From a virus, in IMG/VR virus record IMGVR_UViG_3300042566_001780, positions 62,001-126,000 of that record: a DNA stretch of 64,000 nt. One strand, given 5' to 3'. How positions within the stretch are numbered: position 1 is the first letter of the stretch; each line of letters begins with the position of its first letter. Made by a program: the position numbers and the translations under genes. Below are positions 1 through 64,000 of this stretch, one piece after another. The notes beneath the pieces were generated by a model. It did not search any database, had not been told where the DNA came from, and saw only the letters and a program-made list of their open reading frames with translations.

Positions 1-2
1 AT

Positions 3-290
3 GGAAAACGTAAATTCCAAGATTCTTACAAAGAAGTGCAAATTGATCAATTATTTCGTTTAGCATCCCAAACATCAAAAGCTGATATTGAGGGATTTAA
101 AGAATACCTTTTACAAGGTACAATTGAAGCAATTAAATGGAATCAAGATCCGGTTGAAATTATGACAGACGGTACTTCATTCACGCTCAAAAAGGGTGAT
201 TACCTTTTGAGAGAATTAGATGGAAAAGAATTTGTGTTCACTGTAGAAAATCGTGGTACTTTTGAATCATCACCAAGAAAGAAAGTTTAA
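3..290 (+). CDS. Hypothetical phage protein, 5'-truncated by window edge
   Basis: The frame is open from base 3 and ends at TAA 288-290. The first in-frame start-like codon is GTG at 36, but coding-like sequence (GKRKFQDSYKEV) precedes it, so the gene very probably starts upstream of the window. About 95 residues are visible, mixed alpha/beta and charged, ending in SSPRKKV. I recognise no family. The downstream nuclease gene starts 2 bases after the stop, suggesting cotranscription. Confidence 0.6.
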   Translation, partial: GKRKFQDSYKEVQIDQLFRLASQTSKADIEGFKEYLLQGTIEAIKWNQDPVEIMTDGTSFTLKKGDYLLRELDGKEFVFTVENRGTFESSPRKKV

Positions 291-292
291 TA

Positions 293-841
293 ATGACTGC
301 TGAAAAAACCGAGAAGCCTAAGAGAAAAAATACTTCTAAGAAAAAAGGAAATGGCTTTGAATTGACAGTAGCAAAACTGTTGTCAAAAGAATTAGCACCA
401 ATGAACTTTATTCGAACCCCTGGATCTGGGGCACGAGTTGGCGGAAAGAACTTTGCTACCATTGGCCAAATGTTCGGTGAAGAGGCATTAAAGATTTTTG
501 TTGGCGATGTTGTCCCAGTTAATGAAAAACAAATAGGCAAGAAGTTTAAAGTATCATGTGAATGTAAGTTCTATGCAACGCAGGATCACTTTACATCAGT
601 TATGATGGGATCGGGCTTAATCTTCAAATGGATGAAAGAATCAGAGGATGACGCTCAAAAGATCGATAAACTTCCAGTCCTAATCTTTAAGTGGAATCAT
701 ACACCTATTTTCATTGCATGTACCGACGACAATATGCCAGTTGACTGCATTAAGATGATTCTACCGAGAGAAAATCTGTCTAGCATCAAAGTTGGTATCC
801 TTGAAGAAGTTCTCAAACATAAAGATTTTTGGATAGAATGA
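293..841 (+). CDS. PD-(D/E)XK nuclease, Hjc-like Holliday junction resolvase family
   Basis: A 182-residue basic protein. After a Lys-rich leader, GNGFELTVAKLL puts a conserved Glu at residue 23, then RTPGSGAR (about 41-48), GDVVP with Asp72, and CECK with Glu90-x-Lys92. This E...D...ExK spacing is the PD-(D/E)XK nuclease core as seen in archaeal Hjc-type resolvases. It probably cuts branched DNA in recombination or packaging, the role T4 gives to the unrelated gp49. The fold is well supported by motifs; the junction substrate is inferred. It sits 2 bases after the preceding gene and is followed by a putative early promoter. Confidence 0.72.
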   Translation: MTAEKTEKPKRKNTSKKKGNGFELTVAKLLSKELAPMNFIRTPGSGARVGGKNFATIGQMFGEEALKIFVGDVVPVNEKQIGKKFKVSCECKFYATQDHFTSVMMGSGLIFKWMKESEDDAQKIDKLPVLIFKWNHTPIFIACTDDNMPVDCIKMILPRENLSSIKVGILEEVLKHKDFWIE

Positions 842-848
842 AAGCAAC

Positions 849-877
849 GGCGTGTTAGAATAACAGCATGACACGCC
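849..877 (+). promoter_or_regulatory. Putative early promoter (TAGAAT -10) in a short inverted repeat
   Basis: TAGAAT at 856-861 is preceded by TGT (extended -10). The same 13-mer GCGTGTTAGAATA recurs at 51109. Flanking 7-base arms GGCGTGT (849-855) and ACACGCC (871-877) are complementary. The next start codon is at 868, so any transcript would be nearly leaderless. No convincing -35 is seen. Confidence 0.4.
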
Positions 878-2097
878 CGTTTGACTTATCTCTTAATCGA
901 GAAATTGAGGAATCTAGTCCTCTACATTGGAGAAAATTTTGGCCAAATCTCCAACGTATACATCCTACTAAAGTAGCATTACGCCAATCTATTATTTTGT
1001 GGGTAGCAAACCTGCATTATTCATGTCAAATGAATCCCCGCGGGTTCAACTATACTGAAATCCGTCTTACTGATTTGCGTCAGCAAGTCCGCGATTATCG
1101 AGTCATTATTGATTATTTCTTTGAAGTTGATCAACGCGGTTTTTGCATAGATGCTGATCATTATGAGGTGTCTCGCTTAATCCCTAAAGAAATTGGGTTT
1201 GAATTATCCCAAGAGATCAAGTTGGAAATCCCAAAGGCAGCATATATACCTCCTTCAAAACCAAAAGATGGTACTGTGTCAACAGTAAACATCTTCAATC
1301 GGGATAGTATAGAACAGCTTTTACTAGAAAATAAGCGCTATGATCTTTGGCCCCAAGTTAAGTGGCTGATAAATCAAGGCGATGCGGTAGAGTTTATTTT
1401 TCAGAAAAGTGGAAAACTTCAACAACGCGATACTAGCATTTGGCCTATTCAAGCAATTGAGACTTGGCCCTCTTGGCTGAGAGAAAAGTTATTTGGACCT
1501 GGGATTGACCTTGATTCTGCATATGTTCAGTTTATGATCAAGTCAGTGCAACCGTGCTATGATTCATTTCATAGTATGAAAACCGCTATACCAGATTTAG
1601 TTGATTTGATTTATGACAAAGAGCAATTTAGAAAATATCTGTGTCAAGATGTAATGAATTTGCCATACACAGAGAATAATATCAAGAGCATAAAACAGAT
1701 CATCATGGCTATTGCCAATGGATCTCGAATATCTGCAGATCTGACAAAATGCAGCAATTATTCTGAATCAGCAAAATTGCTTGTTGAATGTATGCGTGAT
1801 TCAAATGAAGAATATTTGGTCAAAGCTGCTAATAGGTTTCAACAAATTTCCCATCAATTTAGTACAGCTAAAAAGATGGCGTGTTTATATCTTACTAAAA
1901 GACATCCATCACGACTAAATCAAAAAGTAATTTTCAGAAACTATTTTGAGTGGGAAAGAACTGCGCGATATGCTATTTGGGAAGAATGTGGCCGACACGG
2001 TATCATGGTGCACGATGGGATTGACGGTATACCTGAATCGTACATTAAAAACATCGATTCGATAATGGATAAACTTCAACTTAAGTTGTCCACATGA
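868..2097 (+). CDS. Unknown protein with nucleotidyl-polymerase-like motifs
   Basis: A 409-residue protein of no family I recognise. Three short segments in order resemble template-dependent polymerase motifs: IDLDSAY (213-219; motif A-like DxxSxY), a helix with Lys276 running into ANGSR (283-287; motif B-like), and MVHDGIDG (380-387; like the HDx motif C of family A DNA and single-subunit RNA polymerases). The N-terminal ~200 residues carry no recognisable motif. The start ATG at 868 lies 26 bases after the nuclease stop. The gene ends at a bidirectional terminator. The polymerase reading is inference from short motifs; a DNA-binding protein without catalytic function is equally possible. 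Confidence 0.5.
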   Translation: MTRPFDLSLNREIEESSPLHWRKFWPNLQRIHPTKVALRQSIILWVANLHYSCQMNPRGFNYTEIRLTDLRQQVRDYRVIIDYFFEVDQRGFCIDADHYEVSRLIPKEIGFELSQEIKLEIPKAAYIPPSKPKDGTVSTVNIFNRDSIEQLLLENKRYDLWPQVKWLINQGDAVEFIFQKSGKLQQRDTSIWPIQAIETWPSWLREKLFGPGIDLDSAYVQFMIKSVQPCYDSFHSMKTAIPDLVDLIYDKEQFRKYLCQDVMNLPYTENNIKSIKQIIMAIANGSRISADLTKCSNYSESAKLLVECMRDSNEEYLVKAANRFQQISHQFSTAKKMACLYLTKRHPSRLNQKVIFRNYFEWERTARYAIWEECGRHGIMVHDGIDGIPESYIKNIDSIMDKLQLKLST

Positions 2098-2102
2098 AAT
2101 TG

Positions 2103-2129
2103 AAAAAGGGTAGCATTGCTACCCTTTTT
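2103..2129. terminator. Bidirectional intrinsic terminator
   Basis: Perfect 12-base arms AAAAAGGGTAGC (2103-2114) and GCTACCCTTTTT (2118-2129) around a 3-base loop. The A/T tails work for both strands. It separates the convergent genes ending at 2097 (+) and 2128 (-). Confidence 0.9.
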
Positions 2130-2349
2130 AGCGTGAGAATGGATTTTTTGCTTCTTCTTTAAGTCGTTTGTTTAAGAATTCTACAGCTAAATCTCTTTCA
2201 ACAGCAGACATATTCAGCACTGTTTCGTAAGGTATAGCGCCTTTTGAAAAGTATGATATTTCAATTGCGGATTGTAGTAAAGATTTAGCTTCAAGCTGCA
2301 ATCGATCTATTGTTGCTATGATCCCGGTGCGATCGCCACTCGAAATCAT
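2128..2349 (-). CDS. Small protein downstream of gp26-like baseplate factor; possible frameshift extension
   Basis: A 73-residue, mostly helical protein. Its ATG overlaps the stop of the gp26-like gene (ATGA). The frame stays open upstream to a T TTT TTC heptamer 5 bases before its ATG, so it can be made separately or as a -1 frameshift extension of the upstream protein. The position recalls two-product tail-assembly chaperones encoded next to tape-measure genes. No family recognised from sequence. Confidence 0.6.
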   Translation of the reverse strand: MISSGDRTGIIATIDRLQLEAKSLLQSAIEISYFSKGAIPYETVLNMSAVERDLAVEFLNKRLKEEAKNPFSR

Positions 2350-3143
2350 TCTGAGAAAAAACTGACAGGGTTCAATGGTAATTCAACCCTCATTTCTTCT
2401 CCACAGTCACGACACTTCAACTTTACAACTTGATCTGGGCCCCAGTCATTAAGCTGGGATGCTGCTTCGGTGATCTTATTGATTGACGGGGTGGTGAGTG
2501 TCTTGAGCCATTCTTCAATGAACTTTGGATCGGACGTGTCATCAACCTTTTCGATCATACTTAAAAGATTGCTCATAGCAATTTTCTTAATGTCATCTTG
2601 AGTTAATTCTTTTTTACCTTCAGATTGGTGGAATAACTTCACTACATCTGAAAAACGCATTGGACGCGTGACAACTTTAAACTGACCATCTACTATCACT
2701 ACCCGCTTTACCTCGATTAGGGTAGGATCCAGCTTTTTCATCGAAGCTGCCAAACTTTCTAAGTCAACCACATAAGAATGCTTTTTTGCATTCTCACAAT
2801 CATGCGTCACTTCAATGCGATACTCCGAACCATAAGTGGTTAGACGCAAGAAGAAAAGCAGCGCATCAATGTCTCTACCATATAGTTCGAGGGGCTTTTT
2901 AATTCCTGGAGCACATTCTGCCACTACTGCTTCTAATGCGGTACCATTAAATAACAGGTCCGGGTTCTTCAAGTTGATTTCTGTTAATGCTGTCATTGGG
3001 TGAATATGCATTTCACCTTCTTTGACAGAAATATCTAATTCACCATTGGAATAAAAAGCTCCTAATGATGGGAGTTGAAATACCCGACCTGGTAACTTTA
3101 CTTTGGATAATAGTGGATTGACTGTTTGCTGTGTGCTGCTCAT
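2346..3143 (-). CDS. Baseplate hub assembly protein, T4 gp26/gp51 family
   Basis: A 265-residue protein. The N-terminus (LPGRVFQLPSLGAFYSNGE) and the ending CRDCGEEMRVELPLNP followed by aromatics match the T4 gp26/gp51 baseplate-protein family as I know it. CxxC at the end may bind zinc. In T4 these proteins assist assembly of the central baseplate hub. It is divergent from the tape-measure-like gene, with a late-promoter box 75 bases upstream of its ATG, and ends in a possible frameshift site. Family assignment is fairly secure; gp26 versus gp51 is not. Confidence 0.75.
   Translation of the reverse strand: MSSTQQTVNPLLSKVKLPGRVFQLPSLGAFYSNGELDISVKEGEMHIHPMTALTEINLKNPDLLFNGTALEAVVAECAPGIKKPLELYGRDIDALLFFLRLTTYGSEYRIEVTHDCENAKKHSYVVDLESLAASMKKLDPTLIEVKRVVIVDGQFKVVTRPMRFSDVVKLFHQSEGKKELTQDDIKKIAMSNLLSMIEKVDDTSDPKFIEEWLKTLTTPSINKITEAASQLNDWGPDQVVKLKCRDCGEEMRVELPLNPVSFFSE
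2355..2361 (-). other. Candidate -1 ribosomal frameshift heptamer
   Basis: On the minus strand the last codons of the gp26-like gene read AGT TTT TTC TCA GAA TGA. T TTT TTC is a canonical X XXY YYZ slippery heptamer in the correct phase. Slipping back one base continues as CTC AGA ATG into the 73-residue ORF, giving a fusion of about 338 residues. I did not identify a clear downstream stimulatory hairpin by eye. Confidence 0.45.
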
Positions 3144-3183
3144 AATTAAGTTTTAGTGAGAAAAATAGGAATGTTCACATTCT

Positions 3184-3191
3184 CTAAATAG
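3184..3191 (+). promoter_or_regulatory. Late-promoter-like box CTAAATAG
   Basis: CTAAATAG lies 70 bases upstream of the tape-measure-like gene. It matches the box found before several head genes, and resembles the T4 late -10 TATAAATA. Confidence 0.6.
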
Positions 3192-3217
3192 ACAATGTTG
3201 CGATAGTTTTCTACTAT

Positions 3218-3225
3218 CTATTTAG
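3218..3225 (-). promoter_or_regulatory. Late-promoter-like box on minus strand
   Basis: CTATTTAG on plus is CTAAATAG on minus, 75 bases upstream of the gp26-like start. With the plus box at 3184 it forms a face-to-face divergent pair whose transcripts would overlap by a few tens of bases. Confidence 0.6.
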
Positions 3226-3260
3226 CTTCACCCGAAAGGGCTGAAACCTAGGATGATCTC

Positions 3261-6200
3261 ATGGATGCCGAAATTCTAAAAACCCTGCAGAACATTGAAA
3301 AGCTGTTAAAAAATACAACTTCGTTGTCTGCAAATAAAACTCTGCCTCCTGCACGTGGGAATGATAGGTCAGAACAAAAAGAAAACAGGTCTATTCAGCG
3401 CGAATTTAAGGCCTCTGCAGCTTCCCTTAAGGGTTTTAAAGATTCCATATATGGCTTGATAACGGGTGTCTCTGGGCTTAAATCTGAGGTATCCAAGGCT
3501 ACTTCTGCATTTGGTGCATTTGGTAGTCAGTTTGCGAAGTTTATGAGTTCTCTTGAATCTGTCGAAGTTAAGAGCGCTCAGCCAGTTACCTTGAATTTAA
3601 CAAGTCTAGATAAAGCAGTGCTCAAATTAATTGACACTAATTTGTCAATTGAAAAGACACTAGCCACTAGCACATCATTGTTGCAGAAAATGTCAGATTG
3701 CGTTTGTGAACGCGTTGATGCTAGACCTGAGCAAAATCAAGATGAATCTACTTGGTCTGCTATTTCCAATAAGGTTTTAGGTAAATTCTTCTCTAAAGAA
3801 ACCCAAAAGCCAGCGGAAAATACTGTCAAAGCTACTAAAGCAGTTAAAGAAGAAAATGAAAAGTTGGCTAAATCCACAAATGGATTTAATACTAATTTGA
3901 CCTTCACTGGTTCAATGCTGCATGGGCTTGGGCAACAATTTGACAAACTAAAGCAAGTTATTGTAACTGTCACTTCAGACTTCTTCAAAATAGCTGGTGT
4001 TGGCATGGGGTCTACAGAGTCGTTAATGACTTTGTATAAAAACGCTCTTCTTGCCGGTATGAGCCTTGAAGAGTATATGTCGATCCTTAAGGATAATACG
4101 GCAGTAACTCGAAGCTCGAGCTTAGCAGATTTCAATAAAACCATTTCATCTGCTGATAAGCAATTAGCGGAATTAGGCGTATTCGGTAATGAAGCCCGTG
4201 CATTACAGGCATCATTAGCTGATAGTAACACTCGAATGGGTGTTAGCCAAAATAAATTGACAAGTGCAGCAGCTGATCAAATCAGCATGTTTGAGAAGCT
4301 GCGTAAAGCTACCAACATGTCAGCAGCAGAATTTGGCACTTTAGTAAGATCAGTTGCAGAAAACGATCAAGCCCAGCGTGAACTTGTTGGCTTACATCCA
4401 GCTGAACGCCAAGCACGTCAACAGCAATTACTGAGTGTCATGTCTCTTGGCAAGCAAATGGGATTGACGACTGCTCAATCTGAGAAACTTGGTGCTGCAA
4501 TGATGGCAGCTAGAGGCGAGGGAGCATCGACCAGATATGAATCTGCCGGTCGATTGCGTCAAATGGGCGCAATAGTTGGTATGGGCGGAGAAGCTCAAAG
4601 ACTGGCTCAATTGACTCTTAAAGGTGCTTCACGATCCACTCAAGAAGAAGCAGAATATCAATCAGTCCTCGCATCATTAGATAAGCGTATCCAAAGTGAA
4701 AGATTAATGGCCCAGCAAACTGGAAATCTGGGTTATGAATATCAACTTGATGAACTAGAAAAAACAATTAAGGGGTCTGGCGCTGGTCAAATTATGGATG
4801 CTTCTCGAGCCGCTACTTTAGCACAAGAAAGTGGAAGGGCCGGGGCAAATGCAGATTTTGGTAAAAGTGTTGGTGTTTTTGAACAAGCTGTTGCACAATT
4901 TGCAACTATTATCAACGGGTTTTTTAAGAGTCCTTTAGCTGGGCTATCAGCAGCAATAGGCGGTGCTGTAGCGTTTGCATTTAAGGGCCCATTAATGCGA
5001 ATGTTGGGTGGTGCTTTTACTGGAGGACCTGGCGGTGGTGCAGTTAGTGGAGCAGCTAAAGTCGCGGCTGATGCAGCTACACAAGCTAAAAATCTATTTT
5101 ACAGTTTTGGCTATCAAGCCGGTCGGGTAACAGCCTTAATTTCTAATTCTGCAAGTAAAACTTTCTCTTTCTTAAAAGGCGGAGCCTTAAGCGCATTTGA
5201 CACAATTAGAAAAACCTATAATGCTCTATCACTATCATCTGCAATTACGAGCCCTCTTGAAGTAGTTAAGAATTTATTTGCTGGCGCAGGTAATTCAATA
5301 TTCAATTTTGTTTCAAAGCCATTTACTGCAATTAAGAATCTAATGAGTTCTATGCAGTTTGGAAATATTGCTTCTTTAATTAAAACACCTATTGAAACTA
5401 TCAAGGGATTATTTGGTAGTATCCCATCTAAATTATCTTCCATCATCCCGTCATTAAAGGGTATGGCAACCTCCATATCTGGATTTGCGCAAGCAATCCC
5501 AGGAATGTCAGCTATTGGGAATGCATTTAGTGGATTATTACCAGCAATCAAAAAGTTACCGCTTATTGGCGGATTAATTACTGCAGGAATGGAAATTTTT
5601 ACTGGTGAAATGACGGCAGCATTAAATCCAAGTGGCGGGATAATGAATACTATTTTTGGTGTAGCAACTGCATTTTTGACTGCTATACCAAATCTTATCA
5701 TAGATTCAATGGCATTTGTTTTTGGTGATGACTTAATACAACCATTAAGAAACATTTTTGACGGGGTAGTAGCTGGTATTAATCAAACATTTAAAGAGCT
5801 ACTTGGTGGAATAGCTGGTGGAATAGCTGGATTATTGAAATACATATTGCCAAAAGATTCTAAGTTAATTAAATTTTTAGAAGGCGCCCAGTCTGCGTTA
5901 AATGAATCTGCTGCAGAAACTGCAGCAACCACTAAAAAACTAGTATCAGACAAAAATGCTACTCTTTCAAAAATTTCAGAAGAGAACAAAGCTAAAGCTG
6001 CAGAAGCTAATAAAGAGGGAAAGAAAGCAGTTGATCAAGCTACTGCTACAGCAAAGCAATTTAACAATGTTATGTATGGATTGCCTGCGGCTAGCACTAT
6101 AGTTAGTGATGCAAAAACTCTTGTCGGTACGCAACAGCAAGCAGCAAAACCTATACAAGCTACTCCAGAGGTTCAAAAGCCAACGCAAGTAGCACCTGAG

Positions 6201-6452
6201 CAAATAAATAAGCAATCATCAGAACAGGGCACAACTAACTCTACCACAAGTAATACAGAAACAACTTCACTTGCATCACCTGATGTTGTTGGCATTCTTC
6301 AATCTATGTTGGCTGTATTACAACAAAATCTAATGACTGATCAAGAGCAGTTAAAGTTGACTGGACAATTGATTGGGCAATCTAGAGTAAAAGCAGATTT
6401 TAGCTCTTCCGCTATGATGGCAGACAGAATTTTAGGACCACGGTCCGTTTGA
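3261..6452 (+). CDS. Tape-measure-like large tail protein
   Basis: A 1063-residue protein, the longest in the window. Residues ~1-60 are charged. The middle is long alpha-helical, Ala/Gln/Glu-rich sequence. About 540-900 is a Gly/Ala/Ile/Phe-rich hydrophobic region with several potential membrane segments. The C-terminus is Gln/Thr-rich and low-complexity. This is the build of phage tape measure proteins, which set tail length and enter the cell envelope on ejection. T4's counterpart gp29 (about 590 residues) sits elsewhere, so the assignment rests on composition, length and the adjacent gp26-like chaperone. AGGA at 3250-3253 supports the ATG at 3261. Confidence 0.6.
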   Translation: MDAEILKTLQNIEKLLKNTTSLSANKTLPPARGNDRSEQKENRSIQREFKASAASLKGFKDSIYGLITGVSGLKSEVSKATSAFGAFGSQFAKFMSSLESVEVKSAQPVTLNLTSLDKAVLKLIDTNLSIEKTLATSTSLLQKMSDCVCERVDARPEQNQDESTWSAISNKVLGKFFSKETQKPAENTVKATKAVKEENEKLAKSTNGFNTNLTFTGSMLHGLGQQFDKLKQVIVTVTSDFFKIAGVGMGSTESLMTLYKNALLAGMSLEEYMSILKDNTAVTRSSSLADFNKTISSADKQLAELGVFGNEARALQASLADSNTRMGVSQNKLTSAAADQISMFEKLRKATNMSAAEFGTLVRSVAENDQAQRELVGLHPAERQARQQQLLSVMSLGKQMGLTTAQSEKLGAAMMAARGEGASTRYESAGRLRQMGAIVGMGGEAQRLAQLTLKGASRSTQEEAEYQSVLASLDKRIQSERLMAQQTGNLGYEYQLDELEKTIKGSGAGQIMDASRAATLAQESGRAGANADFGKSVGVFEQAVAQFATIINGFFKSPLAGLSAAIGGAVAFAFKGPLMRMLGGAFTGGPGGGAVSGAAKVAADAATQAKNLFYSFGYQAGRVTALISNSASKTFSFLKGGALSAFDTIRKTYNALSLSSAITSPLEVVKNLFAGAGNSIFNFVSKPFTAIKNLMSSMQFGNIASLIKTPIETIKGLFGSIPSKLSSIIPSLKGMATSISGFAQAIPGMSAIGNAFSGLLPAIKKLPLIGGLITAGMEIFTGEMTAALNPSGGIMNTIFGVATAFLTAIPNLIIDSMAFVFGDDLIQPLRNIFDGVVAGINQTFKELLGGIAGGIAGLLKYILPKDSKLIKFLEGAQSALNESAAETAATTKKLVSDKNATLSKISEENKAKAAEANKEGKKAVDQATATAKQFNNVMYGLPAASTIVSDAKTLVGTQQQAAKPIQATPEVQKPTQVAPEQINKQSSEQGTTNSTTSNTETTSLASPDVVGILQSMLAVLQQNLMTDQEQLKLTGQLIGQSRVKADFSSSAMMADRILGPRSV

Positions 6453-6478
6453 AATAACTATGAGAGGAATCCAGTAAA

Positions 6479-8161
6479 GTGAGTAATTATGCTGGTATGT
6501 GGCGTATTGTAACGCCAAAAACGCGAAAGCAATTTTACACTACATTGTCTACTGACGCATATGATCCGCGAGCTACAGATTTGAGCTCAATGTCGTCGCT
6601 AACATGGTATTCTCAAGTGATGCGCGGGCCTGGTTCGCGGGTTCAATCATACAAGCAATATGACGTAATGGACGCAGACATTGATATTGCTCGTTCACTT
6701 GACATTATTGCTGAAGAAATTGCTACTCGTGATGAGAAGACTAATTTGCCATTTGTGATTGAATGGCAAAAAGAAGACAATCAAGACATTACTGATTCTA
6801 CTATTGTTACTGTTCGCGCTGCGCTGCGACAGTTTTCGCAGCTTCAAGATTTGAAGAAGCGAATGTTCAACATTGCAAGAACTATGGTCAAATATGGCGA
6901 TTGTTTCTTTAGAAAAACCTCTGATACAAAGCGCTGGCAATATATTGATCCATCTTTGGTATATGGTATTGAGATTGACGAAAACGGAGCTGCTATTGCA
7001 TATCATATTCGGCGTCCGGCTTCTGCAAATAATGCGCCTTATGGCTCAATCAAGAATGAATTCTTAGATATTGTGCCTGCATCAGCCATTATTCACTTCA
7101 CCATGTCTGATGACATGGGTGACTCTGCGCCGTTTGGACAAAGCATTTTACGGCCCATATATCGAGTATACCGCCAATTGGCTATGCTTGAAGATGCAAT
7201 GATCATTTATCGAATTGTCCGTGCTCCAGAAAGACGAGTATTCTACATTGACGTTGGTAATATGAACCAGCATCAGGTAAAGAGGTACTTGGAACAAGTT
7301 AAAAATGAAATGCGCCAGAAAAAAGTTCCAGGTACTGGAATTAATGGTGGCCGTGATACTGTTGATGGGCAGTACGATCCGCAGTCTATGCAAGACGATA
7401 TTTTCATGGCGGTTACAGCTAATGGCAGAGGATCTCGTGTTGAAACTCTTCCAGGTGGTACTGAAGATTTTGGCACTAACTTGCTTCGTCAATTCCAAGA
7501 AAAAATCTTCCGTGGTCTTCGTATTCCAACTTCTTATCTAGGCGGTACTGATGCGGCGGGTGCCCAAACCAATGATGGTAAAGTAGGTATTGCCTATATT
7601 GAAGAACTTCGTTTTGCTAATTTCATTTCTCGCTTGCAACAACGAATCAATGATGTTTTTGATGCAGAATTCAAAATCTATTTGAAAGTAACAGGTCTTC
7701 GAGTAGATGATGAAGTATTTGACATTCGCTTACCTGACCCAGCAAACTTTGCACTATATCGCCAGGCAGCGCTTGATGCGGATCTAATTAACTCATTCTC
7801 TAACATTCAAGAAGTCAAATTCTTATCTCGTCGGTTTATCCTTAAGCGTTATTTGGGTCTTTCTGATGACGAAATTCAAATGAATGAAACAATGATTAAG
7901 GAAGAGCGAGCAATTGAAGATACTGATGATACTTCTGCAATGCAGCAAATTTATGATCCAGCAGTATTTGATAATCGCGAGCCAATTTCGATCGTAAAGC
8001 CAGATGAATCTCTAAATTCATCAAACACTGATAGCTTTAACTCGCCAGAAGATGAAATGGGAATGTCTGGCGAAGAACCAGCACCAGAAGAGACTCCTAT
8101 GGCTGGTGAACTAGATGATACTGGTATTGAAGATAAACCGCCTGCTATTCCTATAGCTTAA
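6479..8161 (+). CDS. 20: Portal vertex protein gp20
   Basis: A 560-residue homologue of T4 gp20 (524 residues). It forms the dodecameric ring at the head vertex through which DNA is pumped and to which the tail docks. Recognisable stretches include SLDIIAEEIATRD near residue 80, the core with VRAPERRVFYIDVGNM, and YLGGTDAAGAQ. Start is GTG at 6479, behind GAGAGGAA at 6462; no better ATG is upstream. The C-terminal ~60 residues are acidic and Pro-rich. The gene order portal, protease, scaffold, capsid is the T4 order. Confidence 0.95.
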   Translation: MSNYAGMWRIVTPKTRKQFYTTLSTDAYDPRATDLSSMSSLTWYSQVMRGPGSRVQSYKQYDVMDADIDIARSLDIIAEEIATRDEKTNLPFVIEWQKEDNQDITDSTIVTVRAALRQFSQLQDLKKRMFNIARTMVKYGDCFFRKTSDTKRWQYIDPSLVYGIEIDENGAAIAYHIRRPASANNAPYGSIKNEFLDIVPASAIIHFTMSDDMGDSAPFGQSILRPIYRVYRQLAMLEDAMIIYRIVRAPERRVFYIDVGNMNQHQVKRYLEQVKNEMRQKKVPGTGINGGRDTVDGQYDPQSMQDDIFMAVTANGRGSRVETLPGGTEDFGTNLLRQFQEKIFRGLRIPTSYLGGTDAAGAQTNDGKVGIAYIEELRFANFISRLQQRINDVFDAEFKIYLKVTGLRVDDEVFDIRLPDPANFALYRQAALDADLINSFSNIQEVKFLSRRFILKRYLGLSDDEIQMNETMIKEERAIEDTDDTSAMQQIYDPAVFDNREPISIVKPDESLNSSNTDSFNSPEDEMGMSGEEPAPEETPMAGELDDTGIEDKPPAIPIA

Positions 8162-8167
8162 CCTAAT

Positions 8168-8198
8168 AAGGGAAAGAATTGAAGAAATTCTTTCCCTT
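8168..8198 (+). terminator. Intrinsic terminator after portal gene
   Basis: 13-base perfect arms (8168-8180 and 8186-8198) around a GAAGA loop, 3' arm running into TTTT. It lies between the portal stop and the next late-promoter box. Confidence 0.85.
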
Positions 8199-8210
8199 TT
8201 CATTTCATTG

Positions 8211-8218
8211 CTAAATAG
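8211..8218 (+). promoter_or_regulatory. Late-promoter-like box CTAAATAG
   Basis: Sits just after the terminator and 45 bases upstream of the prohead protease ATG, an ideal late-promoter position. Confidence 0.7.
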
Positions 8219-8255
8219 AAAATAGTGTCAATGAATAATGTTTTGGAGTGAAAAC

Positions 8256-8864
8256 ATGCAATTATTAGTGGAACAGTTAATGCCGTCTGCAGCTCAAATT
8301 ATGGAGCAAAAGATCGGTTCTGATCTTTATCTTTCTGGCATCATGATGCAAGCAGATGTGGTAAATGGAAATCGTAGAAAGTATAAGCTTTCTGAAATAT
8401 CTAAAGTAGTTCAAGAAGCTCAAGCAAAAATTGCTGCAGGCAATTTTATTCTAGGTGAATTAAATCACCCTGATAACCTGTCAATAAATTTAGCTAACGT
8501 GTCGCATGCTATTACTGAAATCCGTATGGATGGCAATAATGCTATTGGCAAAATGAAGCTGCTAAATACCCCGGCTGGCAATATTGCTAAAGCTATTTTA
8601 GAAGGCAATGTCCGTTTGGGTGTTTCTTCACGTGGTACCGGTAATGTAAATGAATCTGGCGATGTATCAGATTTCTCATTAGTTACTGTTGATATTGTGT
8701 CTACTCCATCTGCCCCTGATGCATATCCTTCTTTAGTATCAGAAGCTTTAGAAAATAAGAAAATTTTGACTTTAGCTGAAGCTGTGGTGCATGATCAAAA
8801 AGCACAAGACTTCTTTAAGAAAGAAATGACTAATTTCATTTCCAATTTCTTTGCAAAGAAATAA
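8256..8864 (+). CDS. 21: Prohead core protease gp21
   Basis: A 202-residue homologue of T4 gp21 (212 residues), the serine protease that cleaves scaffold and capsid proteins during head maturation. The signature ELNHP (His71) and GVSSRG (Ser124/125), which carry the catalytic His and Ser, are present. ATG at 8256 is chosen over the upstream in-frame ATG at 8238 because TTGGAGTG at 8243-8250 gives correct spacing. T4-type proteases cut after LxE; such sites occur in gp23 and in several downstream leaders here. Confidence 0.93.
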   Translation: MQLLVEQLMPSAAQIMEQKIGSDLYLSGIMMQADVVNGNRRKYKLSEISKVVQEAQAKIAAGNFILGELNHPDNLSINLANVSHAITEIRMDGNNAIGKMKLLNTPAGNIAKAILEGNVRLGVSSRGTGNVNESGDVSDFSLVTVDIVSTPSAPDAYPSLVSEALENKKILTLAEAVVHDQKAQDFFKKEMTNFISNFFAKK

Positions 8865-8871
8865 TAGGTTG

Positions 8872-8903
8872 AAAAGCTATTTTGATCAGGCTAAATAGCT
8901 TTT
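8872..8903 (+). terminator. Hairpin with T-run, overlapping a late promoter box
   Basis: Arms AAAAGCTATTT (8872-8882) and AAATAGCTTTT (8893-8903) around a 10-base loop, ending in TTTTT. The 3' arm contains the next CTAAATAG box (8891-8898), so one element may both end upstream transcripts and start new ones. Confidence 0.6.
8891..8898 (+). promoter_or_regulatory. Late-promoter-like box CTAAATAG
   Basis: 29 bases upstream of the ATG at 8927, inside the 3' arm of the preceding hairpin. Confidence 0.6.
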
Positions 8904-8926
8904 TGCAAACCAATAAAGAGGATCTT

Positions 8927-9085
8927 ATGGACGAATTGAAACAAGAATTAAAGAGTATGTTGTATGCAGTCATTGATGATAATGACGAAACTGCTCAAGA
9001 GCATTTGCACAATTACCTTGTTGCAAAAACTCGTGAAATGACTAATTTACCTGCATCTTCACAAAATTTTAACGATCAGGAATAA
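8927..9085 (+). CDS. Small acidic head-cluster protein
   Basis: 52 residues (MDELKQELKSML...), helical and acidic. The ATG at 8927 follows AAAGAGGATC, a good ribosome binding site; longer upstream reading would run through the promoter box. It lies between protease gp21 and scaffold gp22. T4 keeps small core proteins gp67/gp68 in this neighbourhood, so a prohead core role is plausible, but no homology is claimed. Confidence 0.7.
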   Translation: MDELKQELKSMLYAVIDDNDETAQEHLHNYLVAKTREMTNLPASSQNFNDQE

Positions 9086-9118
9086 TTAACGATTTTTAGT
9101 GAAGTTTTCATTAACTTG

Positions 9119-9126
9119 CTAAATAA
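9119..9126 (+). promoter_or_regulatory. Late-promoter-like box CTAAATAA
   Basis: Variant box 91 bases upstream of the scaffold ATG. It is followed by a small TAGCATTT/AAATGCTA inverted repeat (about 9132-9150) and a T-run, a possible attenuator. Confidence 0.45.
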
Positions 9127-9216
9127 GTTCGTAGCATTTTAAAAATGCTAATCATTTTTACACACGCACCAAGTAATTACTAATTATTTGGATTTTTTAA
9201 AAGAATAGGAGAAAGC

Positions 9217-10098
9217 ATGGACGAAATCCTTAATAAGCTGTTGCAATCTGAATTGCTCAGCGAGGACACCAAAGCTGAGCTCTCTGAGCAGTGGACTACT
9301 TCCATTGAAACTTATAAAGCGAATCTTCGCGAAGAAGTGTCAAATGAAGTTAAGTTACAACTGTCTGAGCAGTGGTTAACCGAACGCGAAGAGCTGGTCA
9401 ACAAGGTTGAGCAACTTATCGAATCTGGTTTATCTACTGAAATTGCTGAGCTCAAGTCTGATATTGAACGTTTCCGTGATCTTGAAGCAGAATATGCTGA
9501 AAAGATTGTGGAAGAAAAGCACACTCTTGCTGCTCAAGTATCTGAAGAACTTGACCAACTTGTTGAGAAATTAGATGGTTTCTTTGAAGCTCGTCTTAAG
9601 TCTGAACTTGATGAACTCAAGGAAGATTTGGATATTGCTAAGCAAAACGAATTTGGCCGTAATATTTTTGAAGCTTTTGCTGCTACCTTTGCTAAGTCGC
9701 ATGTCGATGAAAACAAGGTTGCTGCCCAATTAGAAGCTGCTAAAGCACAACTCGAAGAAGTGCAAGCTCAGCTTCAAGAAGCTAAGAAGTCGCAAACTGC
9801 CGCAATTCGTGAATCCAAGATGGAACGCCTTTTGGCTAATCTGTCTGGTAAGAAGCGTGAACAAATGGAAATGCTTCTCAAGAATGTCGACACCGACAAA
9901 CTTGATGAGTCATACAAGTTTTTCATTGGTCGTATCCTGAAGGAAGATGTTGCTGAAAAGCAAACCCTTGCTGAAGGTGTTATTGATGATAAGAAAACCA
10001 CGGTCGTTACAGGTGACAAACTCGTGGAAAGTGCTCAGCCCGAAGTAGTAGTTGATGCAGCTATTGCCCGTGCTAAGCGCCTCGCAGGTATCAAGTAA
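9217..10098 (+). CDS. 22: Prohead scaffold core protein gp22
   Basis: 293 residues, almost wholly Glu/Leu/Ala/Gln-rich helix with coiled-coil character (about 1-215), as in T4 gp22 (269 residues), the main internal scaffold of the prohead. It is located directly between gp21 and gp23 as in T4 and preceded by AGGAGAAAGC. The scaffold is expected to be degraded by gp21; many LxE tripeptides occur. Sequence is low-complexity, so identity rests mainly on composition and position. Confidence 0.9.
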   Translation: MDEILNKLLQSELLSEDTKAELSEQWTTSIETYKANLREEVSNEVKLQLSEQWLTEREELVNKVEQLIESGLSTEIAELKSDIERFRDLEAEYAEKIVEEKHTLAAQVSEELDQLVEKLDGFFEARLKSELDELKEDLDIAKQNEFGRNIFEAFAATFAKSHVDENKVAAQLEAAKAQLEEVQAQLQEAKKSQTAAIRESKMERLLANLSGKKREQMEMLLKNVDTDKLDESYKFFIGRILKEDVAEKQTLAEGVIDDKKTTVVTGDKLVESAQPEVVVDAAIARAKRLAGIK

Positions 10099-10130
10099 TC
10101 CTGTACCTAAATTATTCAAGGAGAATTTAA

Positions 10131-11405
10131 ATGCAATTAATGGAAAATTGGACCTCTACTAAAGAGGCTCTTTTAGAAGGTTTATCTGGCACCAAGCGCC
10201 AGGTTGTTGAAACCCTTATGGAAAACCAGCGTAAGCACTTGGTGGAAACCGCTGCTGCTACTGCTACTGGTGCCGGTGCTATCGGTGACTTCCAGAAGAT
10301 CGTGATCCCGATGATCCGTCGTATCATTCCTGGTACGATTGCTCAGGATCTGGTTGGTGTTCAGCCTATGTCTGGCCCTGTTGGTTTAGTGTATTCTATG
10401 CGCTTTGCCTTCAGCGAAGCTGCTGATGCCGGCGGCGCCGCTACTACCAATGACATCGCTGCTGGTGATGAAGTGTTTGCTAACAACAGCAAGATGAAGC
10501 GTTTCTACTCGACCGCTAACGTGGGTACGACCGGCTACCCGCCTGCTCTTACTGCTGCTACGACCGCTGGTACCGCTGCTGCTCTTGCTGACTACGAAGC
10601 TTTCGGTGGTAAGGCAATGCGTCTTGCTGTTCTTAAGCAGACCGTTAGCTCTGGTTCGCGTAAGCTCCAGGCTCGTTGGTCTATGGAAGCTGCGCAAGAT
10701 CTGACCTCGCAACACGGTCTTGACCTTGAGTCCGAGATCACCGCTGCTCTGTCGGCTCAGATCGCTCATGAAATCGACAACGAAATCCTGACCGACCTTC
10801 TGTCGCTTGCTGCTACCGTGGGTACGTATGACTTTACCGCTGCTCCTACCGGTTTTGCTCCTAACTACATCGGCGATCGTTTTGCTGAACTTGGCGTGTT
10901 AGTGAACAAGCTTGCTAACGAAATCGGTGCTAAGACCCGTCGTGGCCCTGGCAACTGGTTAGTTGGTTCGCACCTGATCACCTCGATCCTCCAGTCTGCT
11001 TCTAAGTCGGTGTTTGCACCTGCTGTGCAGGGTTCGTTCGACAGCCCAACTGGCAACAAGCTCGTTGGTACCATGAACGGCCAAATGAAGGTTTACTCCT
11101 ACAACTGGGGTCTTAACGATGCTTGGACTATTGCTGATTCTGCCACCAACGCTACTGGCGCTACTGGTGAAGACATCCTCATTGGTTACAAGGGTGGTGC
11201 TTCGGAACTTGATACTGGCTACTTCTACTGCCCGTATATACCGCTTATGTCCACCGGTGTGGTGATGGATGCTCAGACATTCACTCCTGCTGTCAGCTTG
11301 TCGACCCGTTATGGTAAGGCTACCTTTACCAATACCGGCACCTCGCTTGGTAACTCGGCAGATTACTATTCGCGTTTGAGAGTGCTTAACGTGGCATTCA
11401 GCTAA
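10131..11405 (+). CDS. 23: Major capsid protein gp23
   Basis: A 424-residue HK97-fold major head protein. IGDFQKIVIPMIRRIIP, DLVGVQPM and GPVGLVYSMRF match the conserved core of T4 gp23 (521 residues). The likely gp21 cleavage is after the LVE ending at Glu39, leaving TAAATATGAG as the new N-terminus. ATG at 10131 follows AAGGAG. Codon choice differs from neighbours, with many C-ending and CTG/CGT codons, as expected for the most highly translated late gene. The gene ends at a strong terminator. Confidence 0.96.
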   Translation: MQLMENWTSTKEALLEGLSGTKRQVVETLMENQRKHLVETAAATATGAGAIGDFQKIVIPMIRRIIPGTIAQDLVGVQPMSGPVGLVYSMRFAFSEAADAGGAATTNDIAAGDEVFANNSKMKRFYSTANVGTTGYPPALTAATTAGTAAALADYEAFGGKAMRLAVLKQTVSSGSRKLQARWSMEAAQDLTSQHGLDLESEITAALSAQIAHEIDNEILTDLLSLAATVGTYDFTAAPTGFAPNYIGDRFAELGVLVNKLANEIGAKTRRGPGNWLVGSHLITSILQSASKSVFAPAVQGSFDSPTGNKLVGTMNGQMKVYSYNWGLNDAWTIADSATNATGATGEDILIGYKGGASELDTGYFYCPYIPLMSTGVVMDAQTFTPAVSLSTRYGKATFTNTGTSLGNSADYYSRLRVLNVAFS

Positions 11406-11425
11406 TCTTTAAGATTATGCATTGA

Positions 11426-11452
11426 AAAAGGGGAGCTAATAGCTCCCCTTTT
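11426..11452. terminator. Bidirectional terminator after gp23
   Basis: 12-base arms AAAAGGGGAGCT (11426-11437) and AGCTCCCCTTTT (11441-11452) with a 3-base loop and A/T tails on both sides. Shared with the convergent endonuclease gene ending at 11436. Confidence 0.92.
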
Positions 11453-12983
11453 CTTTTTCTAATTCCTTAGCAAAATCTTTCACATGTTGGGGGCAATTTC
11501 TAATTTGCTTTGCAGCTATTACCCATCCTAATTTTGCTAGTCGTCTTGCTTCTTCTAGTGACACTAATTTCTTAATCCCATCTGGTGATTTCATCCCTAT
11601 TCTTCCAGTCGTGGTACCTCCCACAGGGAGAGTAGCACCTTCTGGAATTTCATCTACAAGTTTCTTTTTTCCATCAATCAAAATGACTTTTTTGCCTTTG
11701 TTCGATTTTTCTAAGTGAAATCCGATTTGATCTGTTTGCAAAATCTCATCAACTAGCATCCGCTTCCCATCTCTAAGTACCCATTTCTTCCCAGAAGTAG
11801 TTGAATCTTTTCTCCCAAGTCTAGACGGATTATTTGGGATTCCTCGCCGTTGCTGATTATTTTCATCAATCCACCATGTTTTGACTGGCATGAATGTCGG
11901 CAACCTGCCTTGTTTCCATCCACGTAATTGATAAAAGTCTAAAGCTTCTCTATCTATTGATAGTTCTTTAGTACCATTATTAATCCAATTATTCCCTTTA
12001 GTTGAATAATTCACATTTGGGGATTGACCTCCAATAGCTAAATTAAGACAATCATCATTTAGTAGTGTCTCTTTGCAAACTAATTCACTTTCATGTTGAA
12101 ATGCCAATTGTCGGCTTTCATGAAATTTAAGAATAGTTTTCACATGAACTTCTCTGCCGTACTTTTGAATTGAATTAATAATTCGATTTCCAGATCCAAG
12201 ATAACCATCATTTAGATCATCGGTGCTATGTACGCCATAGTAGAAACCACTATCAATAGTAGGTCTAGTGATTTTGTAAGTATAGTGAAATTGATAGTGT
12301 TTAATGTCTTTTTGTGAATCACTTATAACTAATTCCCACCTATCATGCCCAAAATCAAAAACTTTTGTCCACCCATGCTCAATCATGATTTGAGATTCAG
12401 TCTTAGCCAAATCAATTGGGCCTAATAATTTTTCTAACCTGTGCTTTTGGCATTGATGACGACTTAGAATTTGATCATCCTTCATCCAAAAATAGCCGGG
12501 TTTTGTAGCACCTAAATGGGTGAATCCGAGTTTTTCATAGACATTACCGTCTCCAATCTTCCGATCAGAATAAGTCAGCAATTTCCCATTAAGATCAGGA
12601 ATTGCAAATTTCAATAATTTGCTCGCACCACCAACAACAGCATGATTTTTTAATGAAGCTAAACGAATAATTTCAAAATTATGTTGCTGAGAAAATCTAC
12701 TTTTCCCAATAGTAAGAACCATGAATAGTTGACCACTTTTATCAACTAATCCATAGTGAAAAGATGCTGTAGCAAAACCATCTAAATGATTGTCATCCAA
12801 GAAGAATCTAGACGTTTTTGCATCGATGACTATTGCAGAAAGTTTTCTAGCGTAGATTCGCATAGATTGACCATTTTCATGATTGATCATAGACTCAATC
12901 AGAGCAGGATTATTATTTTGCTGGTGCGGCCAAATGTTTAGCTTTTCTTGTCTAGAGGGATTTTTGTAGTTTAGGAGGTTCAT
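11436..12983 (-). CDS. Freestanding GIY-YIG homing endonuclease with extra DNA-binding domains
   Basis: 515 residues. Residues ~47-220 match a domain also present in the Vsr-like endonuclease at 20445-22013 (shared elements: VVGGASKLL at 116-124, LLTYSDRK, YEKLGF, PGYFW). Residues ~232-310 are a GIY-YIG nuclease: YTYKIT, FYYGVHST, DDGYLGSG, then HESELV with the acidic residue. The C-terminal 200 residues contain repeated W(V/I)L/DG(K)RxxVDEI units, probably DNA-binding modules. It lies antisense just downstream of gene 23, a typical landing place for phage homing genes. Its target is probably a conserved gene nearby, but this cannot be read from sequence. Confidence 0.87.
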   Translation of the reverse strand: MNLLNYKNPSRQEKLNIWPHQQNNNPALIESMINHENGQSMRIYARKLSAIVIDAKTSRFFLDDNHLDGFATASFHYGLVDKSGQLFMVLTIGKSRFSQQHNFEIIRLASLKNHAVVGGASKLLKFAIPDLNGKLLTYSDRKIGDGNVYEKLGFTHLGATKPGYFWMKDDQILSRHQCQKHRLEKLLGPIDLAKTESQIMIEHGWTKVFDFGHDRWELVISDSQKDIKHYQFHYTYKITRPTIDSGFYYGVHSTDDLNDGYLGSGNRIINSIQKYGREVHVKTILKFHESRQLAFQHESELVCKETLLNDDCLNLAIGGQSPNVNYSTKGNNWINNGTKELSIDREALDFYQLRGWKQGRLPTFMPVKTWWIDENNQQRRGIPNNPSRLGRKDSTTSGKKWVLRDGKRMLVDEILQTDQIGFHLEKSNKGKKVILIDGKKKLVDEIPEGATLPVGGTTTGRIGMKSPDGIKKLVSLEEARRLAKLGWVIAAKQIRNCPQHVKDFAKELEKEKGSY

Positions 12984-12988
12984 TGGAG

Positions 12989-12996
12989 CTAAATAG
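12989..12996 (+). promoter_or_regulatory. Late-promoter-like box CTAAATAG
   Basis: 28 bases upstream of the ATG at 13025 and immediately outside the start of the divergent endonuclease. It would drive the LRR/accessory operon to about 19.4 kb. Confidence 0.65.
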
Positions 12997-13024
12997 AAAA
13001 TGCAATTTTCATTATAACATTTTC

Positions 13025-13561
13025 ATGAAACTTCTAAAACAACTACGAGAAAATCAATCACAATTTCTTCAAACTATAGATGAAATTGAGGAATGGTTAC
13101 ACACATATCGAATCAGAAATTACACTATCAATGATGATTTGACTGTAAACGTAGATGGTCCGGTCTATTTGGTCGGTAAATTTTTGTCTTCTTTTCCAAT
13201 CCAATTCGGAGAAGTAAAAGGATTTTTCTATTGTAATGCCAATAGATTAACTTCACTTGCTGGATCACCAAGACATGTTGGCGGTGATTTTTTCTGTGAC
13301 CTTAATCCATTAAAGACTTTAGCCGGATCGCCATTGACAGTTGATGGCAATTTTAGATGTACTGACACCTATTTAGAATCTCTTAAAGGAGCGCCAAGAG
13401 AAGTGAATGGGTATTTTAGATGCAGTCGAGGCCATTTGAAATCTCTAAAGGGTGCTCCAAGAGAAGTTACTGGCGACTTTGATTGTCGTTATAATCCTCA
13501 ATTAAAATCACTAGATGGAATTGGCAATGTTACTGGTCAAATTTATTCGGACATCAAATGA
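13025..13561 (+). CDS. LRR-like repeat protein 1
   Basis: 178 residues. The N-terminus MKLLKQLRENQSQFLQ is followed by a cap (IRNYTINDDLTVNVDG) and 5-6 repeats of about 20 residues of the type LxSLxGAPREVxGxFxC. This is a phage form of leucine-rich-repeat solenoid, suited to protein binding. ATG at 13025 is preferred to upstream TTG 12983, which precedes the promoter box. The cap is closely similar to that of the LRR protein at 15494, indicating recent duplication. Target unknown; the leader may be a head-targeting peptide. Confidence 0.8.
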   Translation: MKLLKQLRENQSQFLQTIDEIEEWLHTYRIRNYTINDDLTVNVDGPVYLVGKFLSSFPIQFGEVKGFFYCNANRLTSLAGSPRHVGGDFFCDLNPLKTLAGSPLTVDGNFRCTDTYLESLKGAPREVNGYFRCSRGHLKSLKGAPREVTGDFDCRYNPQLKSLDGIGNVTGQIYSDIK

Positions 13562-14304
13562 AACTTCTAAAACAATTACTTGAAAATAGCATTTCAATTG
13601 AAGATTTTGAAAAAGAAATGCTAATTAAACAGATTCAATCTCTTGTTGAACAAAACATTATTCGCGGTAAATGGATTCTTAGGAAAGATAATACCTTAGA
13701 TGTTGAAGGTGATGTTATTTTCACATCATCATCTAATTTGACTAACATTCCAGTTAAATTTGGAAAAGTATCTGGCGACTTTTCACTATCTGGTAGTAAT
13801 TGGACATCATTGAAAAATTGCCCTAATGACGTGGGTGGCAGTTTTTCAGCTAGTGCAAGCCAAAAAATAACATCATTAGAAGGTGCTCCCGAATTTGTTA
13901 GTGGTAGCTTTAGCGTGGCATATTGTGCATTAAAAAATCTTGATCATTTTCCAAAGCGTGTAGGCGCCAGTATTCATGTGCAAAATAATATGTTGACTAG
14001 TCTAATAGGATTACCAAACGAGGTTGATGGTGATGTTGATGCATCATTTAACAATCTATCTGATTTAAGTGGAAGCCCACGAATAGTGTCTGGCGATTTT
14101 CATGTGCACTTTAATAGATTAGTGACGCTAAAAGGCGGACCTAAGGACGTTGGCGGAAGATTTTTTGTATCAAACAACAAATTAACTAATTTGAAATACG
14201 CCCCAAAGTTTGTTGGAGGCAATTTTGTAGCACTCCATAATCCTATTGAAGATGATTCACATTCTGGATTAGTTAACGGTGAATTGTTTCATGACAAAAA
14301 TTGA
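13558..14304 (+). CDS. LRR-like repeat protein 2
   Basis: 248 residues; starts MKLLKQLLENSISIEDF and overlaps the previous stop (ATGA). The LxxLxGxPxxVxGxFxxxxNxL repeat occurs about 8 times but is more diverged, with few of the repeat cysteines seen in copies 1 and 3. The shared nine-residue leader contrasts with a different cap, so the leader was conserved or exchanged separately from the repeats. Confidence 0.8.
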   Translation: MKLLKQLLENSISIEDFEKEMLIKQIQSLVEQNIIRGKWILRKDNTLDVEGDVIFTSSSNLTNIPVKFGKVSGDFSLSGSNWTSLKNCPNDVGGSFSASASQKITSLEGAPEFVSGSFSVAYCALKNLDHFPKRVGASIHVQNNMLTSLIGLPNEVDGDVDASFNNLSDLSGSPRIVSGDFHVHFNRLVTLKGGPKDVGGRFFVSNNKLTNLKYAPKFVGGNFVALHNPIEDDSHSGLVNGELFHDKN

Positions 14305-14315
14305 GGAGATTCATT

Positions 14316-14714
14316 ATGAAATTTAAAGAATTAAAAGTACCTGCATCTAAACCAAGAAATCCAACCGTACCTCATATGATGAAGCGCAAAGCTGGTGAAA
14401 TGGAAGACAAAAAGAAACTAGCAAAAGCCGGTTATGAAAAGCACAAAAATCAGGTTGATGAAGGCAAGAAGCCTAAGGGAGCTCCAGATTGGCATGATTC
14501 TGATGCACCTGATGCAGAAGGCCGATTTGTTAAACTTGGCATCAACGACTTGGCAGATTGGCTAATTAAAACCCGCAATAAAGATATGCGTAAGATTACC
14601 GGTGCTCTCAATCAACAAATTGTTTTCAATCGAAAGCAAGATCCTAATTATGCTGAGAAAATGGAAAAAGTCCGTGCAGCCATTAAAAGAAAATTGGGGA
14701 TTGAAGACAAATGA
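14316..14714 (+). CDS. Hypothetical basic protein, possible head-associated
   Basis: 132 residues, Lys-rich (HMMKRKAGEMEDKKK), with a C-terminal conserved-looking segment ADWLIKTRNKDMRKITGALN. GAGGAG at 14303-14308 supports the ATG at 14316. It begins MKFKELKVPA, resembling the MKLKQL leaders of its LRR neighbours. Similar Lys-rich proteins are frequent in large T4-like genomes; function unknown. Confidence 0.75.
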   Translation: MKFKELKVPASKPRNPTVPHMMKRKAGEMEDKKKLAKAGYEKHKNQVDEGKKPKGAPDWHDSDAPDAEGRFVKLGINDLADWLIKTRNKDMRKITGALNQQIVFNRKQDPNYAEKMEKVRAAIKRKLGIEDK

Positions 14715-14893
14715 AACTAATAGATCTCACAAAGGTCAAGCAGGTTCACAAAGGAACTGTAGCTGCTGACAAGCAACCAGAATTAGACTTAGGAGTTCTT
14801 GGTATCAAAATTGGCCAAGAACAATCAACTGGACTTACATCAAGGGTAGAACATGCCAGTAGCCGCATTAAAAAGCTTAGCAAAAAAGGCTAA
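14711..14893 (+). CDS. Hypothetical small protein
   Basis: 60 residues, starts in an ATGA overlap with the previous gene. Begins MKLIDLTKVKQ and ends in a basic tail. It overlaps the next gene by 41 bases. No family recognised. Confidence 0.6.
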   Translation: MKLIDLTKVKQVHKGTVAADKQPELDLGVLGIKIGQEQSTGLTSRVEHASSRIKKLSKKG

Positions 14894-15497
14894 AGTTAGT
14901 CAAGAGAAAGCAGAGAAAGCATGGGACAAGGCATCTGCGATTGTTGACAAAGAATATCCCAAAGGCATTGACTATTATTATGCATTAGTGATGGGCATTA
15001 CAAAGAAAATGCTTGGGTTAAAAGAAGATTTAGAGCTAATTGATTTTCTGATTCTGACTGAAGTCAATAAGTCTTATTTCAAAGGTCTAAATAGAGAAGA
15101 GAAGAAAAAGATGAAGGCTGAAATAGAGCGTTTCAGCAAAATGGATTCTTCAGACCCAAGAGCTTATCCCGATGATTGGACTGCAGATAAATCATATCGT
15201 GATCGAGTAAAGAAGCTTCCTAAATCCCGTCACACAAAGAAGTACCATAAGCAATTTGAAGAACTTGTTGAAAGTGAAAGTAAGATTGACCTTACATTAA
15301 AAAACAAAGCTAAGAAATCAGGAATTAGCTTTTCAATTTTGAAGAATGTGTGGAGACGTGGAATGGCTGCATGGCGAACAGGCCATCGCCCTGGGGTAAG
15401 TCAGCATCAATGGGCCATGGCTAGAGTCAACAGTTTTATAACTGGCGGTCCTGCTAGAAAAGCCGATTCAGATCTTTGGGAAAAACACAAATCATGA
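14853..15497 (+). CDS. Hypothetical two-module phage protein
   Basis: 214 residues. Residues 1-55 form a helical module (LAKKAKVSQEKAEKAWDKA ... YYALVMGITKKMLGL). Residues ~145-200 form a second (LKNKAKKSGISFSILKNVW, AAWRTGHRPGVSQHQWAMAR), both recurrent in T4-like phage proteins of unknown role. A middle KLPKSRHTKKYHKQF segment resembles another common phage motif. Very basic, compatible with DNA or capsid interior association. Start chosen at ATG 14853 after AAGGGTAG. Confidence 0.75.
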   Translation: MPVAALKSLAKKAKVSQEKAEKAWDKASAIVDKEYPKGIDYYYALVMGITKKMLGLKEDLELIDFLILTEVNKSYFKGLNREEKKKMKAEIERFSKMDSSDPRAYPDDWTADKSYRDRVKKLPKSRHTKKYHKQFEELVESESKIDLTLKNKAKKSGISFSILKNVWRRGMAAWRTGHRPGVSQHQWAMARVNSFITGGPARKADSDLWEKHKS

Positions 15498-16549
15498 AAC
15501 TAAAACAATTATTTGAAAATAGCAATTCTCAATTTCTTCAAACAAGAGAAGAAATTGAGGAATGGTTAAATCTCTATAACATTAGAAACTACACTATTAG
15601 AGATGATCTTACCGTGGATGTGGATGGTGAAGTTGATATTAGCCGCGAAAAACTAAAATTCTTCCCAGTTAGATTCGGGTATGTTGACGGCTCTTTCATG
15701 TGCGGCATCAATGAATTGACTTCTTTAAAGGGTGCACCAAGAGAAGTAAATGGGCAATTTTGGTGTGGGATGAATCCATTAACATCATTAGTTGGTGGAC
15801 CTAAAGAAGTTAGTGAAAGCTTTGATTGCAGCGGTTGCAACTTAAAAACCCTTGAAGGCGCTCCAAAAAATGTGTACGGAAACTTTGACTGCAGTTCAAA
15901 TCAATTAATTTCTCTTAAGGGTTCACCAAAAGAGATTCACGGTGATTTCTTTTGTTATTCAAATGCTTTGACCAATCTTGAAGGCGGTCCTACTGAAGTT
16001 TCTAATGATTTTGCATGCTTTGCTAATCAATTGACTTCATTAAAGGGCGCACCACAAAAAATAGGTGGTACGTTTGAATGTGCTGGTAATCCTAGATTGA
16101 AATCCCTTGATGGTTTAGGAGAAGTAGGTGGTCGAATCTATTCGGATCTTGATCCAATTAATGAATCAAAAGATGAAGATCGAAAGAAAGAAATCTACTC
16201 ACGTTGGAAAAAGTTGATAAATATGTCAGCAGCTGAAGTTGAGAACTTCAAATCAAAGCAATTAGAGTTAGCCAAAAAATCAGACAAGCTTTATCCTGGG
16301 CTCAAACCCAAAGAAGCTCGGAAAATAGGAATTTCTTCGGGTGTCCAATCTGCTGAATGGATTATCAAAATGAAGAATACTTCTGTTAAGGATTGGACAC
16401 CTGAAATGTGGAAATGGGCAAGTAAGCAAATTTCTTTTGTTTCAAGAATGTCCGGCAATAAAGGCCCACTTTATGATGATAAAGGCAATCCTACTCGAAA
16501 ATTGTTGAGTCTTAAAATTTGGGGTCATAATCCCAGTAAAGGAAAATGA
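15494..16549 (+). CDS. LRR-like protein 3 fused to a C-terminal phage domain
   Basis: 351 residues. MKLKQLFENSNSQFLQ leader and cap nearly the same as LRR protein 1, then about 7 repeats (LTSLKGAPREVNGQFWC type). From ~232 comes a different domain (IYSRWKKLINMSAAEVENF ... GPLYDDKGNPTRKLLSLKI..WGHNP) seen widely in T4-like phages as a separate module. The fusion ties the LRR family to this second family. ATG at 15494 is chosen because it restores the shared leader. Confidence 0.8.
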   Translation: MKLKQLFENSNSQFLQTREEIEEWLNLYNIRNYTIRDDLTVDVDGEVDISREKLKFFPVRFGYVDGSFMCGINELTSLKGAPREVNGQFWCGMNPLTSLVGGPKEVSESFDCSGCNLKTLEGAPKNVYGNFDCSSNQLISLKGSPKEIHGDFFCYSNALTNLEGGPTEVSNDFACFANQLTSLKGAPQKIGGTFECAGNPRLKSLDGLGEVGGRIYSDLDPINESKDEDRKKEIYSRWKKLINMSAAEVENFKSKQLELAKKSDKLYPGLKPKEARKIGISSGVQSAEWIIKMKNTSVKDWTPEMWKWASKQISFVSRMSGNKGPLYDDKGNPTRKLLSLKIWGHNPSKGK

Positions 16550-16920
16550 AAATGAATGAACAAATGATCTTTATGGCAATGCTTGCAAATATGCTTCGTG
16601 CTCGCAATGTAGCACAAGAATTACATTGGAAAACCAAATCGCTGTCAAAGCATTTGGCATTAGGCGATCTTTATGATGGCATTGACGGTTTAGTTGATGG
16701 ATTAGCCGAAATCTATATGGGCACCTATGGTGATCTTGGTGAATTAACTGCAGATGTAGAATTTGACAAAGAAGATACATTAGTATTCATTTCTCAACTG
16801 GCTGATCAATTGGCTGCTTATCATGATACAATCCCGCAAGACGGATTTATTGTGAACAAGTTTGAAGAACTACAGGAATTGATTGCCACTATCAAGTACA
16901 AGCTGGAGAAATTGGCATGA
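16546..16920 (+). CDS. Ferritin/Dps-like small phage protein
   Basis: 124 residues, four helices predicted from the heptad pattern. Near the N-terminus LHWKTKSLSKHLALGDLYDGID resembles the start of Dps/ferritin-like folds and a known phage domain of unknown function. Whether it binds metal cannot be decided: only a few His/Glu positions match. ATGA overlap with the preceding gene. Confidence 0.65.
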   Translation: MKMNEQMIFMAMLANMLRARNVAQELHWKTKSLSKHLALGDLYDGIDGLVDGLAEIYMGTYGDLGELTADVEFDKEDTLVFISQLADQLAAYHDTIPQDGFIVNKFEELQELIATIKYKLEKLA

Positions 16921-17567
16921 AAGAAACTGCAGCTTCTTTTTGGGCTAAAGCTGAAATTGATTTTGACAAACTTGATGATATGCCCAAAAAGCCATATACT
17001 CCAGAAGATATTATGGCTGCGTTAAAGATTCTTAATAAGATGGTTCATCTGCAGGCGCATGCTTATGGCGGTAAAGAATCAAAGCTTTTACCGGTTGGTA
17101 TTGCGGAAGGTTCTTTATTGAAGCAGGTTTCTTTAATTTCTGAAGCATTCACTAGCAAGTTTAATCCTATATCATTACGTGCTAATAATAGCACGTATAA
17201 AGCAGTTGCTCATATTGGTGATCGCGATATTATCTTCCGTGGAGCTGAAGAACTTCCTGGAGAATGGGGTGTTGTGTTTTCAGAGAAGCGTCCTAAAACC
17301 GGTGAAACCTTCAGGATTACTGGATCGGGTAACCAAATGCAGGTAATGGCATTTGCAATTTCGTCAATTAAAGATATTGTCGCGCGATATGCCCCATCTA
17401 AAATCAACTTTACTGCGGAAGAAGAGGAAGATTCTGAAAAGAAATCTCGAGCAAAATTGTATACGACTATGGTAAACAAGTTAGAATTGCCAGGTTATAA
17501 AGCTAAAATAACTCAGCATGAGAAATCTGTTGAATTTGATCTAATTAGACAAAATGAACAATCCTGA
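16917..17567 (+). CDS. Hypothetical protein
   Basis: 216 residues; N-terminal ~60 helical with Pro, middle beta-rich (KAVAHIGDRDIIFRGAEE), acidic break EEEEDSEKKSRAKLY, then a short C-terminal alpha/beta part. No family recognised. ATGA overlap upstream and 14-base overlap downstream show it belongs to the LRR operon. Confidence 0.7.
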   Translation: MKETAASFWAKAEIDFDKLDDMPKKPYTPEDIMAALKILNKMVHLQAHAYGGKESKLLPVGIAEGSLLKQVSLISEAFTSKFNPISLRANNSTYKAVAHIGDRDIIFRGAEELPGEWGVVFSEKRPKTGETFRITGSGNQMQVMAFAISSIKDIVARYAPSKINFTAEEEEDSEKKSRAKLYTTMVNKLELPGYKAKITQHEKSVEFDLIRQNEQS

Positions 17568-18408
17568 TCTTATTGAAGCGGTGAAGTGGTTCAAAAATCA
17601 CTTCATTCATATTGATGCTAATCTTGTTACCATTAAGAATGGTAAGGTTAATGTTGCCCACAGCCTCGAAATTGGTGCACGCGGAATGGTTATGGACACT
17701 GTGAGTAAGCCACCATTCAAATTAGGGAAAGTTGAAGGTTCTTTTGCAATTGCTTCATACGAGTTTGAAGACCTCAAATCACTAATACCAGAAGAAATCA
17801 ATGGTCCGTTTAGCATTATCAGCCCAAGACTATCTCTAGATAATTTAGAAGGTTGTATTCCTAAGGGATGTACGTCTATCATTTTAAGATTTGCTCAGAT
17901 TGGAAATCTAAAAGGATGCCCAGATGAGTTGCGTGATAATTTTTCGATCTTCAAAACAATCATTGGGTCACTTGAAGGGTGTCCGCAATATGTCGACAAT
18001 TTCATCATTGATCATTGCATGTTAGACACTTTAGAAGGTTCTCCTAGAGAAGTTGGTTCTACGCTTCATGTTCAAAGCTCAAGATTGAAATCACTAAAAG
18101 GTTCCCCACGTGAAGTTGGCGGAGACTTTGACGTTAGGAGCAATGAATTAGTTGATCTTCGTGGAATGACGCGAAGAATTGGTGGAAGCATTTTGTGCAC
18201 CACTAACAACTTAAAAACTCTTGAAGGCGCCCCTAAGAAGGTTTATGGCAATTTCAATTGTATGAATAACCAATTGGAAAATTTAATTGGCGCGCCAGAA
18301 TATGTTGAGCGTGATTTCATGGCAATGTCTAATCCATGGATGAAATCTCATGAAGGCGCTCCTAGAGATGTTGGCGGAAGATTGCTTCTCCCAACCATCC
18401 AATTATGA
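17554..18408 (+). CDS. LRR-like repeat protein 4
   Basis: 284 residues. N-terminus MNNPDLIEAVKWFKNHF lacks the MKLLKQL leader of its paralogues, but residues ~90-280 show the same repeat (LKGSPREVGGDFDV, LEGAPKKVYGNFNC). Eight or nine repeats in all. It may be a cytoplasmic version if the leader in the others directs them into proheads; that is inference. Confidence 0.8.
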   Translation: MNNPDLIEAVKWFKNHFIHIDANLVTIKNGKVNVAHSLEIGARGMVMDTVSKPPFKLGKVEGSFAIASYEFEDLKSLIPEEINGPFSIISPRLSLDNLEGCIPKGCTSIILRFAQIGNLKGCPDELRDNFSIFKTIIGSLEGCPQYVDNFIIDHCMLDTLEGSPREVGSTLHVQSSRLKSLKGSPREVGGDFDVRSNELVDLRGMTRRIGGSILCTTNNLKTLEGAPKKVYGNFNCMNNQLENLIGAPEYVERDFMAMSNPWMKSHEGAPRDVGGRLLLPTIQL

Positions 18409-18983
18409 ACCCAACCATTGTCTACATTCCAGGATTCAATTCTACCACGGTAGCATTTTCGCACATTCGCGAAATGTTGCCTAGTCACAACATCATCTTG
18501 GCCAATTATGATACGCATCAGTCATTGAGAAAATCAATAGAAGCAGTCTCGGCATTAATTCCCAAAAAGACACCAGTTCATATAGTGTCTCATTCTCTCG
18601 GCGGAATTATTGCCTGTCATGTTGCTGCAGCAAATCAACATCAAATCCATAAGATCGTGTCAATAAGTACGCCTTTTGGCGGTTCAAAGGCTGCTTGGAT
18701 TATGAGGTGGATAATGCGTAGCCCAGTTATGGGTGACATTACTCCTGATTCTATTCATATTAGAACATTGAATCAGTTAGAATTGCCACCAGTGAAAAGC
18801 ATCATTTCCACAAATGGTTCTATCCCGATGGGATTCGAAAAGAATGATTCAGTCGTGACATTGAATTCACAACTTCATTTACAAAATAATGAGCGCTTTC
18901 TAGTGAAGGCAAATCATTTCGAAGTTTTGCAACATCCAAAAACCATCAAAATTATTCACGATCAAATTTGGGGCAAACTATGA
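18405..18983 (+). CDS. Alpha/beta hydrolase, lipase-like
   Basis: 192 residues. Strand IVYIPGFN, then nucleophile elbow SHSLGG with Ser64, Asp148 in EKNDSVV and His171 in ANHFEVL form a complete catalytic triad in the right order. It resembles compact lipases/esterases with no signal peptide. The substrate is unknown; acting on host lipid or acyl esters is possible. It is unusual in this setting among LRR proteins. Confidence 0.8.
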   Translation: MNPTIVYIPGFNSTTVAFSHIREMLPSHNIILANYDTHQSLRKSIEAVSALIPKKTPVHIVSHSLGGIIACHVAAANQHQIHKIVSISTPFGGSKAAWIMRWIMRSPVMGDITPDSIHIRTLNQLELPPVKSIISTNGSIPMGFEKNDSVVTLNSQLHLQNNERFLVKANHFEVLQHPKTIKIIHDQIWGKL

Positions 18984-19426
18984 GACTCTTCTTCATACCA
19001 TTTCCAGTCATTATGATCTTCACTAACAGATTTCTGTCTAATTGGATGGGAGCTCTTAGTTTTGGGCCGTTCATTCTAATGAGACCAAAGTACGAATCAG
19101 ATCGTGGATTGCACGTCCACGAACTTGAACACTCTAAGCACTGGTGGGCAACATTTCTAATAGGATTAGCTGCCTATTTGCTCACAAACCGAATCATCTT
19201 CCTATCACTTGGAATAGGAGCATATGGAATAGCCTACAAACTATCCAAGAAGTTTAGGCTCCTGGTTGAAGCCCACTGCTATCGTGAACAGATAGCACAT
19301 TACCCACCTGAGCGCAATGTCATGTGGGCAGCAAAACATCTAGCATCTAACTATAGCCTCGGAATCACCCAGGATGACGCCAGAGGAATCCTTAACATAG
19401 ATGCTGATGGGTACTACAGGCCTTAG
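18980..19426 (+). CDS. Membrane-associated protein with HExxH motif
   Basis: 148 residues. An N-terminal hydrophobic segment, then VHELEH (His47-Glu48...His51), a zinc metallopeptidase HExxH, followed by a hydrophobic segment (~57-85) and EAHCYREQ, which may supply a third ligand. Similar small phage proteins with HELVH near the membrane are common and uncharacterised. ATG 18980 chosen to give an ATGA overlap with the hydrolase. Confidence 0.65.
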   Translation: MRLFFIPFPVIMIFTNRFLSNWMGALSFGPFILMRPKYESDRGLHVHELEHSKHWWATFLIGLAAYLLTNRIIFLSLGIGAYGIAYKLSKKFRLLVEAHCYREQIAHYPPERNVMWAAKHLASNYSLGITQDDARGILNIDADGYYRP

Positions 19427-19746
19427 AATGGGATGTCGTCGTCCCATTCTGGAGGCAATGCCTTAGGCTCTGGTCCAACATAAGACGGATCATAGAAATT
19501 GTTAATGACGTCTTGATAATGCCCACGAAGACGTCGTTGATCATCTAAAAGAATGTTGATCTTTCCAATACACGAAAAATCGCCATCTGGCGGACCATAT
19601 ACAGTAATGCGACCATCACTGTACTTTCCATCCCAACAACCATTCACTACCCAAAAATCAAATTCCAATTTGCCATCATCAGTGAAATGCATTCCTTTGC
19701 ACTCTACCAATAATGATGGCTCATCATACCCCAAAATCAATCTCAT
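19423..19746 (-). CDS. Hypothetical protein
   Basis: 107 residues, beta-rich with acidic C-terminus ending DDDIPF. Last gene of a small minus-strand operon; starts in an ATGA overlap with the gene before it. No family recognised. Acidic C-terminal hydrophobic tips like this sometimes contact clamps or SSB, but that is only a possibility. Confidence 0.65.
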   Translation of the reverse strand: MRLILGYDEPSLLVECKGMHFTDDGKLEFDFWVVNGCWDGKYSDGRITVYGPPDGDFSCIGKINILLDDQRRLRGHYQDVINNFYDPSYVGPEPKALPPEWDDDIPF

Positions 19747-19991
19747 TGGTCAATCCCAAAATGTTGCTTGATGAGCTCTGCGCTACTCACTGAACCATTG
19801 TTGAAATGATCTGCGCCAGAAAATTGGTTCTTCATACAAATGTCAACACATTTTTGAATTAACAACTTTGAGTAGATCTCAAGTTCACGTGTATAGTCAC
19901 AAGACCAATCAATTGGAGTCCAAGGATCTTCATCTGGTTCAAATCGAACAAATCCTGCTTCTTGAGCAAGATCTTTCAAAACAGTTTTCAT
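19743..19991 (-). CDS. Small protein of the FAELIV/IKxHFG family
   Basis: 82 residues. It carries the family pattern: N-terminal helix with AQEAGF, a central LIQKCVDIC corresponding to FAELIVxEC, and the ending IKQHFGID. An outlying member of the family expanded at 30-38 kb. ATG at 19991 is chosen because GAGGAG sits 5 bases upstream. Confidence 0.75.
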   Translation of the reverse strand: MKTVLKDLAQEAGFVRFEPDEDPWTPIDWSCDYTRELEIYSKLLIQKCVDICMKNQFSGADHFNNGSVSSAELIKQHFGIDQ

Positions 19992-19993
19992 TT

Positions 19994-20225
19994 TCACTCC
20001 TCAATAACAGTGACTGTTTTGCGTGTCTTTCCGGATTGTTGATTGACAGATACGGAACTATTCGGGCATCGAATGACAATTAGACTGGAACCATTTGAAT
20101 CTCGCAGAGTGTAAGCTTTACAATCTTGGAGACCTTCGGGCCAAACTAGGTCAACTTTGGGTTTAGCCGAAGGGGGTGCATGCTACTAGCAAAGTAGCGA
20201 CTGTCAAAATTAAAAGAGTTTTCAT
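19994..20225 (-). pseudogene. Small lipoprotein gene with +1 frameshift in a C5 run
   Basis: ATG at 20225 (ATGA overlap with the upstream gene) opens MKTLLILTVATLLVAC, a signal peptide with lipobox LVAC, but stops five residues later. One base on, the next frame is open for about 55 residues (PSAKPKVDLVWPEG, LIVIRCPNSSVSVN) to TGA 19994-19996. The break lies at CCCCC (plus-strand GGGGG 20172-20176). Adding one base restores a secreted lipoprotein. Either a real mutation, a recoding site, or a homopolymer sequencing error. Confidence 0.6.
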
Positions 20226-20419
20226 TCAAGTCTTTCTGCAGAAAATTCACATCCGCATGGTGTGTTCAACATGTCAGCTAAGCTAGATTTTGGAGTAATC
20301 TTGTCTTCTTCTTTGCAAGTTTTGCAAATAAAACTATAGAGAAGACGACCCAGATCTTTTTCGTGTCCTACCACATCCCAACCAGGATCAGACATTTTCG
20401 AGAGTTCAAATTTCGCCAT
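20222..20419 (-). CDS. Hypothetical small Cys-containing protein
   Basis: 65 residues with CKTC and a later CGC, possibly a small zinc ribbon. It heads the minus-strand operon 20419 to 19423. No family recognised. Confidence 0.6.
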   Translation of the reverse strand: MAKFELSKMSDPGWDVVGHEKDLGRLLYSFICKTCKEEDKITPKSSLADMLNTPCGCEFSAERLE

Positions 20420-20444
20420 GATGAATTCTACACCTTTCTTGATC

Positions 20445-22013
20445 TTAGAGACGAACTAATTTGTGGTTGCCACAATCGAGCAACTTGATGAACTTGTTCC
20501 TACGCATGTTCTCATCTTCAGTGACATTTGGATCGAATGATTCTCCAAGCAATTCTGGAAGCTTGCTCTTCATCGATTCATAACGTGTCACGATCCCAAA
20601 TCTCGGATGGAACCAAGAATAGCCAGGTTGAGTTTGCTTGACGTGGTTGAATCCAGATGCCAAATAACCAGCACCATTTGAAAACCGAGCATCAGCATAA
20701 GTCAAAATTGGACCATCTACTAAGCTCATCAATTTGCTAACACCACCACGAACACTAACATTTTCTTTGAAGCACATCCTGAGCAGTTCAAGCCCTTCAA
20801 ATTTCTCGAACCTAGGTTTCCCAAAGGTGGCTACTCCAACTAATTCATTTTTGAAGAACAATCCCAACTTCAAACTAGATCGGCATGAACCTTGCAAATG
20901 GTAAGTTTCCAAAAAATCTGAACTAGTTTGAAGATCAATTTCTCTCACTTCACACTGTCTTGCATTCAACTTTCGTTCAGCTTTTCCCAACTTGGACCTA
21001 ATTATAGATTTGATAATGGATTGCTTTTCACTCCATTCATAATCCCAAATGTGAATGACTTGCACTCCTGCTTTTTCTGCCATTAATGATTTCTCAAGCA
21101 AGCCAATTTTGCCAGATTCATCATGATGCCAATAGACACCATTCATCTCTATTGCGATGTTTTTCTCGGGGATGACAATATCAAGTTCTTTTGGTGCTAT
21201 GATTTTTCGGTCATTTCTTAAACATTCAAAACCCAAAGAGCTAACAAAAGAAAATAGCTCTTTTTCAGGTTTAGATTGCCCGCAACATCCAGGGCATCTT
21301 AGCTTTTCAAATAATCCTAAATTGAACTCATGCCCACACTCATGCTTAACTTTAACAAAATCACTTGTTAAGTTGATAATGTCAAATTCTTGTTGAACTC
21401 GATTTATGAATTTTTGCAGTTGAATCTCATGTAATTTTGGCAACAAGATTGATGAGGACCAGGAGCAGGAGCTTTCTGCCCCGTACCGGCTCATCATAGT
21501 AGAACGCATTTTTGCATTTAGCTCAGCAGATTCGGTAGTGAAACCCCCAAACTTTTCTTGCATTGTAGAAGCAATTTGCTTTCTTATTGCTGCAACTTTT
21601 AGCGGGTGATCAACACCATAACGAGATAAGCATGTTTCTTTAGTCTTTGCTCTATGCAGTTCTGTCTTTGCAAAATTGTCTGCACCATACCGTGAAACCA
21701 TAGTAGAAGCTGATTTCTGCCTAACTTCCTCAACTGCCAATGTACTTCTCACCCCATAACGCTCTACACACGTAGATTCAATGGAGTTGAGTCTCTTCTC
21801 TTTCACCCTCTTCGAAGATGAAGCACACTCAGCAGAACAAAAATCCCGATAGCCTTTCATGAAGGAAAGAAAAGCCGTCTTCCTTCCACATTCACAAACT
21901 TTTTCTGAAATGCCGTTCAACGCAACATAAATGAGTTCAGAAACCGTGTCAAACTTTCCATGAACCTTCTCTAGTTCATTAATCAATTCTTTGTTTCTAG
22001 AAGCGGATGCCAT
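20445..22013 (-). CDS. Freestanding Vsr-like (EDxHD-type) homing endonuclease
   Basis: 522 residues. Residues ~95-190 have three tandem repeats built on SRYGVDHPLK/KTKETC, DNA-binding modules of homing enzymes. The nuclease core follows: SKPEKEL, RKIIAPKELDIVIP, IAIEMNGVYWHHD and IHIWDYEW, matching the Vsr-like/EDxHD fold. Residues ~345-500 are the same domain found at the N-terminus of the GIY-YIG enzyme at 11436 (RGGVSKLMS, LTYADARFSNG, PGYSWF). It lies just upstream of the terminase gene, its likely homing neighbourhood. Confidence 0.87.
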   Translation of the reverse strand: MASASRNKELINELEKVHGKFDTVSELIYVALNGISEKVCECGRKTAFLSFMKGYRDFCSAECASSSKRVKEKRLNSIESTCVERYGVRSTLAVEEVRQKSASTMVSRYGADNFAKTELHRAKTKETCLSRYGVDHPLKVAAIRKQIASTMQEKFGGFTTESAELNAKMRSTMMSRYGAESSCSWSSSILLPKLHEIQLQKFINRVQQEFDIINLTSDFVKVKHECGHEFNLGLFEKLRCPGCCGQSKPEKELFSFVSSLGFECLRNDRKIIAPKELDIVIPEKNIAIEMNGVYWHHDESGKIGLLEKSLMAEKAGVQVIHIWDYEWSEKQSIIKSIIRSKLGKAERKLNARQCEVREIDLQTSSDFLETYHLQGSCRSSLKLGLFFKNELVGVATFGKPRFEKFEGLELLRMCFKENVSVRGGVSKLMSLVDGPILTYADARFSNGAGYLASGFNHVKQTQPGYSWFHPRFGIVTRYESMKSKLPELLGESFDPNVTEDENMRRNKFIKLLDCGNHKLVRL

Positions 22014-22108
22014 CTTAGCATTGAAGACTCATCTTTGAATGCTGCATCTATTATGTTCTGTCTGTTCATTTTGATTTTAGCCAGTATTGAAATTGTATTT
22101 ATACCAGC

Positions 22109-22116
22109 TATAAATA
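22109..22116 (+). promoter_or_regulatory. Late promoter, T4 consensus TATAAATA
   Basis: Exact T4 late -10 octamer, extended to CTATAAATAG, 30 bases upstream of the first terminase ORF. Confidence 0.8.
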
Positions 22117-22146
22117 GATTATCATATCACCATTTGAAATGTAAAG

Positions 22147-22512
22147 ATGGCTAAAAATCCAGGTTTAAAACGCGCTCATGAAACCGATGAGTATACCCAA
22201 GAAATGATTATGGAATTACAGAAGTGTTCTGTAGATCCAATTTATTTCATGGAGAAATATGTAAAAGTGCAACACCCCGTAAAGGGATCTGTGCCATTTG
22301 TTCTTTATGACTACCAAAAAGAAATGGTAATGGGGATACATGAGAATAGATCTACAATTTTGCTCCTGAGTCGCCAACTGGGAAAGTGTTTTTTTGGGTC
22401 CACAAAACTGCTAAATATTGTTAAGCCAACGGGCTTTAAAAAATATTTACTTAAGTTATTGGACAAGGAAACATATGACAACTTATTTCGCCCAAGCTCT
22501 ACAGAAGAATAA
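22147..22512 (+). CDS. 17: Terminase large subunit gp17, N-terminal piece with N-intein
   Basis: 121 residues. Residues 1-80 are the start of the packaging ATPase (CSVDPIYFMEKYVKV, LYDYQKEMV) up to Walker A SRQLGK. Residue 81 is Cys, and 81-121 (CFFGSTKLL...) are the N-terminal fragment of an intein ending at TAA. The matching C-fragment is in the ORF starting 23548, in the same frame, after an intervening endonuclease gene. Trans-splicing would join Lys80 to Thr157 of that ORF, completing the P-loop GKT. This is not decay: the extein halves abut exactly at the conserved motif. Confidence 0.9.
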   Translation: MAKNPGLKRAHETDEYTQEMIMELQKCSVDPIYFMEKYVKVQHPVKGSVPFVLYDYQKEMVMGIHENRSTILLLSRQLGKCFFGSTKLLNIVKPTGFKKYLLKLLDKETYDNLFRPSSTEE

Positions 22513-24015
22513 AACCAAAACTCTTTTCACCAATTTGAATAAATGCCCAGTCTGCGAATCTACATTTTCAGATAATGAAGGTCATGGCAAATTTTGCTCT
22601 AAAGCGTGCTCTTCTAAAATAGAAAAGATGTGCATAATTTGCAATAAGAAAATTATTAGCAAAAAGCCTGACAAATTTTGCTCTAAGGCATGTCGTGATG
22701 TACCTGGCAAAATTAAACTAAACGAAAAGAGAAAAGCTGAAGGCGGAGTGCAATGTCTTATTTGCGGGGATTATGGTAAATCATTAGCATTACATCTTAA
22801 GAAACTCCATAACATTAGTGCTGAAGATTATCGAAATCAGTATGGTGGTAAAACAGTATGTGAATCTACTTCCACTAAGCTTTCTGAATTAACATCTGGA
22901 GAAAACAATCCATGGTATAACCACGGTGGTACTATTTCTCCATTCTCCAAGAACAACAAAAAGTTCATTGGTCTTTCTGAAGAAGAAAAACAGCAGAAGG
23001 TTAATGAAGCAGTTGATGCTTATATCAAAACTACCCCAAAAGAAAATCGTCCGATGAATGTTGAGTATTGGATCAAACGCGGTATGACTGAGGAAGAAGC
23101 AAAAGCACAAGTTTCTAAAAGACAAACTACTTTCAGCTTAGAGAAATGTATTGAGCGCTATGGTGAAGAAGCAGGTAAAGCTCGTTGGCAAGAACGGCAA
23201 GAAAAATGGCACAAAAATTATAAAAAGAGCAATTACAGCCAAGTCTCCCAAAGATTATTCTTTAACCTAGTTGAAGAATATCCTGATGCTATGTTTGCTG
23301 AGCACGGTTCTGAATTTGTCTTTAGGACCAAAACGGGATCAGTTTTCAAATTAGATTTTTGGGTACCATCTTCTAAACATTTGATTGAATTTGATGGTGA
23401 CTATTGGCATGGAAAACGAGATGCAATCGCAAACCCTAATAGGTCAGCTAATAGAGATAAACAAATTTTAGAAACAGATAGTGAAATAAAAATCTTACAC
23501 GTCAAAGAGCGCGATTTCTACAAGGATCCAGAAGGAACAATCCAAAAATGCAAAGACTTCTTAAAAACTTAAAGCAGCGTCTTATTGATTGGTGCTTGCA
23601 GAAACAAGAAATTACCATCAAAGAACTTTTTCAATCATCAAATCCTTACCAAGTTTCCATTGATGATCTTACTGGAAATTTGAAATTTGTCCAAGAAGGC
23701 CATACTGAACGGTTAGTCCAAACTCCAACAGGCTGGGCACCTATCAAACGAGTTCTCCAAACTGTGCCATATCAAGCATGGCAATTGCGTGTTGATAGTT
23801 TAGAACCATTGATTGCAGCAGATGAGCATATCATTATGACTGAATCTGGCGAAAAATGGATGAAGGACTTATCACCCGGAGATTTAGTTCATACTATTAA
23901 TGGACTAAAGCCCGTTGAATCTATTCAAAATTTGGATAGATATGAAACTATGTATGACTTGGAATTAGATGACGATGGTCACGTCTTCTACACCAATGGT
24001 ATTTTGAGCCATAAT
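22387..24015 (+). other. Split intein 1 of terminase (N- and C-fragments around an endonuclease gene)
   Basis: N-fragment 22387-22509: 41 residues beginning with Cys. C-fragment 23548-24015: 156 residues ending YTNGILSHN before Thr. The C-fragment contains DEHIIMTESGEKWMKDL (block F-like preparatory region) and the terminal HN needed for Asn cyclisation. The insertion lies inside Walker A, a well-known intein hotspot. The layout matches the published 'fractured gene' arrangement in which a split intein flanks a Vsr-like endonuclease gene. Confidence 0.88.
22475..23572 (+). CDS. Vsr-like homing endonuclease nested in split terminase intein
   Basis: 365 residues in a different frame from the inteins, overlapping the N-fragment end by 38 bases and the C-fragment start by 25. 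ATG 22475 follows AAGGAA. N-terminal FCSKAC zinc knuckles occur twice, then a Ros/MucR-like CLICGDYGKSLALHLKKLH, then GENNPWYNHGG (NUMOD3-like). A GMTEEEAKAQVSKRQTTFS motif is shared with the uvsX endonuclease. The nuclease core KLDFWVPSSKHLIEFDGDYWHG is Vsr-like. It probably propagates the intein into intein-less terminase genes. Confidence 0.88.
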   Translation: MTTYFAQALQKNKTKTLFTNLNKCPVCESTFSDNEGHGKFCSKACSSKIEKMCIICNKKIISKKPDKFCSKACRDVPGKIKLNEKRKAEGGVQCLICGDYGKSLALHLKKLHNISAEDYRNQYGGKTVCESTSTKLSELTSGENNPWYNHGGTISPFSKNNKKFIGLSEEEKQQKVNEAVDAYIKTTPKENRPMNVEYWIKRGMTEEEAKAQVSKRQTTFSLEKCIERYGEEAGKARWQERQEKWHKNYKKSNYSQVSQRLFFNLVEEYPDAMFAEHGSEFVFRTKTGSVFKLDFWVPSSKHLIEFDGDYWHGKRDAIANPNRSANRDKQILETDSEIKILHVKERDFYKDPEGTIQKCKDFLKT

Positions 24016-24642
24016 ACGACAGTAGCAGCCATGTATATTCTATGGTTTGCTACATTTCATGCGGCAAAAAGATGTGTCATTGCATCTAAAGCAATGAACC
24101 ATGCTGTGGAAATTATGTCTCGTATTAAATTTGCTTACGAGGAATTGCCGAGCTGGATTAAAAGTGGCTGTACCTTCTATAATAGAACTAGTATCGAATT
24201 TTCAAATAAATCTGTCATCGTTTCTGAGGCAACATCAGAGAAAACAGGTCGAGGTTCTTCGCCATCTATTATTTTCCTTGATGAGATTGCGTTTATTTCG
24301 CGCAGAATTCAAGAAGAAATGTGGAGTTCTTTAACTCCAGCATTAAGTACGGGCGGCAAATTTATTGTAACCTCTACACCTAATGGAGATTCTGATCTAT
24401 TTGCTACATTATGGCGTGGAGCAAATGCTGGTACAAATGGTTTTACGCCAATGCAGTTCTTATGGTGGCGCCATCCTGATCGAGATCAGGCTTATTATGA
24501 CGATATGGTTGGGAAACTCGGGCCGGTAAAATCCGCCCAAGAGTTAAACTGTGCCTCATATGACACTCTATTAGACACTTCTATAGGTAATTTAACTATT
24601 GAAGAGTTGTATACGCGGTTGTGCGGCAATCAGGGAGAGTAA
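23548..24642 (+). CDS. 17: Terminase large subunit gp17, middle piece with C-intein 1 and N-intein 2
   Basis: 364 residues in three parts: 1-156 C-fragment of intein 1; 157-334 terminase ATPase core (TTVAAMYILWFATFHA, Walker B IIFLDEIAF with Asp245-Glu246, coupling motif VTSTPNG); 335-364 N-fragment of intein 2, beginning CASYDTLLDT and ending at TAA. The middle extein is only 178 residues and needs splicing at both ends. The first ~50 residues precede recognisable intein sequence and may be a linker or leftover. ATG 23548 lies inside the endonuclease end. Confidence 0.88.
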   Translation: MQRLLKNLKQRLIDWCLQKQEITIKELFQSSNPYQVSIDDLTGNLKFVQEGHTERLVQTPTGWAPIKRVLQTVPYQAWQLRVDSLEPLIAADEHIIMTESGEKWMKDLSPGDLVHTINGLKPVESIQNLDRYETMYDLELDDDGHVFYTNGILSHNTTVAAMYILWFATFHAAKRCVIASKAMNHAVEIMSRIKFAYEELPSWIKSGCTFYNRTSIEFSNKSVIVSEATSEKTGRGSSPSIIFLDEIAFISRRIQEEMWSSLTPALSTGGKFIVTSTPNGDSDLFATLWRGANAGTNGFTPMQFLWWRHPDRDQAYYDDMVGKLGPVKSAQELNCASYDTLLDTSIGNLTIEELYTRLCGNQGE

Positions 24643-24989
24643 GTATGGCATCAAATCAAACAATTGCACTCAATTATGAAGGCGTTAAAGTTCTTACCCC
24701 AACTGGTTATCAGTATTTTACTGGTATAAGCAGATCCTGGCATGAAGAAATTATTGAGATAAAGACGGCAAATAGAAGTATTAAAGCCGGAGTAAAGCAT
24801 AAATTCTTAACTTTAGATGGTTGGGTCCAATCTAGAGATTTAAAAGTTGGCGATGCTTTAGTCAATAATCAATGTGAAGATGAATGCATTACTGAAATAA
24901 ACATCTTAGCTGAACCTCAGTGGATGTATGACTTATTAGATGTTGAGTCCGGTAATACATATGTAGCTAATGGGCTTATTTGTCATAAT
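24550..24989 (+). other. Split intein 2 of terminase (AceL-TerL-like)
   Basis: N-fragment 24550-24639, 30 residues (CASYDTLLDT...). C-fragment 24645-24989, 115 residues, ending TYVANGLICHN before Cys. Only TAA plus 2 bases separates the two ORFs and no endonuclease lies between. A very short N-fragment in TerL is the hallmark of the atypically split AceL-TerL inteins known from Antarctic lake metagenomes; the C-fragment resembles theirs in plan (start, VLTPTGYQYFTGI, NG..xHN end). Confidence 0.88.
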
Positions 24990-25751
24990 TGCGAGTTTCT
25001 CTCAAGCGATGCGCTGCTAATTAGCTCGGTAAAGCTGCATCAAATCAAATATGAAAAGCCTATTTTTGAATCAATGGGATTTAAATTTTGGGTACCAGAA
25101 GAAGCGCTTGGTGGTAAAGGCAAAATATATCTAGTAGGTTTAGATCCAGCTACTGGGGGCGGGAATGATTTTTCTGTTATCGAAATATTTGATTTTCCTG
25201 GGTTAAATCAAATTGGAGAATTTCGCTCTAATGAAATCAACATTCCATTATTGTATGCTAAACTGTCGTGGATTTTAAAGAAGCTTACAGCCAATGTCAA
25301 TGGTGGCATTGCTGAAGTATCATGGACATTTGAGCGTAATGGCATTGGCGAAGCGATTGGTGCGTTATACTTTAATGATGAGAAACAAGTTGAAGAAGCA
25401 GATTTGTTTAATGATCATCATACAAAGTTTGGGGTGTATACAACTGGAAAAACGAAGATTTTGAATTGTTTGCAGTTGAAGACACTGGTTGAAAAGATCC
25501 ATAATGGTTTGAACATCAAGAGCGAACTGCTTATACATGAACTGAAGAACTTTGTGGCAAAGGGTGGTGGGTATGAGGCCAAGTCGGGTTCTACGGATGA
25601 CGCGGTGATGGCGACGATCTTGATCATGCGGTTGCTAAAGCGGCTTTCAGAGTATAATGAAGAAGCTTTTTCAACAGTCCATGAGTACGTTGACCCGAAT
25701 GCCGACATACCTGCAGAAGATTCTGATTCACCTCTGCCAATAATTCTATGA
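24645..25751 (+). CDS. 17: Terminase large subunit gp17, C-terminal piece with C-intein 2
   Basis: 368 residues. 1-115 is the C-fragment of intein 2; 116-368 is extein: CEFLSSDALL and the RNase H-like headful nuclease with LVGLDPATGGG (Asp167), AEVSWTFERNGIG and GSTDDAVMATIL near the end. AGGGAGAG at 24632-24639 supports ATG 24645. The full spliced protein would be 80+178+253, about 511 residues, against 610 in T4. The C-terminal Asp/Glu/Pro tail is typical of gp17. Confidence 0.9.
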   Translation: MASNQTIALNYEGVKVLTPTGYQYFTGISRSWHEEIIEIKTANRSIKAGVKHKFLTLDGWVQSRDLKVGDALVNNQCEDECITEINILAEPQWMYDLLDVESGNTYVANGLICHNCEFLSSDALLISSVKLHQIKYEKPIFESMGFKFWVPEEALGGKGKIYLVGLDPATGGGNDFSVIEIFDFPGLNQIGEFRSNEINIPLLYAKLSWILKKLTANVNGGIAEVSWTFERNGIGEAIGALYFNDEKQVEEADLFNDHHTKFGVYTTGKTKILNCLQLKTLVEKIHNGLNIKSELLIHELKNFVAKGGGYEAKSGSTDDAVMATILIMRLLKRLSEYNEEAFSTVHEYVDPNADIPAEDSDSPLPIIL

Positions 25752-26071
25752 GCACACTATCCATGTGGGAAATTCTTGTTCCCACTCTTCGTCGAGTCGA
25801 TGGGAAACCGTATCGCACTCGCTACCATCGCATATGGGATGAGAAAGTTCGGTCCATCACTGGTGGGTTGACGATCTTGACCCCAGCAAAAGGTCAGTGG
25901 GTAGCACCATGTGGACAACTCTATTCTGAGCGAATGATTCCAGTTCGGATCATGGCTACTCGTGAGCAGATTGAGCAAATTATTGATCACACGATCGTCT
26001 ACTATGATCAGCTTGCCGTTCTTTGTTATAGAATTAGCGATGAAGTTATTATGCGTTACGCAGAGGAATGA
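25748..26071 (+). CDS. Conserved hypothetical phage protein
   Basis: 107 residues; ATGA overlap with terminase. Pattern WEILVPTLRRVDGKPYRTRYH, TGGLTILTPAKGQWV, ERMIPVRIMAT is one I recognise as recurrent in phages of many kinds, of unknown function. Confidence 0.75.
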   Translation: MSTLSMWEILVPTLRRVDGKPYRTRYHRIWDEKVRSITGGLTILTPAKGQWVAPCGQLYSERMIPVRIMATREQIEQIIDHTIVYYDQLAVLCYRISDEVIMRYAEE

Positions 26072-26074
26072 AGT

Positions 26075-26269
26075 ATGAGTCAAAATCTGCGCACTGTCAA
26101 AAAGAAGCAAGGTGATGAATGGATCACTGTTCGATTGGAGAACGTCTCAATTGGTGATACCTTTATCATGCTAGATGATGGCGTTCGATTTGGTGATGAA
26201 TGGATTGCTATGTCTGAACCTACTCTTCGAGACGGGATTTGGGGAATCAATGCAAAAGCAAAGGAATAA
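26075..26269 (+). CDS. Hypothetical small protein
   Basis: 64 residues, beta-rich (EWITVRLENVSIGDTFIML). 3 bases after the preceding stop; GAAGTATG leader. No family recognised beyond a phage-small-protein look. Confidence 0.6.
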   Translation: MSQNLRTVKKKQGDEWITVRLENVSIGDTFIMLDDGVRFGDEWIAMSEPTLRDGIWGINAKAKE

Positions 26270-26272
26270 AGA

Positions 26273-26557
26273 ATGAATTTTCCAGATCTAGTGAATGGTG
26301 GATTTGAGGCTTGTGCCTCAATTTTCATTTTGAACCACTGCAGAGTTTTGTGGAAATCAAAACAAGCAAACGGTGTTTCTGTAGTAAGCACCATGTTCTT
26401 TTTGGCATGGGGATTGTGGAATCTTTTCTACTATCCTCATCTTGGTCAAATGTTTAGCTTCTACGCGGGAATTGCAGTAGTGCTAGCAAACTTGATTTGG
26501 ATTGGGTTCATCCTCAAGATTCGCATGATGGAAAAGAAAAATGTACTGGGAAGATGA
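26273..26557 (+). CDS. Small three-segment membrane protein, PQ-loop-like
   Basis: 94 residues with three hydrophobic segments (~10-27, 38-55, 62-84). The beginning (VNGGFEACASIFI, WKSKQANGVSVVSTMFF) has the look of a half SWEET/PQ-loop transporter, a type often seen in phages. Role in the host membrane unknown. Confidence 0.65.
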   Translation: MNFPDLVNGGFEACASIFILNHCRVLWKSKQANGVSVVSTMFFLAWGLWNLFYYPHLGQMFSFYAGIAVVLANLIWIGFILKIRMMEKKNVLGR

Positions 26558-26789
26558 AGAGGATGAAGTTCCACAATTCAATCATGAGCTTCGAGCTGCA
26601 GCAGAAGAGGGCATTGAATGGTTGTCTGGTGGAAAAAGAAAAGCGCCAATGATGAAGGGCCGCGCTGATGGTTCTTGTGGTGTTTGTGAAAAGCCAGTTG
26701 AAGCTAGATCAGGTAACAAATTCTATTGTTTGAATTGTCAATCTTATGGTTATGTTCGCATGTGGTATGCTGCAGATCCAGATCTGTAA
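26541..26789 (+). CDS. Hypothetical zinc-ribbon protein
   Basis: 82 residues with an acidic start (YWEDEEDEVP) and two CxxC pairs (CGVC and CLNC) 18 residues apart, a plausible zinc ribbon. Overlaps the membrane protein by 17 bases. Confidence 0.65.
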   Translation: MYWEDEEDEVPQFNHELRAAAEEGIEWLSGGKRKAPMMKGRADGSCGVCEKPVEARSGNKFYCLNCQSYGYVRMWYAADPDL

Positions 26790-26834
26790 CTAAAACTGTT
26801 ACACTTTTCTTGGTGAGGTTGAACGTTTTTAGTG

Positions 26835-26840
26835 TACAAT
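26835..26840 (+). promoter_or_regulatory. Putative early promoter, TGTACAAT
   Basis: Extended -10 in AGTGTACAATTCATCCATC; near-identical GGTGTACAATTCATTCATG occurs at 30010. It starts the small-gene region; ATG is 35 bases downstream. Confidence 0.5.
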
Positions 26841-26874
26841 TCATCCATCGCAACATCAACTTCACATAAACATC

Positions 26875-27318
26875 ATGTACTTCGAACTGGTCAAAGGTAA
26901 AGTCACTCAGGTATCTGAGAAAGCCCCCACTTACAAAGTTGACTGGACGTATGACACAAAAACTGGCACTGGTTGGACTTCTACTCGTGACATCAAGTCG
27001 TATGAAGAAACCATTCGTATCGCAGAAGAAATTTCTGCCCTGACGGAAAAGTTTCATCTGCCAGTTGATTGTGGTGATTGTGTCTATCCGCGGTATGATG
27101 TCATTCTTCCTCCTGCCATTGGTGACAAAGTCAGCCGCAGTTTCAACGGTGACACAACTCCCTGTGGTGAAATTGTAAAAATTACTCCTAAGTGGAGAAT
27201 TACAACCTCGGATGGTGTAAAATTCAATCGTGTGAAGAACACTGGAAGCTGGAAAGTTATTGGCGGCTATCAATCTTTGGTCAATGGACACTATCATGAA
27301 CGCAACCCTCACTTTTGA
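26875..27318 (+). CDS. Hypothetical protein
   Basis: 147 residues, first gene after an early promoter. Beta-rich, with YETIRIAEEISALTE helix and two Cys in VDCGDCVYP. No family recognised. Confidence 0.65.
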   Translation: MYFELVKGKVTQVSEKAPTYKVDWTYDTKTGTGWTSTRDIKSYEETIRIAEEISALTEKFHLPVDCGDCVYPRYDVILPPAIGDKVSRSFNGDTTPCGEIVKITPKWRITTSDGVKFNRVKNTGSWKVIGGYQSLVNGHYHERNPHF

Positions 27319-27547
27319 AATGACTGCAGACGAACTCAAATTCAAGCAACCCCGAAGCTTGATTTCTCGAATGATTGCTGGTTCTCTGACTAGCTATGTC
27401 AATGAACTTCGCGCTGAAGGCAAAGACAAAGAACATGTGCTGAAGCAAGCACTGTTTATGATCGAGTCCCACCGCAAGCATGTCGGTTTCACGACCGAGA
27501 CCCAAAAAGTTTTGAAGGAAAAAATCAATGAGCTCTTCGAAGGTTGA
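27296..27547 (+). CDS. Hypothetical protein
   Basis: 83 residues, helical. ATG 27296 gives a 23-base overlap with the upstream gene. C-terminal coiled character (VLKEKINELFEG). Confidence 0.6.
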   Translation: MNATLTFEMTADELKFKQPRSLISRMIAGSLTSYVNELRAEGKDKEHVLKQALFMIESHRKHVGFTTETQKVLKEKINELFEG

Positions 27548-27869
27548 TCCTATGGTGAAAGCAATTGCTATTGAAGCTTTTGAAGCTGCAGCAGTCGCAA
27601 CCCAAAAGTACTTGGATGAAAATCCCGGTCAATGGTACCCTTGTGGTTTTGCATGGGTCAAAATCAAGCCAGCACGTGGAAAGTTGGTGTCTTACTTGAA
27701 GGAAGAAAAGCTGGGACGTACTGATGAGTTTGAAGGCGGTTTCAGCGTGTGGAATCCTTCTGGTCATGCTACTCAATGGATGGATGCAAAACGCGCCGGT
27801 GCAGTAGCATTTGCTGAAGTTCTGAAGAAGTATGGTATTAACGCCTTCGCTCAAACTCGGATTGATTGA
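27528..27869 (+). CDS. Conserved hypothetical phage protein
   Basis: 113 residues. PGQWYPCGFAWVKIKPARGK and SGHATQWMDAKRAGA recall a phage family seen elsewhere without known function. Overlaps its neighbour by 20 bases. Confidence 0.65.
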   Translation: MSSSKVDPMVKAIAIEAFEAAAVATQKYLDENPGQWYPCGFAWVKIKPARGKLVSYLKEEKLGRTDEFEGGFSVWNPSGHATQWMDAKRAGAVAFAEVLKKYGINAFAQTRID

Positions 27870-27871
27870 TA

Positions 27872-28225
27872 ATGAAAATCAAAGTCCTTGATCGAAGTGT
27901 GATGCTTGGGAATATGAGTGATCTTCACGGGATGACTCCTGAAGAAGTAGCAAACTATTTCCATTCAATCCACAAGGATTATGAAAAGGAAACGTTCAAT
28001 CAAGGCCATGAAGTGAAGATGCGCTTCATCTATGGTTACGGTGACATTGAATTGGAAATTTTCCGTCTTGAAACTGACAGAGAGTTTGAAAAACGAGTTG
28101 CAAAAATAAAGCGAGAAGCGGAAAAAGAAGCTCGCGAAAAAGAATTGCAAGCAAAGAAAAAAGAGGGTGCAGAGTACAAGACTTTCTTGCGGCTCAAGAA
28201 AAAATTTGAAGGCAGCGAAAAATGA
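27872..28225 (+). CDS. Hypothetical protein with basic coiled coil
   Basis: 117 residues: alpha/beta N-terminal half, then a Lys/Glu-rich single helix from ~75 to the end. ATG 27872 preferred over TTG 27866. Confidence 0.6.
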   Translation: MKIKVLDRSVMLGNMSDLHGMTPEEVANYFHSIHKDYEKETFNQGHEVKMRFIYGYGDIELEIFRLETDREFEKRVAKIKREAEKEAREKELQAKKKEGAEYKTFLRLKKKFEGSEK

Positions 28226-28638
28226 AAAAAGATGTGTTAGAATTTGCAGAAGCTGCGGGAATTCGATACAACCACAAAACTGCGGCAAAGATCACAAAGT
28301 TTGCTCAGCTGATTTTAGCTGAGCTGATCAAAGAGATCAATGCACAACCCAATCCGCAAAATCTCAATTACAAACCTTCTGAGACCTATGCGTATTTGGT
28401 CCAAAATCATTTTGATCTTGAGATCAACGAATTCACTGGTGTAAAATTCTCGAAAGTTTCAAAGAACACTGATGTGATGACTTTGAAGGAATTTGAAGAA
28501 GCTTGCGAAATGATCATGTTCACTCAGGATGACGGTGATGGTTATTTCATGAAATCCGAAACTGAAGAATCAAACATTAGCGTGTGGGGTTATGAAACTC
28601 CATCTTGGGATACCCATGTAGCTTGGTACAACAAGTAA
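28222..28638 (+). CDS. Hypothetical protein, N-terminus like the FAELIV family
   Basis: 138 residues. The first 60 (EFAEAAGIRYNHK, KFAQLILAELIKEI, LVQNHFDLE) follow the layout of the FAELIV/IKxHFG family; the remaining 75 are an unrelated acidic, Trp-containing extension. Possible fusion. Confidence 0.6.
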   Translation: MKKDVLEFAEAAGIRYNHKTAAKITKFAQLILAELIKEINAQPNPQNLNYKPSETYAYLVQNHFDLEINEFTGVKFSKVSKNTDVMTLKEFEEACEMIMFTQDDGDGYFMKSETEESNISVWGYETPSWDTHVAWYNK

Positions 28639-28643
28639 TTATT

Positions 28644-29780
28644 ATGTCAAATTTCCTCTTTGATTTCTTTGCTGAGTTCATCAAAGGTCCTATCTGGAAA
28701 CAGATGGAAGAAACCGTTGAAAACAGCCCGTGGCATCGTGAAGCAAACGTTGCTACTCATACTTTGATGGTGGTTTCGTATTTCAATGACCACTTTGCTC
28801 ACAAGTACACTGCAAAGCAACAAATGATTGCCATGTTGGCTCTCCTGTTTCATGATACTGGGAAGCCTGAAGCAGAAGAAGAGCTGGAAAAAGCTGATGG
28901 TTCTGGAAAATATCGCCGGTATGCTGGTCATGAGCTCGAGTCTGCTCACGTTTTCATGGAACAATATTTGGCCTCTTCATTGAAGGATCACTTGTCTGTC
29001 GAAGAAGCTCGTGCTATTCGTTGGATCATTGAGCATCATTTGCCCTATGGTTACAAAAACAAGCAGAAGCTTCAAGATCTGAAGAAGGCAACTATGTCGG
29101 CTCTTCATGCAGCAGATTGCCCAATGGGATTGTTCTATGATTGTCTGCGTGCTGATGCTCATGGCCGCATTAGCGATAACCATGAAGAGAAGCTGCAGAA
29201 CGTGGAAACTTGGATTTATTCTTTTCATGCTGTCACTTTTGAAGTTGGTGCAAAACGTCAGTATTCTGGAAAGATGTACATTTTGGTGGGCCCGTCGGGA
29301 TCAGGCAAGAGCACTTTTACTCAAGAGCTTTCGAAGAATCATGACGTTAGCGTCATCAATGATGATCAGATGAAGATGGATTTGTTCAGGAGCATCTTCG
29401 CTAATGACGCGCGATCTGATTTTGACATCTATGATGATGCATGGCAATATTGCACGATGGACCACAAACCAGAATATACGTTTTATCGCAACAAACAAAT
29501 CAGTGACATTGCATCAAATACTGCTAAAAACGGATCCGTTGTAGTTTGTGATATGGTCAATTCTTCTAAGAAACGCCGTGCGCAAATGGTAGATGTTGCC
29601 AAATGCCACGATCTGGATGTTGAGGTAGTTGAGTTTTGGGTTCCGCTTGATACCCTGCTTGCTCGACAGCAATCTCGGAGTGACAAGAGAGTCCCGGTTG
29701 ATTCCATCAAGAAACAATATAGCGCCATTCAACTTGCATGGTTGGGTGTCGAGTGCAACTCCGTAAAGGTGATTTCATGA
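28644..29780 (+). CDS. HD phosphohydrolase - polynucleotide kinase (HD-Pnk)
   Basis: 378 residues. Residues ~25-205 are an HD domain: His39, His70-Asp71 (LFHDTGK), His96 (AGHE), EHH at 130-132 and Asp171. Residues ~210-378 are a P-loop kinase with GPSGSGKS (216-223), INDDQ and VVCDMVN. This two-domain order is that of bacterial HD-Pnk end-healing enzymes, which remove 2',3'-cyclic or 3' phosphate and phosphorylate 5' ends, the job T4 Pnkp does with a different phosphatase. With the RNA ligase at 63478 it would make an RNA repair pair, for example against anticodon nucleases. Confidence 0.85.
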   Translation: MSNFLFDFFAEFIKGPIWKQMEETVENSPWHREANVATHTLMVVSYFNDHFAHKYTAKQQMIAMLALLFHDTGKPEAEEELEKADGSGKYRRYAGHELESAHVFMEQYLASSLKDHLSVEEARAIRWIIEHHLPYGYKNKQKLQDLKKATMSALHAADCPMGLFYDCLRADAHGRISDNHEEKLQNVETWIYSFHAVTFEVGAKRQYSGKMYILVGPSGSGKSTFTQELSKNHDVSVINDDQMKMDLFRSIFANDARSDFDIYDDAWQYCTMDHKPEYTFYRNKQISDIASNTAKNGSVVVCDMVNSSKKRRAQMVDVAKCHDLDVEVVEFWVPLDTLLARQQSRSDKRVPVDSIKKQYSAIQLAWLGVECNSVKVIS

Positions 29781-29989
29781 GTCAAAAAATGCAGCGAAGC
29801 TTTAGCCCCCGGTCTAAAGTCCTTCAAAAAATTTTGGCAAAGGGGCTTCATGCCCTTTTGTGCCATCATGAAGATGATGTTCTAGTCATTCATCATGTCC
29901 ATGATTCTTACAGTAAGCTTCAAGTTGAGTTTGAAATTCGCCATCACACCGGCAAAATTTCATTTGGCCGCAAAATTTTTGCAGGTTGA
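29777..29989 (+). CDS. Hypothetical small basic protein
   Basis: 70 residues, His/Lys-rich, ATGA overlap with HD-Pnk. No family recognised. Confidence 0.6.
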   Translation: MSQKMQRSFSPRSKVLQKILAKGLHALLCHHEDDVLVIHHVHDSYSKLQVEFEIRHHTGKISFGRKIFAG

Positions 29990-30018
29990 TGGTTTTCAAC
30001 CTAGAATTGGTGTACAAT
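29983..30018 (+). promoter_or_regulatory. Putative early promoter with upstream hairpin
   Basis: Inverted repeat AGGTTGA (29983-29989) / TCAACCT (29996-30002), then TGTACAAT with -10 at 30013-30018. Downstream ATTCATTCATG repeats the sequence after other promoters of this type. The hairpin may end the upstream transcript or be an operator. Confidence 0.5.
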
Positions 30019-30051
30019 TCATTCATGTTTAACACCAACTGAGATTCTGAA

Positions 30052-30243
30052 ATGATTGCTCAAACTTCTGGAATTCGCAAAGGCTATTTGGTGAAAGCCG
30101 AAGACATCAAGCATGAAGGTCGACTTTCTACTGAAGATATTCAGGACATTGACCACAAATTGGTGTTTGAATGGGTGAAGACTGGTCAGTGGAAACGCCA
30201 TGACTTTGAAAAGTGGCTGAAGGCAATTCGCGTCATTGAATAA
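30052..30243 (+). CDS. Hypothetical small protein
   Basis: 63 residues, helical, rich in Lys, His and Trp at the end. First gene after a putative early promoter. Confidence 0.6.
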   Translation: MIAQTSGIRKGYLVKAEDIKHEGRLSTEDIQDIDHKLVFEWVKTGQWKRHDFEKWLKAIRVIE

Positions 30244-30253
30244 GGAAACAAAA

Positions 30254-30553
30254 ATGAGTGCTCTTCCTAAGTGGGATCCTATTTTTCTTCAAGAAGAATT
30301 TGGTGATGATGTTGTATCAAAGTTGGCATTTTTGTCTGGTTGCAATCGTCACTCTCTAGGTAATTCTAGCGTGAATGGTTGGATCATTGATGATGAGACT
30401 CTTCGCCAGTTTGCAGTTGCAATTGTGGATGAATGTCGAGAAGTTTTGAAGAAAGAAATGCAACGGCTTGATGAAATTCCTGGTCGTGAAATCAGCGCAC
30501 AGTCTTTTGAAACCGCGCATCTGTTGATCAAAAAACATTTCAATCAACCATGA
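30254..30553 (+). CDS. FAELIV/IKxHFG family protein
   Basis: 99 residues; family core LRQFAVAIVDECREVL and terminal LLIKKHFNQ. ATG 30254 follows AAGGA at 30242. Longer N-terminus than most copies (PKWDPIFLQEEFGDD). Confidence 0.7.
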   Translation: MSALPKWDPIFLQEEFGDDVVSKLAFLSGCNRHSLGNSSVNGWIIDDETLRQFAVAIVDECREVLKKEMQRLDEIPGREISAQSFETAHLLIKKHFNQP

Positions 30554-30756
30554 CTCTTGAACTGAATAAAATCAAGCGATCGATGCATGCAGATGTCATC
30601 GCATCTTTTTGGATGATGCTGCGTGAACTTGAAGAAAAAGCTGATTATGGCAGCCAACTTGACAAAGTTCAAGTTGAAGGTTGGTATAGGCAATGGAATC
30701 GAATGACTGGCGATGACAAAGTGCCACGTTGGAAACAGGTGAAAAATGATGAATGA
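30550..30756 (+). CDS. Hypothetical protein
   Basis: 68 residues, helical with WYRQWNRM. ATGA overlap with the preceding gene; 8-base overlap with the next. No family recognised. Confidence 0.6.
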   Translation: MTLELNKIKRSMHADVIASFWMMLRELEEKADYGSQLDKVQVEGWYRQWNRMTGDDKVPRWKQVKNDE

Positions 30757-30988
30757 ACGAATCAAAGAGCTTGCTATGCAAGCAGACCCAGAATATACTG
30801 GTGATGAAGATGACAACATGGGTCATGCTTTGGTAGGAAATGCCGCTATTCAAAGATTTGCCGAGTTGATTGTGAAGGAATGTGCTATGCTTATTGGGGG
30901 TTTTGAAATTACCCAAGAAGTTGCCCTTGACGAATATGTTGATTATGAAGCAAGTGCGGTATTGAAAGAGCATTTCGGAGTTGAATGA
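30749..30988 (+). CDS. FAELIV/IKxHFG family protein
   Basis: 79 residues, a textbook member: MNERIKELAMQA start, FAELIVKECAML core, LKEHFGVE end. Second of two adjacent ATGs chosen for spacing from AGGTGA. Confidence 0.75.
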   Translation: MNERIKELAMQADPEYTGDEDDNMGHALVGNAAIQRFAELIVKECAMLIGGFEITQEVALDEYVDYEASAVLKEHFGVE

Positions 30989-31158
30989 TGAAAGTTAACA
31001 CCGCAGTACGTCGTATTGAAAATGCTATCAATTGCGGGGACTACAAAGAAGCAGATGCTATGCTAAAACGTTATTGCCGTAAATTTGGTAATCGTAAGTT
31101 CACTTATTGGCTTAGAACGTTTATTACAAATGGACTTTGGGAAATGAATTATGAATGA
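30988..31158 (+). CDS. Hypothetical short protein
   Basis: 56 residues (MKVNTAVRRIENA ... WLRTFITNGLWEMNYE), basic and helical. ATGA overlap before it and 8-base overlap after it show it is a real gene in the chain. Confidence 0.65.
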   Translation: MKVNTAVRRIENAINCGDYKEADAMLKRYCRKFGNRKFTYWLRTFITNGLWEMNYE

Positions 31159-31402
31159 ACGAATCAAAGAACTTTTGCCCAACCCATTTGCTGTAGATTA
31201 TCAAGCTAGAGAAACGCCGCTTGATTTGTACACTGAAGTAGAAATGCAAAAATTTGCTTCTCGAATCATTGAAGAATGTGCAGCTATTATGCGAGCGCGT
31301 CTCTTCCCGGATTATGAGGGAAATTCACATAAAGTAGCACACAACAATGCACTGCTATGCGCAATCAGCGACTTGAATGAATTGATGGAGAATGAAGAAT
31401 GA
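31151..31402 (+). CDS. FAELIV/IKxHFG family protein, C-terminus diverged
   Basis: 83 residues: MNERIKEL start and KFASRIIEECAAIM core, but the terminal HFGVE is replaced by LNELMENEE. Confidence 0.7.
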   Translation: MNERIKELLPNPFAVDYQARETPLDLYTEVEMQKFASRIIEECAAIMRARLFPDYEGNSHKVAHNNALLCAISDLNELMENEE

Positions 31403-31578
31403 ATACAGTTGTTTGGATTATGCTACTAGCCACTCATGGCTATAAGATGTCTGCAGGACCTGAATTTTCCACAAAAGAAAAGTGCGAGAAGGCTGCAGTC
31501 GTTATGGTTAATGCATTCGATGCAACACGACTCATCGGTAAATCTGAGATGCCACTTTGCGTGAAGATCGAAAAATGA
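31399..31578 (+). CDS. Hypothetical short protein, possible signal/anchor
   Basis: 59 residues starting MNTVVWIMLLATHGYKM, a short hydrophobic N-terminus, then STKEKCEKAAVVMV and CVKIEK with two Cys. Likely periplasmic or membrane-anchored. ATGA overlaps on both sides. Confidence 0.65.
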   Translation: MNTVVWIMLLATHGYKMSAGPEFSTKEKCEKAAVVMVNAFDATRLIGKSEMPLCVKIEK

Positions 31579-31808
31579 ATGAACAACACATCAAGCAACT
31601 TGTCGGTCAAGCTAAATTCATGACTGAGGAAGCGCTCAACTGCAAATTATCATTCAATTCTGATCTGAAGACATTTAGTGAATTTTTTGCTGACTTGATT
31701 ATTCGCGAATGCGCAGATGTAGTTGCAGACATTAACCAAGACTATGATGGTGGGTCCACGACAGTCAATGCTGCAGAAGAAATCAAACAACATTTTGGAA
31801 TTGAATGA
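31575..31808 (+). CDS. FAELIV/IKxHFG family protein
   Basis: 77 residues with FADLIIRECADVV and EEIKQHFGIE. ATG 31575 chosen for the ATGA overlap and family-length N-terminus. Confidence 0.75.
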   Translation: MNEQHIKQLVGQAKFMTEEALNCKLSFNSDLKTFSEFFADLIIRECADVVADINQDYDGGSTTVNAAEEIKQHFGIE

Positions 31809-32029
31809 TGAATATCCGCATTCAGGAAATCAAAAATCGAGCTTCAGTGTGGTGTGATGAGAACATTCCTGAACAGTTTTCTGAAGAAACCAATGGTTAT
31901 GGAGCGGCTTGGGAAAACAAGTTTGCAGAGTTGATTATTAATGTGTGTGCTATATTGGGCGACTTTGCAGAAAATGGCGACGTTTTGAAACCTAGTGTGA
32001 TGATCAAAGATTATTTTGGAGTAGAATGA
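31808..32029 (+). CDS. FAELIV/IKxHFG family protein
   Basis: 73 residues; KFAELIINVCAIL core, MIKDYFGVE end. Its last 33 bases belong to a 76-base segment duplicated at 37146. Confidence 0.75.
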   Translation: MNIRIQEIKNRASVWCDENIPEQFSEETNGYGAAWENKFAELIINVCAILGDFAENGDVLKPSVMIKDYFGVE

Positions 32030-32072
32030 TGCATGAACGAATTCAAGCGTTGATTAAGGATGCCACTAGAAT
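31997..32072 (+). repeat. 76-bp direct repeat, copy A
   Basis: Identical at 74 of 76 positions to 37146-37221. It spans the end of one FAELIV gene, the ATGATG junction and the first 14 codons of the next. Confidence 0.95.
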
Positions 32073-32277
32073 AATCCCTGCTGATTGGAATTGCGTAGAA
32101 GATCTTGAAGAATTTGACAAAGAAAAATTTGCTAAGTTAATTATACAGGAATGTCTGAAAATAACAGGTAGTCTTTCTATGCTACATTCTAGAAAAGATG
32201 TGGCATTTGATGTAGGCTACACAATGGGATGCGAGCGAGCAACTAAAGAAATCAAAAAACATTTTGGAGTAGAATGA
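32029..32277 (+). CDS. FAELIV/IKxHFG family protein
   Basis: 82 residues: MHERIQALIKDAT start, KFAKLIIQECLKI core, IKKHFGVE end. The first 14 codons lie in the duplicated 76-bp segment. Confidence 0.75.
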   Translation: MHERIQALIKDATRIIPADWNCVEDLEEFDKEKFAKLIIQECLKITGSLSMLHSRKDVAFDVGYTMGCERATKEIKKHFGVE

Positions 32278-32278
32278 A

Positions 32279-32539
32279 ATGCAATACCTTTTGACACAGG
32301 AAGAGTATGATGCTCTGCATACCCACAAAGAGGAACACACTGCTCTTGAGAAAAAGAAACTACAAAAACTCTGCACCAAGATTGCAAATGAAATGCCAGT
32401 AGCATGGGGTTGGGGTGGCCCTGATCCTAAGCCATGGGGATGCTATTTGACAGCCAGAGACAATGATGAAGAATGGTATTGCGATAAGTGCCCTGTTCAG
32501 GAAATTTGTCCGTCTGATGAGAGAGCTTACTCACAATGA
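32279..32539 (+). CDS. Hypothetical Cys-rich phage protein
   Basis: 86 residues: MQYLLTQEEYDAL start, WYCDKCPVQEICP near the end (three Cys, possibly with the earlier Cys32 or Cys55 as a fourth ligand). Proteins starting YLLTQEEYD with a C-terminal Cys cluster are frequent in phages; function unknown. Confidence 0.7.
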   Translation: MQYLLTQEEYDALHTHKEEHTALEKKKLQKLCTKIANEMPVAWGWGGPDPKPWGCYLTARDNDEEWYCDKCPVQEICPSDERAYSQ

Positions 32540-32781
32540 ATGAAAAATTGAAAGATCTTGCATTCAGGGCAGGATTTGTTGGTGAAAGCATGTTTCCCAT
32601 TCTTGGCACATGTCAGGAAACTGCTTTGCAAAATTTTGCCAATTTGATTGTTGAAGAATGTTGCCAAGCTGCAAAGACGAAGCTATTGCCTAATTTGAGA
32701 GTTCATGAGACTCATCAAATGTCTTACAATGAAGGCATTCATTCTACTATCTTGGCCATCAATTCAAATTTCAAGAAGTGA
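32536..32781 (+). CDS. FAELIV/IKxHFG family protein
   Basis: 81 residues; MNEKLKDLAFRAGF start, FANLIVEECCQAA core; C-terminus NSNFKK has lost the HFGVE signature. Confidence 0.7.
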   Translation: MNEKLKDLAFRAGFVGESMFPILGTCQETALQNFANLIVEECCQAAKTKLLPNLRVHETHQMSYNEGIHSTILAINSNFKK

Positions 32782-32783
32782 AT

Positions 32784-33011
32784 ATGCTAAGCCCAAAACT
32801 AAATGAGCTTCATTCTGCAGCATGGCTTGAAATTTCCAAGGGTCTCAATAATTGTGAACTGCAGTCTCATGAATTTGAAAGTGCAGTCAACGCTAAGTTT
32901 GCAAAGCTAATCATTGAAGAGTGCATCAAGTTTTTGCCTGAAGATTGTCAAGACCCGAAAACAAAAATTCATCTAAGCTATGTTCTTTTGAACCATTTTG
33001 AGGTAGAATAA
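32784..33011 (+). CDS. FAELIV/IKxHFG family protein
   Basis: 75 residues; KFAKLIIEECIKF core, LLNHFEVE end. ATG 32784 preferred to GTG 32778. Confidence 0.7.
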   Translation: MLSPKLNELHSAAWLEISKGLNNCELQSHEFESAVNAKFAKLIIEECIKFLPEDCQDPKTKIHLSYVLLNHFEVE

Positions 33012-33193
33012 TGTCATTAGCAGAGAAATGGAAAAGTTTTGTTAAACGTCATCTTGATGCTATGATGGAAGCAGCTCAGGCAGATTCAGAAATTTCTTAT
33101 GCCGAATGGCAAGAGCTCAAAACTGAGTACAAGAAAACACTAGGTGAAGACTATGAACGAGGACAAAAAGTTCCAAAATCGCAGGTACGATGA
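33011..33193 (+). CDS. Hypothetical small helical protein
   Basis: 60 residues, Lys/Glu-rich. Starts on the last base of the preceding stop codon. No family recognised. Confidence 0.6.
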   Translation: MSLAEKWKSFVKRHLDAMMEAAQADSEISYAEWQELKTEYKKTLGEDYERGQKVPKSQVR

Positions 33194-33260
33194 TTTCCAT
33201 AATCATGGTGGTTGGAAGAAGCGATTCAATCGATGGCTGAAAAAGTTCTTTGGTGAATGA
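33153..33260 (+). CDS. Very small basic protein
   Basis: 35 residues (MNEDKKFQNRRYDDFH then WKKRFNRWLKKFF), strongly basic/aromatic. ATG after AGGTGAAG; overlaps the previous gene by 41 bases. Amphipathic C-terminus could bind membrane or nucleic acid. Supported by start, SD and linkage to the next gene. Confidence 0.5.
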   Translation: MNEDKKFQNRRYDDFHNHGGWKKRFNRWLKKFFGE

Positions 33261-33261
33261 A

Positions 33262-33513
33262 ATGAAAAGCTACGAGGAAATGATTCAGTGGCACGTTGAT
33301 CAAGCAGACAACGGGAAGATTCGCCACTATGAATGGCCATCGTACTTTGCTATTTCGGAAGTTTTTGGAAAAGATGTCAACTCAGTTGTCGCTGACATTA
33401 ATGGTGAAAAGGCGCGGCGTGAAGAGATCAAAAAGCAGCAACGAAAAGAACAGCATCGTGTTGAAAATGAAAAACGCCGTCTAGCTAATTTACAGAAAGC
33501 TCAAAATGTCTAA
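33262..33513 (+). CDS. Hypothetical protein with basic coiled-coil tail
   Basis: 83 residues. N-terminal part (MKSYEEMIQWHVDQADNGK) followed by an Arg/Lys/Glu/Gln-rich helix. ATG one base after the preceding stop. Confidence 0.6.
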   Translation: MKSYEEMIQWHVDQADNGKIRHYEWPSYFAISEVFGKDVNSVVADINGEKARREEIKKQQRKEQHRVENEKRRLANLQKAQNV

Positions 33514-33757
33514 AAGAATCTTGGAAATTGCTGAACGCGCTGGCATTCATTTTAGTAATAAGAGGATTCTTAATGGTGGCAATGAAATTGCTCAGTTTGT
33601 TACAAAATCTAGTGTGGAGTATTTTGCTGAGCTAGTTGCCCAAGAATGTGCTAGAGTTATTGAAGAGCACGCAAAACTGTTTCCTGAGGCAGATACAACT
33701 TGGCGTTGTGCTATGATAGAATCTGCCAAAGTCGTAAAAGATAATTTTCGGAGTTGA
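33506..33757 (+). CDS. FAELIV/IKxHFG family protein
   Basis: 83 residues; ILEIAERAGIHF start, YFAELVAQECARVI core, VVKDNFRS end. Confidence 0.72.
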   Translation: MSKRILEIAERAGIHFSNKRILNGGNEIAQFVTKSSVEYFAELVAQECARVIEEHAKLFPEADTTWRCAMIESAKVVKDNFRS

Positions 33758-33760
33758 AGA

Positions 33761-33988
33761 ATGAATCCAGATGCTATCAAAAGATTTCGGTTCGCTGCTG
33801 CTGATCATGCAAATGAATTGAAACCTCTAGGTATTATGAAGTGGAATGAAGTTCGTGATGAAAAATTTGCTGAGTTGATCATTGAAGAAAATTCATCTAA
33901 AATGGTGGCAGCTTTGATGAGTGATCCTAATTTTGCAAAAGCTATGGATGCTTATTACGAAATCAAATGGGCACATCGTTTCGATTGA
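33761..33988 (+). CDS. FAELIV/IKxHFG family protein, diverged
   Basis: 75 residues; KFAELIIEENSSKM core retained but the Cys is replaced by Asn and the HFG end is missing. Confidence 0.65.
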   Translation: MNPDAIKRFRFAAADHANELKPLGIMKWNEVRDEKFAELIIEENSSKMVAALMSDPNFAKAMDAYYEIKWAHRFD

Positions 33989-33995
33989 ATAGATT

Positions 33996-34268
33996 ATGAA
34001 TAGCATCACAAAACGTCTAATGTCAGCGGCAGGTGCAGGATTTTATGACAAATGGCATCAAGGTAAGCACACAATAGAATTTACTACTGAAAAATTTGAT
34101 CCTGAAAAATTTGCCGAACTGATTGTACAAGAATGTATTTGCCTTGTGCTAAATGGGAAGCATGATAATGAAAAGTTTGACATTAATGACAAATTTCATT
34201 GTGGACACAACATTGCCCTGGAAAACGCTTCCGAAGGAATAGCAAAGCATTTCGGAGTTGAAAAATGA
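33996..34268 (+). CDS. FAELIV/IKxHFG family protein
   Basis: 90 residues; KFAELIVQECICLVL core, IAKHFGVEK end. Confidence 0.75.
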   Translation: MNSITKRLMSAAGAGFYDKWHQGKHTIEFTTEKFDPEKFAELIVQECICLVLNGKHDNEKFDINDKFHCGHNIALENASEGIAKHFGVEK

Positions 34269-34585
34269 TCTCAGCAAAAGAAGCTAAAGAACTCTATGAA
34301 AAGAGCAGCGCCCGCGTCAAAGTGTTTCTAGACAAAGAAGTTGAACCAAAAGTCAAAGAAGCTATTGATCTAGGCAAGAATTCCTGCACAATCTATCTTG
34401 GTGCAGAGCCGGTATTCAAGATTATTGCACCATCGGTTTTTCACCAACATGTGATGGAACAATTGCGCATTCTAGGCTACAAGGTTCAGTTTGGCCGTTA
34501 TGGTGAAACGTATGTGCCTCGAGGTCTGGGTGATGGGGTTTGCAGAGACGAGTACTGCAACTACGGCATTATGATTAGTTGGTGA
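34265..34585 (+). CDS. Conserved hypothetical phage protein
   Basis: 106 residues; helix SAKEAKELYEKSSARVKVFL then beta-rich part ending YNYGIMISW-like aromatic tail with two Cys (CRDEYC). This type occurs in other large phages, unknown role. ATGA overlap upstream. Confidence 0.65.
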   Translation: MISAKEAKELYEKSSARVKVFLDKEVEPKVKEAIDLGKNSCTIYLGAEPVFKIIAPSVFHQHVMEQLRILGYKVQFGRYGETYVPRGLGDGVCRDEYCNYGIMISW

Positions 34586-34599
34586 TCTAAGGAAATGAA

Positions 34600-34872
34600 A
34601 TGACAATTGGATTCAGGAATCTTGTTCTTGGTGATGAAAGCACTACACCAGTGTCAGTCACAAAGTTGTTGAATGATGATCAGCAACTACAAAATTACGT
34701 GACAGCAATCAGGACAGAACTTGCTCGAGTAGAAGCCCAAAAGAAAATGCTGTCTGAGCTGCTTGAAGAGCAAATGGCAAAATGTCAGCACCTCGTTTTC
34801 AGGGACGTTGATGCTGGCATGTATGCATTTCGAAAATGCGTAATTTGCGGTTTTGACATGGGAAGCGTATGA
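34600..34872 (+). CDS. Hypothetical protein with C-terminal Cys pair
   Basis: 90 residues; central helix (~30-65), then CQHLVFRD and CVICG, a possible zinc-binding tail. AAGGAAATGAA before ATG 34600. Confidence 0.65.
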   Translation: MTIGFRNLVLGDESTTPVSVTKLLNDDQQLQNYVTAIRTELARVEAQKKMLSELLEEQMAKCQHLVFRDVDAGMYAFRKCVICGFDMGSV

Positions 34873-35135
34873 TTGCTAAGATGGATGAGCTGGCCTTGAA
34901 AGCTGGTGCTTCATTCATTGGTGGGCACATTGAATTTCCGCCCGGATCAGGAGATTGGGTTTGGTACGAGTACAAGCACATCGACTATAATGACATGTGC
35001 CACCGCGAATTCATGAAGCTAATTGTTGAAGAATGCTTCAAGGCTGCTATGATTGAATCAAAAGGTCACATAAACCCGGTTGATCTAATGAATAGAATGA
35101 AAGAAATGACGGGGCTCAGTCAAAATGACATCTAA
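34869..35135 (+). CDS. FAELIV/IKxHFG family protein
   Basis: 88 residues; MDELALKAGASF start, EFMKLIVEECFKAA core; C-terminal part altered. ATGA overlap with the preceding gene. Confidence 0.7.
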   Translation: MIAKMDELALKAGASFIGGHIEFPPGSGDWVWYEYKHIDYNDMCHREFMKLIVEECFKAAMIESKGHINPVDLMNRMKEMTGLSQNDI

Positions 35136-35928
35136 CAAAGACATTATCAATCAACTCCAAGACTGCATTCGTGATCTACTTGAGTTTGTAGAATCGCACA
35201 GTCATCATTGGAATGGCGTAGTTGCGCAGCATCCGCAAATTTTGGCAGAAGTTGCACATCCGCTATTGGAATTGAATGCAGCTGACATGAAGATGCCGGT
35301 GAAGACTCCAACACCTCCAGCAATGGCGGAAATGAGCGATATCATTTTTGCTGAAGGATGGAATGCATGCGTTGAGGCATTCTTCGATGGTGTTGAATCA
35401 GATCCGCCAACAATTATCACCGTAACTGAGACACTTGGAAAAGAGCCAGTTGGGTGGCAAGTTTGGTCTGGCGTGATGGATATGCGCCCACATTGGCCGC
35501 CCTTTCAAACTAAACCAGAAGCTGAAGCTCTTGCTGAGCGTATCAAAAGTAATACAGAAGTTCGTCCTGTGTATGCTGGTGAAATGAAACAATCACCAAA
35601 GCAGTACTTCTATAAGAATAACGAATGCACTGCACAATCCGCAAAAGATCCTGGCTGCAAATGTTGGTGGGACATTGGCACAGGTCCATTAAAAGATGGG
35701 ACTCCTACTGATTTTCGTGAAAAGCCAAAGGTGTCACAATGTGAACTTCCTCCCGCTGGTTGGATTTGCACTAGACAAGCAGGACATGATGGCCCCTGTG
35801 CAGCCCATAATGCTGAATCTATCATTGAGCTTCAAACTCAACTAGAAAATTTGAAAAAGGTCGTTGATGTCAAAATGAATGAGATTAGAAATGTCATTAT
35901 GTCTACCTTGACTAAGGATTTGAAATGA
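35125..35928 (+). CDS. Hypothetical multi-segment protein
   Basis: 267 residues. A helical N-terminus (SNKDIINQLQDCIRDLLEF), then AEGWNACVEAFF, a segment VGWQVWSGVMDMRPHWP, and a Cys-rich stretch (CTAQSAKDPGCKCWW, WICTRQAGHDGPCAAH). The composite look suggests fused short phage modules; none has a known function to me. Confidence 0.6.
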   Translation: MTSNKDIINQLQDCIRDLLEFVESHSHHWNGVVAQHPQILAEVAHPLLELNAADMKMPVKTPTPPAMAEMSDIIFAEGWNACVEAFFDGVESDPPTIITVTETLGKEPVGWQVWSGVMDMRPHWPPFQTKPEAEALAERIKSNTEVRPVYAGEMKQSPKQYFYKNNECTAQSAKDPGCKCWWDIGTGPLKDGTPTDFREKPKVSQCELPPAGWICTRQAGHDGPCAAHNAESIIELQTQLENLKKVVDVKMNEIRNVIMSTLTKDLK

Positions 35929-36275
35929 TGAAGTGCTTTAGCATCGATGATGAGAACTTCAACTATGATTCTCTCGGTGATTTAATAATGTCAACTAGTC
36001 CTGAAGTGGGCGATTTCTACTATGAAGCAGATTGTGTTGATGTGATTGTTGACAATTATCTGGTGAATCATTTGCTTGAAGATGCCGATGATTTGCTATA
36101 TGACGATCTCGGTGAAATCTATGATAGTGATTTTTCAAAGGTGTCTGATGAAGCCAAGAAAGAATTGCTAATTTTGCTGCAAACCTGGGCAGCAAAGCAC
36201 GTCAACTTGGATCGCTATTGGAAAATTGTTGGGGAAAGCAGGAAGCTGCAATTCACCAAAGAAGATCTTGAATGA
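35928..36275 (+). CDS. Hypothetical acidic protein
   Basis: 115 residues, Asp-rich (LLEDADDLLYDDLGEIYDSD). Second of two adjacent ATGs chosen. Strong acidity could mimic DNA, but nothing further supports this. Confidence 0.6.
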   Translation: MKCFSIDDENFNYDSLGDLIMSTSPEVGDFYYEADCVDVIVDNYLVNHLLEDADDLLYDDLGEIYDSDFSKVSDEAKKELLILLQTWAAKHVNLDRYWKIVGESRKLQFTKEDLE

Positions 36276-36285
36276 AGGATTGAAA

Positions 36286-36948
36286 ATGTTTGAAGAAGAA
36301 TGGGACGCGGCTGATTGGGTCAAATTGCTTAAGCTAGCTGCAAATGGAAAAACCACTTTGTCAAAAGACCAGCTCAAAGAAGTAGCTGCGTTTCTTTTTC
36401 AACAAGCTACAGAAATTGTGAAATTGAAAAGTAAGTTGGAAGAGGAGGGTGAGATTGTTATCACTACTAGTTTTGAAACTGGCAAGTGTCTTGCTGTCAC
36501 ACGCCAAGATGAAGAAGGTCGAATCCTAAGAATTGTTTGGGAAGCACCTGATGTTGTTGAACAGGATGAGCCGAGCGTAGAAGAAGCTCTTCGTGTTTTG
36601 CATAGTGTAGAGACCTCAGTGCAAAGTGGAATCAATGTCACCGATGGTTGGAGAATTTTGCGAAATCTCATTAGCAAGTTCAAAATTGTCCCTCACGGTG
36701 TGCAAAAAGCTATTGAGAATGCGGGATTCACTTTGGTGAAAAACCAGTTTGGTTATCATCTCATGAAACTTGGCAAAATTGAGGCACATTCTGTTCAAGA
36801 TGAAGAATCTCAACCAGTAGCTTGGAGACTTCGTGATGAAGAGCCTGGAATGAAACCTCGATGGGTCTACTATGATGAGGACGATTTTGTAAAAGGCGTC
36901 ATTCCACATGAGGTTTTTCCAAAGCTTCAAAAGCTCTACACAAAATGA
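36286..36948 (+). CDS. Hypothetical protein
   Basis: 220 residues. ATG 36286 has AAGGA at 36275-36279; the long in-frame upstream extension overlaps the previous gene and is rejected. Helical N-terminal half; a C-terminal PVAWRLRDEEPGMKPRWVYYD segment resembles one common in phage accessory proteins. Confidence 0.6.
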   Translation: MFEEEWDAADWVKLLKLAANGKTTLSKDQLKEVAAFLFQQATEIVKLKSKLEEEGEIVITTSFETGKCLAVTRQDEEGRILRIVWEAPDVVEQDEPSVEEALRVLHSVETSVQSGINVTDGWRILRNLISKFKIVPHGVQKAIENAGFTLVKNQFGYHLMKLGKIEAHSVQDEESQPVAWRLRDEEPGMKPRWVYYDEDDFVKGVIPHEVFPKLQKLYTK

Positions 36949-37178
36949 AACTAACTGCACAACAGAAGTTTGACCTACTTCCAAAAATTCAACTCAAGGG
37001 CGAAAAAAAGCCTACTACTCAAGTTTGGTTGACCCAAAAAGATGCACTCAACTATGCAGATCAAATTGAATCTGCTGCTAGTGAACATTTTCAAAAACGT
37101 ATCGATCAATTGGAAGAAATCATTGAAGAGCAACGCAGAGCTCTAGTGATGATCAAAGATTATTTTGGAGTAGAATGA
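36945..37178 (+). CDS. Hypothetical protein with FAELIV-family C-terminus
   Basis: 77 residues: unrelated N-terminal part (QKFDLLPKIQLKGEKKP) and coiled helix, ending MIKDYFGVE. The ending is inside the duplicated 76-bp segment, so it was probably acquired by recombination. Confidence 0.65.
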   Translation: MKLTAQQKFDLLPKIQLKGEKKPTTQVWLTQKDALNYADQIESAASEHFQKRIDQLEEIIEEQRRALVMIKDYFGVE

Positions 37179-37221
37179 TGCATGAACGAATTCAAGCATT
37201 GATTGAGGATGCCACTAGAAT
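37146..37221 (+). repeat. 76-bp direct repeat, copy B
   Basis: Two mismatches against 31997-32072. Copy B joins the C-terminus of one gene to the N-terminus of a membrane protein. Confidence 0.95.
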
Positions 37222-37375
37222 GAACCGAATTTTGAAAAATGGTCTTATTACGGCCTACATCATTTTTATGTCACTTGCTTTTCTTGGAAAAACTGGTGAC
37301 TATTTTGTAGCTGGTGTTGCTGCACTATCAATGTTTGCAGTTTGGTCATTTGCTGTCAAAATTAAAACAAAATGA
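37178..37375 (+). CDS. Small membrane protein with FAELIV-family N-terminus
   Basis: 65 residues: MHERIQALIEDATR from the duplicated segment, then MNRILKNG and two hydrophobic segments (~22-38, 42-59). The original start was probably the internal ATG at 37220. Confidence 0.65.
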   Translation: MHERIQALIEDATRMNRILKNGLITAYIIFMSLAFLGKTGDYFVAGVAALSMFAVWSFAVKIKTK

Positions 37376-37698
37376 AAACAAAAGATTTTCCATCAGTTGT
37401 AGCTGCAAGAAAAGTTGTAGAAAAACAGGCTGCGCGCTATCATCAAATGATGGGCACTAATCATCAAATGAATGAAGCAACCAAGCAGCTCATCATCAAA
37501 TCCGGTCTTTCCCCAACTGAACAATGTTATGATGCGCATGGTTACTGTTTTGAAGCAACTAACCAAAAGCTGAAAGCACTGGTCGAGAATGTAGTTCGAC
37601 AAGCTATTTGGATTGCTTATCATAGTCATGCAATGAATAAGGATGCCAAATTCACCGAGCATCTGGATGAAGTGAAACGTTACTATGGGATTGAATGA
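37372..37698 (+). CDS. FAELIV/IKxHFG-like family protein, extended
   Basis: 108 residues. An N-terminal extension (1-32) precedes MNEATKQLIIKSGLS, then VENVVRQAIWIAY and KRYYGIE, a diverged core and end. Internal ATG 37462-37468 could be the ancestral start. Confidence 0.62.
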   Translation: MKTKDFPSVVAARKVVEKQAARYHQMMGTNHQMNEATKQLIIKSGLSPTEQCYDAHGYCFEATNQKLKALVENVVRQAIWIAYHSHAMNKDAKFTEHLDEVKRYYGIE

Positions 37699-37850
37699 TG
37701 AAGGGTCCTCGAGAATTGAAGAACTATGTAGCTCGATTTCGCAAAGAGCTCAAGGCAATGCATTGGGATGACCTGCTTATCTTCAAACTGCAACGCTGTA
37801 AGAAATGGTTCAAACGGGACAAACGAATCAAGAAAGAAGACTATGAATGA
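37698..37850 (+). CDS. Short basic protein
   Basis: 50 residues (MKGPRELKNYVARFRK ... CKKWFKRDKRIKKEDYE). Lys/Arg-rich; ATGA overlap at its start and 8-base overlap with the next gene. Confidence 0.6.
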   Translation: MKGPRELKNYVARFRKELKAMHWDDLLIFKLQRCKKWFKRDKRIKKEDYE

Positions 37851-38067
37851 AATAGTGAAGCAACTTTTGGATGAATCAACCCAAACTATTGAAATTATTG
37901 ATCCTGACACCAAGCTTACGCATCACCGGTCTTTCATTGATCAAGAAGAATTTGTGAAGTTGCTTGTTGAAGAAATCCAGCACCGATGCATGCAAGAATG
38001 GTTTGGCGATTCTCTTGAAGATATTATCTATGATAGATTGCCGAAGCACTTTGGACTAACATCCTAA
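37843..38067 (+). CDS. FAELIV/IKxHFG family protein
   Basis: 74 residues: MNEIVKQLLDEST start, FVKLLVEEIQHRC core, LPKHFGLTS end. Last gene of the small-gene block; a hairpin follows. Confidence 0.7.
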   Translation: MNEIVKQLLDESTQTIEIIDPDTKLTHHRSFIDQEEFVKLLVEEIQHRCMQEWFGDSLEDIIYDRLPKHFGLTS

Positions 38068-38088
38068 TATTTGTAGAATTCACCAGAT

Positions 38089-38118
38089 GAGGCCCAGAGA
38101 TGAAAATTTCTGGGCCTC
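38089..38118 (+). terminator. Hairpin after small-gene block
   Basis: Perfect 10-base arms GAGGCCCAGA (38089-38098) and TCTGGGCCTC (38109-38118), loop 10. The T-run after it is weak (AATTAGTTT), so termination may be partial. The rest of 38119-38263 holds a possible promoter TTACAA-17-TACAAT (about 38182-38210) and no gene. Confidence 0.65.
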
Positions 38119-38263
38119 AATTAGTTTCACATCCATCAAAACAAAGCGCCCTCAGAGCCCTCGGCAATCCTAAAACTTTGTTACAAATAGGATGTAAAAA
38201 AGTTACAATAGACTCTTATCGAAATTTGTTGATGAAATTGGAAGAAATCATCACCAGATTTTG

Positions 38264-38271
38264 CTAAATAG
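38264..38271 (+). promoter_or_regulatory. Late-promoter-like box before gene 32
   Basis: CTAAATAG 49 bases upstream of the gp32 ATG. Gene 32 is also expressed late in T4, so a late promoter here fits. Confidence 0.6.
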
Positions 38272-38320
38272 ATTTGTCTGCAAAGACATTTTTTAACTTT
38301 TCAAAACTTTAGGAGTTTTT

Positions 38321-39244
38321 ATGACAACCAAACGTTCCCTTGCTGATCTTGCTGCTGCTTTTTCTTCCAAAGCTAATGAAGGCGGATCCAGCCCCACTTG
38401 GAAGCTTTTCTTCAATTTCTGGAAAGCTCCTGTCGATAGCGTATCCACTGTTCGTTTCTTGCCTGATGCTAATCAAGATAACCCTATGGGTTTCCTTGTT
38501 GAAAATCTAGTGCATGAGCTGACGATCAATGGCAAACGCGAAAAAGTGCCTTGCTTGAAGATGTACGGTGAATCTTGTCCAGTTTGTGAGCTTTCTGCTC
38601 AATACTACGATGAGAAGAATCCGCTGCATTCTGAAGAACTTGGTAAGAAGTTCTATCGTAAAAAGTCTTACATTGGCCAAGTGCTTGTGATTGACACTCC
38701 CGTTGAACATGATGGTGACCAACTTGTCAAGCTAATTGAATTCGGTCCTCAGGTCTTTAAGCAAATCCAAGCTGCATTCCAGTCTGGTGATCTTGAAGAA
38801 GCCCCCTATGAGCTTAAGGGTGGTTACAATTTCCGTTTCCGTAAGACTTTGACTGGCGCAGGTCAGAATTCTTACACCACTTCTAACTTTGCTCCTAAGC
38901 AAACTGACGTAGCAGACGATACGCTGAATGCAATTACACTGTATGATCTTTCTCAGTATCGCACTCCGAAAATGGATCGCACTGCTTTGGAAGCTATGCT
39001 CGTAGCTGCTCAGACCGGTGAAAGCTATACTGCAGAATCCGATGCTCCTGCTAAGACTGCAGACACAGTGAACAAGCTTCGCGATCGTCTTGCACAATCG
39101 GCCGATGCTGATGATGCTCCTGCGGCAGAAACTCCTAAGGCATCTGCTCCTGAAGAGTCGTCTGGTGGCAACAAGCAATCTGTGGTGGAAATGCTTCGCG
39201 CACGTGCTGCAGCTGCTAAGGCTGCACAGCAAGCTGCTCAGTAA
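38321..39244 (+). CDS. 32: Single-stranded DNA-binding protein gp32
   Basis: 307 residues (T4: 301). Basic N-terminal cooperativity segment MTTKRSLADLAAAF; core with zinc ligands His65, Cys78, Cys86, Cys89 in CLKMYGESCPVC, as in T4 (His64, Cys77, 87, 90); acidic/Ala-rich C-terminal arm that in T4 recruits replication proteins. It coats ssDNA during replication and recombination with UvsX/UvsY encoded just downstream. AGGAG before the ATG. Confidence 0.95.
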   Translation: MTTKRSLADLAAAFSSKANEGGSSPTWKLFFNFWKAPVDSVSTVRFLPDANQDNPMGFLVENLVHELTINGKREKVPCLKMYGESCPVCELSAQYYDEKNPLHSEELGKKFYRKKSYIGQVLVIDTPVEHDGDQLVKLIEFGPQVFKQIQAAFQSGDLEEAPYELKGGYNFRFRKTLTGAGQNSYTTSNFAPKQTDVADDTLNAITLYDLSQYRTPKMDRTALEAMLVAAQTGESYTAESDAPAKTADTVNKLRDRLAQSADADDAPAAETPKASAPEESSGGNKQSVVEMLRARAAAAKAAQQAAQ

Positions 39245-39258
39245 TTTTTACTAGCACG

Positions 39259-39298
39259 AGGCCCATCTTGTTTACTCGAGATGGGCCTTATTTTTCTT
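39259..39298 (+). terminator. Terminator after gene 32
   Basis: 10-base arms AGGCCCATCT (39259-39268) and AGATGGGCCT (39279-39288) followed by TATTTTTCTTT. Confidence 0.9.
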
Positions 39299-39317
39299 TG
39301 ATTTTTGGAGAATAATT

Positions 39318-39593
39318 ATGGGTTTACCATTTTTAGACAAGTTTAAAAAAGAAGTTGCTAAGCTTGAAACGGTTGGCGTCGGCATTAAAGAAACAGAAGT
39401 TTGGTTGAGTACTGGCAATTATGCATTGAATCGCGCATTGTCTGGTGATTTCAAAAAAGGCGTTCCGCTCAGTAAGATCACCCTGTTCGCGGGTCCCAGT
39501 GGGTGTTTGCCGGCTGATGAGAAGGTTGGAATTTATGTTTTTAAATCGCAGCCCTCAATAACAACGCCAATCTTTTTTGAAGAAAAAAAGTAA
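39318..39593 (+). CDS. uvsX: UvsX recombinase, N-terminal piece with N-intein
   Basis: 91 residues. 1-62 is the start of the RecA-like T4 UvsX (VWLSTGNYALNRALSG, ITLFAGPSG) up to the middle of Walker A. 63-91 is a 29-residue N-intein starting CLPADEKVGIYV, ending at TAA. Its C-fragment is in the ORF at 40876. Splicing would restore GPSG-SGKS. Confidence 0.9.
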   Translation: MGLPFLDKFKKEVAKLETVGVGIKETEVWLSTGNYALNRALSGDFKKGVPLSKITLFAGPSGCLPADEKVGIYVFKSQPSITTPIFFEEKK

Positions 39594-39601
39594 AAAGTGT
39601 G

Positions 39602-39634
39602 ACGCTCCTATAAATAGCTTATTTATAGGAGCGT
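39602..39634 (+). promoter_or_regulatory. Hairpin containing late promoter and endonuclease ribosome binding site
   Basis: 15-base perfect arms (39602-39616 and 39620-39634) around GCT. The 5' arm contains the T4 late octamer TATAAATA (39609-39616). The 3' arm contains TAGGAG (39626-39631), the SD of the endonuclease at 39638. Read-through RNA would fold and hide the SD; RNA started at the late promoter (about 39622) would lack the 5' arm and be translatable. Confidence 0.85.
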
Positions 39635-39637
39635 ATT

Positions 39638-40879
39638 ATGACAGCAAAACTTTACGATTTATTTCTTCATGCTAACACTGGCAAAAAACCAGTTAAACCG
39701 AGACCATTAGTATCTTTTGAAACATTTAAAGACATAATTCTCTCAAATATCAGTAATATATTTGAAGATGATGCGTTTTTAAAAAATAAATATGATCAAT
39801 ACTGTGCTTTATATAACAGTACAGTGTTAACAAAAATTAGTGGTGTAGCAGCTATTTTAGGATTTGAATCAAAAAATACATGCTTAAATTATTGGCTTTC
39901 ACGTGGATGGCCCGCAGATATTGCATTAGAAAAACATCGAAATAGGCAAGCTACAGTTAAATTGGCAAATATAGCCAAATCGCACAATGTTTCAATGTCT
40001 GAAGCTAAAAGAATAAAAACTGAGAGACTTAATCGTGGAATAGAAACATTAAAAAATAAAAGCAATTACGATGAAATTTGCTATTCGCGTGGAAATAGTA
40101 TGCGAGTTTCATATTATGAAACTAAAATAAATCCCAAAACTGGAAATTTATATACGTCTAAAGAGGCAGCTGATTTAATTGCGCAAAAATCAGCAAAAAG
40201 AGCAACTAAATTTTGGGATGATGTACGCGCTGGGAGAAAAATTTATGATGCTTCGACATCGCTAAATTATTATCTGAAAAAGGGTATGACAGAAGATGAA
40301 GCGCGGGCAGCTTTAACCAAGAGGCAAACAACTTTTTCTAAGCAAATATGCATAGAAAAACATGGACATGATAAGGGATTAGAAATATTTAATAAAAGAC
40401 AGGAAAAATGGTTGGCTACTTTAAATTCTTTTTCTGATGAAGAGAAACAAAGAATTTTAATAGCAAAAACCAGTAAATCAAAATCATATTCTCAAGAAGC
40501 TACTAAATTTTTAATTAAACTTTTGGATAAACTTGGCATTTCTAGAAACTCAGAATATGTTAAAATGTGTGATAACGAAATGTTTTTATGGTCGCGAGAT
40601 AAAAAGATAGGTTTTTATGATTTAGCAATTGTAAATTTAAAAATAATTGTTGAATACCATGGATCATCATTTCATCCAAATCCAAATTTATCTGAGGATC
40701 AATTAAAATGCTGGATAAACCCAATTACTAAGGTGAGTGCATATGATCAAAGAAAAAGAGATTTTCAAAAACTGATAACTGCAAAAGAGCATGGATATAC
40801 AGTGTTTGAAGTTTGGGACGCAGACGATCATGATTCAAAAATTATTGAAATTTGTAACTTTATAAAGGAAAAACTATGA
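39638..40879 (+). CDS. Vsr-like homing endonuclease of the uvsX split intein
   Basis: 413 residues. N-terminal ~250 residues hold DNA-recognition modules (GFESKNTCLNYWLSRGW; YYLKKGMTEDEARAALTKRQ) also found in the terminase-intein enzyme. The C-terminal nuclease is GFYDLAIVNLKIIVEYHGSS and YTVFEVWDADD, Vsr/EDxHD-like. AT-richer than the flanking uvsX exteins, a sign of separate origin. Late expression is expected from the promoter-hairpin in front. Its stop overlaps the next ORF (ATGA). Confidence 0.86.
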   Translation: MTAKLYDLFLHANTGKKPVKPRPLVSFETFKDIILSNISNIFEDDAFLKNKYDQYCALYNSTVLTKISGVAAILGFESKNTCLNYWLSRGWPADIALEKHRNRQATVKLANIAKSHNVSMSEAKRIKTERLNRGIETLKNKSNYDEICYSRGNSMRVSYYETKINPKTGNLYTSKEAADLIAQKSAKRATKFWDDVRAGRKIYDASTSLNYYLKKGMTEDEARAALTKRQTTFSKQICIEKHGHDKGLEIFNKRQEKWLATLNSFSDEEKQRILIAKTSKSKSYSQEATKFLIKLLDKLGISRNSEYVKMCDNEMFLWSRDKKIGFYDLAIVNLKIIVEYHGSSFHPNPNLSEDQLKCWINPITKVSAYDQRKRDFQKLITAKEHGYTVFEVWDADDHDSKIIEICNFIKEKL

Positions 40880-42312
40880 GTACTTTTACCGCTGAAGTGA
40901 TGTTAGCAGAGTTGTTAGCTAATTTTTCATCGCAAGATTTGATCAAGAAAATTGGTATTTCTAAACCAACACTTAAAAAGCTTTATGATGGTGAAGCTAG
41001 CAATGAAGTGTTGTTTAAACTAGAACAGGCTTTTTTGGCACATGTAAGAGCAAACATTAAACAGATTTCGATGTCAAATTTAAAGTCGATTTTGGAATCT
41101 GGTAATACTGTAATGGTGGATACGCCTGATGGGCCTCAGGCGATTATTAAATTTTTTAATAAAGATGCTAGGTCTATTGTTAAACTCAGCACAGCAAATG
41201 GAAAAACACTAACATGTTCAAATGACCATTTAGTTGAAACTGATTTTGGGTGGGCGTATGCAAATAAAGATGTAGTTGGCAAAAATGTACTAACTGGTGA
41301 AGGCTTTAATCCTGTAATTAAAGTTGAAGACCTAGCACCTGAACCCGTTTTCGACTTTGAAGTAGCACATCCAAACCATCGTTATTGGGGCGGTGATGGT
41401 ATTTCTTCTCACAATTCTGGAAAATCCTTCATAGCTTCCAATCTTGCATTGCAGGCTCAAAAAGATGGATACCATGTTCTGTATCTTGACTCCGAGCATG
41501 CTATTGATGTTGATTATCTGAAGAAGATTGGTGTTGACGTTAGTGAAGATAGTCTTACATATCTCTCAGTCACTACCATTGAAGATGTCAACTCGGTGCT
41601 TTCCGAATTCTTTAGTGGGTATGTTAAGGCGTATGGTAAGGATTCTACGACTGCACCCAAAACCCTGATTGTTCTTGATAGTCTTGCTATGTTGAGTTCT
41701 GCTACTGAGATGGAGAACTATGACAAAGGCGGCATCATTAAAGCGGACCAAGGTATTCTCGCAAAACGTCGTAAAGCAATGCTTCGACTAGCTACTGGTC
41801 ATTTGGGTCGGTTGCCAGTCAACATGGTGATTACCGACCACGTGTACCCCGCTGATATTATGGCAGGTGACGGTGCATGGGCAATTACAAACTCCACTAA
41901 ATTCTCATCTTCAATTATTGGTATTGTCACAAAGCTCAAGCTAAAAGAAGAAGGTGAAATTACTGGTGTTCGCATGCGTTTTGAAACGTATAAGAGCCGA
42001 TTTGCAAAGCTTGGCACTAAGGTTGAGCTTGAAGTTCCTTATAACAAGGGAATGAGCCCTTTTAGTGGATTGCTTCCGCTTCTTGAAAGCATGGGAGTTA
42101 TTGCTAAAGGTACTAAGCCTGGTGAAAAGCTTCTTTGGGTATGCGAATGGACAGATGAAGATGGCGAAATTCATGAAGTCAAGTTCAAGGAAAAAGATTT
42201 GACTGATGACATTGTTCAGGAACTTCTTAAGCATCCTCTTTGCGCTGCAACAATGGCTCGCCCAGCTACTAAAGAAGATGAACCTTCTCTTGAAGATGAC
42301 GATGTAGAGTAA
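40876..42312 (+). CDS. uvsX: UvsX recombinase, C-terminal piece with C-intein
   Basis: 478 residues. 1-~75 resembles a helix-turn-helix unit (LIKKIGISKPTLKKLYDG), unusual on an intein fragment. ~80-180 is the C-intein. 181-478 is UvsX: SGKSFIASNLA, Walker B-like LIVLDSLAML, DNA-binding loop region with DHVYPADIM, acidic C-terminus DDDVE. Spliced UvsX would be about 360 residues (T4: 391). It catalyses strand exchange for recombination-dependent replication with gp32 and UvsY. Confidence 0.9.
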   Translation: MSTFTAEVMLAELLANFSSQDLIKKIGISKPTLKKLYDGEASNEVLFKLEQAFLAHVRANIKQISMSNLKSILESGNTVMVDTPDGPQAIIKFFNKDARSIVKLSTANGKTLTCSNDHLVETDFGWAYANKDVVGKNVLTGEGFNPVIKVEDLAPEPVFDFEVAHPNHRYWGGDGISSHNSGKSFIASNLALQAQKDGYHVLYLDSEHAIDVDYLKKIGVDVSEDSLTYLSVTTIEDVNSVLSEFFSGYVKAYGKDSTTAPKTLIVLDSLAMLSSATEMENYDKGGIIKADQGILAKRRKAMLRLATGHLGRLPVNMVITDHVYPADIMAGDGAWAITNSTKFSSSIIGIVTKLKLKEEGEITGVRMRFETYKSRFAKLGTKVELEVPYNKGMSPFSGLLPLLESMGVIAKGTKPGEKLLWVCEWTDEDGEIHEVKFKEKDLTDDIVQELLKHPLCAATMARPATKEDEPSLEDDDVE

Positions 42313-42316
42313 GCAT

Positions 42317-42338
42317 GCACGGGGGAATTCCCCCGTGC
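42317..42338 (+). terminator. GC-rich palindrome after uvsX
   Basis: Perfect 22-base palindrome GCACGGGGGAA/TTCCCCCGTGC. The T-run is poor, so it may be a weak terminator or RNA 3'-end protector. Confidence 0.65.
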
Positions 42339-42352
42339 CTTAACTGATTACC

Positions 42353-42832
42353 ATGGCAAAAAACTCAATTAATCTTTTCGCTTTAGGTCTAACTTTTGAT
42401 CAACTTTCAGGCGAGCTGTTATCTTTCTTCACTCAATGGTCTGAAGAGATTGCACAAGCTGAGCCAATTTTTGACATTAAAGGTGCGCATCTTGAAAAAG
42501 TAACTCGTGATGTACCGCACCACCAATCTTTCTATTCGCAAAGAGCAGCAGAAGCAAAAGCTGTTGTGAAATGGTTGGAGATCTTCAAATCTCAAAAAGA
42601 GTCAAAGTATTTGAAGAATTACAACAATTCGCCTCGGGCTCTCGGTGTTAAAGAGCAAGCAATTTATTTGCAGGGTGAAAAAGAAATTGTTGAAATTAAT
42701 CAATTGTTAGTTGAGGCAAATTTGAGAATGCAACAATTTGAAGAGATTGTCGAAGCAATCAAACAACTGAGTTGGACATGTTCAAACATTGTCAAGCTTC
42801 GAGTAGCAGAACTTACCGACATTGTGATCTAA
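42353..42832 (+). CDS. uvsY: UvsY-like recombination mediator
   Basis: 159 residues, all-helical. The middle and C-terminal parts follow the T4 UvsY plan (YSQRAAEAKAVVKWLEIF near 60-80; a final helix pair LRMQQFEEIVEAIKQLSWTCSNIVK). UvsY loads UvsX onto gp32-coated ssDNA. The assignment is strengthened by lying between uvsX and uvsW; uvsY neighbours uvsW in T4. Sequence similarity alone is modest. Confidence 0.78.
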   Translation: MAKNSINLFALGLTFDQLSGELLSFFTQWSEEIAQAEPIFDIKGAHLEKVTRDVPHHQSFYSQRAAEAKAVVKWLEIFKSQKESKYLKNYNNSPRALGVKEQAIYLQGEKEIVEINQLLVEANLRMQQFEEIVEAIKQLSWTCSNIVKLRVAELTDIVI

Positions 42833-42833
42833 C

Positions 42834-44276
42834 ATGAAAACTGCGCATATTTGGGTAAAAGACGAAGTCTGGATGACAGTCACAGGTCTTGAATCTGCCG
42901 ACTCAACATTCTTATGGAACTATTTTGGAATTGAAGTCGAAGGTTCTTGGTACATGCCAGCTCGCAAGCTTGGCCGGTGGGATGGAAAGATTCGTTTCTT
43001 TGATAAGACTGGCAAAATTTATTTGCGGCTACTTGAGGAAGTGCTTCCATTTCTTGAGAAATGGGGTTACGAGATTGAGCTGCACGATGAGCGTCGCCCA
43101 GTGCCAATCATTACGGCTCGAGCTACTGAGAATATGTTTGATGGCAAATCTCAAGTGCCTATCAAAATCCGCCCTTATCAGCTTGAAGCTGTCAATGCCG
43201 CTCTTGAAAACGGGTCAGGTATTGTTTTAGCGGCTACTTCAAGTGGCAAAACTATTATGTGTGCTGCTTTGTGTGAAGCGCTTGGCAGCCATGATATTCG
43301 TTGTTTGCTGATTGTTCCATCTGCTGATCTTGTTGACCAAACTGTTAATACATTCAAATTAGCAGGTGTTGACGTTGGTACGTATAGTGGAAGCAAAAAA
43401 GATTTAGCGCATCAGCACATTGTGGCTACTTGGCAAGCTCTGCAAAATCAGATGCATATTGTCTCAAATCCTTCCTCTCCAGGTATTGAGCTTGAGCATC
43501 GCGGATTCAATTGCTTGATTGTTGATGAGTGCCACGGTGCTGCAGCTAAAGTTCTTGGAGAGCTGATCAACAATCATGGGCAGCATATTGCATATCGTTT
43601 TGGATTGACTGGTACTTTACCAACTCCAAAAACGGATATGTATACCATTCGTGGATCACTTGGAGAAGTCATTTATGAAATCTCTGCAGCCACGTTAATG
43701 GAACAAGGTTACCTCGCGCAAGTTGAAATTCAGCCTGTTGAGATTCAAGAACTTGCAGATGAAGATTTTCCAGATTACACATCTGAAAAAGCATTCATTT
43801 CCCGCCAGCCAAATCGTCTAGATTTTATTGCTGATTACATTATTGATAGGGCTAATGCTCACGGAAATACCTTGGTGTTGGTGAATAACATCAAACAGGG
43901 TCAACAGCTTCATAAGCTTATTAAAGATTCCGTATTTTTGTATGGGGCTACAGAAAACGAAATTCGAGCTGAATGGTATTCGACTTTTGCTAACCGCGAT
44001 GACTTGATTGTGATTGCTACATTCGGTATTGCAAGTACTGGCATTTCAATTGATCGGATCTTTTGCTTATTCATGATTGATTCTGGAAAGAGCGCCATTA
44101 GAACTATTCAATCTATTGGACGTTCTCTAAGAAAAGGTCATGATAAAAATAGTGCTAAAGTTTATGACGTGTACTCATCTTTGAAATGGGGCAAAAAACA
44201 TGCAAGAGAACGCGTAAAGTATTACAAAAAAGCTCTATACCCAGTGCTAAAGGCCATTAAAGCAAAACTATCCTGA
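42834..44276 (+). CDS. uvsW: UvsW DNA/RNA helicase
   Basis: 480 residues (T4: 503). N-terminal domain ~1-95, then superfamily 2 helicase motifs: Q-like RPYQLEAV, Walker A ATSSGKT (134-140), DECH in LIVDECHGAA, GLTGT, and motif VI QSIGRSLRKG. It unwinds R-loops and drives branch migration, switching T4 from origin- to recombination-dependent replication. One base after uvsY. Confidence 0.93.
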   Translation: MKTAHIWVKDEVWMTVTGLESADSTFLWNYFGIEVEGSWYMPARKLGRWDGKIRFFDKTGKIYLRLLEEVLPFLEKWGYEIELHDERRPVPIITARATENMFDGKSQVPIKIRPYQLEAVNAALENGSGIVLAATSSGKTIMCAALCEALGSHDIRCLLIVPSADLVDQTVNTFKLAGVDVGTYSGSKKDLAHQHIVATWQALQNQMHIVSNPSSPGIELEHRGFNCLIVDECHGAAAKVLGELINNHGQHIAYRFGLTGTLPTPKTDMYTIRGSLGEVIYEISAATLMEQGYLAQVEIQPVEIQELADEDFPDYTSEKAFISRQPNRLDFIADYIIDRANAHGNTLVLVNNIKQGQQLHKLIKDSVFLYGATENEIRAEWYSTFANRDDLIVIATFGIASTGISIDRIFCLFMIDSGKSAIRTIQSIGRSLRKGHDKNSAKVYDVYSSLKWGKKHARERVKYYKKALYPVLKAIKAKLS

Positions 44277-44288
44277 ATTCATTGTTAC

Positions 44289-44317
44289 GTAACATTGTAA
44301 ACTTGTTACAATGTTAC
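44289..44317 (+). repeat. Inverted repeat upstream of 44350 gene
   Basis: 12-base arms (44289-44300 and 44306-44317) around ACTTG; the right arm contains TTACAAT, a possible -10. No T-run follows. Could be an operator-promoter or RNA stem. Confidence 0.6.
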
Positions 44318-44349
44318 ATGTTGTGGCGCATTCCTGAAAGATCATCCCA

Positions 44350-44862
44350 ATGAGCATTGTTATTAACGAAATCAATAAACCATATCTAATAGATTCATTG
44401 ACTCAGCCACTTCCCCTAAGACATCATTGGATTTTTGATGCACATTTTCTTGATTTCACTTTAGCCGAGATCAATTACTTAGAGGAAACAGTTGGTCCTG
44501 CTATTTCACTGCTTATTGCAGAGTGTGAAATAAAGGTGCCTAGTGGTTGGAACATTTTGATTGTTGACAGGGAAACGTCCACAGTCGACGTAGTTCCAGT
44601 GTCAAAATGCGCAGCAATGGAATATTTGGCATTTGTTTTTTCTCCTGAAGATGGTAAACTGATTACTGAGCCAATTAAAGTTATTGATTGGGCTGAGAAA
44701 GACGCTTGTATTTTTCCAGCAGTGGCTACAGGCACTGCAGTTATTCACTCAATTGCTCCAGGTGTTTTACATGGTAAAACAATCAATCGTGGGATTATCT
44801 TAAGCCCCCATGATCTGTGGAGATGGATCGGTGGTAAAACAATTGGTGATATTTTGGGTTGA
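44350..44862 (+). CDS. Conserved hypothetical phage protein
   Basis: 170 residues, alpha/beta. PSGWNILIVDRETSTVDVVPV, KVIDWAEKDACIFP, LSPHDLWRWIGGKTIGDIL recall a phage family with no known function. Preceded by an inverted repeat and followed by the nrdA late box. Confidence 0.65.
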   Translation: MSIVINEINKPYLIDSLTQPLPLRHHWIFDAHFLDFTLAEINYLEETVGPAISLLIAECEIKVPSGWNILIVDRETSTVDVVPVSKCAAMEYLAFVFSPEDGKLITEPIKVIDWAEKDACIFPAVATGTAVIHSIAPGVLHGKTINRGIILSPHDLWRWIGGKTIGDILG

Positions 44863-44880
44863 TTTTTCGCCCACCACCAA

Positions 44881-44888
44881 ATAAATAG
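44881..44888 (+). promoter_or_regulatory. Late-promoter-like box ATAAATAG before nrdA
   Basis: AAATAAATAGA, 31 bases upstream of the nrdA ATG. Seven of eight positions match TATAAATA when aligned one base earlier. Confidence 0.5.
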
Positions 44889-44919
44889 ACATTCTTTTCA
44901 ACAATAGGCATCAATAAAA

Positions 44920-47634
44920 ATGATCAAAACAATTATCAAGCGCAATGGATCTCGTGAACAATTTAATGCAGCAAAGCTAAATGGCTGGGGAGAATGGGCA
45001 GCACGCAAACTAGGCCATCTAGTTGATTGGCCTGCAGTAGTATTGCATGCAGTTAGCACTCTACCAGAAGATTGTACTAGTGAACAGCTGCAAAATGCGC
45101 TTATTGATTTTTGTTTGGCTAAGAAAACTTGGGAATACAACCTGATGGCTGGTCGGTTGTATGCTGCACTAATGTCTAAGCAAATTCATGGTCGTAAGAA
45201 GCCATCTATTAAAGATCTGCAAACTGCATTGTTCAATGATGGCTTGATGGCTCAGCTTAATTATTCTGATGAAGAATATGAGCAGATTGAGAAAATGATC
45301 AATCATAATCTTGATCTGAAAAGCTCACATTATGAATTGCAACAGATTCGTTACAAATATGCCCTTCGCAATAAAGTGACTGGTAAAGAATACGAAACTC
45401 CACAGTTCACGTATATGCGCATGGCTATGGCTCTTGCAGAAAATGAGCCAAAAGAAAATCGCATGACTGATGTTGCTAAATGGTACGAGCATCTTTCACA
45501 TAAGCGCATCAATGCTCCGACACCTTACTACACTAACCTTGGCACTACTCATAACGGTTATGCATCGTGCTGCGTGTATACAACGGGTGATACGGCTCCT
45601 TCTCTTGCCGCTGGCGATCATATTGCTTATATGATGACGGTGATGAGCGCCGGTATTGGTTCGCATATCAAAACCCGGTCACTTGGAGATCCAGTGCGTG
45701 GCGGCCTCATTAAGCACCAAGGTAAAATTCCATACTATCGCGCATTGGTCGGTGCTATTGGTGCAAACTTGCAAAATGGCCGGGGCGGCGCAGCTACTGT
45801 CCACTACACCGCGTATGATCCAGAAGTTGAAGTTATTGCAAAGCTCAAGAATGCAATGACACCAGCTGCTAAGCAAGTTCGTGGCTGCGACTACAGTTTT
45901 GGATCTAACAAGTTCTTCGCAAAAATGGCTGCGCAGGATAAAGAAATTGCCACCTTCTCTTATCACGATGCTCCTGAACTCTATGAAGCACAGTATGACG
46001 GCGATTCCACCAAATTCGAAAGACTTTATGAAGAATTTTTAGCTTCAGAAAAAAAGCGCACAGTTTTTTCTGCGCGCAAAATTCTTATAAGCGCTCTTGA
46101 AGAGGCGTATGAAACTGGCCGCCATTACCTGCACTTCACTGATACTATCAATAAGCATACACCTTTCAAGGAAAAGATTTATTCCTCGAACCTGTGTCTT
46201 GCGGGTAATACTTTAGTTAAAGCTAAGATTGATGGCTTTGAACGTGAAGTTACTCTTGAAGTTCTAGATGATGCATTCTGGGCTGGTGCTTCTATTGAAG
46301 TTATGTCGATGAATGATAGCACAAAGATTCGCGAGTACAAAAAAGTGGTGGCATCTAAACTGATGCGTCGCTCTGCAGAAGTTTTGTCTATCAAAGATGA
46401 ACTGTTTAGCAATGAGATTGTTTGCACTGGCGATCACAAAGTGTATACAGTTAATCGCGGCTATGTGGAAGCTAAAGATCTTCTGCCAAGTGATGCCCTT
46501 AATGTCAATGGCGAAATTAGCTTTGGCGTGATTAAAACCGAATTGCAAGATCGCATTGATGTCTATGACATTACTGTTGAAGACAACCACAATTTTTATG
46601 CAAACAATATTCTGGTGCATAACTGCCAAGAAATTGCTTTGGTGACCAAACCATTCAAGTCAGTGCAGCAGCTGTATGAAGATTACACCGAGGACTCTGG
46701 CGAAATCGCTCTTTGCAATATTGCCGCTATCGTAGTCTCAAACATTGAGAATGATGCTCAATATGATGAAGTTGCTTATTACACATTGAAGATGATTGAT
46801 GTAGGTATTCATAAGAGCACCTACGTCTTTAAGGCTCTTGAGCAAACTGCAAAAGCCCGCCTTAATGCTGGTGTTGGAATGATGGGTGTTGCTCATCTAA
46901 TGGCAAAAAATGGTAAGAAGTATTCTTCTCAAGAAGGTAAAAACTTTATGCATGAACTAGCAGAAACTCATGCATGGCATGTCATCAATGCTTCTCTGAA
47001 GCTTGCAAAAGAAAAAGGCAATGCTCCATGGATGCATAAGACCAAGTGGCCTGAAGGGTGGTTGCCAATTGACACGTATGAAAAGAAAGTCGATAGTTTA
47101 GTGACTGTTGAAAATAAGCGTGATTGGGAATCTCTTAGAAAAGAAATCATTGCCAATGGTGGCATTCGTAATTCTGTCTGTATAGCCTTCATGCCGGGTG
47201 AGTCGTCAAGTTTGTCGAGCGGAACCACTAATGGCCTATATCCAATCCGAGATTTTGACCTTGTTAAGACTAGCGATACTATGGCAGTCAATTACGTAGT
47301 ACCTGATGCCACGAAGCTCCGCGATAAATATGAAATAGCCTGGGATGTTCCTACCACTGATCTAATTCATCATTATGCAATTGTCCAAAAATGGACAGAT
47401 CAAGCAATTAGCGCTGATCTTTATCGCAAGATTCAAGGTGATGATACGGTTGGCACTACTGAAATGATGGAAATTTATTTCAATCTGGTACGCTATGGAA
47501 TTAAGACCCGCTATTACCAAAATAGCTTGACTGCAAAGGGTATTGATCTTAATTCATCTGAAACAAATGATGATGCCCAAGTTATAATTAACGACTCTGA
47601 TGATGAAGCTAATTGTGAAGGCTGTTCTCTATGA
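44920..47634 (+). CDS. nrdA: Ribonucleotide reductase class Ia alpha subunit NrdA, with contiguous mini-intein
   Basis: 904 residues, of which 426-568 are an intein; the spliced enzyme would be 761 (T4: 754). ATP-cone at 1-90 (IKRNGSREQFNAAKLNGW), substrate/active-site Cys in NGYASCCVY, the SSNLCQEI junction, and radical-transfer Tyr region near NSLTAKGIDLNSS. It reduces ribonucleotides for phage DNA with NrdB downstream (ATGA overlap). The C-terminal CEGCSL carries the redox Cys pair served by the glutaredoxin at 48751. Confidence 0.95.
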   Translation: MIKTIIKRNGSREQFNAAKLNGWGEWAARKLGHLVDWPAVVLHAVSTLPEDCTSEQLQNALIDFCLAKKTWEYNLMAGRLYAALMSKQIHGRKKPSIKDLQTALFNDGLMAQLNYSDEEYEQIEKMINHNLDLKSSHYELQQIRYKYALRNKVTGKEYETPQFTYMRMAMALAENEPKENRMTDVAKWYEHLSHKRINAPTPYYTNLGTTHNGYASCCVYTTGDTAPSLAAGDHIAYMMTVMSAGIGSHIKTRSLGDPVRGGLIKHQGKIPYYRALVGAIGANLQNGRGGAATVHYTAYDPEVEVIAKLKNAMTPAAKQVRGCDYSFGSNKFFAKMAAQDKEIATFSYHDAPELYEAQYDGDSTKFERLYEEFLASEKKRTVFSARKILISALEEAYETGRHYLHFTDTINKHTPFKEKIYSSNLCLAGNTLVKAKIDGFEREVTLEVLDDAFWAGASIEVMSMNDSTKIREYKKVVASKLMRRSAEVLSIKDELFSNEIVCTGDHKVYTVNRGYVEAKDLLPSDALNVNGEISFGVIKTELQDRIDVYDITVEDNHNFYANNILVHNCQEIALVTKPFKSVQQLYEDYTEDSGEIALCNIAAIVVSNIENDAQYDEVAYYTLKMIDVGIHKSTYVFKALEQTAKARLNAGVGMMGVAHLMAKNGKKYSSQEGKNFMHELAETHAWHVINASLKLAKEKGNAPWMHKTKWPEGWLPIDTYEKKVDSLVTVENKRDWESLRKEIIANGGIRNSVCIAFMPGESSSLSSGTTNGLYPIRDFDLVKTSDTMAVNYVVPDATKLRDKYEIAWDVPTTDLIHHYAIVQKWTDQAISADLYRKIQGDDTVGTTEMMEIYFNLVRYGIKTRYYQNSLTAKGIDLNSSETNDDAQVIINDSDDEANCEGCSL
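46195..46623 (+). other. Mini-intein in nrdA
   Basis: 143 residues in frame, starting CLAGNTLVKAK and ending YANNILVHN before Cys569. Contains TGDHKVYTVNRGYVEAKDL (block B/F type). Too short for an endonuclease domain. Insertion is at SSNL^CQEI in a strictly conserved NrdA motif. Splicing in cis needs no other gene. Confidence 0.92.
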
Positions 47635-48731
47635 CAACTAGTGTTTTTAATGCGCAAAAAACAATTGAAGAGTATCAAAATGAATCTCTCCTGATGGGCT
47701 CGGATCCGGGCCTTTTTGATACTATTCACAAACGACATCCAAAGATCTGGTCTCTTTATAAGGAGATGAAATCTTTGGATTGGTCTGAGGATGAATTTGA
47801 TTATTCTCAGTGCAACATGGACTTCAAATCTTGCCCGAAATCTGTGGCAGATATGATGATTCGCACCTTGATGTGGCAGTGGGAAGCTGATAGTGTGGCT
47901 TCTCGTTCTATTATCTCTGTGGTAGCACCTTTTATTTCGTCAAGTGAATTATGGGCTGCATGGCAACGGGTGTCTGATAATGAAGTGATTCATGCAGCCA
48001 CCTATTCTGAAATTGTTCGGATGTCTTTTGATGATCCACGACAAGTTCTATCAGAAATCCTTGAGCTAAAAGAAACATTGTTTCGATTGAATGCAGTTAC
48101 CAGTGTCTTTGATGAAGTGTTCAAAGTAAGTCATGAGTATGCTCTAGGCTTACGTGAAAATAATCAAGACACTTACAACTATGCATTTTTGATTGCTGCT
48201 ACGATGTTGATGTTAGAAAGAATCCAGTTTATGGCTTCTTTTGCAGTCACGTTTACTATTTGCGCATCTGGTGTTTTCCAACCAATTGGAAAAGCGGTTC
48301 AGAAAATTGCTCAAGATGAACTTGAGGTACATGCTGAACTCGATAAAGCAATCATTGCTCATGAATTGACTACAGCCCGCGGTCAAATTGCGCGTGATCA
48401 AATGGATGCTCGTATTCATGAAATCTTCAACAACATTGTTGAGTCAGAATTTGCATGGATAGATTATCTCTTCTCTGAGGGTCGCACTCTTGTTGGTGCA
48501 AATGCAGAACTTCTGAAACAATGGGTTCTATTCAATGCTAAGGATGTAGCTCGATTCCTTAATTTGAAGACCAACCACCGTTTCCCAAAACACAATCCAA
48601 TGCCGCTTCTGGAAAACTGGATCAACATTAATAAGCAACAAGCTGCTCCGCAAGAGCAAGATATTGCAGCTTATAAGGTTGGTACTACTGTGTCTGATGA
48701 TGCCGGCGTTAAATTTGATGTCGATTTCTAA
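47631..48731 (+). CDS. nrdB: Ribonucleotide reductase beta subunit NrdB
   Basis: 366 residues (T4: 388). Diiron-radical subunit: Glu in WQWEADSVAS, SDNEVIHAATYSEI (Asp/Glu/His ligands), LMLERIQF, and QDELEVHAELD second Glu-His pair. NrdB supplies the tyrosyl radical to NrdA. No intein. ATGA overlap with nrdA makes translation coupled. Confidence 0.94.
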   Translation: MTTSVFNAQKTIEEYQNESLLMGSDPGLFDTIHKRHPKIWSLYKEMKSLDWSEDEFDYSQCNMDFKSCPKSVADMMIRTLMWQWEADSVASRSIISVVAPFISSSELWAAWQRVSDNEVIHAATYSEIVRMSFDDPRQVLSEILELKETLFRLNAVTSVFDEVFKVSHEYALGLRENNQDTYNYAFLIAATMLMLERIQFMASFAVTFTICASGVFQPIGKAVQKIAQDELEVHAELDKAIIAHELTTARGQIARDQMDARIHEIFNNIVESEFAWIDYLFSEGRTLVGANAELLKQWVLFNAKDVARFLNLKTNHRFPKHNPMPLLENWININKQQAAPQEQDIAAYKVGTTVSDDAGVKFDVDF

Positions 48732-48734
48732 ACT

Positions 48735-48742
48735 CTAAATAG
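48735..48742 (+). promoter_or_regulatory. CTAAATAG box between nrdB and glutaredoxin
   Basis: Perfect match to the recurrent box, but only 8 bases before the glutaredoxin ATG, so a transcript from it would be nearly leaderless. May be chance or drive downstream sequence. Confidence 0.4.
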
Positions 48743-48750
48743 AAAGTCTT

Positions 48751-49005
48751 ATGCTCAATAATGTTACTCTTTACAGCAAGCCAAATTGCCAATATTGTGA
48801 AAAAGCTAAATTTCTTCTTGAATCCAAAGGTATTCAGTATGATGCTGTTCATTTGGATGTTGGTCAACCTAAGATTGATGGAGTATCTTACATTTCTCGG
48901 GATAATTTACTTCAACTAATTCCAGGGGCAAAAACGATGCCTCAAATCTTGGTTGATGGAATACCAATTGGCGGATATACTGACTTAGCAGCAATGCTTA
49001 ACTGA
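48751..49005 (+). CDS. nrdC: Glutaredoxin
   Basis: 84 residues, thioredoxin fold: KPNCQYCEKA active site CxxC near 14-17, cis-Pro in KTMPQILVDG, GGYTDL helix start. Reduces the C-terminal disulfide of NrdA. T4's equivalent is NrdC. The insert YISRDNLLQLIPGAK is typical of phage glutaredoxins. A terminator follows. Confidence 0.92.
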   Translation: MLNNVTLYSKPNCQYCEKAKFLLESKGIQYDAVHLDVGQPKIDGVSYISRDNLLQLIPGAKTMPQILVDGIPIGGYTDLAAMLN

Positions 49006-49027
49006 ATTAGATTTTTCTTCTTCGACG

Positions 49028-49060
49028 AAGGACTACATGTCAAAGTGTAGTCCTTTTTGT
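49028..49060 (+). terminator. Terminator after glutaredoxin gene
   Basis: 10-base arms AAGGACTACA (49028-49037) and TGTAGTCCTT (49046-49055), then TTTGTTTTG. Confidence 0.9.
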
Positions 49061-49382
49061 TTTGCTTGGATGAAGATCAACTCGAGAGAGAAGATCGTTT
49101 GAAGAGAAAACGAAGGCTCAGCCATAAGCAGTGCGCGCAATTTATAGGCATTATGGGGCAAATAAGCTTTAGTGCTGAGCAGTGACAAATAAGAAAGGTG
49201 ATTTTTCATAAGCTATAGCTTAGACATAGCACCATCAATTGAAAAGAAGCACTATTCACCCTAATTACACCAGAGGATCCCAGGGACACCAAAATAAGAA
49301 TAACATATGGTACCTTATCCGAGTAAAGAAACACCTCTGGTGACACCTAATGCATTTTGTTAGCCACTCAACCTGCGTTTGT
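49061..49382 (+). other. Gene-free region with possible RNA structure
   Basis: No convincing ORF in 49061-49442. Features seen: 14-base palindrome TAAGCTATAGCTTA (49209-49222); 9-base complementary arms CACCAGAGG (49268-49276) and CCTCTGGTG (49334-49342) enclosing 57 bases that contain GGTACC and CTTATCC. It lies between a terminator and a late promoter, so it might be a small RNA, an origin, or spacer. No tRNA signature. Confidence 0.4.
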
Positions 49383-49390
49383 CTAAATAG
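49383..49390 (+). promoter_or_regulatory. Late-promoter-like box before endolysin
   Basis: CTAAATAG within GTCTAAATAGAC, 52 bases upstream of the endolysin ATG; late timing suits lysis genes. Confidence 0.7.
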
Positions 49391-49442
49391 ACTATAGAAC
49401 CAAAAAGAAAAAGTAAAACAAAGTTATTACAGGGAGACCATC

Positions 49443-50060
49443 ATGATTTCATTTGACCAGTTTATGGCATGCACTTCATCTTCAAGAGAGAATGCTATGA
49501 AGTACTATCAGCCGACTTTAGATGCTATGAAACGTTTTGACATCAGCACACCAAAAAGAATTGCTGGTTTTTTAGCTCAGATTGCACATGAAAGCGGAAA
49601 TCTAGCCAGACTTGAGGAAAACTTAAACTATTCTGCAGAAGGTCTGATGAGAGTGTGGCCTTCACGTTTCCCGACTTTAGCATCTGCATCTCGCTATCAC
49701 CGGAACCCTAGGCTCATTGCTAATAAAGTTTATTCTAGTCGAATGGGAAATGGTGATGAAGCTTCTGGTGATGGATGGAAATATCGTGGTCGCGGGTTAA
49801 AGCAGCTGACCGGAAAAGACAATTATCGCAGAGCTTCATCTTCTTTAGGTGTTGATCTTGTTGAAAATCCAGATGCTTTATTGACCCCGCAATATGCTGC
49901 GTTATCAGCAGCATGGTTTTGGTCAGTTAATGGGCTTAATGCTATAGCAGACGGTGGAACAATAGAAGCAATGACAAAAAAGATTAATGGCGGTCTCATT
50001 GGCATAGAAGACAGAAGAGCGCGTTACCAAAAAGCGCTTAGAATTTTAGGCGTGTTATGA
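49443..50060 (+). CDS. Endolysin, glycoside hydrolase family 19-type
   Basis: 205 residues. IAGFLAQIAHESGNLARLEENLNYSAEGL carries the catalytic Glu of GH19 chitinase-like muramidases; YRGRGLKQLTGKDNY and MTKKINGGLIGIEDRRARY complete the family. It cleaves peptidoglycan at lysis. T4's own lysozyme (gpe) is unrelated. No signal peptide, so it depends on the holin; the next gene is a candidate. AGGGAGA precedes ATG 49443. Confidence 0.93.
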   Translation: MISFDQFMACTSSSRENAMKYYQPTLDAMKRFDISTPKRIAGFLAQIAHESGNLARLEENLNYSAEGLMRVWPSRFPTLASASRYHRNPRLIANKVYSSRMGNGDEASGDGWKYRGRGLKQLTGKDNYRRASSSLGVDLVENPDALLTPQYAALSAAWFWSVNGLNAIADGGTIEAMTKKINGGLIGIEDRRARYQKALRILGVL

Positions 50061-50512
50061 ATAACTTTTTGACGATATTTGGGATGCAAATTGAACCTGT
50101 ATCCCTAATCATTTTTATTGCTATCATTGGCATCATTTTTCTTTTCTATCGAATACAGAAAACTGAAAAATTGGATTTTGCCGATATGATAACAAAAAAT
50201 GGTAGATCTGTATCATTGACCAAGGTGCTTCAGTTAGTAGGTGGTGTCACTTCTACTTGGGTCATTATCAAATTGACTTTGAGTGGGACGCTTGCTATGG
50301 AAATGTTCGCCGTGTATTTGACGTACGTAGCATCAATCGAAGGTTTCAGCAAATTTATGGCAGCAAAATATCGCTACGAAGAAAAATCTGTGCGCGATAA
50401 TTCTGAGTACCCACCAAGTCAACCATACTCACCGTACGAAGATACCAATCCACCGACGACGGAAACTGTAACAGAGTGTAAAAAGTGCAAAGAGCACGAA
50501 AATCTAGGTTAG
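50057..50512 (+). CDS. Putative holin or lysis-associated membrane protein
   Basis: 151 residues. Hydrophobic segments at ~12-31, 58-75 and perhaps 77-95; hydrophilic Pro/Glu/Lys C-terminus with CKKC. ATGA overlap with the endolysin gene indicates a lysis role. Similar phage proteins (DMITKNGRSVSLTKVLQ, VASIEGFSKFMA) are commonly tagged as holin-like without proof. Confidence 0.6.
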   Translation: MNNFLTIFGMQIEPVSLIIFIAIIGIIFLFYRIQKTEKLDFADMITKNGRSVSLTKVLQLVGGVTSTWVIIKLTLSGTLAMEMFAVYLTYVASIEGFSKFMAAKYRYEEKSVRDNSEYPPSQPYSPYEDTNPPTTETVTECKKCKEHENLG

Positions 50513-50515
50513 AAT
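50510..50515 (+). promoter_or_regulatory. Putative early promoter TAGAAT
   Basis: GGTTAGAATTCATCCATGTTCAAC; the ATTCATCCAT downstream is shared with 26835. ATG is 37 bases downstream. Confidence 0.45.
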
Positions 50516-50551
50516 TCATCCATGTTCAACAACACTGTTAAGGTGTAAATC

Positions 50552-50812
50552 ATGCCCTCTATCCTGAATCGTGCTCAACTGGTCAATCGTCAGCTGTTTG
50601 ACCCCACCAATGAAGCTCACCTGATCAGTTTGAAAAACTATCTGAGGACCGGAAATTGGGGTGATGTGCAGTTCTTTGCAGAACTGCCGTTTGTTGAAGT
50701 GCCGATCACTGTGCTGACCAAATATGCTCAGCATCTGCTTGATGTTGTTCCCGAAACGGTTCGGGAAAAAGATGCTCGTATGAATGAAAAACGTGTGATT
50801 CGTGTGAAATGA
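50552..50812 (+). CDS. Hypothetical protein
   Basis: 86 residues, mixed alpha/beta, basic end. Codons are relatively GC-rich. No family recognised. First gene after a putative early promoter; ATGA overlap with the next. Confidence 0.6.
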   Translation: MPSILNRAQLVNRQLFDPTNEAHLISLKNYLRTGNWGDVQFFAELPFVEVPITVLTKYAQHLLDVVPETVREKDARMNEKRVIRVK

Positions 50813-51090
50813 CAGAAATGGCATTTGCGCTTAGGACTAGTCGGGTGATCTCAAAAAATCCACTAGTCCTAACCAACAAACCTGATGGCATGTTCATCAG
50901 GAAGAAAGATCATCTTTTTACTGATCACAAACCTTCTGCAATGATTTTCACAAAAGCATATGACGCAGAGGACTTTTTGATTGACTGGAAAAAGATTCAT
51001 TATGAGTTCAGAAACTATCCATTCTTCTTGATTCAAGTAGAAGTCGAACCTGTAGTTCAGCGACAAGTAGCAGTTCTTCGGCAGTTGTAA
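50809..51090 (+). CDS. Hypothetical protein
   Basis: 93 residues. The pattern SKNPLVLTNKPDGMFIRKK ... KPSAMIFTKAYDAEDFL looks like a small beta-hairpin phage domain. No function recognised. Followed by a terminator. Confidence 0.6.
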   Translation: MTEMAFALRTSRVISKNPLVLTNKPDGMFIRKKDHLFTDHKPSAMIFTKAYDAEDFLIDWKKIHYEFRNYPFFLIQVEVEPVVQRQVAVLRQL

Positions 51091-51098
51091 GATTGGGA

Positions 51099-51138
51099 AG
51101 CCCAAAAAGCGTGTTAGAATAGCTTTTTGGGCTTTTTC
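51099..51138 (+). terminator. Terminator whose loop carries a promoter -10
   Basis: 12-base arms AGCCCAAAAAGC (51099-51110) and GCTTTTTGGGCT (51122-51133), then TTTTC. The loop contains TAGAAT (51115-51120) with TTGGGA 16 bases upstream. It could end upstream transcription and start the dCMP deaminase transcript, whose ATG is at 51142. Confidence 0.75.
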
Positions 51139-51141
51139 TTT

Positions 51142-51579
51142 ATGAAATCAAATTTAGACTCAACCTACATTAGAATGGCCATCATGATGGCAGAGAACTC
51201 TAAGGCTGTGCGTTCTAAGGTAGGCGCTATCTTGGTGACCAGCCATGGCGTTATTCTACCTGGTTATAATGGTACTGTTCGCGGACTTGACAACATTTGC
51301 GAAAACGAAGTGAATGGCGTTCTTGTTACCAAACCTGAAGTCATTCATGCTGAGCTAAATTGCATTCTTAAAGCTGCAAAAGAAGGCATTTCGATTGTAG
51401 ACTCCACCGTCTACATTACTTTGTCTCCATGCATGCAGTGCTCTGCAATGATTGCACAGAGCGGCATAAAGCGCGTAGTATTTTTGCATAAGTATCGTGA
51501 TTCTGCAGGAATTGATTTCCTTCATAAAGCCGGTGTTTCAGTTGAACATATCAACATAGATGGCAATGCAAGAAGTTGA
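51142..51579 (+). CDS. cd: Deoxycytidylate (dCMP) deaminase
   Basis: 145 residues. Zinc/catalytic motifs HAE (IHAELNCIL) and SPCMQC of the cytidine deaminase fold. It converts dCMP to dUMP for thymidylate supply, complementing NrdAB. Shorter than T4 Cd (193). ATG 51142 preferred; the earlier in-frame start lies inside the terminator. Confidence 0.9.
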   Translation: MKSNLDSTYIRMAIMMAENSKAVRSKVGAILVTSHGVILPGYNGTVRGLDNICENEVNGVLVTKPEVIHAELNCILKAAKEGISIVDSTVYITLSPCMQCSAMIAQSGIKRVVFLHKYRDSAGIDFLHKAGVSVEHINIDGNARS

Positions 51580-52117
51580 AAATTGGGTTGAGCTTGAAGA
51601 TCGCATTCTTCGATTTGATGGCGTGTCCATTATCTCTCCTATAGATGTACCTGCGTTTTTAATGCGTGGTGCACTCCCTAATTCTATTCGCGTCACCGAA
51701 ATCAATAAAGACATTGACTTATTCAATCAAAGCTGTCTTGAGTCAGATTTGATTGGCACTGACATTTTTGACATTCAACTATCACCCATTGAAATTTGTA
51801 TTCCAGAAAAATACAAACATTTGGATGTAGTTGAACTTATTCTCCCAAGATACAAAAAAGTTTGCCAATCATATTCAAAAGAAGAAATAGAAAAATCTGA
51901 AATTCGAATAGCTCAGGAGCTTAATGAATTTGAGCGGCGTAATATTCTTGACCTAATCAAAATCATTGCTTTTATTATTGATGAGTTTAAGCACTCAAAT
52001 CAACTTTGGGGAGTTGGTCGTGGATCTTCATGCGCCTCATATCTTCTGTTTTTGATCGGCCTTCATATGGTAGATCCTGTCAAATATGACATACCACTAT
52101 CCGAATTCTTGAAGTGA
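51560..52117 (+). CDS. DnaE-like fragment 1 (Pol III alpha GRGSS region)
   Basis: 185 residues. The C-terminus WGVGRGSSCASYLLFLIG followed by LHMVDPVKYDIPLSEFLK matches the WGVGRGSxAGSLVAYLLGI...DPIKY...FLN segment of bacterial DNA polymerase III alpha. The preceding helices (EFERRNILDLIKIIAFII) fit the polymerase just before this motif. It stops where DnaE would continue to the catalytic PDxDxD; that segment is in the gene at 56066. Alone it lacks catalytic residues. Confidence 0.78.
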   Translation: MAMQEVENWVELEDRILRFDGVSIISPIDVPAFLMRGALPNSIRVTEINKDIDLFNQSCLESDLIGTDIFDIQLSPIEICIPEKYKHLDVVELILPRYKKVCQSYSKEEIEKSEIRIAQELNEFERRNILDLIKIIAFIIDEFKHSNQLWGVGRGSSCASYLLFLIGLHMVDPVKYDIPLSEFLK

Positions 52118-52142
52118 TCAAGAAAACAGCAAAAAATTCTTG

Positions 52143-52150
52143 CTAAATAG
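52143..52150 (+). promoter_or_regulatory. Late-promoter-like box CTAAATAG
   Basis: 33 bases upstream of ATG 52183, followed by TATGGAG. Confidence 0.65.
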
Positions 52151-52182
52151 AGAATCCCCTATATTTTATGGAGTAATCATAG

Positions 52183-52383
52183 ATGCTCAAAACAGTTCGA
52201 AGTGCGCGTGGCACAGTTGTAGATTTTCAATTACTTGCAATTAAGTCGCAGTTGGCGGCAAAGCCTGCCCCGAAAGAAGTAATTGATCGTAAAGTGTTCA
52301 TTGAAGAACGAGACGGAGTGAAAGCTAAAAACTCCATTCCTACCACACCAGAAGAAATTATTTCTGCACCTAAGACAAAGTGA
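52183..52383 (+). CDS. Conserved small T4-like phage protein
   Basis: 66 residues. MLKTVRSARGTVVDFQLLAIKSQLA followed by a Lys/Pro/Glu-rich tail. I recognise this opening from other T4-like phages as an uncharacterised, probably late-expressed protein; the late box in front agrees. Confidence 0.65.
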   Translation: MLKTVRSARGTVVDFQLLAIKSQLAAKPAPKEVIDRKVFIEERDGVKAKNSIPTTPEEIISAPKTK

Positions 52384-52388
52384 ATCTA

Positions 52389-52712
52389 ATGACAAATTTA
52401 CGTCCCCTCAAAAATACTGTTCTCTTCCAATTTCTTGATGATACTGGTGGAGCAAAAGGTCGCTTCTCTGAAAGATATAACGGGTCTATTGTTATTCCGG
52501 TTCTTAACTCCAATCAAAACAAATCTTCCCGATGGGGTAAAGTTGTTAGCATTGGCCCAGAGGTTCAAGAGGTTAAAGTTGGCGACTTCATTTTGATTGA
52601 ACCTCTCCAATGGACAAACAATGAAGTTTTTGAGGGTGAGAAGATCTGGAAGACAGATGAAGGCAAGATTATGCTTTCAACAGACGACGAATCTCAAACC
52701 TATAATTTCTAA
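52389..52712 (+). CDS. GroES/gp31-like co-chaperonin candidate
   Basis: 107 residues. LRPLKNTVLFQFLDD opens like Cpn10 ('RPLxDRVLV'), and RWGKVVSIGPEVQEVKVGDFILIEP matches the GroES G-V-IGP-v-vGD pattern. T4 gp31 (111 residues) replaces GroES to fold gp23. The sequence is diverged and a mobile-loop motif is not obvious. ATG 52389 preferred over GTG 52380. Confidence 0.55.
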   Translation: MTNLRPLKNTVLFQFLDDTGGAKGRFSERYNGSIVIPVLNSNQNKSSRWGKVVSIGPEVQEVKVGDFILIEPLQWTNNEVFEGEKIWKTDEGKIMLSTDDESQTYNF

Positions 52713-52714
52713 TC

Positions 52715-53872
52715 ATGTTTTTTATTGCACTAACTTTTGCTGCGGCTTTTTTGATTGAAGGGCTCGGCACACTCGTATCCGTCATTGGATTGAGTAGCCT
52801 GTTTGGCTCAAATTTGATCATTATTGCTTTAGCAATTTCCCTAGATCTTGGGAAAATTGTTGTTGTGAGTTTGCTTTACACTTACTGGAACAAGCTTGGT
52901 GCAATCATGAAAAGCTATGCACTGGTGGCAGCAATAGTCACTATGACTATTACTTCTGCCGGTGCTGCAGGATACTTGACAGGAAAATTCCAAGAAGCTA
53001 TCCTTGGATCTCAAGAATCATCGATTAGACTCAATGCTCTTCTTGATGAGCAAAAACAATTGACTGAAAGAAAGCAGCAGATTGATGCCCAAATTGCTGC
53101 TATTCCTGATCGATATACCGCTGCCCAAAAAATTCGTTTGATGAATCAGTTTAAAGCTGAACAGACTATTGTCAATAAGCGAATTAATGAGATCACTGCA
53201 CAAGTACCAGAGCTGAAAGTTGCCGATATTAGCAAACAAGCTAAAGCTGGTCCAATTATTCTGCTTGCAAAATCATTCAACGTTACGATTGAAGAAGCTA
53301 TCCTATGGGTGGTGATGATGATCATATTCGTGTTTGATCCATTGGCTGTATTCTTGATCGTTGCTGGCAACTTCTTAGTAGCACAAAGAAAGAAAAATGA
53401 AGAAGTGGCTAAAGAAGTGGCTAAAGAAGTGGTAATTGAGCCTACAGATGCTCCATTAATTGAAGATGATGCAGCGGTGATACCACGAGCTGAAGCTATC
53501 ATTCAACCAATGATCATTGAAGAAAAACCTCAAGTTGACCTTGAATTAGTTCCTATCGAAGAAAAAGAAGAACCTATTCAAGAAGAAGTTATTTCTGAAA
53601 TTCAAAAAGTCAAGAAGCCAAGAAAACCTCGTGCTCCTAAGAAATTGAAACTGGTTCCTATTGTTGAAGAACTGCAAATTGAAGAAGAACCAGTAAAAGA
53701 GACTGTATCTAAAAGACCAGAAATTAAGTTAACTGACTTAATTCATAAAGGCCCACGCCCTGCATCAATTTTGGATGATGTTACACCGGATAATTCTGTA
53801 AAGTTTGATGAAACCCCGGATGCCAATCTGGCATCTTTCTATAAGGACCAAAAGCCTACATCCTCAAACTAA
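52715..53872 (+). CDS. Membrane protein with coiled coil and charged tail
   Basis: 385 residues. Three N-terminal transmembrane segments (~2-21, 33-50, 65-85), a coiled coil (~105-160), another pair of membrane segments (~195-225), then a long Glu/Pro/Lys-rich cytoplasmic tail containing a tandem EVAKEVAKEV. No enzymatic motif. Widespread in relatives by plan, function unknown. Confidence 0.65.
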   Translation: MFFIALTFAAAFLIEGLGTLVSVIGLSSLFGSNLIIIALAISLDLGKIVVVSLLYTYWNKLGAIMKSYALVAAIVTMTITSAGAAGYLTGKFQEAILGSQESSIRLNALLDEQKQLTERKQQIDAQIAAIPDRYTAAQKIRLMNQFKAEQTIVNKRINEITAQVPELKVADISKQAKAGPIILLAKSFNVTIEEAILWVVMMIIFVFDPLAVFLIVAGNFLVAQRKKNEEVAKEVAKEVVIEPTDAPLIEDDAAVIPRAEAIIQPMIIEEKPQVDLELVPIEEKEEPIQEEVISEIQKVKKPRKPRAPKKLKLVPIVEELQIEEEPVKETVSKRPEIKLTDLIHKGPRPASILDDVTPDNSVKFDETPDANLASFYKDQKPTSSN

Positions 53873-53925
53873 GATAGTTTAGCTAATTTTGAAGTTTACA
53901 ATTTTATTTTTTGGAGTTTTACATA

Positions 53926-54852
53926 ATGAGCATTTTGAAAAGTCTTTGGGTTGAAAAGCATAAACCGTCTACACTTGATGATGTCATTTTCAAAAATGAG
54001 CATGAAAAAGACATTTTTGCAAAGTTTGTTAAAAATAAATCAATCCCAAATCTTTTGCTTGTAGGCGTACAGGGCACGGGTAAAACTACGACTTCTGATG
54101 TCTTGGTCAATGAACTTGGCATTGACAAGATGGATGTACTTCGCATCAACTGCTCAGACGAAAAGATTGATGCAATGCGGGATAAGGTGAAGACATTTGC
54201 CTATACTATGCCAGTTGGTGATTTCAAGGTTGTTCAACTTGAAGAGCTTGATTATGCAGGTCCAGACGCACAGGCGCTTCTTCGAGTATTGATTGAAGAT
54301 GTTAGTGAATCTTGTCGTTTTATTGCCACGGCAAACTATGTCAATAAAATCATCCCAGCTATTCAATCTCGATTCCAAAAAGTCACATTCTCTTTGCCAA
54401 ACAAAGACGATGTTCTGATTCGAGCAGCTGATATTCTTGAAAAAGAAAAGGTTGAATTTGACATCGATGTACTTGATGAACTAGTTTGCATCACTTATCC
54501 AGATATTCGATCAACAATTACTGCACTTGAAATTTACTCTTCAGGTGGAAAGCTTGTCCTTAGTAAAGGCTCTCAATCTGGGATTGCTGACTGGAAATTT
54601 GAACTTCTGGACCTACTTGAAGCTGGTAAATTTTCAGATGCTCGAAAGCTTGTTTGCAATTCTGCAAGCAAAGAAGAATTGCAAGATATTTTCTCATTCC
54701 TCTATCAAAATTCTCATAAGCTAAAGTGTCCTCAGGATGAAGCAGTGGTGTTGATTGCAAACTATGCTTACAAACACACTTTTGTAGCTGATGCTGAATT
54801 GAATGTGGCAGCATTGATGATCGAACTGGGAATGTTGAATGGCAGCAAGTAA
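53926..54852 (+). CDS. 44: Sliding clamp loader large subunit gp44
   Basis: 308 residues (T4: 319). AAA+ ATPase: LWVEKHKPSTLDDVI start, Walker A VGVQGTGKTT, Walker B region QLEELDYAG, sensor 1 FIATANY, arginine finger IQSRFQ. It loads the clamp (gp45, not in window) for the polymerase. The Walker B reads EELD where DExD is usual, an Asp-to-Glu change. TTGGAG precedes ATG 53926. Confidence 0.93.
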   Translation: MSILKSLWVEKHKPSTLDDVIFKNEHEKDIFAKFVKNKSIPNLLLVGVQGTGKTTTSDVLVNELGIDKMDVLRINCSDEKIDAMRDKVKTFAYTMPVGDFKVVQLEELDYAGPDAQALLRVLIEDVSESCRFIATANYVNKIIPAIQSRFQKVTFSLPNKDDVLIRAADILEKEKVEFDIDVLDELVCITYPDIRSTITALEIYSSGGKLVLSKGSQSGIADWKFELLDLLEAGKFSDARKLVCNSASKEELQDIFSFLYQNSHKLKCPQDEAVVLIANYAYKHTFVADAELNVAALMIELGMLNGSK

Positions 54853-55333
54853 AGAGTTTGATCTTTTTGGATTTTTGGAAAAGCTCGGTTCTCGTAGCCT
54901 AAATGCATACACTAATTTATCTGATGAAGAGAAAAAACAAGCATCTCCTCTAATTATTGCTCGTTGGCTTACTGGCACTAATGATGCTGCTCAAATCATC
55001 CGCATGAATGAAGCAGTTAATCCCTTTGTTTTTAGTTTAGGTTCGCATAAAGAGCTTCTATTCAAATTGATGGCATCTGCATCAACTGGGAATACTAGAC
55101 GTTATTCCTGGAAGAAAATGCCATCATCAAGTTCTGAAAAGCTAAAGATTGAAGTCATCAAACAGAGCCTTGGAATATCGACACGTGAAGCTAAAATGCA
55201 TGCTGATACATTCAAAGATCCTGTCCATCTGGTTCAGGCTGCTGAGGAACTTGGGTGGTCAAAAGATCAAATAAAGAAACTGCAAGGCGAATTAGGATTA
55301 GAATTACCTTCTAAGAAGGCTTCAAAGAAATGA
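54839..55333 (+). CDS. 62: Clamp loader small subunit gp62
   Basis: 164 residues (T4: 187), directly after gene 44 and overlapping it by 14 bases, as gene 62 follows 44 in T4. The SPLIIARWLTGTNDAAQIIRM and RRYSWKKM segments fit the gp62 plan of phage relatives. It completes the 4:1 loader complex. C-terminus Lys-rich. Confidence 0.82.
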   Translation: MAASKEFDLFGFLEKLGSRSLNAYTNLSDEEKKQASPLIIARWLTGTNDAAQIIRMNEAVNPFVFSLGSHKELLFKLMASASTGNTRRYSWKKMPSSSSEKLKIEVIKQSLGISTREAKMHADTFKDPVHLVQAAEELGWSKDQIKKLQGELGLELPSKKASKK

Positions 55334-56085
55334 CTGTTATGGATAGAGATGAGATCCGTCAATCTGCAAAAAGTCGTAGGTCATCTGCTACGATTGAGCA
55401 ATCTGCCTTTAAAAAGGTAGTATGGGAATGTGAATATTGCTCTCGATCATTTGCAACTGAAACAGGATTCATGGATCACCGTTGCGCAGCAAAAGCAAAG
55501 CTAGATCAATTGAAATCTCCAACCGGTCAGGCTGCGTATTCGCACTATTCTGAATGGATGAAACAGAAGGGACGAAGTGTGCCACCACCTGAAACATTTC
55601 TAGAATCACGGCAATATTCTAATTTCATACGATTTGCAGAATGGTCAAATAAACTGTCAATCCCAAATCCAAAGCAATTCATTAAATTAATGATTGAAGC
55701 AGATGTGTCACCGGTTCTATGGTGTCGGCATAATGCTTACACTATGTTCTTGGAATGGTATGATGGCGTCCATTCACCAGAAGAACAATTTATTGAATCT
55801 CTTGAAGAATTGAAACAGCTTGCGGTTGATGCTGGGTGCGGCCTTTCAGAAATTTATAATGTCTTGGGGGCAGCAGAAATTGCCAAATTGGTGCGCAAGC
55901 GAAAATTGTCGGCTTGGTTGCTAGTGACATCAAAAGTATTTTTGATGTGGGCTCAAAAATTACCGCAACATGAAAAAGACATGTTGAATGAAGCTATTGA
56001 CTTTAAAACTTTTGCAAATAAACTGGGTTCTCGCCCAGACATTACACCGCTATTCAAGAAAGCTTGTGAAAGTGAAGGAATTTAG
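55330..56085 (+). CDS. Zinc-finger phage protein next to clamp loader
   Basis: 251 residues. WECEYCSRSFATETGFMDHRC is a C2H2/C2HC finger near 34-53; the rest is helical (AYSHYSEWMKQKG, FIKLMIEADVSPVLWC). T4 has regA in this place; this is not RegA. Relatives in other T4-like phages have the same finger plus helical body, unknown role. Its end overlaps the second DnaE-like fragment by 20 bases. Confidence 0.7.
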   Translation: MTVMDRDEIRQSAKSRRSSATIEQSAFKKVVWECEYCSRSFATETGFMDHRCAAKAKLDQLKSPTGQAAYSHYSEWMKQKGRSVPPPETFLESRQYSNFIRFAEWSNKLSIPNPKQFIKLMIEADVSPVLWCRHNAYTMFLEWYDGVHSPEEQFIESLEELKQLAVDAGCGLSEIYNVLGAAEIAKLVRKRKLSAWLLVTSKVFLMWAQKLPQHEKDMLNEAIDFKTFANKLGSRPDITPLFKKACESEGI

Positions 56086-56677
56086 ATTTTCCTCTGGTGA
56101 TATCGACATTGATACACCTTCCTCTTTTGATCCTTGCGATTTATTCAAAAATTGGGTTAGGGCTTCTTTAGTAAAAGATGGAAAATTAGTACCACACCCA
56201 AGTGGATACTATCCATCTAATATTCCAAAGGATCCTATCACTAGTCTATCTAGTATCCCATATAACGAAGCTGAATTATTGGGATATTCAAAGATTGACT
56301 TCCTTCATCTGTCAATTTACAATTATGTCAAAGATCGAGCTGATCTTGAACAGTTAGCAAATTCACAGCCCGATTGGAATTTGCTATTGCTACCATCTGT
56401 CCAAACCAGATTATTTCAACTTTCAAATCACGGTCAATTGCTAGATGAAATAAGACCTAAAAGTATCCAAGATCTTGCAGATTGTTTGGCACTCATTCGG
56501 CCCGGCAAGAGAGAAATTCTGCCAATTTATAAAAAAGACAAACAAGTTGGAAGAAGAATGTTGTGGGCAAAGTCTGATAATGATGCATATACCTTCAAAA
56601 AATCGCATGCTATCTCATATGCACTGGTGATTGTGGTGCAATTGAATTTGATAGCCAATTCAAGGATGACATTGTGA
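56066..56677 (+). CDS. DnaE-like fragment 2 (Pol III alpha palm/fingers)
   Basis: 203 residues. GDIDIDTPSSFDP near residues 11-23 corresponds to PDFDIDF, carrying the catalytic DxD of Pol III alpha. Then AELLGYSKIDFLHLSIYNYV (LGLLKxDFLGLxxL), RPKSIQDLADCLALIRPGK and FKKSHAISYALV (FNKSHAxAYAL). The region between the last two is much shorter than in DnaE. It continues exactly where the gene at 51560 ends. GTG 56066 chosen; 56072 is possible. Confidence 0.8.
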   Translation: MKVKEFRFSSGDIDIDTPSSFDPCDLFKNWVRASLVKDGKLVPHPSGYYPSNIPKDPITSLSSIPYNEAELLGYSKIDFLHLSIYNYVKDRADLEQLANSQPDWNLLLLPSVQTRLFQLSNHGQLLDEIRPKSIQDLADCLALIRPGKREILPIYKKDKQVGRRMLWAKSDNDAYTFKKSHAISYALVIVVQLNLIANSRMTL

Positions 56678-57048
56678 CCGAGGAAGATTGGGGGCAGCGA
56701 GCTAAAGAGCTGATTGAAATCTTTTCAGACGACAAGATTAGTGATAAGATTGACAAGATTATGTGTCAAGGGTGCCAAAGAATTATTTTTGTTGACGCGC
56801 AAAAATGTGTACAAACCTCAAATGTAGTATTACAATCAACCCATCTCATCAACCAAGCTAAATTGATCATGGCAGCAAAACAGGTAGTCTACAAAGGTCT
56901 GGTTCTCATGAAAGGCAGCACTGCACTTGAACTGTGGGATGCATGGCAGAAAGAAACGAAGGATCGAAATTCTGCCCAAAAGAAACTTGATGTCCACATG
57001 AAAGACGTTGAAACTCGTCACAAAGAACTTCTGGAGCGCTACAAATGA
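56674..57048 (+). CDS. Hypothetical helical protein
   Basis: 124 residues, starts GTG in a GTGA overlap with the DnaE-like gene. CQGCQ near 31-35 and long helices at the C-terminus. Coupling to the DnaE-like fragment suggests a shared process. No family recognised. Confidence 0.6.
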   Translation: MTEEDWGQRAKELIEIFSDDKISDKIDKIMCQGCQRIIFVDAQKCVQTSNVVLQSTHLINQAKLIMAAKQVVYKGLVLMKGSTALELWDAWQKETKDRNSAQKKLDVHMKDVETRHKELLERYK

Positions 57049-58073
57049 ATATCCTAGCTAAAGTGTTGTACGGTTCCCACCTTTATGGGACCAACACTCC
57101 AACTTCCGATCAGGACTTCAAAATTGTCTATCTGCCAAGTTTGAAGACTGCTTTGCTTGGTCAAAAATTCAATACTGTTCGTCATCGCTATGATAAGGAT
57201 GGGAATGTTATTGCTGATAACCAAAGTATGCCGGCAGATGGATATGAGGATGAATGCATTCCTATTCAAAAGTTTGTGGCTGACTATATCAGCGGGCAGA
57301 CTTACGCAATTGAACTTGCACATGCAATTGCTAACAATGCATTTACTGGAACTGCAACTACAGAGTTTCAGGAACTTTGTCAAGATCTGGTGTTTCAATA
57401 TGCACATTCTTCTATCATGGGAATGATGGGTTTTGCAATGAAGCAGACATTTGACTATGTGATGCGCGGTGAGCGTTTGAACAAAGCTCAGCAAGTTCAT
57501 GATGTGCTTGAACGTATCATGGCAGAGAATTTCCAAACGTACACAAAGCGTCCACGCCTCGACTCTCTTCTCCCAAATGGGCTGACGGTTCTTGAAGAAG
57601 TTGCAAAAGTATGCGAACTCGAGTCTGGAATTGTTCACAGTCACGATATTCCATTCAAGACTTTGAAATTGAATGGCCGTGAGTATCTCATCACTACTAC
57701 GATCGAGAATATGATTGACGCGGCCAAGCGGCTCGTTGATCAATATGGCAATCGTTCAAATCGAGCTGCAGAAACAGAGGTTGATCCAAAATCTCTCATG
57801 CATGCAGTTCGTGTTTACGAGCAAGTGGTAGAACTTTTGACTACCGGGAAGATTGTATTTCCTCGTCAAAATGCTCAAGAGTTGCTGACAATCAAAAATC
57901 AGCAGATGAAATCCGAAGATTGCAAAAAGCTTTTGATTGCCCTGGACAAAGACGCAAATCGTATGATCGAGGAAGCAACTCTGTTGCCTAAAATGAGCCC
58001 GGAATTTCAGCAACAGATCCTGGATTATTTTTATTCCAATTATTTGCTCCCAATGTACGACTCAAATCCTTAA
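57045..58073 (+). CDS. Predicted nucleotidyltransferase (Pol beta superfamily)
   Basis: 342 residues. GSHLYGTNTPTSDQDFK (10-26) is the GS...DxD metal-binding motif of the Pol beta-like nucleotidyltransferase fold. The remainder is helical (AHAIANNAF; HAVRVYEQVVELL). Phages often encode such enzymes; substrate unknown, possibly tRNA or protein NMP-transfer. ATGA overlap upstream. Confidence 0.78.
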   Translation: MNILAKVLYGSHLYGTNTPTSDQDFKIVYLPSLKTALLGQKFNTVRHRYDKDGNVIADNQSMPADGYEDECIPIQKFVADYISGQTYAIELAHAIANNAFTGTATTEFQELCQDLVFQYAHSSIMGMMGFAMKQTFDYVMRGERLNKAQQVHDVLERIMAENFQTYTKRPRLDSLLPNGLTVLEEVAKVCELESGIVHSHDIPFKTLKLNGREYLITTTIENMIDAAKRLVDQYGNRSNRAAETEVDPKSLMHAVRVYEQVVELLTTGKIVFPRQNAQELLTIKNQQMKSEDCKKLLIALDKDANRMIEEATLLPKMSPEFQQQILDYFYSNYLLPMYDSNP

Positions 58074-58496
58074 CGATTTTGGCCGTATTTCAATAGTTGG
58101 AGAAATTGTAATGACACGACGTCTTTTTACTTTAGGCGTCGTGTCATATTTATTTTCATACACTGTCCCAACGAGTCGAGTAATGAATGGAATTTCAAAC
58201 GTCTTGTAGATGTTTTTGGTGATTGGAGTAACTCCAAGTTTTGATAATTCAAAACTTAATGGATATGCCCCCTTTGAATCAATCAACCATTTTTTGGCAT
58301 ATTCCATAAACATCTGTAGATTCAGCCCCTCCTGAAGTGCATAGTCTAATACGTATGCACCGACTGAATCTGGTGTTACAATATCTACAATGACCAAATA
58401 GGATTCTTGTTTATGCTCTATCATTGAAAGCATATTCAAATTTGTGGAATCGTTAACTGGTTCTATAATTAATTTTGGTAATTTCTTTTTTGCCAT
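58062..58496 (-). CDS. Conserved hypothetical phage protein
   Basis: 144 residues. VGAYVLDYALQEGLNLQMF, YPLSFELSKLG, IYKTFEIPFITRLVG recall a family frequent in T4-like phages without known function. It is an isolated minus-strand gene with a late-box variant upstream, convergent with the nucleotidyltransferase (12-base overlap). Confidence 0.68.
   Translation of the reverse strand: MAKKKLPKLIIEPVNDSTNLNMLSMIEHKQESYLVIVDIVTPDSVGAYVLDYALQEGLNLQMFMEYAKKWLIDSKGAYPLSFELSKLGVTPITKNIYKTFEIPFITRLVGTVYENKYDTTPKVKRRRVITISPTIEIRPKSLRI
58111..58147 (+). terminator. Hairpin after plus-strand replication operon
   Basis: 11-base arms ATGACACGACG (58111-58121) and CGTCGTGTCAT (58137-58147), followed by ATTTATTTT. 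It lies within the 3' end of the convergent gene, so it also constrains that coding sequence. Confidence 0.65.
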
Positions 58497-58521
58497 AGTA
58501 TTCTGAATTCATAATCAGAAC

Positions 58522-58529
58522 CTATTTAA
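58522..58529 (-). promoter_or_regulatory. Late-promoter-like box TTAAATAG on minus strand
   Basis: 25 bases upstream of the start of the 58062-58496 gene; one mismatch to CTAAATAG. Confidence 0.5.
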
Positions 58530-58556
58530 CCTGATTTTTCGATCAAAAACAACCCC

Positions 58557-58958
58557 ATGATCAACGTGGAAAGTCTTAAGGAAGATCTTGCTCGAGAACT
58601 TCAGAATGTAGCCAATAAGCACGGGCTAACTCCAGGCCAATTGAAAATTGTTTACTCAGATGTAGATGTCAAAATTTCATTAGTGATGGTCGAGACTCAA
58701 GCACCGGACATTCAAGCGGAGTTTGTCAGAAATTTACGTAAAAATGGGCATTTTTACAATTTGACTCTCGATCATCTCAACCGTGATGTTATAATAGGTC
58801 TAAGCACTGCTACTTTTCAGGGTCTTCGTGGAAAGAAAGCCGTGCTTAAGCAATCTAGTGGAAAGCTGGTTTTCCATGATGCATCTATCATTTCTCAATT
58901 GTTGAAAATTTCAAATGAGCCAAAAGACTACTCCTCCGCAACGCCAAATTCTGACTGA
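58557..58958 (+). CDS. Hypothetical protein
   Basis: 133 residues, helical start then beta-rich. Overlaps the SprT-like gene by 44 bases. No family recognised. Confidence 0.6.
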   Translation: MINVESLKEDLARELQNVANKHGLTPGQLKIVYSDVDVKISLVMVETQAPDIQAEFVRNLRKNGHFYNLTLDHLNRDVIIGLSTATFQGLRGKKAVLKQSSGKLVFHDASIISQLLKISNEPKDYSSATPNSD

Positions 58959-59349
58959 CGAAATCAAAGAAAAAGTCAATGTTCGGGTGAAAGAACTTTT
59001 GGCCAAGGCAGCTGAGCTTTGGCCTGAGCACAAGGACCAGTTTGATGTTGTGCCAGTTGTTCGGTTTGACATCAAGTCGAAATTGGGTGGATTGGCTTAT
59101 TCTGGCGGCACTCTTGATTGGACCATTCGGCTCAATGTCATTCTTTGCTATGAGAATGAAGATCATTTCATTCAACAAACTGTTGGCCATGAAGTTGCTC
59201 ATTTGATCCAACGAAAAGTCTACGGGTTCACGAAGACTGTCATCATCAATGAAAAGCCCGTGACCAAAAAGGTTATGTCTCATGGTGTGGAATGGAAACA
59301 CGTCATGAGTGAACTTGGGTTGGCAGTTGAAAAAATTTCACTACTATAG
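58915..59349 (+). CDS. SprT-like zinc metalloprotease
   Basis: 144 residues. HEVAHLIQ (HExxH) and the downstream SHGVEWKHVM supply the three zinc-binding His and catalytic Glu of the SprT/Spartan family; LGGLAYSGGTLDWTIRLN precedes them. No C-terminal zinc ribbon. Spartan relatives degrade DNA-protein crosslinks; the phage role is unknown. It sits upstream of DNA ligase. Confidence 0.88.
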   Translation: MSQKTTPPQRQILTDEIKEKVNVRVKELLAKAAELWPEHKDQFDVVPVVRFDIKSKLGGLAYSGGTLDWTIRLNVILCYENEDHFIQQTVGHEVAHLIQRKVYGFTKTVIINEKPVTKKVMSHGVEWKHVMSELGLAVEKISLL

Positions 59350-59524
59350 TTTGAAATCTATTGAACAACCGAAGCGAAAGCGCCAAAAACGTGGTACAAT
59401 TATCACAGACCCGCTCAAGCTCGAGCAAATGTTGAAATCTATCAAGAATTCCTATCATCGACTTCCTGACGAAGCAAAGAAAGAGTTTGCAAGTTGGGTG
59501 GTTGAAGCCGATCAAATTATCTAA
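59327..59524 (+). CDS. Hypothetical basic protein, uncertain start
   Basis: About 65 residues. EQPKRKRQKRGTIITDP then helices (LKLEQMLKSIKNSYHRL). No ATG is available; TTG 59327 or GTG 59309 overlap the SprT end. It may be what is left of the zinc-ribbon tail region or a separate gene. TACAAT at 59395-59400 inside it could be an early promoter for the ligase. Confidence 0.5.
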   Translation: MKKFHYYSLKSIEQPKRKRQKRGTIITDPLKLEQMLKSIKNSYHRLPDEAKKEFASWVVEADQII

Positions 59525-59535
59525 GGATTATCAAA

Positions 59536-60891
59536 ATGTCTATTCAAAGTATTCAAAATTTTGTTGATGTCATCAAGGCTTGTGAGTCTGCAGGTGGTGC
59601 AGGTACCAAGGATATGATTAAACAAGCCATTCAAAAAATGGATGATGGTTGTCGTGTTTTGGTGAAATATGCAATGGATCCATTCCTCGTGTTTGGTGTA
59701 AAGAAATTTGATGATCCAGTTTCTTACAGCACAGAAAATACTTTGCACGTGACTGATGTCACTGAACTTCTGGACAAACTTGCATCTCGTCAATTGACCG
59801 GTAATGCAGCCCGTAACGCTGTTACTGAGTTGATGAGCATGTTTACTCAAGACACTGCTCAATACATTGCTCGAATTATTGGCAAAGATCTTCAAGCTGG
59901 TTTTTCTGCAGATACATACAACAAGGTCTGGAAGAAAGATCAAGTTCGCGTTTTTGATGTAATGCTTGCAGATAAATGCGAGACTGAAGAAGACTTTTCC
60001 GCCATCACTTTTCCTTGTATTTCGGACACCAAACTGGACGGAGAGAGAAATATTTGCTTCCAGTTGAAGGAAGAAAGCAACTTTGCCCCTGCTGGTTCTT
60101 CTTACCGTTCGCGAAGCGGCAAAGTTGCAGCCCATATGAATGGACTGTTTGATGAAGAACTTGCACGTATTCGTGAATATCTTGGATATGACTTTGTTCT
60201 GGATGGCGAACGCATGGCGTCTAACTATATTGAAACCATCAATGCTAAGAAGTCTGGTGTTGAAGGTGAAGAAGGCAAAAAGAATATGCGATTTCATGCA
60301 TTCTTCATTATGCCACTCACTGATTGGATGAATCAAAGTTGTCCTATCACCATGGAAGAAAATCGCCAAAATCTGCAAAAGATTCTTATGGAATGTGATT
60401 GCAAAAAGATCATCCTGTCTGATGCTATCATTGTCCGTGATTATGCCCACATGCTCGAGCATCTTGATGTAGTGACTACTCCTGGATATGACGGAATGCC
60501 TAATGGACAAGAGGGCCTTATTCTGAAACGTCCTGATGCTACATATCGTTGGGATCGTTCTCTTGATTGGTGCAAAGTCAAGAAGTTCTTTGATGCCGAT
60601 GCCCGCATTGTTAGTTGGGAATATGGCAAGAAGCGTCTTGCAAATACAATGGGGCGGGTGAATACTGTTGGCTTCCTTGAAGATGGCACCCGTTTTGAAG
60701 TCGCTGTCGGTTCTGGGTGGACTGACGAAATGCGAAAAGATGTGATGGAAAACTGGGATACCAAATGGAAAGATGCCACCATTACTATCAAGTACCAAGA
60801 AGTCTCCAAAAGCAAGAATAAAGAAGTTTGCTCGCTGCGGTTTCCTACTTTCTTCCGTGGTCCTCGCGACGACAAGTTCATTGAAATCTGA
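59536..60891 (+). CDS. 30: ATP-dependent DNA ligase gp30
   Basis: 451 residues (T4: 487). N-terminal helical domain ~1-140; adenylation motif I DTKLDGER (the Lys receives AMP), SRSGK (motif III), ERM, EGLILKRPDATY (IV), WCKVKKFFD (V) and an OB-fold to the end. It seals nicks in replication and recombination. Confidence 0.95.
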   Translation: MSIQSIQNFVDVIKACESAGGAGTKDMIKQAIQKMDDGCRVLVKYAMDPFLVFGVKKFDDPVSYSTENTLHVTDVTELLDKLASRQLTGNAARNAVTELMSMFTQDTAQYIARIIGKDLQAGFSADTYNKVWKKDQVRVFDVMLADKCETEEDFSAITFPCISDTKLDGERNICFQLKEESNFAPAGSSYRSRSGKVAAHMNGLFDEELARIREYLGYDFVLDGERMASNYIETINAKKSGVEGEEGKKNMRFHAFFIMPLTDWMNQSCPITMEENRQNLQKILMECDCKKIILSDAIIVRDYAHMLEHLDVVTTPGYDGMPNGQEGLILKRPDATYRWDRSLDWCKVKKFFDADARIVSWEYGKKRLANTMGRVNTVGFLEDGTRFEVAVGSGWTDEMRKDVMENWDTKWKDATITIKYQEVSKSKNKEVCSLRFPTFFRGPRDDKFIEI

Positions 60892-60893
60892 TC

Positions 60894-61175
60894 ATGGAAC
60901 CAATCAAAGCTGGCGATCTTTGTGAAGTCATTTCTGGACTAGGTCGACACAAGAGCCCTAATCTTGGTCTTTTTGTGAAAGCCATTTCAACTGTTGGTGA
61001 TCATTCACTATATGGAAGAGTGTGGCGTTGTGAAGGACCACATGTGCAGCAATTGACAGACACTGGTACTTATCAGGTGACTGGTTGGGCAGATTTCCCA
61101 GTCACTTGGCTGCGCAAAATCAAGCCTGATGAAAATGTTGGTGTGAAAGACGAAAAACTTGAGAATTCAGTGTAG
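60894..61175 (+). CDS. Conserved hypothetical phage protein
   Basis: 93 residues, beta-rich: KAGDLCEVISGLGRHKSPNLG, RVWRCEGPHV, ADFPVTWLRKI. SH3-like by pattern, known from many phages, function unknown. Two bases after the ligase stop. Confidence 0.68.
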   Translation: MEPIKAGDLCEVISGLGRHKSPNLGLFVKAISTVGDHSLYGRVWRCEGPHVQQLTDTGTYQVTGWADFPVTWLRKIKPDENVGVKDEKLENSV

Positions 61176-61178
61176 AAT
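61173..61178 (+). promoter_or_regulatory. Putative early promoter TGTAGAAT
   Basis: Extended -10 in AGTGTAGAATAGATACATG; only 7 bases before ATG 61185, so nearly leaderless. Matches the set at 856, 26835 and 30013. Confidence 0.35.
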
Positions 61179-61184
61179 AGATAC

Positions 61185-61376
61185 ATGAACAAAATCATGT
61201 CTTTCATTGAAGAATGGTGGATGATTCCTCCTATTATTTTCGTCATTCTTCAACTCTTCATCACTGTCCCTCAAGCTGTGTTGATGATCGCGGGATTGAT
61301 TGGATTTGCGATTGCACTCGCAATCATTGTAGCTATGATGATTACCATCAAATGGCTACTTAGCAAATGCTTTTAG
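61185..61376 (+). CDS. Small membrane protein
   Basis: 63 residues, with two hydrophobic segments (~12-30, 31-58) and a short positive end. Overlaps convergently with the minus-strand gene ending at 61356. Confidence 0.65.
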   Translation: MNKIMSFIEEWWMIPPIIFVILQLFITVPQAVLMIAGLIGFAIALAIIVAMMITIKWLLSKCF

Positions 61377-61745
61377 CCGCAGATAGAGCAATAATGCAAA
61401 ACATCTTGCATGCTGTTCAGAGAAAAATTCAGGAGTGTGAACTGATTTTTCTCCTACCTTAAAAGCAGAAATCCAACCGGTTTGGTTAACCGATAAACTG
61501 AAGGGAGCATAGTTTATTAGGCTTAATTTGTAGTCTTGCTCAAGCCGACTGATAGCATTTAAATCAGTAGTGTAGTTTTCATTACTAGATCTAAATGCAA
61601 AAGTGCGGAAGAATTCATTTAGCGAATTCTTCCGCATTGCTGTTTCCCATTCGCTAACAAGATAGTCTACAGATTCTATGAGCAAAGAATTCCATTCTTG
61701 CTCAGGATTTCTTCGGCGATCTGATAGATGAATGACATTGCTCAT
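61356..61745 (-). CDS. Hypothetical protein
   Basis: 129 residues. ATG 61745 is two bases after the phosphoesterase stop. LSDRRRNPEQEWNSLLI start; C-terminal helix with ARCFALLLYLRL. No family recognised. Confidence 0.62.
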   Translation of the reverse strand: MSNVIHLSDRRRNPEQEWNSLLIESVDYLVSEWETAMRKNSLNEFFRTFAFRSSNENYTTDLNAISRLEQDYKLSLINYAPFSLSVNQTGWISAFKVGEKSVHTPEFFSEQHARCFALLLYLRLKAFAK

Positions 61746-61747
61746 AA

Positions 61748-62545
61748 TCAAACATTGACAAATTTAGGTGACAAATGGTACTGATTGAAATCAGTATTCC
61801 ATTCAGAACGATATCCACAAGGGTTGCAAATGACTCTAGTACCATGCACTACTTGATCCACAGTATCATGCGTATGTCCAAAAACCCAAAGATCAGGTTT
61901 CATTTCAAGCAAGTGATCACACGGGCTCGCAAACCCTCCATCGATTTCATTACCAAATCGGGGGTGACAAAGACTCACAGATGGCATGTGGTGAGTGATG
62001 ACTATAGTCTTCTTATCCTTTGCTTTTAGATCGTTCCCCAAAAGACCTGACATTCTCTTAAATTCTTCAATCATAAAGTGAATAGAGAATTTTTGATCAT
62101 CAACGCGAATCAACCTGAAATCATTCAGTGCCCGCGACACCATAATTTGCTCAAGTGGAGTACTTCCTCCATATGACCACAGCGTAGTTATCAGAAAGTC
62201 AACATCTTCAAAGGTATATTTCAGATAACCCAAGGCCTCCTCAGAGTAAGGAGTTACGGTGTTTGAAAGGGTATTATCAAAGCTTGCAAAAATACCATTC
62301 AGCTCATGATAATCATGGCGATAGTACTCATGGTTGCCAGGTACAAAAATGACTTTCTTAAACCGACGCTCTGCTTGCTCAAGAAAATCGTGAAGCAAAT
62401 CTACATCTGAGCAAATATCACCTGCTAAAATTAGGACAGACTCTTTGTCTTTTTCTTCAAGCGGCAGAAATCTTTCCACGAGAAGAGGAATTGGCATAGA
62501 AGAAAAACCTTCAAGATGAAGGTCTGATGCTACTCGTAGTTTCAT
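61748..62545 (-). CDS. Calcineurin-like metallophosphoesterase
   Basis: 265 residues. All metal-binding motifs are present: SDLHLE (DxH), LAGDICSD (GD), VPGNHEYY (GNHE), ITHHMP (H) and FGHTHD (GHxH). Substrate may be nucleotide, nucleic acid or protein phosphate. Middle gene of a three-gene minus operon. Confidence 0.9.
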   Translation of the reverse strand: MKLRVASDLHLEGFSSMPIPLLVERFLPLEEKDKESVLILAGDICSDVDLLHDFLEQAERRFKKVIFVPGNHEYYRHDYHELNGIFASFDNTLSNTVTPYSEEALGYLKYTFEDVDFLITTLWSYGGSTPLEQIMVSRALNDFRLIRVDDQKFSIHFMIEEFKRMSGLLGNDLKAKDKKTIVITHHMPSVSLCHPRFGNEIDGGFASPCDHLLEMKPDLWVFGHTHDTVDQVVHGTRVICNPCGYRSEWNTDFNQYHLSPKFVNV

Positions 62546-62546
62546 T

Positions 62547-62708
62547 TCAATCGTCTCTTTTTGAAAGATCTGTCCAAGATTTGAACTTTTGTTTTAATTC
62601 CAAGAAAACACCTGGCTCATTTAGCCTTGGGAACATAGCAAGAATAGCTAGACCTATACGCCTAGCTAAGATTTTTCTCTTTGAGTCTTCGAAGTCATAG
62701 ATGGCCAT
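62547..62708 (-). CDS. Short hypothetical protein
   Basis: 53 residues: MAIYDFEDSKRKILARR, then ILAMFPRLNEPGVFLELKQK. It starts 25 bases after a minus late box and ends one base before the phosphoesterase ATG, consistent with a real first gene of the operon. Confidence 0.65.
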   Translation of the reverse strand: MAIYDFEDSKRKILARRIGLAILAMFPRLNEPGVFLELKQKFKSWTDLSKRDD

Positions 62709-62732
62709 GAAGTTTGATTCTAACTTATCTGT

Positions 62733-62740
62733 CTATTTAG
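62733..62740 (-). promoter_or_regulatory. Late-promoter-like box on minus strand
   Basis: CTATTTAG on plus; drives the 62708 to 61356 operon. Confidence 0.65.
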
Positions 62741-62766
62741 GTGTTACATGCTGATACCACTTTGTT

Positions 62767-62796
62767 TTGGTTCAGACCCTAAGATTGTTATATAAT
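62767..62796 (+). promoter_or_regulatory. Putative sigma70-type early promoter
   Basis: TTGGTT (62767-62772), 18-base spacer, TATAAT (62791-62796). The leader has 8-base complementary arms ATACACTA (62803-62810) and TAGTGTAT (62827-62834). Confidence 0.6.
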
Positions 62797-62870
62797 TCAT
62801 TCATACACTAAAACAAACAAGTTATCTAGTGTATGAAACCTCAACTTTTTAACTTTTGGAAATTTTGAAA

Positions 62871-63371
62871 ATGACCACTACCTTTGAAGCCGCGCTGAAG
62901 CAAGCTGGTGTTAGCGTTCCCTCTCAACAAGAACGTGTGTGGCGTGTGATTAAGGATCATCCTGGTATCACGGCAAAGCGCATTTCGTCCATCACCAACA
63001 TTGATCAGGCGCAAGTCAGTTCTTACTGCTCTCTCATGCTGGCACGAAAAATGCTGGAAGTGGCTTATATCCCCATGCACCTGCGGTTGGGTCGTGGTCA
63101 CGGTATCAAAAATGTGTCTACTTTCAAGGTGACTCAGCAACAATACGAAGTTCTGCCCAAAGTTGAAGCAGAAAAGGAAGTGGTCAAGGGTAAGGGCCAA
63201 TGCTCTGAAGTGAAAATCATTCACCCCACGACCCCCGTTGAACAGCAAAAGGCCCCGCAGATTGCAAAGCGCGAATCTGAAGAACATTGGAAAGCTGATG
63301 TTGAATCCATGACGGTGGCAGAAGCTCGTGCTCTCTACAACGTGCTCCACAAAATGTTCGGCGCAAACTAA
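62871..63371 (+). CDS. Winged-helix-like DNA-binding protein
   Basis: 166 residues. ERVWRVIKDHPGITAKRIS, ITNIDQAQVSSYCSLMLARKMLEV fits a winged-helix: 'pgiTaxxIaxxtxixxxxVsxxlxxLxxxgll'. A basic linker and helical C-terminus follow. Plausible transcription regulator of phage or host genes, made early. Leader hairpin and a 32-bp palindrome bracket the gene. Confidence 0.68.
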   Translation: MTTTFEAALKQAGVSVPSQQERVWRVIKDHPGITAKRISSITNIDQAQVSSYCSLMLARKMLEVAYIPMHLRLGRGHGIKNVSTFKVTQQQYEVLPKVEAEKEVVKGKGQCSEVKIIHPTTPVEQQKAPQIAKRESEEHWKADVESMTVAEARALYNVLHKMFGAN

Positions 63372-63378
63372 TTCTTTC

Positions 63379-63410
63379 TTCTCCTGCTATTTTGCAAAAT
63401 AGCAGGAGAA
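63379..63410. repeat. 32-bp perfect palindrome
   Basis: Arms TTCTCCTGCTATTTTG and its exact complement with no spacer. It lacks a T-run on the plus side (AGTTGACAAA follows), so it is a strong RNA hairpin or operator more than a typical terminator. TTGACA (63413-63418) follows immediately. Confidence 0.8.
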
Positions 63411-63477
63411 AGTTGACAAAAATGATTTAAAATTCAACCTAGATCATTTCTCTCAATTCAATTTAGGAAACTACATC

Positions 63478-64000
63478 ATGGACATCGATCGCAAACTTGC
63501 CACTCTTCGCATTATTGACGACATTATTCCAATTGAAAAAGCTGACGCTATTGAATGCGCGGTTATCGGTGGTTGGAAAGTGGTTGTGAAGAAAAACACA
63601 TTCAAACCTGGTGACACCGCGCTTTACATTGAAATTGATGCATTCCTTCCTGAAGGAAATCCCGCTTGGCAGTTTCTTGTTGACAAGCAATCTCGCATTT
63701 TCAATGGTGTTAAGGGACATCAACTCCGCACCATTCGGCTGCGCGGTCAAATTTCTCAAGGCCTCATCCTACCTATTCATGAAATTAAGGAAGTTCAAGC
63801 AACCATTGACTTTGAAACTAATAGTGAAAAGTTGTTTGAAATGGACTTTGGACCAGTACTTGGCATTACCAAGTATGAAGCACCACTTCCGGCTGCATTG
63901 AGCGGTAAAGCTCTGGGCTTGTTCCCATCTTACATTCGTAAGACTGATGAGCCACGGTGCCAAAACATGGTTGGCGATATTTTTGGCTATGACCATCAAG
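63478..64000 (+). CDS. RNA ligase, DraRnl-type, truncated by window end
   Basis: At least 174 residues, open to the window edge. The N-terminal OB-like module (LATLRIIDDIIPIEKADAI, GWKVVVKKNTFKPGD, YIEIDAFLP, QLRTIRLRGQISQGL) is the one preceding the adenylation domain in Deinococcus-type RNA ligases. The catalytic KxDG would lie beyond 64000. TAGGAAA precedes ATG 63478. Likely partner of HD-Pnk (28644) in RNA repair. Confidence 0.85.
   Translation, partial: MDIDRKLATLRIIDDIIPIEKADAIECAVIGGWKVVVKKNTFKPGDTALYIEIDAFLPEGNPAWQFLVDKQSRIFNGVKGHQLRTIRLRGQISQGLILPIHEIKEVQATIDFETNSEKLFEMDFGPVLGITKYEAPLPAALSGKALGLFPSYIRKTDEPRCQNMVGDIFGYDHQ

What the first reader, a model, noticed from the sequence alone, without database searches (positions are those of the whole stretch)
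22147..25751. Terminase encoded in three pieces joined by two different split inteins
Seen: three ORFs carry consecutive parts of gp17. Boundaries are exact: SRQLGK|C...HN|TT and AQELN|C...HN|CEF. Intein 1 is split 41+156 residues around a homing endonuclease gene; intein 2 is split 30+115 residues with 2 bases between stop and ATG. Known: split inteins flanking a Vsr-like endonuclease ('fractured genes') and the atypically split AceL-TerL inteins. Inference: working terminase needs two sequential or concurrent trans-splicing reactions through one 178-residue middle segment, which must carry orthogonal intein halves at each end. Two split inteins in one essential packaging motor are unusual and offer a ready natural test of orthogonality.
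Basis: partly seen in the sequence, partly recalled or inferred. Interest (0 to 1): 0.93.

Follow-up and report, generated by a model that had tools for sequence, protein, structure and literature searches.

The report
Terminase built from three protein pieces
A large phage encodes its DNA-packaging motor protein as three separate proteins whose ends carry two different split inteins that most likely weld them into one working enzyme; related phages do the same with up to four pieces, so this is a recurring natural case of multi-part protein assembly.

Summary
TerL (gp17) in this 291,687-bp phage record is encoded as E1-IN1 (80+41 aa), IC1-E2-IN2 (156+178+30 aa) and IC2-E3 (115+253 aa). Removing the inteins leaves a 511-aa protein that aligns end to end with contiguous TerLs of about 30 related IMG/VR contigs, whose empty sites fall exactly at the predicted junctions. 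The record holds no second TerL and no RNA intron. Both inteins keep Cys1, block-B His, penultimate His, terminal Asn and a +1 nucleophile. Their C halves are only 28% identical, and each is closest to inteins at the same TerL site in other phages. Intein 1 (Walker A) encloses a Vsr-like endonuclease gene. Intein 2 (ATPase-nuclease junction) is an AceL/Cat-type atypical split without one; related phages split at the same point. Trans-splicing by two orthogonal inteins is the best explanation; splicing itself is untested. Known parts, new multi-piece variant; I found no published description, but the founding paper on fractured genes could not be read.

The parts
22147..22386 (+). TerL extein E1 (80 aa), ends SRQLGK: first half of the Walker A P-loop
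   Evidence: 71-74% identical to the N-terminus of contiguous TerLs L015, L016, L030; PHROG TerL E=3.1e-23
22387..22509 (+). IN1, N-half of intein 1 (41 aa, starts Cys)
   Evidence: 58.8% identical (best segment) to the IN half of L007 at the same site, 44% to the contiguous intein of L085/L107
22475..23572 (+). Free-standing homing endonuclease gene inside intein 1 (365 aa, ATG start, overlaps both intein halves)
   Evidence: MTES_1575 E=5e-4 below cut-off; family profile hits Vsr structures E=0.006 and 3r3p E=0.028; related HEG in the same place in L007 (36%) and L077 (28%)
23548..24015 (+). IC1, C-half of intein 1 (156 aa, ends ILSHN)
   Evidence: Pfam Intein_splicing E=1.1e-4 (under its cut-off), TIGR01443 over cut-off; gp41-1 and VidaL hits
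24016..24549 (+). TerL extein E2 (178 aa; TT of Walker A, Walker B FLDEIAF)
   Evidence: T4 gp17 E=5.7e-21; up to 84% identity to relatives
24550..24639 (+). IN2, N-half of intein 2 (30 aa, starts Cys)
   Evidence: 53-54% identical to IN halves at the same site in L002, L112, L109
24632..24639 (+). AGGGAGAG, Shine-Dalgarno-like, 5 bases before the ATG of IC2 (inside the end of IN2)
   Evidence: sequence
24645..24989 (+). IC2, C-half of intein 2 (115 aa, ends LICHN)
   Evidence: Pfam Intein_splicing 38.5 bits, over cut-off; CatC intein 6dsl E=1.5e-9; 47% to L109
24990..25748 (+). TerL extein E3 (253 aa), RNase H-like nuclease domain with conserved acidic residues
   Evidence: T4 gp17 E=6.5e-9; 60-70% identity to most relatives

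Best explanation
The phage makes its large terminase by two protein trans-splicing reactions. Three ORFs of one overlapping cluster are translated into E1-IN1, IC1-E2-IN2 and IC2-E3. IN1 pairs with IC1 and IN2 pairs with IC2. Each reassembled class 1 intein excises itself (Cys1 acyl shift, transfer to Thr+1 or Cys+1, Asn cyclisation) and ligates its exteins, giving one 511-aa gp17-type ATPase-nuclease. Without reaction 1 the P-loop is cut between GK and TT. Without reaction 2 the ATPase and nuclease domains are separate. The two inteins came independently to two established TerL sites. Intein 1 still carries the endonuclease gene that presumably drove its homing and broke the gene. Intein 2 probably lost one, since inteins split at the same point in other phages enclose HNH, GIY-YIG or Vsr-like genes. 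Shown: gene anatomy, exact empty sites, conserved splicing and terminase residues, site-specific kinship of the inteins, purifying selection on the intein halves, no other TerL copy in the record. Inferred: that splicing happens, that the pairs do not cross-react, the order of events.
For: Exact empty sites in about 30 contiguous relatives. No second TerL and no TerL paralogue in the record. No Rfam intron. Intein domain hits for both inteins. Splicing residues are intact at both junctions. ICs cluster by insertion site on a tree: the labels a/b/c/other need 9 changes against 27 in shuffles; window intein 1 is sister to the contiguous L085/L107 allele, window intein 2 to the HEG-less split L109. 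IC1 and IC2 are 28% identical. Third-position excess in the intein halves: IC1 0.39/0.28/0.67, IN2 0.37/0.30/0.74, IC2 0.44/0.32/0.66; the HEG 0.46/0.40/0.63. Shine-Dalgarno-like sequence precedes the HEG, IC1 and IC2 starts. The same two-site, three-piece layout occurs in distant L204; three other layouts have two or three split inteins, each junction flanked by IN and IC sequence. TerL pieces out of order and 1.9 kb apart in L102 can only be joined in trans.
Against: No splicing, expression or virion data. One assembled record, no reads seen, and it may be incomplete. IN1 was not matched by intein profiles and its inner part is poorly conserved against the contiguous allele L085 (37% identity, codon positions 0.54/0.51/0.61). 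Block B lacks the usual Thr in both inteins. Orthogonality is argued from sequence distance only. The AlphaFold model of the middle piece is too weak (pLDDT 61) to show which intein half IN2 would dock to.
Confidence: 0.9

Rival explanations
1. Intein 2 is really contiguous: an indel (sequencing, assembly or a rare mutation) near 24621-24645 makes a false stop, so TerL has one split and one cis intein and is in two pieces.
For: Only 2 bases separate stop and ATG; the IC2 frame is open back to a GTG at 24621, so a 1-base change would fuse the halves. Mixed cis+split TerLs exist: VP-1 and L108.
Against: L109 is split at the same point without a HEG (halves 54% and 47% identical to the window's); L002, L012, L112, L113 and many others also break there, several with a HEG between. 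An AGGGAGAG ribosome site sits 5 bases before the ATG. Characterised AceL/GOS-TerL inteins are split after 25-37 residues (PMC11766414).
Confidence: 0.04
2. Genes-in-pieces without splicing: the three polypeptides assemble non-covalently, as reported for some phage NrdA genes broken by MobE-type insertions, and the intein remnants are relics.
For: Phage enzymes broken by homing endonucleases can stay functional unspliced (the title of a reference cited in PMC3322345). The site-b break lies between ATPase and nuclease domains.
Against: Splicing residues are kept at all four intein ends and the intein halves show purifying selection. The site-a break cuts the P-loop itself, and unspliced ends would carry 30-156 aa of intein.
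Confidence: 0.04
3. A decaying or defective TerL: the phage is a dead end or uses an unsampled intact TerL.
For: The record is linear and possibly incomplete. Relatives have TerL paralogues (ATPase-only) upstream of TerL.
Against: All four ORFs are open, carry all motifs and show third-position excess. No second TerL in 291.7 kb. No paralogue in this record. The same layout recurs in L204.
Confidence: 0.02

Closest known systems
AceL-TerL / GOS-TerL / Cat atypically split inteins
   Same: Split intein in TerL with a short IN (25-37 aa) and long IC, Cys1, followed by Cys-Glu; intein 2 hits CatC at E=1.5e-9 (PMC11766414)
   Different: Those are described as the one split intein of a TerL; here it is one of two in the same gene, sharing a middle piece with a second, dissimilar split intein
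Fractured genes (split intein flanking a free-standing Vsr-like endonuclease gene; Dassa et al. 2009, not held, known from citations and memory)
   Same: Intein 1: split intein with a Vsr-like HEG overlapping both halves; UvsX in the same window has the same layout
   Different: Intein 2 has no HEG. Two fractures in one gene; in relatives three
TerL of Vibrio phage VP-1 and contig L108
   Same: Inteins at the same two TerL sites
   Different: The Walker A intein is contiguous; only the second is split, so two pieces
Contig L204 (IMGVR_UViG_3300006805_000498)
   Same: TerL in three pieces E1 | E2 | E3, split inteins at the same two sites
   Different: Distant TerL lineage, different intein sequences; unannotated metagenome contig
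Engineered tandem protein trans-splicing of three segments (PMC12707363)
   Same: IC-middle-IN segment joined on both sides by two orthogonal split inteins
   Different: Man-made; here natural and in an essential phage gene

Membership tests
Class 1 intein (Hint domain) | Homology to intein splicing domains | tested here: met
   Intein 2 IC over the Pfam cut-off, CatC E=1.5e-9; intein 1 IC Pfam E=1.1e-4 (under cut-off), gp41-1 E=1.2e-5
Class 1 intein (Hint domain) | Cys/Ser at position 1, block-B His, penultimate His, C-terminal Asn, +1 Cys/Ser/Thr | tested here: met
   Intein 1: C...ADEH...SHN|T; intein 2: C...GVKH...CHN|C. Block-B Thr is absent in both
Class 1 intein (Hint domain) | Catalyses splicing | not testable with these tools
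   Needs expression
Naturally split intein | Halves encoded by separate ORFs, each with its own start | tested here: met
   Stops at 22512 and 24642, starts at 23548 and 24645 with Shine-Dalgarno-like sequences
AceL/GOS-TerL-type atypically split intein (intein 2) | IN of about 25-37 aa, IC about 100 aa, in TerL before Cys-Glu | tested here: met
   Intein 2: 30+115 aa, HN|CEF, best PDB hit CatC
AceL/GOS-TerL-type atypically split intein (intein 1) | IN of about 25-37 aa, same family | tested here: inconclusive
   41+156 aa at a different site, closest solved relatives gp41-1 and VidaL; groups with site-a inteins
Fractured gene (intein 1) | Free-standing HEG between the intein halves | tested here: met
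   HEG 22475-23572, Vsr-like by family profile (weak, E=0.006)
Fractured gene (intein 2) | Free-standing HEG between the intein halves | tested here: not met
   2 bases between the halves; inteins at the same site in L012, L112 and L113 have a gene there
T4 gp17-type large terminase | Walker A, Walker B, RNase H-like acidic residues | tested here: met
   GK|TT, FLDEIAF; LDPATG, ERNG, TDDAV align with T4 gp17

The most novel reading that the evidence does not exclude
Multi-way fracture of TerL is not just parasite load but is kept because it gates motor assembly: P-loop, Walker B and the ATPase-nuclease junction are the three recurrent break points, and the motor becomes active only when all pieces are made and correctly paired. 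The phage would thus run a set of about five mutually orthogonal split inteins in one cell.
Probability: 0.12. Interest if true: 0.92.

Novelty: new variant of a known kind. Interest (0 to 1): 0.76.

Why it matters
Protein engineers build three-segment trans-splicing with pairs of orthogonal split inteins; here nature has apparently done it in an essential motor, and three-site versions exist. The middle piece (IC1-E2-IN2) has the topology used in laboratories to make cyclic proteins, so mispairing would circularise E2 or join E1 to E3 and kill the motor. These genes are therefore ready-made sets of intein pairs on which selection has probably imposed orthogonality. TerL is also a standard phage marker gene: automatic annotation of such genomes will miss or truncate it.

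Tried and rejected
RNA introns: none in the TerL region or window. A spare TerL or TerL paralogue in the own genome: none. AlphaFold of the middle piece to see whether IN2 docks on IC1 (self-cyclisation): pLDDT 61, IN2 tail mostly under 50, uninformative; the ATPase and Hint folds are still recognised by Foldseek. AlphaFold of the HEG: pLDDT 60, no match under 1e-3; profile search was better. PDB search with IN2 alone: nothing. Charge complementarity as a sign of pairing: IN1 +2 / IC1 -8, IN2 -4 / IC2 -6; not a clean rule. Dassa et al. 2009 is not held, so whether it mentions a doubly fractured gene is unknown. Full-text searches found no description of a gene broken by two natural split inteins.

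Full report
OBSERVATION. The window is bases 62001-126000 of a 291,687-bp linear IMG/VR virus record. The stated ORFs, junctions, lengths and the 2-base gap are all there. The exteins E1 (80 aa), E2 (178) and E3 (253) give 511 aa.

IT IS A TERMINASE. E1 matches terminase PHROGs. E2 and E3 match T4 gp17 and keep Walker B and the acidic nuclease residues. A 508-aa contiguous TerL from a relative finds only these three pieces in the whole record. The ATPase-only TerL paralogues that many relatives carry just upstream of TerL are absent.

THE JUNCTIONS ARE EXACT. About 30 IMG/VR contigs, several of 300 kb or more, encode TerL as one ORF; in the closest (e.g. L003, L015, L016) E1, E2 and E3 follow each other without a residue missing or added. 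Both insertion sites are thus seen empty. Other relatives show the sites one at a time. L007 has only site a, split, with a related HEG. L085 and L107 have the site-a intein as one contiguous ORF (IC up to 66% identical in the tree alignment). L109 has only site b, split without a HEG. L012, L112 and L113 have site b split with a HEG-like gene between the halves. L002 breaks off just after IN2.

THE INTEINS. Both have the residues needed for class 1 splicing. They are not copies of each other: 28% identity over the C half. On a tree of 56 C halves the insertion site is strongly clustered (9 changes against 27 in shuffles). All 20 site-a halves fall together in a 100/99 branch with one other half, while sites b and c are mixed; in the smaller tree that other half is UvsX. 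So each window intein was most likely acquired as an allele of its own site, not by duplication inside this gene. Codon-position differences against the nearest alleles show third-position excess for IC1, IN2, IC2 and the HEG, less clearly for IN1 against L085. RNA introns were sought and not found.

MECHANISM. The ORFs overlap or nearly abut and Shine-Dalgarno-like sequence precedes the HEG, IC1 and IC2 starts, so roughly matched synthesis of the pieces is plausible (inference). Site a cuts the P-loop between GK and TT; site b lies at the ATPase-nuclease boundary by alignment to gp17. Full function therefore most likely needs both ligations. The middle piece has an IC at its N-terminus and an IN at its C-terminus. 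If IN2 paired with IC1 the product would be a circular E2; if IN1 paired with IC2, an E1-E3 fusion of 333 aa without E2. Orthogonality is thus demanded by the anatomy, though not shown.

HOW UNUSUAL. I scanned IMG/VR with DNA patterns across the splice junctions of three TerL sites: a (GK|TT), c (next to Walker B) and b. Counting loci in which all TerL segments are present once and in order: 58 single ORFs (with or without contiguous inteins), 45 split at b, 18 split at c, 7 split at a. Multi-split: 6 at c+b (L126, L141, L146, L159, L174, L182), 3 at a+c (L101, L236, L254), 3 at all three sites in four pieces (L129, L235, L252), and 1 besides the window at a+b (L204). For the multi-split set I read the IN and IC sequence at every junction. 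Some contigs are near-copies (L235/L252, L236/L254, L146/L159; L043 repeats L007, L104 repeats Atu_ph07), and the scans select for inteins, so these are not frequencies. L102 has two middle pieces, IC-E2b-IN and IC-E2a-IN, in reversed order with another gene between them, implying at least four pieces. Within multi-split genes the C halves at different sites average 30% identity; the same site across these genes averages 37-44%. Isolated phages show the single steps: PX29 (annotated 17A/17B with intein halves), Atu_ph07, PSTRCR_127, EniLVp02, Va1, 1.244.A, and VP-1 with one cis and one split intein. The double fracture has probably arisen more than once: the window's site-a intein is sister to a contiguous allele in its own TerL lineage, while L204's is nearest to those of L236, L235, L086 and L129.

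WHAT IS KNOWN. GOS-TerL and AceL-TerL are characterised atypical split inteins and their N halves are interchangeable (PMC11766414). Three-segment assembly with two orthogonal split inteins is a current engineering goal (PMC12707363). HEGs and inteins in terL are well known (PMC10448857, PMC8228797), and one Campylobacter phage terL is reported to hold an intein and an intron (PMC3322345). I found no paper describing a TerL, or any phage gene, broken by two or more split inteins, but the key 2009 paper was not available.

VERDICT. Observation confirmed, interpretation supported, with splicing and orthogonality still to be shown. Known parts in a new multi-piece combination that turns out to recur.

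Noticed in passing
G000:C1:275094-275677 (L259:5095-5678), outside the window: The topo II large-subunit gene of the same phage carries what looks like a T4 gene-60-type translational bypass...SDQDLDG(GGA) TAG, a perfect 7-bp UUCG hairpin starting at the take-off GGA, a landing GGA 44 nt further on, then FHVSSLLLSFW. Four relatives (L260-L263) read ...DQDLDGFH[VI] continuously at this point, so the 47-nt insert is exact; a HEG lies just upstream.
   Followed up: partly
window 39318-42312: UvsX/RecA-like gene is also fractured: N piece 39318-39593 (GPSG|C), HEG 39638-40879 (23% identical to the TerL HEG), IC + C-extein 40876-42312 (HN|SGKS); break in Walker A.
   Followed up: partly
G000:C1:6489-8761 minus strand (L258): gp46/SbcC-like gene split by an intein in its P-loop (GSGK|C...; HN|TTI), no HEG, ORFs overlapping by 4 bases. 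Its IC is 40% identical to TerL IC1, the highest of the pairs compared in this genome.
   Followed up: partly
G000:C1:270629-274018 (L259): Topo II large subunit broken at EGD|SA by a split intein enclosing a HEG (272464-273573); relatives have the site empty (EGDSAR).
   Followed up: partly
window 44920-47634: NrdA has a contiguous intein ending VHN|CQEI, so cis and split inteins coexist in one phage.
   Followed up: no
window 20445-22013 minus strand: 522-aa stand-alone homing endonuclease (phrog_3339 E=2e-113; Vsr-like plus Mom-like parts, DUF7487) directly upstream of TerL on the opposite strand.
   Followed up: no
L003:4914-5660, L006, L018, L019, L022, L029, L032, L035, L039: Relatives carry one or two ATPase-only TerL paralogues (about 230-370 aa, no nuclease domain) directly upstream of TerL; Walker motifs partly degenerate. 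Function unknown; absent from the window's genome.
   Followed up: partly
L102 (G001:C1:53057-56007): TerL pieces IC-E2a-IN and IC-E2b-IN lie in reversed order with an unrelated 629-aa ORF between them; E1 and E3 pieces were not found in the 78-kb contig.
   Followed up: partly
L126, L129, L141, L174, L182, L185 sites c and b; L101, L064 site a: Site-c inteins ending SHQ|CDEF (Gln at the last position) and site-b inteins ending SSN or VKN (no penultimate His); L101 and Atu_ph07 site-a N halves begin with Thr or Ser instead of Cys.
   Followed up: no
L058 versus L059 (Vibrio phages VP-1 and BX-1): Same phage species, one with and one without the split intein at TerL site b: a natural occupied/empty pair in cultured phages for homing tests.
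   Followed up: no
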